9,133 bases of DNA, from contig JAMPEH010000078.1 of NCBI GenBank assembly GCA_023665245.1, forward strand, positions 1-9,133, written 5' to 3'. Shown here one piece after another: positions 1 through 9,133 of the stretch. The notes under the pieces were generated by a model. That model was given only the letters and a program-made list of their open reading frames with translations, had not been told where the DNA came from and ran no database searches. Position numbers and translations under genes: made by a program. Source of the stretch: Muribaculaceae bacterium. GTDB lineage: Bacteria; Pseudomonadota; Alphaproteobacteria; Rs-D84. Within the stretch, counting starts at the first letter, position 1. Each line of letters opens with the position of its first letter.

Positions 1-568
1 CTGCGGGCATATTCATGGCGTAATATTCCCTGTTGTCAACCCCCATCGTGTTGCCGAACGTCCTCGCGTCAGCCAGGACGGCGTTGAACAGGCTGCTGGG
101 CTCATCCGGGTCCAGGATAGACTCGAATTCGGCGTCGACGCGGGCCTCATATTCGTCGTCGGTCATCTCGGTGCCCCTGATGCTCGGGTCCGATGCCAGG
201 CTCTTCGCGACGGTCGTCCGGACAGCCTCGCTGTTCAAGATGGACTCCCGGATGAAATGCCGGAGGGACCCGTCCGTGAACGTCCGGTCATACCTGCCCG
301 TGCCAGGGTTGTAGAAGCCCTCGACCCGATTCTCGGAGTCATATCTTAAAAGCCTGTCATCCGACGCCAGCATGGCCATCTGGTTCCTGGCGATGCACAG
401 CGCGTCGGCGCTGATCTGGCCGACGTCCCGCTTGCCGGACACGCCGTACCTGTTTATCACATGCGAGATGATCTGGTAGTACACCAGGTCCGCCTCGCAT
501 TTATTGCGGACCTTCCGGTCCAGTTCCCTGTCGCCCCTGCCGTACAGGAGCAGATCGTCCATGAGCAT
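1..568 (-). CDS. Unrecognised protein, 5' part only (3' end off the left edge)
   Basis: An open frame runs from an ATG at 568 to the window edge (189 codons) with no stop. The start is well supported: an AGGAGG at 583-578 lies nine bases upstream, and a consensus promoter lies about 120 bases upstream. A second in-frame ATG at 562 is further from the ribosome site and less likely. The protein begins MLMDDLLLYGRGDRELDRKV and is mainly hydrophilic and acidic, with no signal peptide or membrane segment in the visible part. Codon use is G+C-rich like the coupling protein gene upstream. It forms its own transcription unit, separated from that gene by a terminator. I do not recognise a family. Its position suggests a gene of the same transfer element, but no function can be read from the sequence. 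Confidence 0.8.
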   Translation of the reverse strand, partial: MLMDDLLLYGRGDRELDRKVRNKCEADLVYYQIISHVINRYGVSGKRDVGQISADALCIARNQMAMLASDDRLLRYDSENRVEGFYNPGTGRYDRTFTDGSLRHFIRESILNSEAVRTTVAKSLASDPSIRGTEMTDDEYEARVDAEFESILDPDEPSSLFNAVLADARTFGNTMGVDNREYYAMNMPA

Positions 569-683
569 GGCTGCTTGCCTCCTCTTCCCGCCCCCGGCAT
601 GGCTGGCCTGCCCACGCGCGCCGGGAACTGTCGTCAAAACCGCCGCGCGCATGGCGTAAAAACCCGGCACGGCCGCATTCTCC
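569..683 (-). promoter_or_regulatory. GC-rich structured 5' leader of the left-edge gene
   Basis: About 110 bases separate the expected transcription start (near 681) from the ATG at 568. The leader can form an 8-bp stem between 645-652 and 614-621 (ATGCGCGC with GCGCGCGT, one G-T wobble). A shorter GC stem followed by five T lies upstream near 657-675. The AGGAGG site at 578-583 is downstream of these hairpins. I do not recognise a riboswitch class. The structure could tune translation or termination, or simply reflect base composition. Confidence 0.4.
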
Positions 684-687
684 ATAT

Positions 688-716
688 ATTATATACGGGG
701 GCCGCCGAAATGTCAA
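688..716 (-). promoter_or_regulatory. Consensus sigma-70/sigma-A promoter for the left-edge gene
   Basis: TTGACA at 716-711, a 17-base spacer and TATAAT at 693-688 match the housekeeping consensus at all twelve positions. It lies between the terminator of the coupling protein gene and the ATG at 568, so it should start an independent and strong transcript near 681. Confidence 0.9.
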
Positions 717-750
717 TAACGCAGCAGTCCCAACAGGGCATTGGGCCGCA

Positions 751-776
751 AAAGAAAGGCGCCCCGGAGGGCGCCT
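751..776 (-). terminator. Rho-independent terminator after the coupling protein gene
   Basis: A perfect 7-bp GC stem (769-775 with 758-764, extended by an A-T pair) has a four-base loop and is followed on the minus strand by TTTCTTTT. It begins about 25 bases after the coupling protein stop and just before the next promoter. Confidence 0.88.
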
Positions 777-800
777 CTCATGGTATTGGCATTATGCCTG

Positions 801-3710
801 TCAGGCCGCTTCCCTGCCGCCGAGGATCCAGGCGACACGCTCGGCGAACTTGCCCTGCGCGAACGTCCACTCCCCCTTGTAGCTGCAGAGGAACTTGATG
901 AACTCTTTGGTCACGACGTAGTTGGCCTGCTCCTCGTCGCCGCTTGCCGCGACTTTGGCCTCATGGACGCGGCTGCCTTCTTTCTTGGCCTCTTCAGCCA
1001 GCATCTTCTGCACGTCCTCGTCCTTGGCTTTGTACATGTACACCGTGCCGCTGGCGGACTTGAGCGTGTCGCCCTCGATCCGGAAATTCTCCGGGTCGCG
1101 GGAGAACCCGTTCCAGGTGAACATGTATGCCGCCGACAGGATGGCGTCGTACGCATGGGACACCTGGCCGGTCACGGACATCAGGTCCGACGGGGACAGG
1201 CGGCCGCCCGCGTAGATCTTCTTCTCCATTTCTTTGGCCTTCTTGACCAGCGGGTCGTTCTCAGCGGCCTTTTTGACCGAATCGTCCTGCTTGGCCGAGT
1301 CGGCCGTCGGCGTGGCCTTCGGCTCGGTGTCCAGGACATCGGGGTCCGGGGCCTCCTCCCGCTTGGTCATGTCGACCTCGGGGTTCATGATCTGGGACGC
1401 GATCTCCATGATGGCGTCGGAATACACGTCCACGTCCAGGCGCTGGATCTCGTCATCCGTGAGGCCATAGACGTCCTTGTACCACTTCGCGGCCTTTGCC
1501 GACGCGACGGCCTGGTTCACCCGCTTCTCGAACATAAGCGAGAAATTCGGCTGGTTCTGCTTCACGTCAAAGTCCTTGGCCGTTGACAGGCTGGGGATCG
1601 TCTGCAGCGTGTACTCTTTGCCCGGGTTCGTGATCGTGTTCTTGAACAGGCGCCAGCTCATGGGCAGCGCCGTCTCGTTCCGGTTCCAGATCGGCAGGTC
1701 GCCGGCCCGGAATACGATCGAGTTGCACGGCGGGATCTGCGCAAAGTCGTTGTACGCGATCACCGGCCGCTCCACCGTGCTGACCGTGTAGCTTACCTTG
1801 CCCTCGTTGGCCGTCATCTTGAGCACGGACGTCACGTCCTGCGTGACGGTCTTGGAATCCCGGTACGCGACGTGCATCGTGCCGGACATTTTAGAGAGGG
1901 TCTCAATCATACTGTCGTCCGTGGATTTCAGGAAAACGATATTGCTTGTGTTACCCTGCACAATCTTATCCACCGAATCCCCGTAAACATCCTTAAGTTG
2001 CTGCAAAGTTTGCAATATCAATGTAAACTGCTGTTCCTGCCCCAATCCGATGGACAGCATCGTCTCGAACCCGGAAATGCCGTGGCCCTCAGACTGCAGG
2101 TTGCCCAACTCGTCCAACATATAACGCGTTTTGTATAAAGGTTTTTGATTGCTTTTTGTCATATATGACTGGTCAAAGTTCAGGTCAACCAGCTGCTTGA
2201 TCAGGATCAGGATCAGTTTCGCATATTTCATCAGATGCGGCGGTGTCACTAAGAACACCATCTTACACTTTTCCTGATACCGGGCCGTCAGGGACGTGAA
2301 CACATTCGTCTTCACAGGCCCCCGTTTCAAGACCTCGTCGCGTTTTTTCTTCTTCTCGTCCTCATTCTCGATCCCCTGGAGAGCTTTCGCCACTTCCGTG
2401 ATATTGAGGATCGTGTCCTTGTCAAACGTGCTGGGCGCCGGCTTGTACTTGACGGACCCATCGGCAGCACGGACTTTGATGAGTTCCGTCAGGAACCCGT
2501 TCTTCACGATACGTGTGCCAAGGATCGGGTCCTTCATGTACGTCTTGCCGTCATAGCTGGTCTGGTAGTCCTTCTGGAACTCGAAATAGAACGTCTTGAC
2601 CAGCATCTCGGACCCCGTGTCTTTTAGCCTCAGCCTGATGTACGCCTTGTCGTTCTTGAAACAGCCCTTGAAGAAGCACCGGGCCCAGCCCTCGCGACTG
2701 ACCGTGTCCTCGTGAACGAAGTCCTTGCCCTTGATCGGCTTCTCGAACTTGTCGTCCTCAAACGCGTCCCACAGGCACTGCATGCCGACCAGGTGGTTGG
2801 CTTTTAAATAGTCCATATGGAACCGGACGCCGAACCTGCGCGGGAACGAAAGCCCCGCCAGGTCGACATTCTGGGAAATCGTGCCGCTTGTCAAAGTCGA
2901 GATCGTCGGATCCGTGAAAAAGGACATTGCCGTGATAGCGATTCCATAAACAGATGCGATCATCTTCTCTGCGCCGCCCATGGCCCGCAGCGCGTTGTCC
3001 GCGTTGGTGACCAGCGTCCGCATGGAATTCCGGGGCATCTGCGCCGTGGCGTTGAAGAACAGCCCCAGCATGTCGGACTCTTTCGCGTTGTCCCAGATGG
3101 GCATCTTCTCCATGGCCGCGTTGGACAGCAGGTCCTGCTCTTCCGCCGACAACGGGTGCCCGGCTTCCTCGGCGGCCTTGATCTCGTCAGCCGCCACATG
3201 GCACGGGTCCTGCAGCTTCTTGGAGCTCATCTGGACGAACAGCTGGTAGCAGTTATACAGCGTGACCTTGCCCCACATCTCGTCGATCTTCTGCTCCAGA
3301 ACTTTCTTGTTGACGTTCTTGACCGCCGCGATCCGGCGCATTTCTTTTTCCTCTTCCAGGTAATAGTCGATCAGGCCGTACGCCGCACGCTTGAACGCAT
3401 TGTTCGCGGCATTAGGCCACAGCGGGTCCTCGCCGCCGTCCAGCGGGAAGAAGACCTCGGCGATGTTCTCGACATACATGGCACACTTTGTCGAGTTGCC
3501 ATCGCGTGCTGCGTCTGCGGCAAGACTCAGGGGGTTATAAATATCCGTTTTCATAGGGTTGATCAGATTGAACTGCACGATCGTGAACCCACGTACCGTC
3601 CCCCTGACATAGTTCTTGACCAGGAGCTCGCCCTTCGGGTCGTTGATTACCATGTTGTTCGGCCGGCTTTCGCGGGTCCACATGTCGATCGTCGGCTCAA
3701 TAATTGTTTG
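801..3710 (-). CDS. VirD4/TraG-type coupling protein (T4CP), exon 2
   Basis: This is the 3' exon of a split coupling protein, the ATPase that delivers the relaxase-DNA complex to a type IV secretion channel at the cell membrane. It encodes residues 531-1499 of the joined protein. It opens QTIIEPTIDMW, completing the Walker A motif left at GKG in exon 1. NDPKGEL follows at about 553-559, typical of TraG-like ATPases. A Walker B motif YMLDELGNL lies near 1060-1068, and a Gln-rich motif III (ILQTLQQL) near 1095-1102. Walker A to B spacing is about 530 residues, against roughly 220-270 in VirD4 or TrwB as I recall. A hydrophilic stretch at about 830-1000 looks inserted ahead of the VFLVTPP strand. 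A helical, charged C-terminal extension of about 270 residues follows the ATPase. An ATG at 3683 is in frame but has no ribosome site, so this is not an independent gene. A terminator follows the stop. Confidence 0.9.
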   Translation of the reverse strand, partial: QTIIEPTIDMWTRESRPNNMVINDPKGELLVKNYVRGTVRGFTIVQFNLINPMKTDIYNPLSLAADAARDGNSTKCAMYVENIAEVFFPLDGGEDPLWPNAANNAFKRAAYGLIDYYLEEEKEMRRIAAVKNVNKKVLEQKIDEMWGKVTLYNCYQLFVQMSSKKLQDPCHVAADEIKAAEEAGHPLSAEEQDLLSNAAMEKMPIWDNAKESDMLGLFFNATAQMPRNSMRTLVTNADNALRAMGGAEKMIASVYGIAITAMSFFTDPTISTLTSGTISQNVDLAGLSFPRRFGVRFHMDYLKANHLVGMQCLWDAFEDDKFEKPIKGKDFVHEDTVSREGWARCFFKGCFKNDKAYIRLRLKDTGSEMLVKTFYFEFQKDYQTSYDGKTYMKDPILGTRIVKNGFLTELIKVRAADGSVKYKPAPSTFDKDTILNITEVAKALQGIENEDEKKKKRDEVLKRGPVKTNVFTSLTARYQEKCKMVFLVTPPHLMKYAKLILILIKQLVDLNFDQSYMTKSNQKPLYKTRYMLDELGNLQSEGHGISGFETMLSIGLGQEQQFTLILQTLQQLKDVYGDSVDKIVQGNTSNIVFLKSTDDSMIETLSKMSGTMHVAYRDSKTVTQDVTSVLKMTANEGKVSYTVSTVERPVIAYNDFAQIPPCNSIVFRAGDLPIWNRNETALPMSWRLFKNTITNPGKEYTLQTIPSLSTAKDFDVKQNQPNFSLMFEKRVNQAVASAKAAKWYKDVYGLTDDEIQRLDVDVYSDAIMEIASQIMNPEVDMTKREEAPDPDVLDTEPKATPTADSAKQDDSVKKAAENDPLVKKAKEMEKKIYAGGRLSPSDLMSVTGQVSHAYDAILSAAYMFTWNGFSRDPENFRIEGDTLKSASGTVYMYKAKDEDVQKMLAEEAKKEGSRVHEAKVAASGDEEQANYVVTKEFIKFLCSYKGEWTFAQGKFAERVAWILGGREAA

Positions 3711-3794
3711 ACAAAATCTTCAGGACCGTTCGCAAGTCAGTCCCCGGCAAAATGCCAGCCTGCGCAATTAACGCAGTGTTGAGAGTACATCATA
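3711..3794 (-). other. Group I intron 3' core: S element, P9, P9.1, P9.2
   Basis: After the P8 stem come J8/7 and the P7 3' strand (GATGTACTCT at 3791-3782), then three successive hairpins: CTGCG/CGCAG, CTGGC/GCCGG with an ATTTT loop, and GGACTG/CGGTCC. The tract CTGAAGATTTTGT leads into the exon. The three-hairpin 3' tail is characteristic of IA introns such as td. The stretch has no coding potential. Confidence 0.82.
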
Positions 3795-3824
3795 ATCTTG
3801 TACCCTGAAAATTCAATATGTGTT
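3795..3824 (-). repeat. P8 stem, 3' strand (inverted repeat of 5101-5130)
   Basis: These 30 bases are the reverse complement of 5101-5130 except for one position, which still gives a G-U pair in RNA. The strand contains the last codons and TGA of the endonuclease gene (stop at 3815-3813), so coding sequence and intron structure are fused here. Confidence 0.9.
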
Positions 3825-5021
3825 CTCAGGCAACCAATCTTTTGAGTCCGGACATCCAGCGTCAAACCATTCACGCGCATCTTTAAGCCTCGGAAATTCT
3901 TTTTTATGCCTTACGATTTTACGACTGTCCCAAAAAACCAAATAATTTAGACTCATACGAGCAGCTGCACTACGTTTTTCAACATCTGTCTTCGTCCATG
4001 TTATGATATACTTCTCATATCGCGACGGACGACCTGTATCAAGTCGTATACGATCCGCATTCCCTGACCAGCTTCGCACGATCTGACAGTCACGGGCTGA
4101 ATTGATATCAAACCAATGCCCGCCATGACATTTATCGCCATTCAATTCTATGAAAAGATCGCGTGACCGGATGTAGAAATCCACATGATATGGATATCGG
4201 CGGTCAATGACCGCATTGCGAATAACATCACCCACACCAAATCTTGCAACAAGCATCTCATACAACGCATCTTCAGGCATAGACGTATTCAACGTACCAT
4301 GCGCCGCACGATTTGAAAATATCTTTTCACGTATCTCAGGAACTTGAACACTGTTTGCGGCGCCATATCTGGCAATCATGGTTTCCTGTCGATGCATTGC
4401 CGATTTACGCGCGATTGTCAGATCCTGCATAGCAACGGGCACACCGTACCGTTCCATATTTGTATCCGTCCATGTGGCAAGCATACGTTGCTTGATATCT
4501 TCATTCTGATTCGGCTGTTCTACGCCGTATCTGGCAAGCATTGTTTCTGTCCGCTTTCTCCGGCCTTCGGCGATTTTCTCCGGATCTGCCAATGTGTCAA
4601 AAACCTTTTTCTCAAACACATTGTCGACACCGAACCGTTCACGAACAGTGCGTGTCTGCTTTTCTTTCCAACACTTGTCGCGTAAAGACTTATAGGTATC
4701 TGTTCCAATGATGGCCTTGAACACTCTAGGGTAATCGCCAAATCCGCACCCGAGGATCTCAATCTTTTTTGCTCTTTTCGCCATGTCAAGATCCGGATAT
4801 TGTGCAGATATCTGCTCATATGCTGAAATCACTTCATCTACTGTATATCTGGATGATATATACTCGATCTGATGCCTGATAATGTCAGTCTTTGTATAGA
4901 TACGACCAATGGCACGCAATCGCTTCAGCGTCGACTGCACGGAAAGCCCTGTGCGGCGTTTTATATACTCACCATTGAATCCTCGCAAATAGAATTCTTC
5001 AGCCTTTTCTAACTTTCCCAT
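3813..5021 (-). CDS. Intron-encoded putative homing endonuclease, PD-(D/E)XK-like
   Basis: The gene encodes 402 aa; the ATG at 5021 is preceded by AGGAGG at 5032-5027. The role inferred is to cut intronless copies of the coupling protein gene so that the intron is copied in. The N-terminus (about 5-40) looks like a helix-turn-helix (FYLRGFNGEYIKRRTGLS). The middle has at least four spaced repeats built on R-[YF]-G-[VA] at about 129, 164, 191 and 218, a pattern seen in phage homing endonucleases as likely DNA-binding repeats. The C-terminus has a nuclease-like core: HVDFYI (D281), FIELNG (E292, N294) and HGGHWFD (300-305), then TWTKTDVEKR and LNYLVFW. D281 and E292 fit the metal-binding positions of a Vsr/PD-(D/E)XK fold, but the usual Lys two residues after the Glu is Asn. 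No LAGLIDADG, HNH or GIY-YIG motif is visible. The gene is clearly more A+T-rich than the exons, indicating separate origin. Confidence 0.83.
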   Translation of the reverse strand: MGKLEKAEEFYLRGFNGEYIKRRTGLSVQSTLKRLRAIGRIYTKTDIIRHQIEYISSRYTVDEVISAYEQISAQYPDLDMAKRAKKIEILGCGFGDYPRVFKAIIGTDTYKSLRDKCWKEKQTRTVRERFGVDNVFEKKVFDTLADPEKIAEGRRKRTETMLARYGVEQPNQNEDIKQRMLATWTDTNMERYGVPVAMQDLTIARKSAMHRQETMIARYGAANSVQVPEIREKIFSNRAAHGTLNTSMPEDALYEMLVARFGVGDVIRNAVIDRRYPYHVDFYIRSRDLFIELNGDKCHGGHWFDINSARDCQIVRSWSGNADRIRLDTGRPSRYEKYIITWTKTDVEKRSAAARMSLNYLVFWDSRKIVRHKKEFPRLKDAREWFDAGCPDSKDWLPENTY

Positions 5022-5026
5022 AACAG

Positions 5027-5032
5027 CCTCCT
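5027..5032 (-). promoter_or_regulatory. Ribosome binding site of the endonuclease gene
   Basis: AGGAGG lies five bases before the ATG at 5021. It sits inside the P8 loop, outside the stem, so intron folding alone should not hide it. Confidence 0.8.
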
Positions 5033-5065
5033 GCTACAGTTATTATAGTTTGTCCTTTACACATA

Positions 5066-5094
5066 ATTGTAACATGGGCTCCTGCAAATGTCAA
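5066..5094 (-). promoter_or_regulatory. Promoter of the endonuclease gene inside the intron
   Basis: TTGACA (5094-5089), a 17-base spacer and TACAAT (5071-5066) match eleven of twelve consensus positions. It lies just inside the P8 stem and about 45 bases before the endonuclease ATG. The endonuclease can thus be made from an RNA that lacks the 5' half of the intron, independently of coupling protein transcription and splicing. Confidence 0.85.
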
Positions 5095-5100
5095 TATTAA

Positions 5101-5130
5101 AACACATATTGAATTTTCAAGGTACAAGAT
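5101..5130 (-). repeat. P8 stem, 5' strand (inverted repeat of 3795-3824)
   Basis: This is the 5' arm of the long stem that loops the endonuclease gene out of the intron core; it pairs with 3795-3824 over 30 bases with one wobble. It extends by about two further pairs toward the loop. Confidence 0.9.
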
Positions 5131-5463
5131 ACAGATTTTTCTTCCGCCCTTGGCTTGCGGCTTTACTTCCCCGAATATACCGGATCTGGGTGCCGTCGCC
5201 GGCATCCCTCCCCCACAAGGGGCTACTCGTTGAACCTTCCGCATGGCTGTTGCAGCTTTAGCGGAGTGGCTGCTAAAGGGCCATTAAACGCCTGTTTAGG
5301 GTTTAACCATGCAGGCATCCCGTCCATTGTTTCTGTTTTCACAACCTGCCATTCCTGGCCAGCACAGGCTTTCACCCCACTGTCTCGGTGGACGGGCCTT
5401 AGGCCTTCGCAAGCAATTAACCTGTTAGGACCAGCTTGTCGCCAAACTGGCCGGGCCACACTC
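5131..5463 (-). other. Group I intron 5' core: P1 to P7 and P7.1/P7.2-like hairpins
   Basis: This stretch has no gene. It holds the internal guide (5461-5453), P2, a 7-bp hairpin (5278-5272 with 5262-5256), the R-like element, a CCCC/GGGG hairpin and a GC-rich GCGA-loop hairpin. GUGUG at 5461-5457 can pair with the first five bases of exon 2 (CAAAC) at four of five positions, as a P10 helix. Read-through translation from exon 1 stops at 5425, after 12 intron-coded residues. Confidence 0.82.
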
Positions 5464-7053
5464 ACCCTTACCTGCGCGCGTAATCGCGAGCACCATAGTG
5501 TTGACGGGCGCCGTGTCGACAATATAAATACCGCCCGGCCGCTGCGGCTCGTACAGCGGGAACGTCCAGTCGCCGTTGATCAGCTCGGCGACCGTGTCAT
5601 AGTCCCGCAGCTTGTCCAGGTTCTCGTTCCCGGGGTTGTACGGGATGTCCGTCGTGTCGAAATACACCCGGTACGGCCTCCCCTCCGGGTCCTTGCCTTT
5701 CAGGGTCTTGGACGAGTCAAACAGGCCTTCCGTGAACTCATTGTCGATCAGCGGGACTTCGACCGTCAGGGGCTCGCCGTCATCGTCACGCAAGATGTCG
5801 CCCTTGTAGACCTCGACATCGCCGTCTTCGTCTAAAATGTCCTTCTTGGCCCGCTTGGCGATCTTGATCTTTTTCAGGCCCTTGTTCGTGATCGCCTGGT
5901 GGGATATCATGCTGGACACCATGACTGAGCTGTGCGCGCCGACGTCCGGGAAGATGTCATATGCCGCGTGGATCTCCTCCGGCATCTGGAGCCGGGAGTC
6001 ATCGTGGTGCTCGTTGATGTCGGACCGGTCCGCCATCAGGTTCTCAGCCTTCAGGTTTTTCGCCATGACCAGGTACAGCACCGCGAACACGATGCCGCCG
6101 GCCAGGATCGAGAAGAACAATTTCAGCGGCGTGGGCCGCATGTCCGTGAAGCGCTCGTGGTTCCGCTGCCCCGTCGTGTCGACCAGCTTCCCGCGGTTCA
6201 GCCTGACCCACTGGTACTTATTGCCCTGCGTCTCGCATCCGTATTTCGACAAATACACCGGGTCCGTGATGTCGCCTGTCAATAAAATCTCATCCCCGGA
6301 GCTGGTCTTCCCATCAGGGTCGAAATACGCGGCCACAGCGTCCGGCGTGTAAACGTAACCGTGGCCGTCCAGCTTCCCCAGGTACGTGCCATGCTCCGTG
6401 CCGAGCTCGGGCAGCAGCCTGAGATAAACCTGCGGCGTCTGGCCGTCGACCGTGCCGAGGCCGGCCATGCCGCCGATTGCCGAGTACACCTGCTGGCCGT
6501 ATTCGTCATAGACGGGCTCGTACCCGTCGGAATAGACCAGGGACCCGTCATCGGCATAATAAGCCAGGTTGCAGCCTGTGTACGCCGGCCATTTGCTGTT
6601 CGTGATGTCCGTCAGGTACCCCGTCTTTTTGTTGACGATGTACTTGCACGACGTGACCCGCATTTCCGGCTCGCCCGTCTCCTGGTTATAAACCTGCATG
6701 CCGTACTCGTCCAGGAGCGGCTGCTCGTCACGGACCGTAACGTACTGATAGTCGGACTTCGCGCCGTCGTTCTTGTAGAATACCCGGTACCACCCGGCGT
6801 TGATCCCGTCTGCCACGCCGGTCTTCTCGACGAAGCCGATCAGCACCCAGAACAGGACCGCGACAAGCAGGACGATCGGGATGATGATGGCCATGCGGCT
6901 CTTCATCGTCGTCTTCTTGGCAGCATAGGTCCGCTCCACCTGCTGCTGGTCATGTACGTTCCGGTACCTGGCGGTGTCGGACACGTCCTGGGCCTGGATC
7001 TTCCCATATGTGGTCGTCGTGTCCGGCTTCCTGCGTTTCTTTTCCTTTGCCAT
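5464..7053 (-). CDS. VirD4/TraG-type coupling protein (T4CP), exon 1
   Basis: Residues 1-530 of the coupling protein. The ATG at 7053 follows AAAGGAGG at 7074-7067, and the upstream RHH gene ends five bases before it, so the two are co-transcribed. The N-terminus is basic. Membrane segments lie at about 54-74 and 309-329, with Lys/Arg before the first and after the second, so both ends face the cytoplasm. The roughly 234 residues between them should lie outside the membrane, far more than the short loop of VirD4 or TrwB. This loop contains two copies of a DEYGxQVY motif (about 115-122 and 183-190). A cytoplasmic region of about 180 residues then leads to VLAITRAGKG (521-530), the start of Walker A. 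The frame then enters the intron. Without splicing the product ends ECGPASLATSWS (542 aa) and lacks a working ATPase. Confidence 0.9.
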
Positions 7054-7058
7054 ATTGC

Positions 7059-7286
7059 CTAAGTAACCTCCTTTGCCAGATTTTGCCGGCTGGCTTTCCC
7101 GCCAGCCCCTCCCCCGCCTGGTTTGGCGTCCGGGCAGCGCTGCCGTTCCAGATATTCCTCCAGTGCCCGCTCAACGGTGAACGTCTTCGGGACGCCCGTC
7201 CTCGAATTATGCTCTCCGAGCTGCGCAGCAATGTCAGAGCGGATCTTGAACGACATAGGGACATAGTCTTTCGTTTTCGCGGCCAT
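7059..7286 (-). CDS. Small ribbon-helix-helix DNA-binding protein (75 aa)
   Basis: The ATG at 7286 follows AAAAAGGAGG (7302-7293). The protein has the RHH pattern: a short strand with alternating residues (VPMSFKIRSD, about 9-18), helix A (IAAQLGEHNSRTG), a turn with Thr/Val, and helix B (VERALEEYLERQ, about 38-49). A Gly-rich linker and a basic tail follow (about 57-75). RHH proteins of this size act as repressors or as accessory DNA-binding proteins at transfer origins. Being first in the coupling protein transcript, it may autoregulate the promoter at 7340-7368. The exact target cannot be told. Confidence 0.78.
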   Translation of the reverse strand: MAAKTKDYVPMSFKIRSDIAAQLGEHNSRTGVPKTFTVERALEEYLERQRCPDAKPGGGGAGGKASRQNLAKEVT

Positions 7287-7313
7287 ACCGCACCTCCTTT
7301 TTTATGATATAAG

Positions 7314-7321
7314 GCATATGC
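7314..7321. promoter_or_regulatory. Possible operator palindrome in the RHH/coupling protein leader
   Basis: GCATATGC is a perfect 8-bp palindrome between the expected transcription start (near 7333) and the ribosome site. An operator for the RHH protein is only a guess: the site is short and no second copy was found nearby. Confidence 0.2.
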
Positions 7322-7339
7322 GATGCTGCGCCCTACAAC

Positions 7340-7368
7340 ATGATAGCGCAAAAACATATACCTGTCAA
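7340..7368 (-). promoter_or_regulatory. Sigma-70/sigma-A promoter of the RHH and coupling protein operon
   Basis: TTGACA (7368-7363), a 17-base spacer and TATCAT (7345-7340) lie just after a terminator and before the RHH gene. It should produce the transcript covering the RHH gene, exon 1, the intron and exon 2. Confidence 0.87.
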
Positions 7369-7383
7369 TACTGATAAAGACAG

Positions 7384-7418
7384 AAAAACAGGCCTGCCCC
7401 ACGGCAAGCCCGTTTTTT
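7384..7418. terminator. Bidirectional Rho-independent terminator
   Basis: An 11-bp stem (7388-7398 with 7403-7413) has a four-base loop. On the minus strand it contains two G-T wobbles. It has T runs on both sides: five on the minus strand and six on the plus strand. It ends the coiled-coil/RHH transcript about 15 bases after the stop at 7433 and abuts the next promoter. Confidence 0.88.
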
Positions 7419-7432
7419 CACGCGATATTTCA

Positions 7433-7639
7433 TTACGGCCCGCCGGCCTGTTTCAGGGTCGCCCCGCAGTAGCTCAGGATCGCCCGCTCGATGGCTTTTG
7501 TCTTGGACTGGCCCGTAATCTGGCAATGGGCCTGCAGCGCGTTATAGGCGTCCTGCTCGATGTACGCGCTGACGAGCGTCCCTGACTTCTTCGGTTTCCG
7601 GCCGGGGTTCTTATCCGCCCCGGATCTGTCACTGCCCAT
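7433..7639 (-). CDS. Small ribbon-helix-helix protein (68 aa)
   Basis: The start chosen is the ATG at 7639, preceded by an AGGAAGGGGG-type ribosome site. Longer in-frame starts would lie deep inside the upstream gene and give a low-complexity Arg/Ser/Thr stretch typical of a shadow frame. The gene overlaps the upstream stop by 11 bases, suggesting coupled translation. The basic N-terminus (MGSDRSGADKNPGRKPKKSG) is followed by a strand (TLVSAYIEQD), helix A (AYNALQAHCQITG) and helix B beginning SKTKAIERAILSY, the RHH layout with the G-x-S-K-T turn. It is probably a DNA-binding regulator or relaxosome-type accessory factor. It is not obviously a close copy of the 75-aa RHH protein. Confidence 0.75.
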   Translation of the reverse strand: MGSDRSGADKNPGRKPKKSGTLVSAYIEQDAYNALQAHCQITGQSKTKAIERAILSYCGATLKQAGGP

Positions 7640-9133
7640 CCTGCTGGCCCCCTTCCTGGCTGTCAGAGCCGTCCAGCTGGACCTCCTCGCCGTTGATGAA
7701 GTAATGGTACTCGGGCGTCTGCTCCAGCTGCTCCTGGGCCTGCTGGTTCGCGAGCCCTTCCGCCTGCCTGTCAACGGCGTCCTGGGCCGACCCGGCCATG
7801 ATCACGCAGCCGATGATGATGCCTACGGAAAGGGCCGCCACGAGCCCGACCGCCACACTGGTGATCTTGATCTTATCCGTGTACTTATGCAGCCGCTCCA
7901 GGTGGTGCGCACGCTCGTCCCAGGCGTCCCGCTCAGACTGGACCATCTCCAGCTGGGTCCTGTACTTGCTCTCGATCTCGCTGTCCAGGTTGATGAACTT
8001 GTGGGTCATCTCCTCCATGCGGGTGTCGGCCTGCTCCAGCTGCTGGTTCAGGAGGCGGATCTCTTCGTCCTTATGGCCCATCTCTTTCATGTGCGCCGCG
8101 TTGAGCTCAGCAACGATATGGGCGTGCTGGTCCCGCAGGGAGTTCACAAAGTTCTCGTGCTCCATGGCGGCCTTGTCGCTCTCGCCCCGGATCGCGGCCA
8201 GCTTCGCCTCGAAGTCGACGCGGGCCCGCTCCATGGCAGCAGCGGCTTCGGTATTTGCCTGGGCGACGGCGTTCTCCCGGCGCAGGCGCTCCATGTCCGT
8301 CGTGACGCGGGCCTCATCCGCCGCCATGTGCTCGTTCATGTAGTCGACGATCACGGCCTGAAGGCGGGCATATTCCTGGCGCTCCATGGCGATCATCTTG
8401 GTATATTCGTCCTTGCAGAGCTTCAGAGCCTCGGAGATGCCCGCGTCCAGCTGGCGCTTCGCCTCGGCACGCCGCTCGTCATTCAGGTTCTCGACCGCCG
8501 CGACATACTCGGCTTCCAGGGCGTTGCGCAGGTCCGTGTCGATCTGCCGGATCTCTTCCTCATGGCGCTTGTAGAACTGGTTGATGTAGTTCGCCTGGGC
8601 CTGGTTGGCCGCATTGTCCATGGCCGCCCGCATGCCCTTCTGGTACGCATCTTCATTCTCTTTCTTATAGGCCTCGGCAGTGGCCGGCAGGTTCGCAATG
8701 GCGTCTTCTTTGTTTTTCTTGATCGCCGCCAGGGTGAACCCAAACCGGGACTCCGGGCTGTCCGTCGACACGGAGCGCGTGATGGACGCGCAGTGGTCCG
8801 TGATGATGGACAGGTACCGCGTGCGCATGATCAGCAGGTTCTCATAGTGCAGCTTGGCAAGCCGGGCGTTGGCGTCGCGCCTTAAATTGTTCACGTATCC
8901 GTCCAGCCACCCGTCGCCCTCTGTCTCCGCAAACGGGATATAGGGGTTGGACTGGAGGAACATGGCGTCGAACGGCTCGGACGAGACCTCCAGCCCCAAG
9001 TCATCGGAATAGTACGTCCTCGTGACATACTTGTCCATGGCCGCCATGTCGAACTGCTGGCGCTGGGGCGCCTGCATGGCCTGCTGCCGCTGGGCGATCT
9101 CCGGGTCCTGCTTCGCCTGGTCGGACGCCGCCT
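7629..9133 (-). CDS. Coiled-coil membrane protein, 3' part only (5' end off the right edge)
   Basis: The frame is open to the window edge. The first visible Met (9077) has no good ribosome site and 18 in-frame codons precede it, so the true start is probably outside. Numbered from that Met, the protein has an N-terminal region with YYSDDLGLEVSSEPFDAMF, then a long helical, Glu/Lys/Ala/Gln-rich stretch (about 65-400) of coiled-coil character. One membrane segment follows (about 405-427, ITSVAVGLVAALSVGIIIG). A tail of about 55 residues (EYHYFINGEEVQLDG, then a Gln/Gly/Ser-rich end) should lie outside, with Lys before the segment favouring the bulk inside. I do not recognise the family. Its position beside a coupling protein suggests a structural part of the transfer apparatus; a phage-like tape-measure or membrane-tethered scaffold is an alternative. 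It is co-transcribed with the 68-aa RHH gene. Confidence 0.82.
   Translation of the reverse strand, partial: AASDQAKQDPEIAQRQQAMQAPQRQQFDMAAMDKYVTRTYYSDDLGLEVSSEPFDAMFLQSNPYIPFAETEGDGWLDGYVNNLRRDANARLAKLHYENLLIMRTRYLSIITDHCASITRSVSTDSPESRFGFTLAAIKKNKEDAIANLPATAEAYKKENEDAYQKGMRAAMDNAANQAQANYINQFYKRHEEEIRQIDTDLRNALEAEYVAAVENLNDERRAEAKRQLDAGISEALKLCKDEYTKMIAMERQEYARLQAVIVDYMNEHMAADEARVTTDMERLRRENAVAQANTEAAAAMERARVDFEAKLAAIRGESDKAAMEHENFVNSLRDQHAHIVAELNAAHMKEMGHKDEEIRLLNQQLEQADTRMEEMTHKFINLDSEIESKYRTQLEMVQSERDAWDERAHHLERLHKYTDKIKITSVAVGLVAALSVGIIIGCVIMAGSAQDAVDRQAEGLANQQAQEQLEQTPEYHYFINGEEVQLDGSDSQEGGQQDGQ

Follow-up and report, generated by a model that had tools for sequence, protein, structure and literature searches.

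A probable mobile group I intron that splits Walker A in a conjugative coupling-protein gene, with a 5' splice site that seems displaced by one base

The window analyzed here (9,133 nt of contig JAMPEH010000078.1, assembly GCA_023665245.1) contains a VirD4/TraG-type coupling-protein gene that is interrupted, on the minus strand, by an insert of 1753 nt. Comparative sequence analysis indicates that the insert is a group I intron, very probably a mobile one, lodged within the codons that specify Walker A in a conjugative coupling protein; the host gene is seemingly of a kind new for group I homing introns. A wider reading is also fairly likely, namely that the subfamily of this intron places its 5' cut one base ahead of the P1 U.G pair and has colonized the ATPase motifs of coupling-protein genes (Walker A, and Walker B in one contig), leaving one gene with a 33-nt micro-exon, such that DNA transfer would depend on several splicing events.

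The host gene appears as two minus-strand open reading frames either side of the insert (5425–7053 and 801–3683), that is, as the two broken proteins anticipated when the sequence was first read. Exon 1 (5465–7053, minus strand) supplies 529 codons and the first two bases of a split Gly codon, and exon 2 (801–3711, minus strand) supplies the remainder of the TraG/VirD4 ATPase, including a Walker B-like DELGN; together they total 4500 nt, or 1499 codons plus stop, and GC3 is high in both. The C-terminal half carries PF02534 (E=1.3e-19), PF12696 (E=8.3e-15) and PF10412, and its T4SS-DNA_transf and TraG-D_C domains, above the Pfam cut-offs, place the product among the type IV coupling proteins (T4CPs); the NCBIfam CD1115 model scored below its cut-off, at 128 of 250 bits. 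Walker A reads TRAGKG|QT, split by the insert, and is unbroken in intact relatives. Specifically, six relatives in genome contigs (L001–L006) and one plasmid copy (L009) run uninterrupted through the insertion point, the empty sites reading LAITRAGKGQT in L001–L005 and IAITRAGKGQR in L006. When the two halves of the joined 1499-aa protein were aligned separately with these relatives, in all seven cases the N-half ended at AGK and the C-half began at QT, leaving room for precisely one residue, the split Gly; this bears out the sequence-only reading's placement of the break at GKG|QT of the P-loop. The insert length that it gave, 1753 bases, was reproduced. Its coordinates, 3711–5463, describe the right insert with boundaries that we move by one base: the same T stands at both insert ends, so 3711–5463 and 3712–5464 denote one and the same insert, and we prefer 3712–5464 (minus strand; first base T5464, last base G3712, the omega G) on two grounds: it gives the intron a terminal G, and it matches the pattern of sibling introns whose junctions are unambiguous.

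The Rfam group I search, by which the class of the insert was to be decided, taken literally speaks against a group I intron: RF00028 gave no match in the whole window at E≤1 nor in 5010–5500 at E≤10, and the window copy is accordingly no member of that family by gathering score. A distant DNA search with 5022–5500, however, returned a core match of 39–46 nt in 16 phage records, and alignment with Staphylococcus phage PMBT8 and Enterococcus phage phiEF17H extended the match over the 5' part of the insert. A pattern from this alignment drew at least 120 stretches of viral-contig DNA, and 31 segments were aligned with the window by motif spacing. Models were then built, with the window excluded, from 19 hand-picked introns of the closest kind (17 of the 31 aligned segments plus L173 and L175, all from phages and viral contigs; the remaining aligned segments were left out). 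The window was found by the profile (E=2.8e-24) and by the covariance model (121.7 bits, E=5.4e-23, full model length), and 35 of the 36 model pairs are standard in it. In the 20-row alignment both sides change in 25 of 35 core pairs, and 97.7% of 699 alignment cells pair. Double changes occupy 192 cells against a shuffled mean of 56.4, a signal destroyed by sliding the partners, although the structure was derived from the same 20 rows and is therefore favored over slid versions; further pair types show a less clear excess (63 against 55.3 in shuffles, reached by 6 of 500). The conserved P/Q (P4) and R/S (P7) core is present together with the P3–P8 catalytic domain. The group I assignment stands on the subfamily model and its covarying pairs, and the silence of Rfam extends to most of the subfamily, since nine of 11 sibling introns scanned had no RF00028 match (PMBT8 introns 1 and 5, the latter in its 5' part, phiEF17H, L062, L074, L108, L212, L213 and L132) and the two that did stayed under the cut-off of 50 (L045, 48.5 bits, E=1.8e-9; PMBT8 intron 2, 36.3 bits, E=5e-6). 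It might be supposed that the insert is instead a group II intron or an insertion sequence, given that group II matches occur elsewhere in relatives of the gene (L212, L213). Yet the window has no Rfam group II match and, among its six Pfam-scanned ORFs, no transposase domain, and the covariance-model match to a group I core already refutes that supposition at the sequence level; we accord it practically no weight.

The group I intron is predicted to fold, on the minus strand throughout, as follows. In P1 (5453–5467) exon GGG plus U pairs with the internal guide GCCC, the U.G pair falling at intron base 1, and P2 (5431–5450) is a hairpin of eight pairs with a GCGA loop. P3 joins ACAG (5422–5425) to CTGT (5131–5134), and both strands vary together among the sibling introns tabulated. 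P4 (5271–5415; 5412–5415 with 5271–5274) encloses P5 (5402–5405/5279–5282), P5a (5389–5396/5319–5326), P5b (5374–5377/5366–5369), P5c (5341–5343/5334–5336) and P5d (5312–5316/5290–5294). The P6 region (5235–5269) comprises P6 (5268–5269/5235–5236), P6a (5261–5265/5238–5242) and P6b (5253–5256/5246–5249). P7 pairs GAGTA (5224–5228), in the R motif CAACGAGTA, with TACTC of the S motif (3783–3787). Siblings have GACTA as the 5' strand in 19 of the 20 rows tabulated and GAGTA in L062, so that the window's GAGUA/UACUC differs on both sides from the usual GACUA/UAGUC, with the same swap in L062, and retains at its end the G-C pair that we take to be the G-binding one. P7.1 (5219–5222/5211–5214) and P7.2 (5157–5160/5144–5147) occupy 5144–5222, the P7.1 extension being of a length unseen in the aligned siblings. 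P8 consists of 20 pairs either side of the endonuclease gene: two 10-bp stretches of the 5' strand (5110–5130) pair with 3795–3804 and 3806–3815 of the 3' strand (3795–3815), which overlaps the stop codon of that gene. The P9 region (3723–3776), from single-sequence pairing, contains P9 (3772–3776/3760–3764), P9.1 (3754–3758/3744–3748) and P9.2 (3738–3743/3723–3728). Subgroup IA is defined by P7.1 and P7.2 between the P7 5' and P3 3' strands, which is where both are found here; they fit subgroup IA by that definition, as had been proposed. The further label "td-like" is too specific. The window shares with RF00028 and subgroup IA the P, Q, R and S core and P7.1/P7.2 but escapes detection and carries an extended P5 unlike T4 td; its subfamily is instead seen in Staphylococcus and Enterococcus phage genes and in viral contigs.

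Is this copy still an intron in working order? It could be a degenerate remnant that has lost splicing, in which case the gene is dead and its halves are pseudogene pieces; the extension after P7.1, of a length unmatched in the aligned siblings, and the failure of Rfam to see this copy would suit such decay. We consider this improbable, given the standard state of all model pairs save one, both exons and the endonuclease gene open, exon frames that fit exactly, and the high GC3 of both exons.

An endonuclease-bearing intron had been proposed, and the P8 loop indeed holds a 402-aa DUF7487 ORF (3813–5021, minus strand), a probable homing endonuclease with a C-terminal domain of Vsr-type nuclease fold. 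It is accompanied by a Shine-Dalgarno-like AGGAGG and by a promoter-like sequence upstream, TTGACA-17-TACAAT (5066–5094, minus strand), sigma-70-like by consensus match alone. The protein is mostly helical before residue 246, and this 402-aa DUF7487 architecture sets it apart from Vsr/EDxHD-type homing endonucleases. Close relatives at the DNA level were found neither in viral contigs, by single-sequence search, nor in plasmids. Distant ones occur in 43 phage records and, by profile, at 31 viral-contig loci (24–40% identity). Genomes yielded 0 of 6, 0 of 398 and 1 of 391, the last weak (9.7e-4), and other genome sets 1 of 395 (27% identity) and 1 of 200 (five partial matches, 25–46% identity). 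A search of open-licence papers for DUF7487 found nothing. In one DUF7487 protein, P0120, the C-terminal part is replaced by what gives the impression of phage tail-type sequence, possibly the outcome of a deletion that fused an intron-borne gene with the exon.

In the textbook arrangement, the U of the P1 U.G pair is the last base of exon 1 and omega G the last base of the intron. Here that combination would add one base and shift the frame, which means that one of the two splice sites, 5' or 3', must depart from the rule. The U.G pair is present in the window's P1, and the one repeated T makes the cut side of the U ambiguous from the window alone; the terminal omega G is present under the 3712–5464 reading, which the siblings support. 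The notion that canonical splicing kills the frame and that the intron is defective was dropped, as sibling introns show the same offset. The Sextaecvirus major tail gene, with several introns and intact relatives, makes junctions readable. There, the subfamily introns PMBT8 introns 1, 2, 5 and 6, F1 intron 1 and RQ1 intron 1 all fit an exon 1 ending in G and an intron running U...G, and intron 2 of the L212 coupling-protein gene reads GAG|U...G|CCU. The two possible cuts are equivalent in the window, PMBT8 intron 2 and L213 intron 1, and differ in six siblings (PMBT8 introns 1, 5 and 6, F1 intron 1, RQ1 intron 1 and L212 intron 2), which represent four separate sites, three sharing one. In all six, the residue of the relatives is obtained from the G|U reading alone. 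In the same tail gene, PMBT8 introns 3 and 4 (RF00028 matches) fit the textbook rule, as do inserts of unassigned type after Val49 in RQ1 and after Gly109 in F1.

The competing account keeps the same intron and an identical spliced message in the window, with the 5' cut after U5464 and the 3' site after T3711. It would keep the U.G pair at the 5' site, as the rule has it, and for F1 intron 1 and PMBT8 intron 5, two of the six siblings that discriminate, it gives fully textbook ends, the residue alone speaking against it. The BAKA phage intron, in the portion of its description covered here, likewise has an exon 1 ending in U and an intron ending in G (PMC3706429). Against this, a cut after the U puts Val or Ser where the intact relatives compared have Ala/Gly or Pro in the six siblings, and it requires introns ending in C in four of them; we regard it as rather unlikely. 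The 5' splice site of the subfamily therefore seems, from these sequence comparisons, to precede the P1 U.G pair by one base (exon G | intron U). A G|U junction, if confirmed by RNA, would cast doubt on how tightly that pair fixes where the 5' cut falls.

Like splicing and homing, the shifted 5' site is inferred from sequence; taken together, the three suggest the following course. The RNA would fold, and GTP would attack the link from G5465 (exon) to U5464 (intron), a cut one base earlier than the P1 U.G pair usually dictates, with omega G3712 marking the 3' site. Exon joining would restore GGU-CAA (Gly-Gln) and the 1499-aa ATPase. From unspliced mRNA, translation would yield no more than the N-terminal half followed by 12 residues encoded by the intron. 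The predicted endonuclease would cut intron-less P-loop alleles, into which the intron would then be copied. On this anatomy, production of the coupling protein would require the RNA to excise itself, and DNA transfer could thereby be tied to splicing. Gene callers break such coupling proteins into pieces and Rfam is blind to the intron, so that conjugative elements risk being classed as defective.

The nearest known systems are the Sextaecvirus major tail gene introns (e.g., PMBT8) and the phiEF17H element, which belong to the same subfamily by the P5 extension motif, P6, P7.1/P7.2 and P3/P7 covariation; the tail-gene introns also share the exon G | intron U start and the omega G. They differ from the window in host gene (a phage structural gene in the tail-gene case, a coupling protein here), in the ORFs of PMBT8 intron 1 and phiEF17H, which best match phrog_559, another family than DUF7487, and in lacking the window's longer P7.1 extension and GAGUA/UACUC P7. 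As an observation on that phage, the PMBT8 major tail gene (L007, L173; about 7.7–12.6 kb) contains about six group I introns, which fall into two types; its record annotates hypothetical proteins, the last piece alone being named major tail protein. Group I introns of Bastillevirinae are reported in polymerase, terminase, reductase and thymidylate synthase genes, and Rfam models are reported to overlook phage introns (PMC11878797). These share with the window a nuclease, in some cases Vsr-type, and a conserved host gene, but no coupling protein is among the hosts reported in the parts of that paper considered. Bacterial group I introns are predominantly found in RNA genes, according to the sections of PMC3984707 consulted, and the sections of PMC2814812 covered make no mention of the P-loop or Walker motif. 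The sequence-only reading treated an endonuclease-bearing group I intron at this site of a T4CP as not known, and the portions covered of the open-licence literature on coupling proteins, type IV secretion and conjugative elements hold no case of a group I intron in a coupling protein.

The coupling-protein gene family appears to be a repeated intron target. Two loci emerged when viral contigs were scanned with the alignment of the N-half. In L213, whose contig measures 86,624 bases, the gene breaks off after NTMV|, where an intron of the subfamily is inserted (150.3 bits with the R1 model), and resumes at LAITRAGKGQTVIEP; the ORF within that intron shares 32% identity with the window's endonuclease across 210 residues. 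The overlapping locus L132 shows a further interruption of that gene, at Walker B (DELG|N; R1, 67.4 bits); within this insert (2290–4233), an ORF with 35% identity to the window's endonuclease precedes the match to the ribozyme core. In L212 (251,549 bases) an insert follows VLAI, then a 33-nt micro-exon, TRAGKGQTVIE, and then a subfamily intron at QTVIE| (129.3 bits); the first insert (4679–5010) matches neither Rfam group I or II nor R1. Group II intron matches lie further on in the same genes (L212 7178–7906, L213 6947–7552), so both intron groups are present. In three loci with intact genes (L001, L002 and L009) R1 found nothing. On another viral contig, L108, a RAGATH-18 RNA match (1879–1968, 60.6 bits) lies about 300 bases from the group I intron core (2259–2446).

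Of 142 protein relatives, 48 are intact through the P-loop and 85 stop at one of five recurring positions around Walker A: 41 at PVNTMV, 16 at AGKG (the window's site), 14 at PVNT followed by I, eight at QT(V/I)IE and six at VLAI. Six more end at five other points (two at PV and one each at P, AITR, AITRAG and GKGQ), and the anchor is missing in three, two of which leave the consensus after NTMV. These counts are biased toward truncated proteins, the relatives having been found by searching with the truncated N-half among candidates of 0.55–1.75 times query length (scoring covered the 7994 and 7992 candidates with most words in common, and the matches used were the best 120 of 153 and best 120 of 177). 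Truncation alone does not equal an intron, and contig ends, frameshifts or other insertions may explain some (e.g., P0156, P0216). The AGKG tails of P0123, P0126 and P0131 continue into ARPIWRHVGPNELIA or ARFVWRQANPNMLIA, and ARPVWRQAGPNRLIA is what the window's own intron encodes in one frame. Against all six frames of the window, the P0123 tail (identical to that of P0126) scores 67, next best 25, and the P0131 tail 60, next best 20, each exactly at that place; these three proteins therefore carry the same intron at the same site. Intron identity at AGKG so covers three of the 16 proteins, the shorter tails of P0195 and P0173 having scored uninformatively, and direct alignment of two tails read in different frames found no likeness, as expected.

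Endonuclease relatives and truncated coupling proteins share a longest-contig size in four pairs (3932, 43358, 265394 and 10409 bases); four shared sizes among 119 and 142 compare with a mean of 0.4 and a maximum of three in 200 offset controls, and sharing a long contig is not the same as adjacency. In genomes, the coupling-protein region has some match in 26 of 200 and a match at E≤1e-10 in 3 of 299; among the genome matches listed, all are at most 36% identical except the query source genomes, both intact, and one of those listed, L189, has internal stops. The Walker A region of coupling-protein genes is a possible intron hot spot: motif codons cannot drift, which would make the gene a repeated target. 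The family offers natural intron-plus and intron-minus sites in a conserved ATPase motif of elements that move DNA between cells.

Two features flank the gene in the window. Directly 3' of its stop codon stands a GC-strong hairpin (748–778), probably a terminator; Rfam matches to ctRNA_p42d and NsiR4 at 748–800 were set aside as weak, below cut-off and resembling the terminator hairpin. Upstream lie a small ribbon-helix-helix protein (7059–7286) and a large coiled-coil-looking protein (7629–9131).
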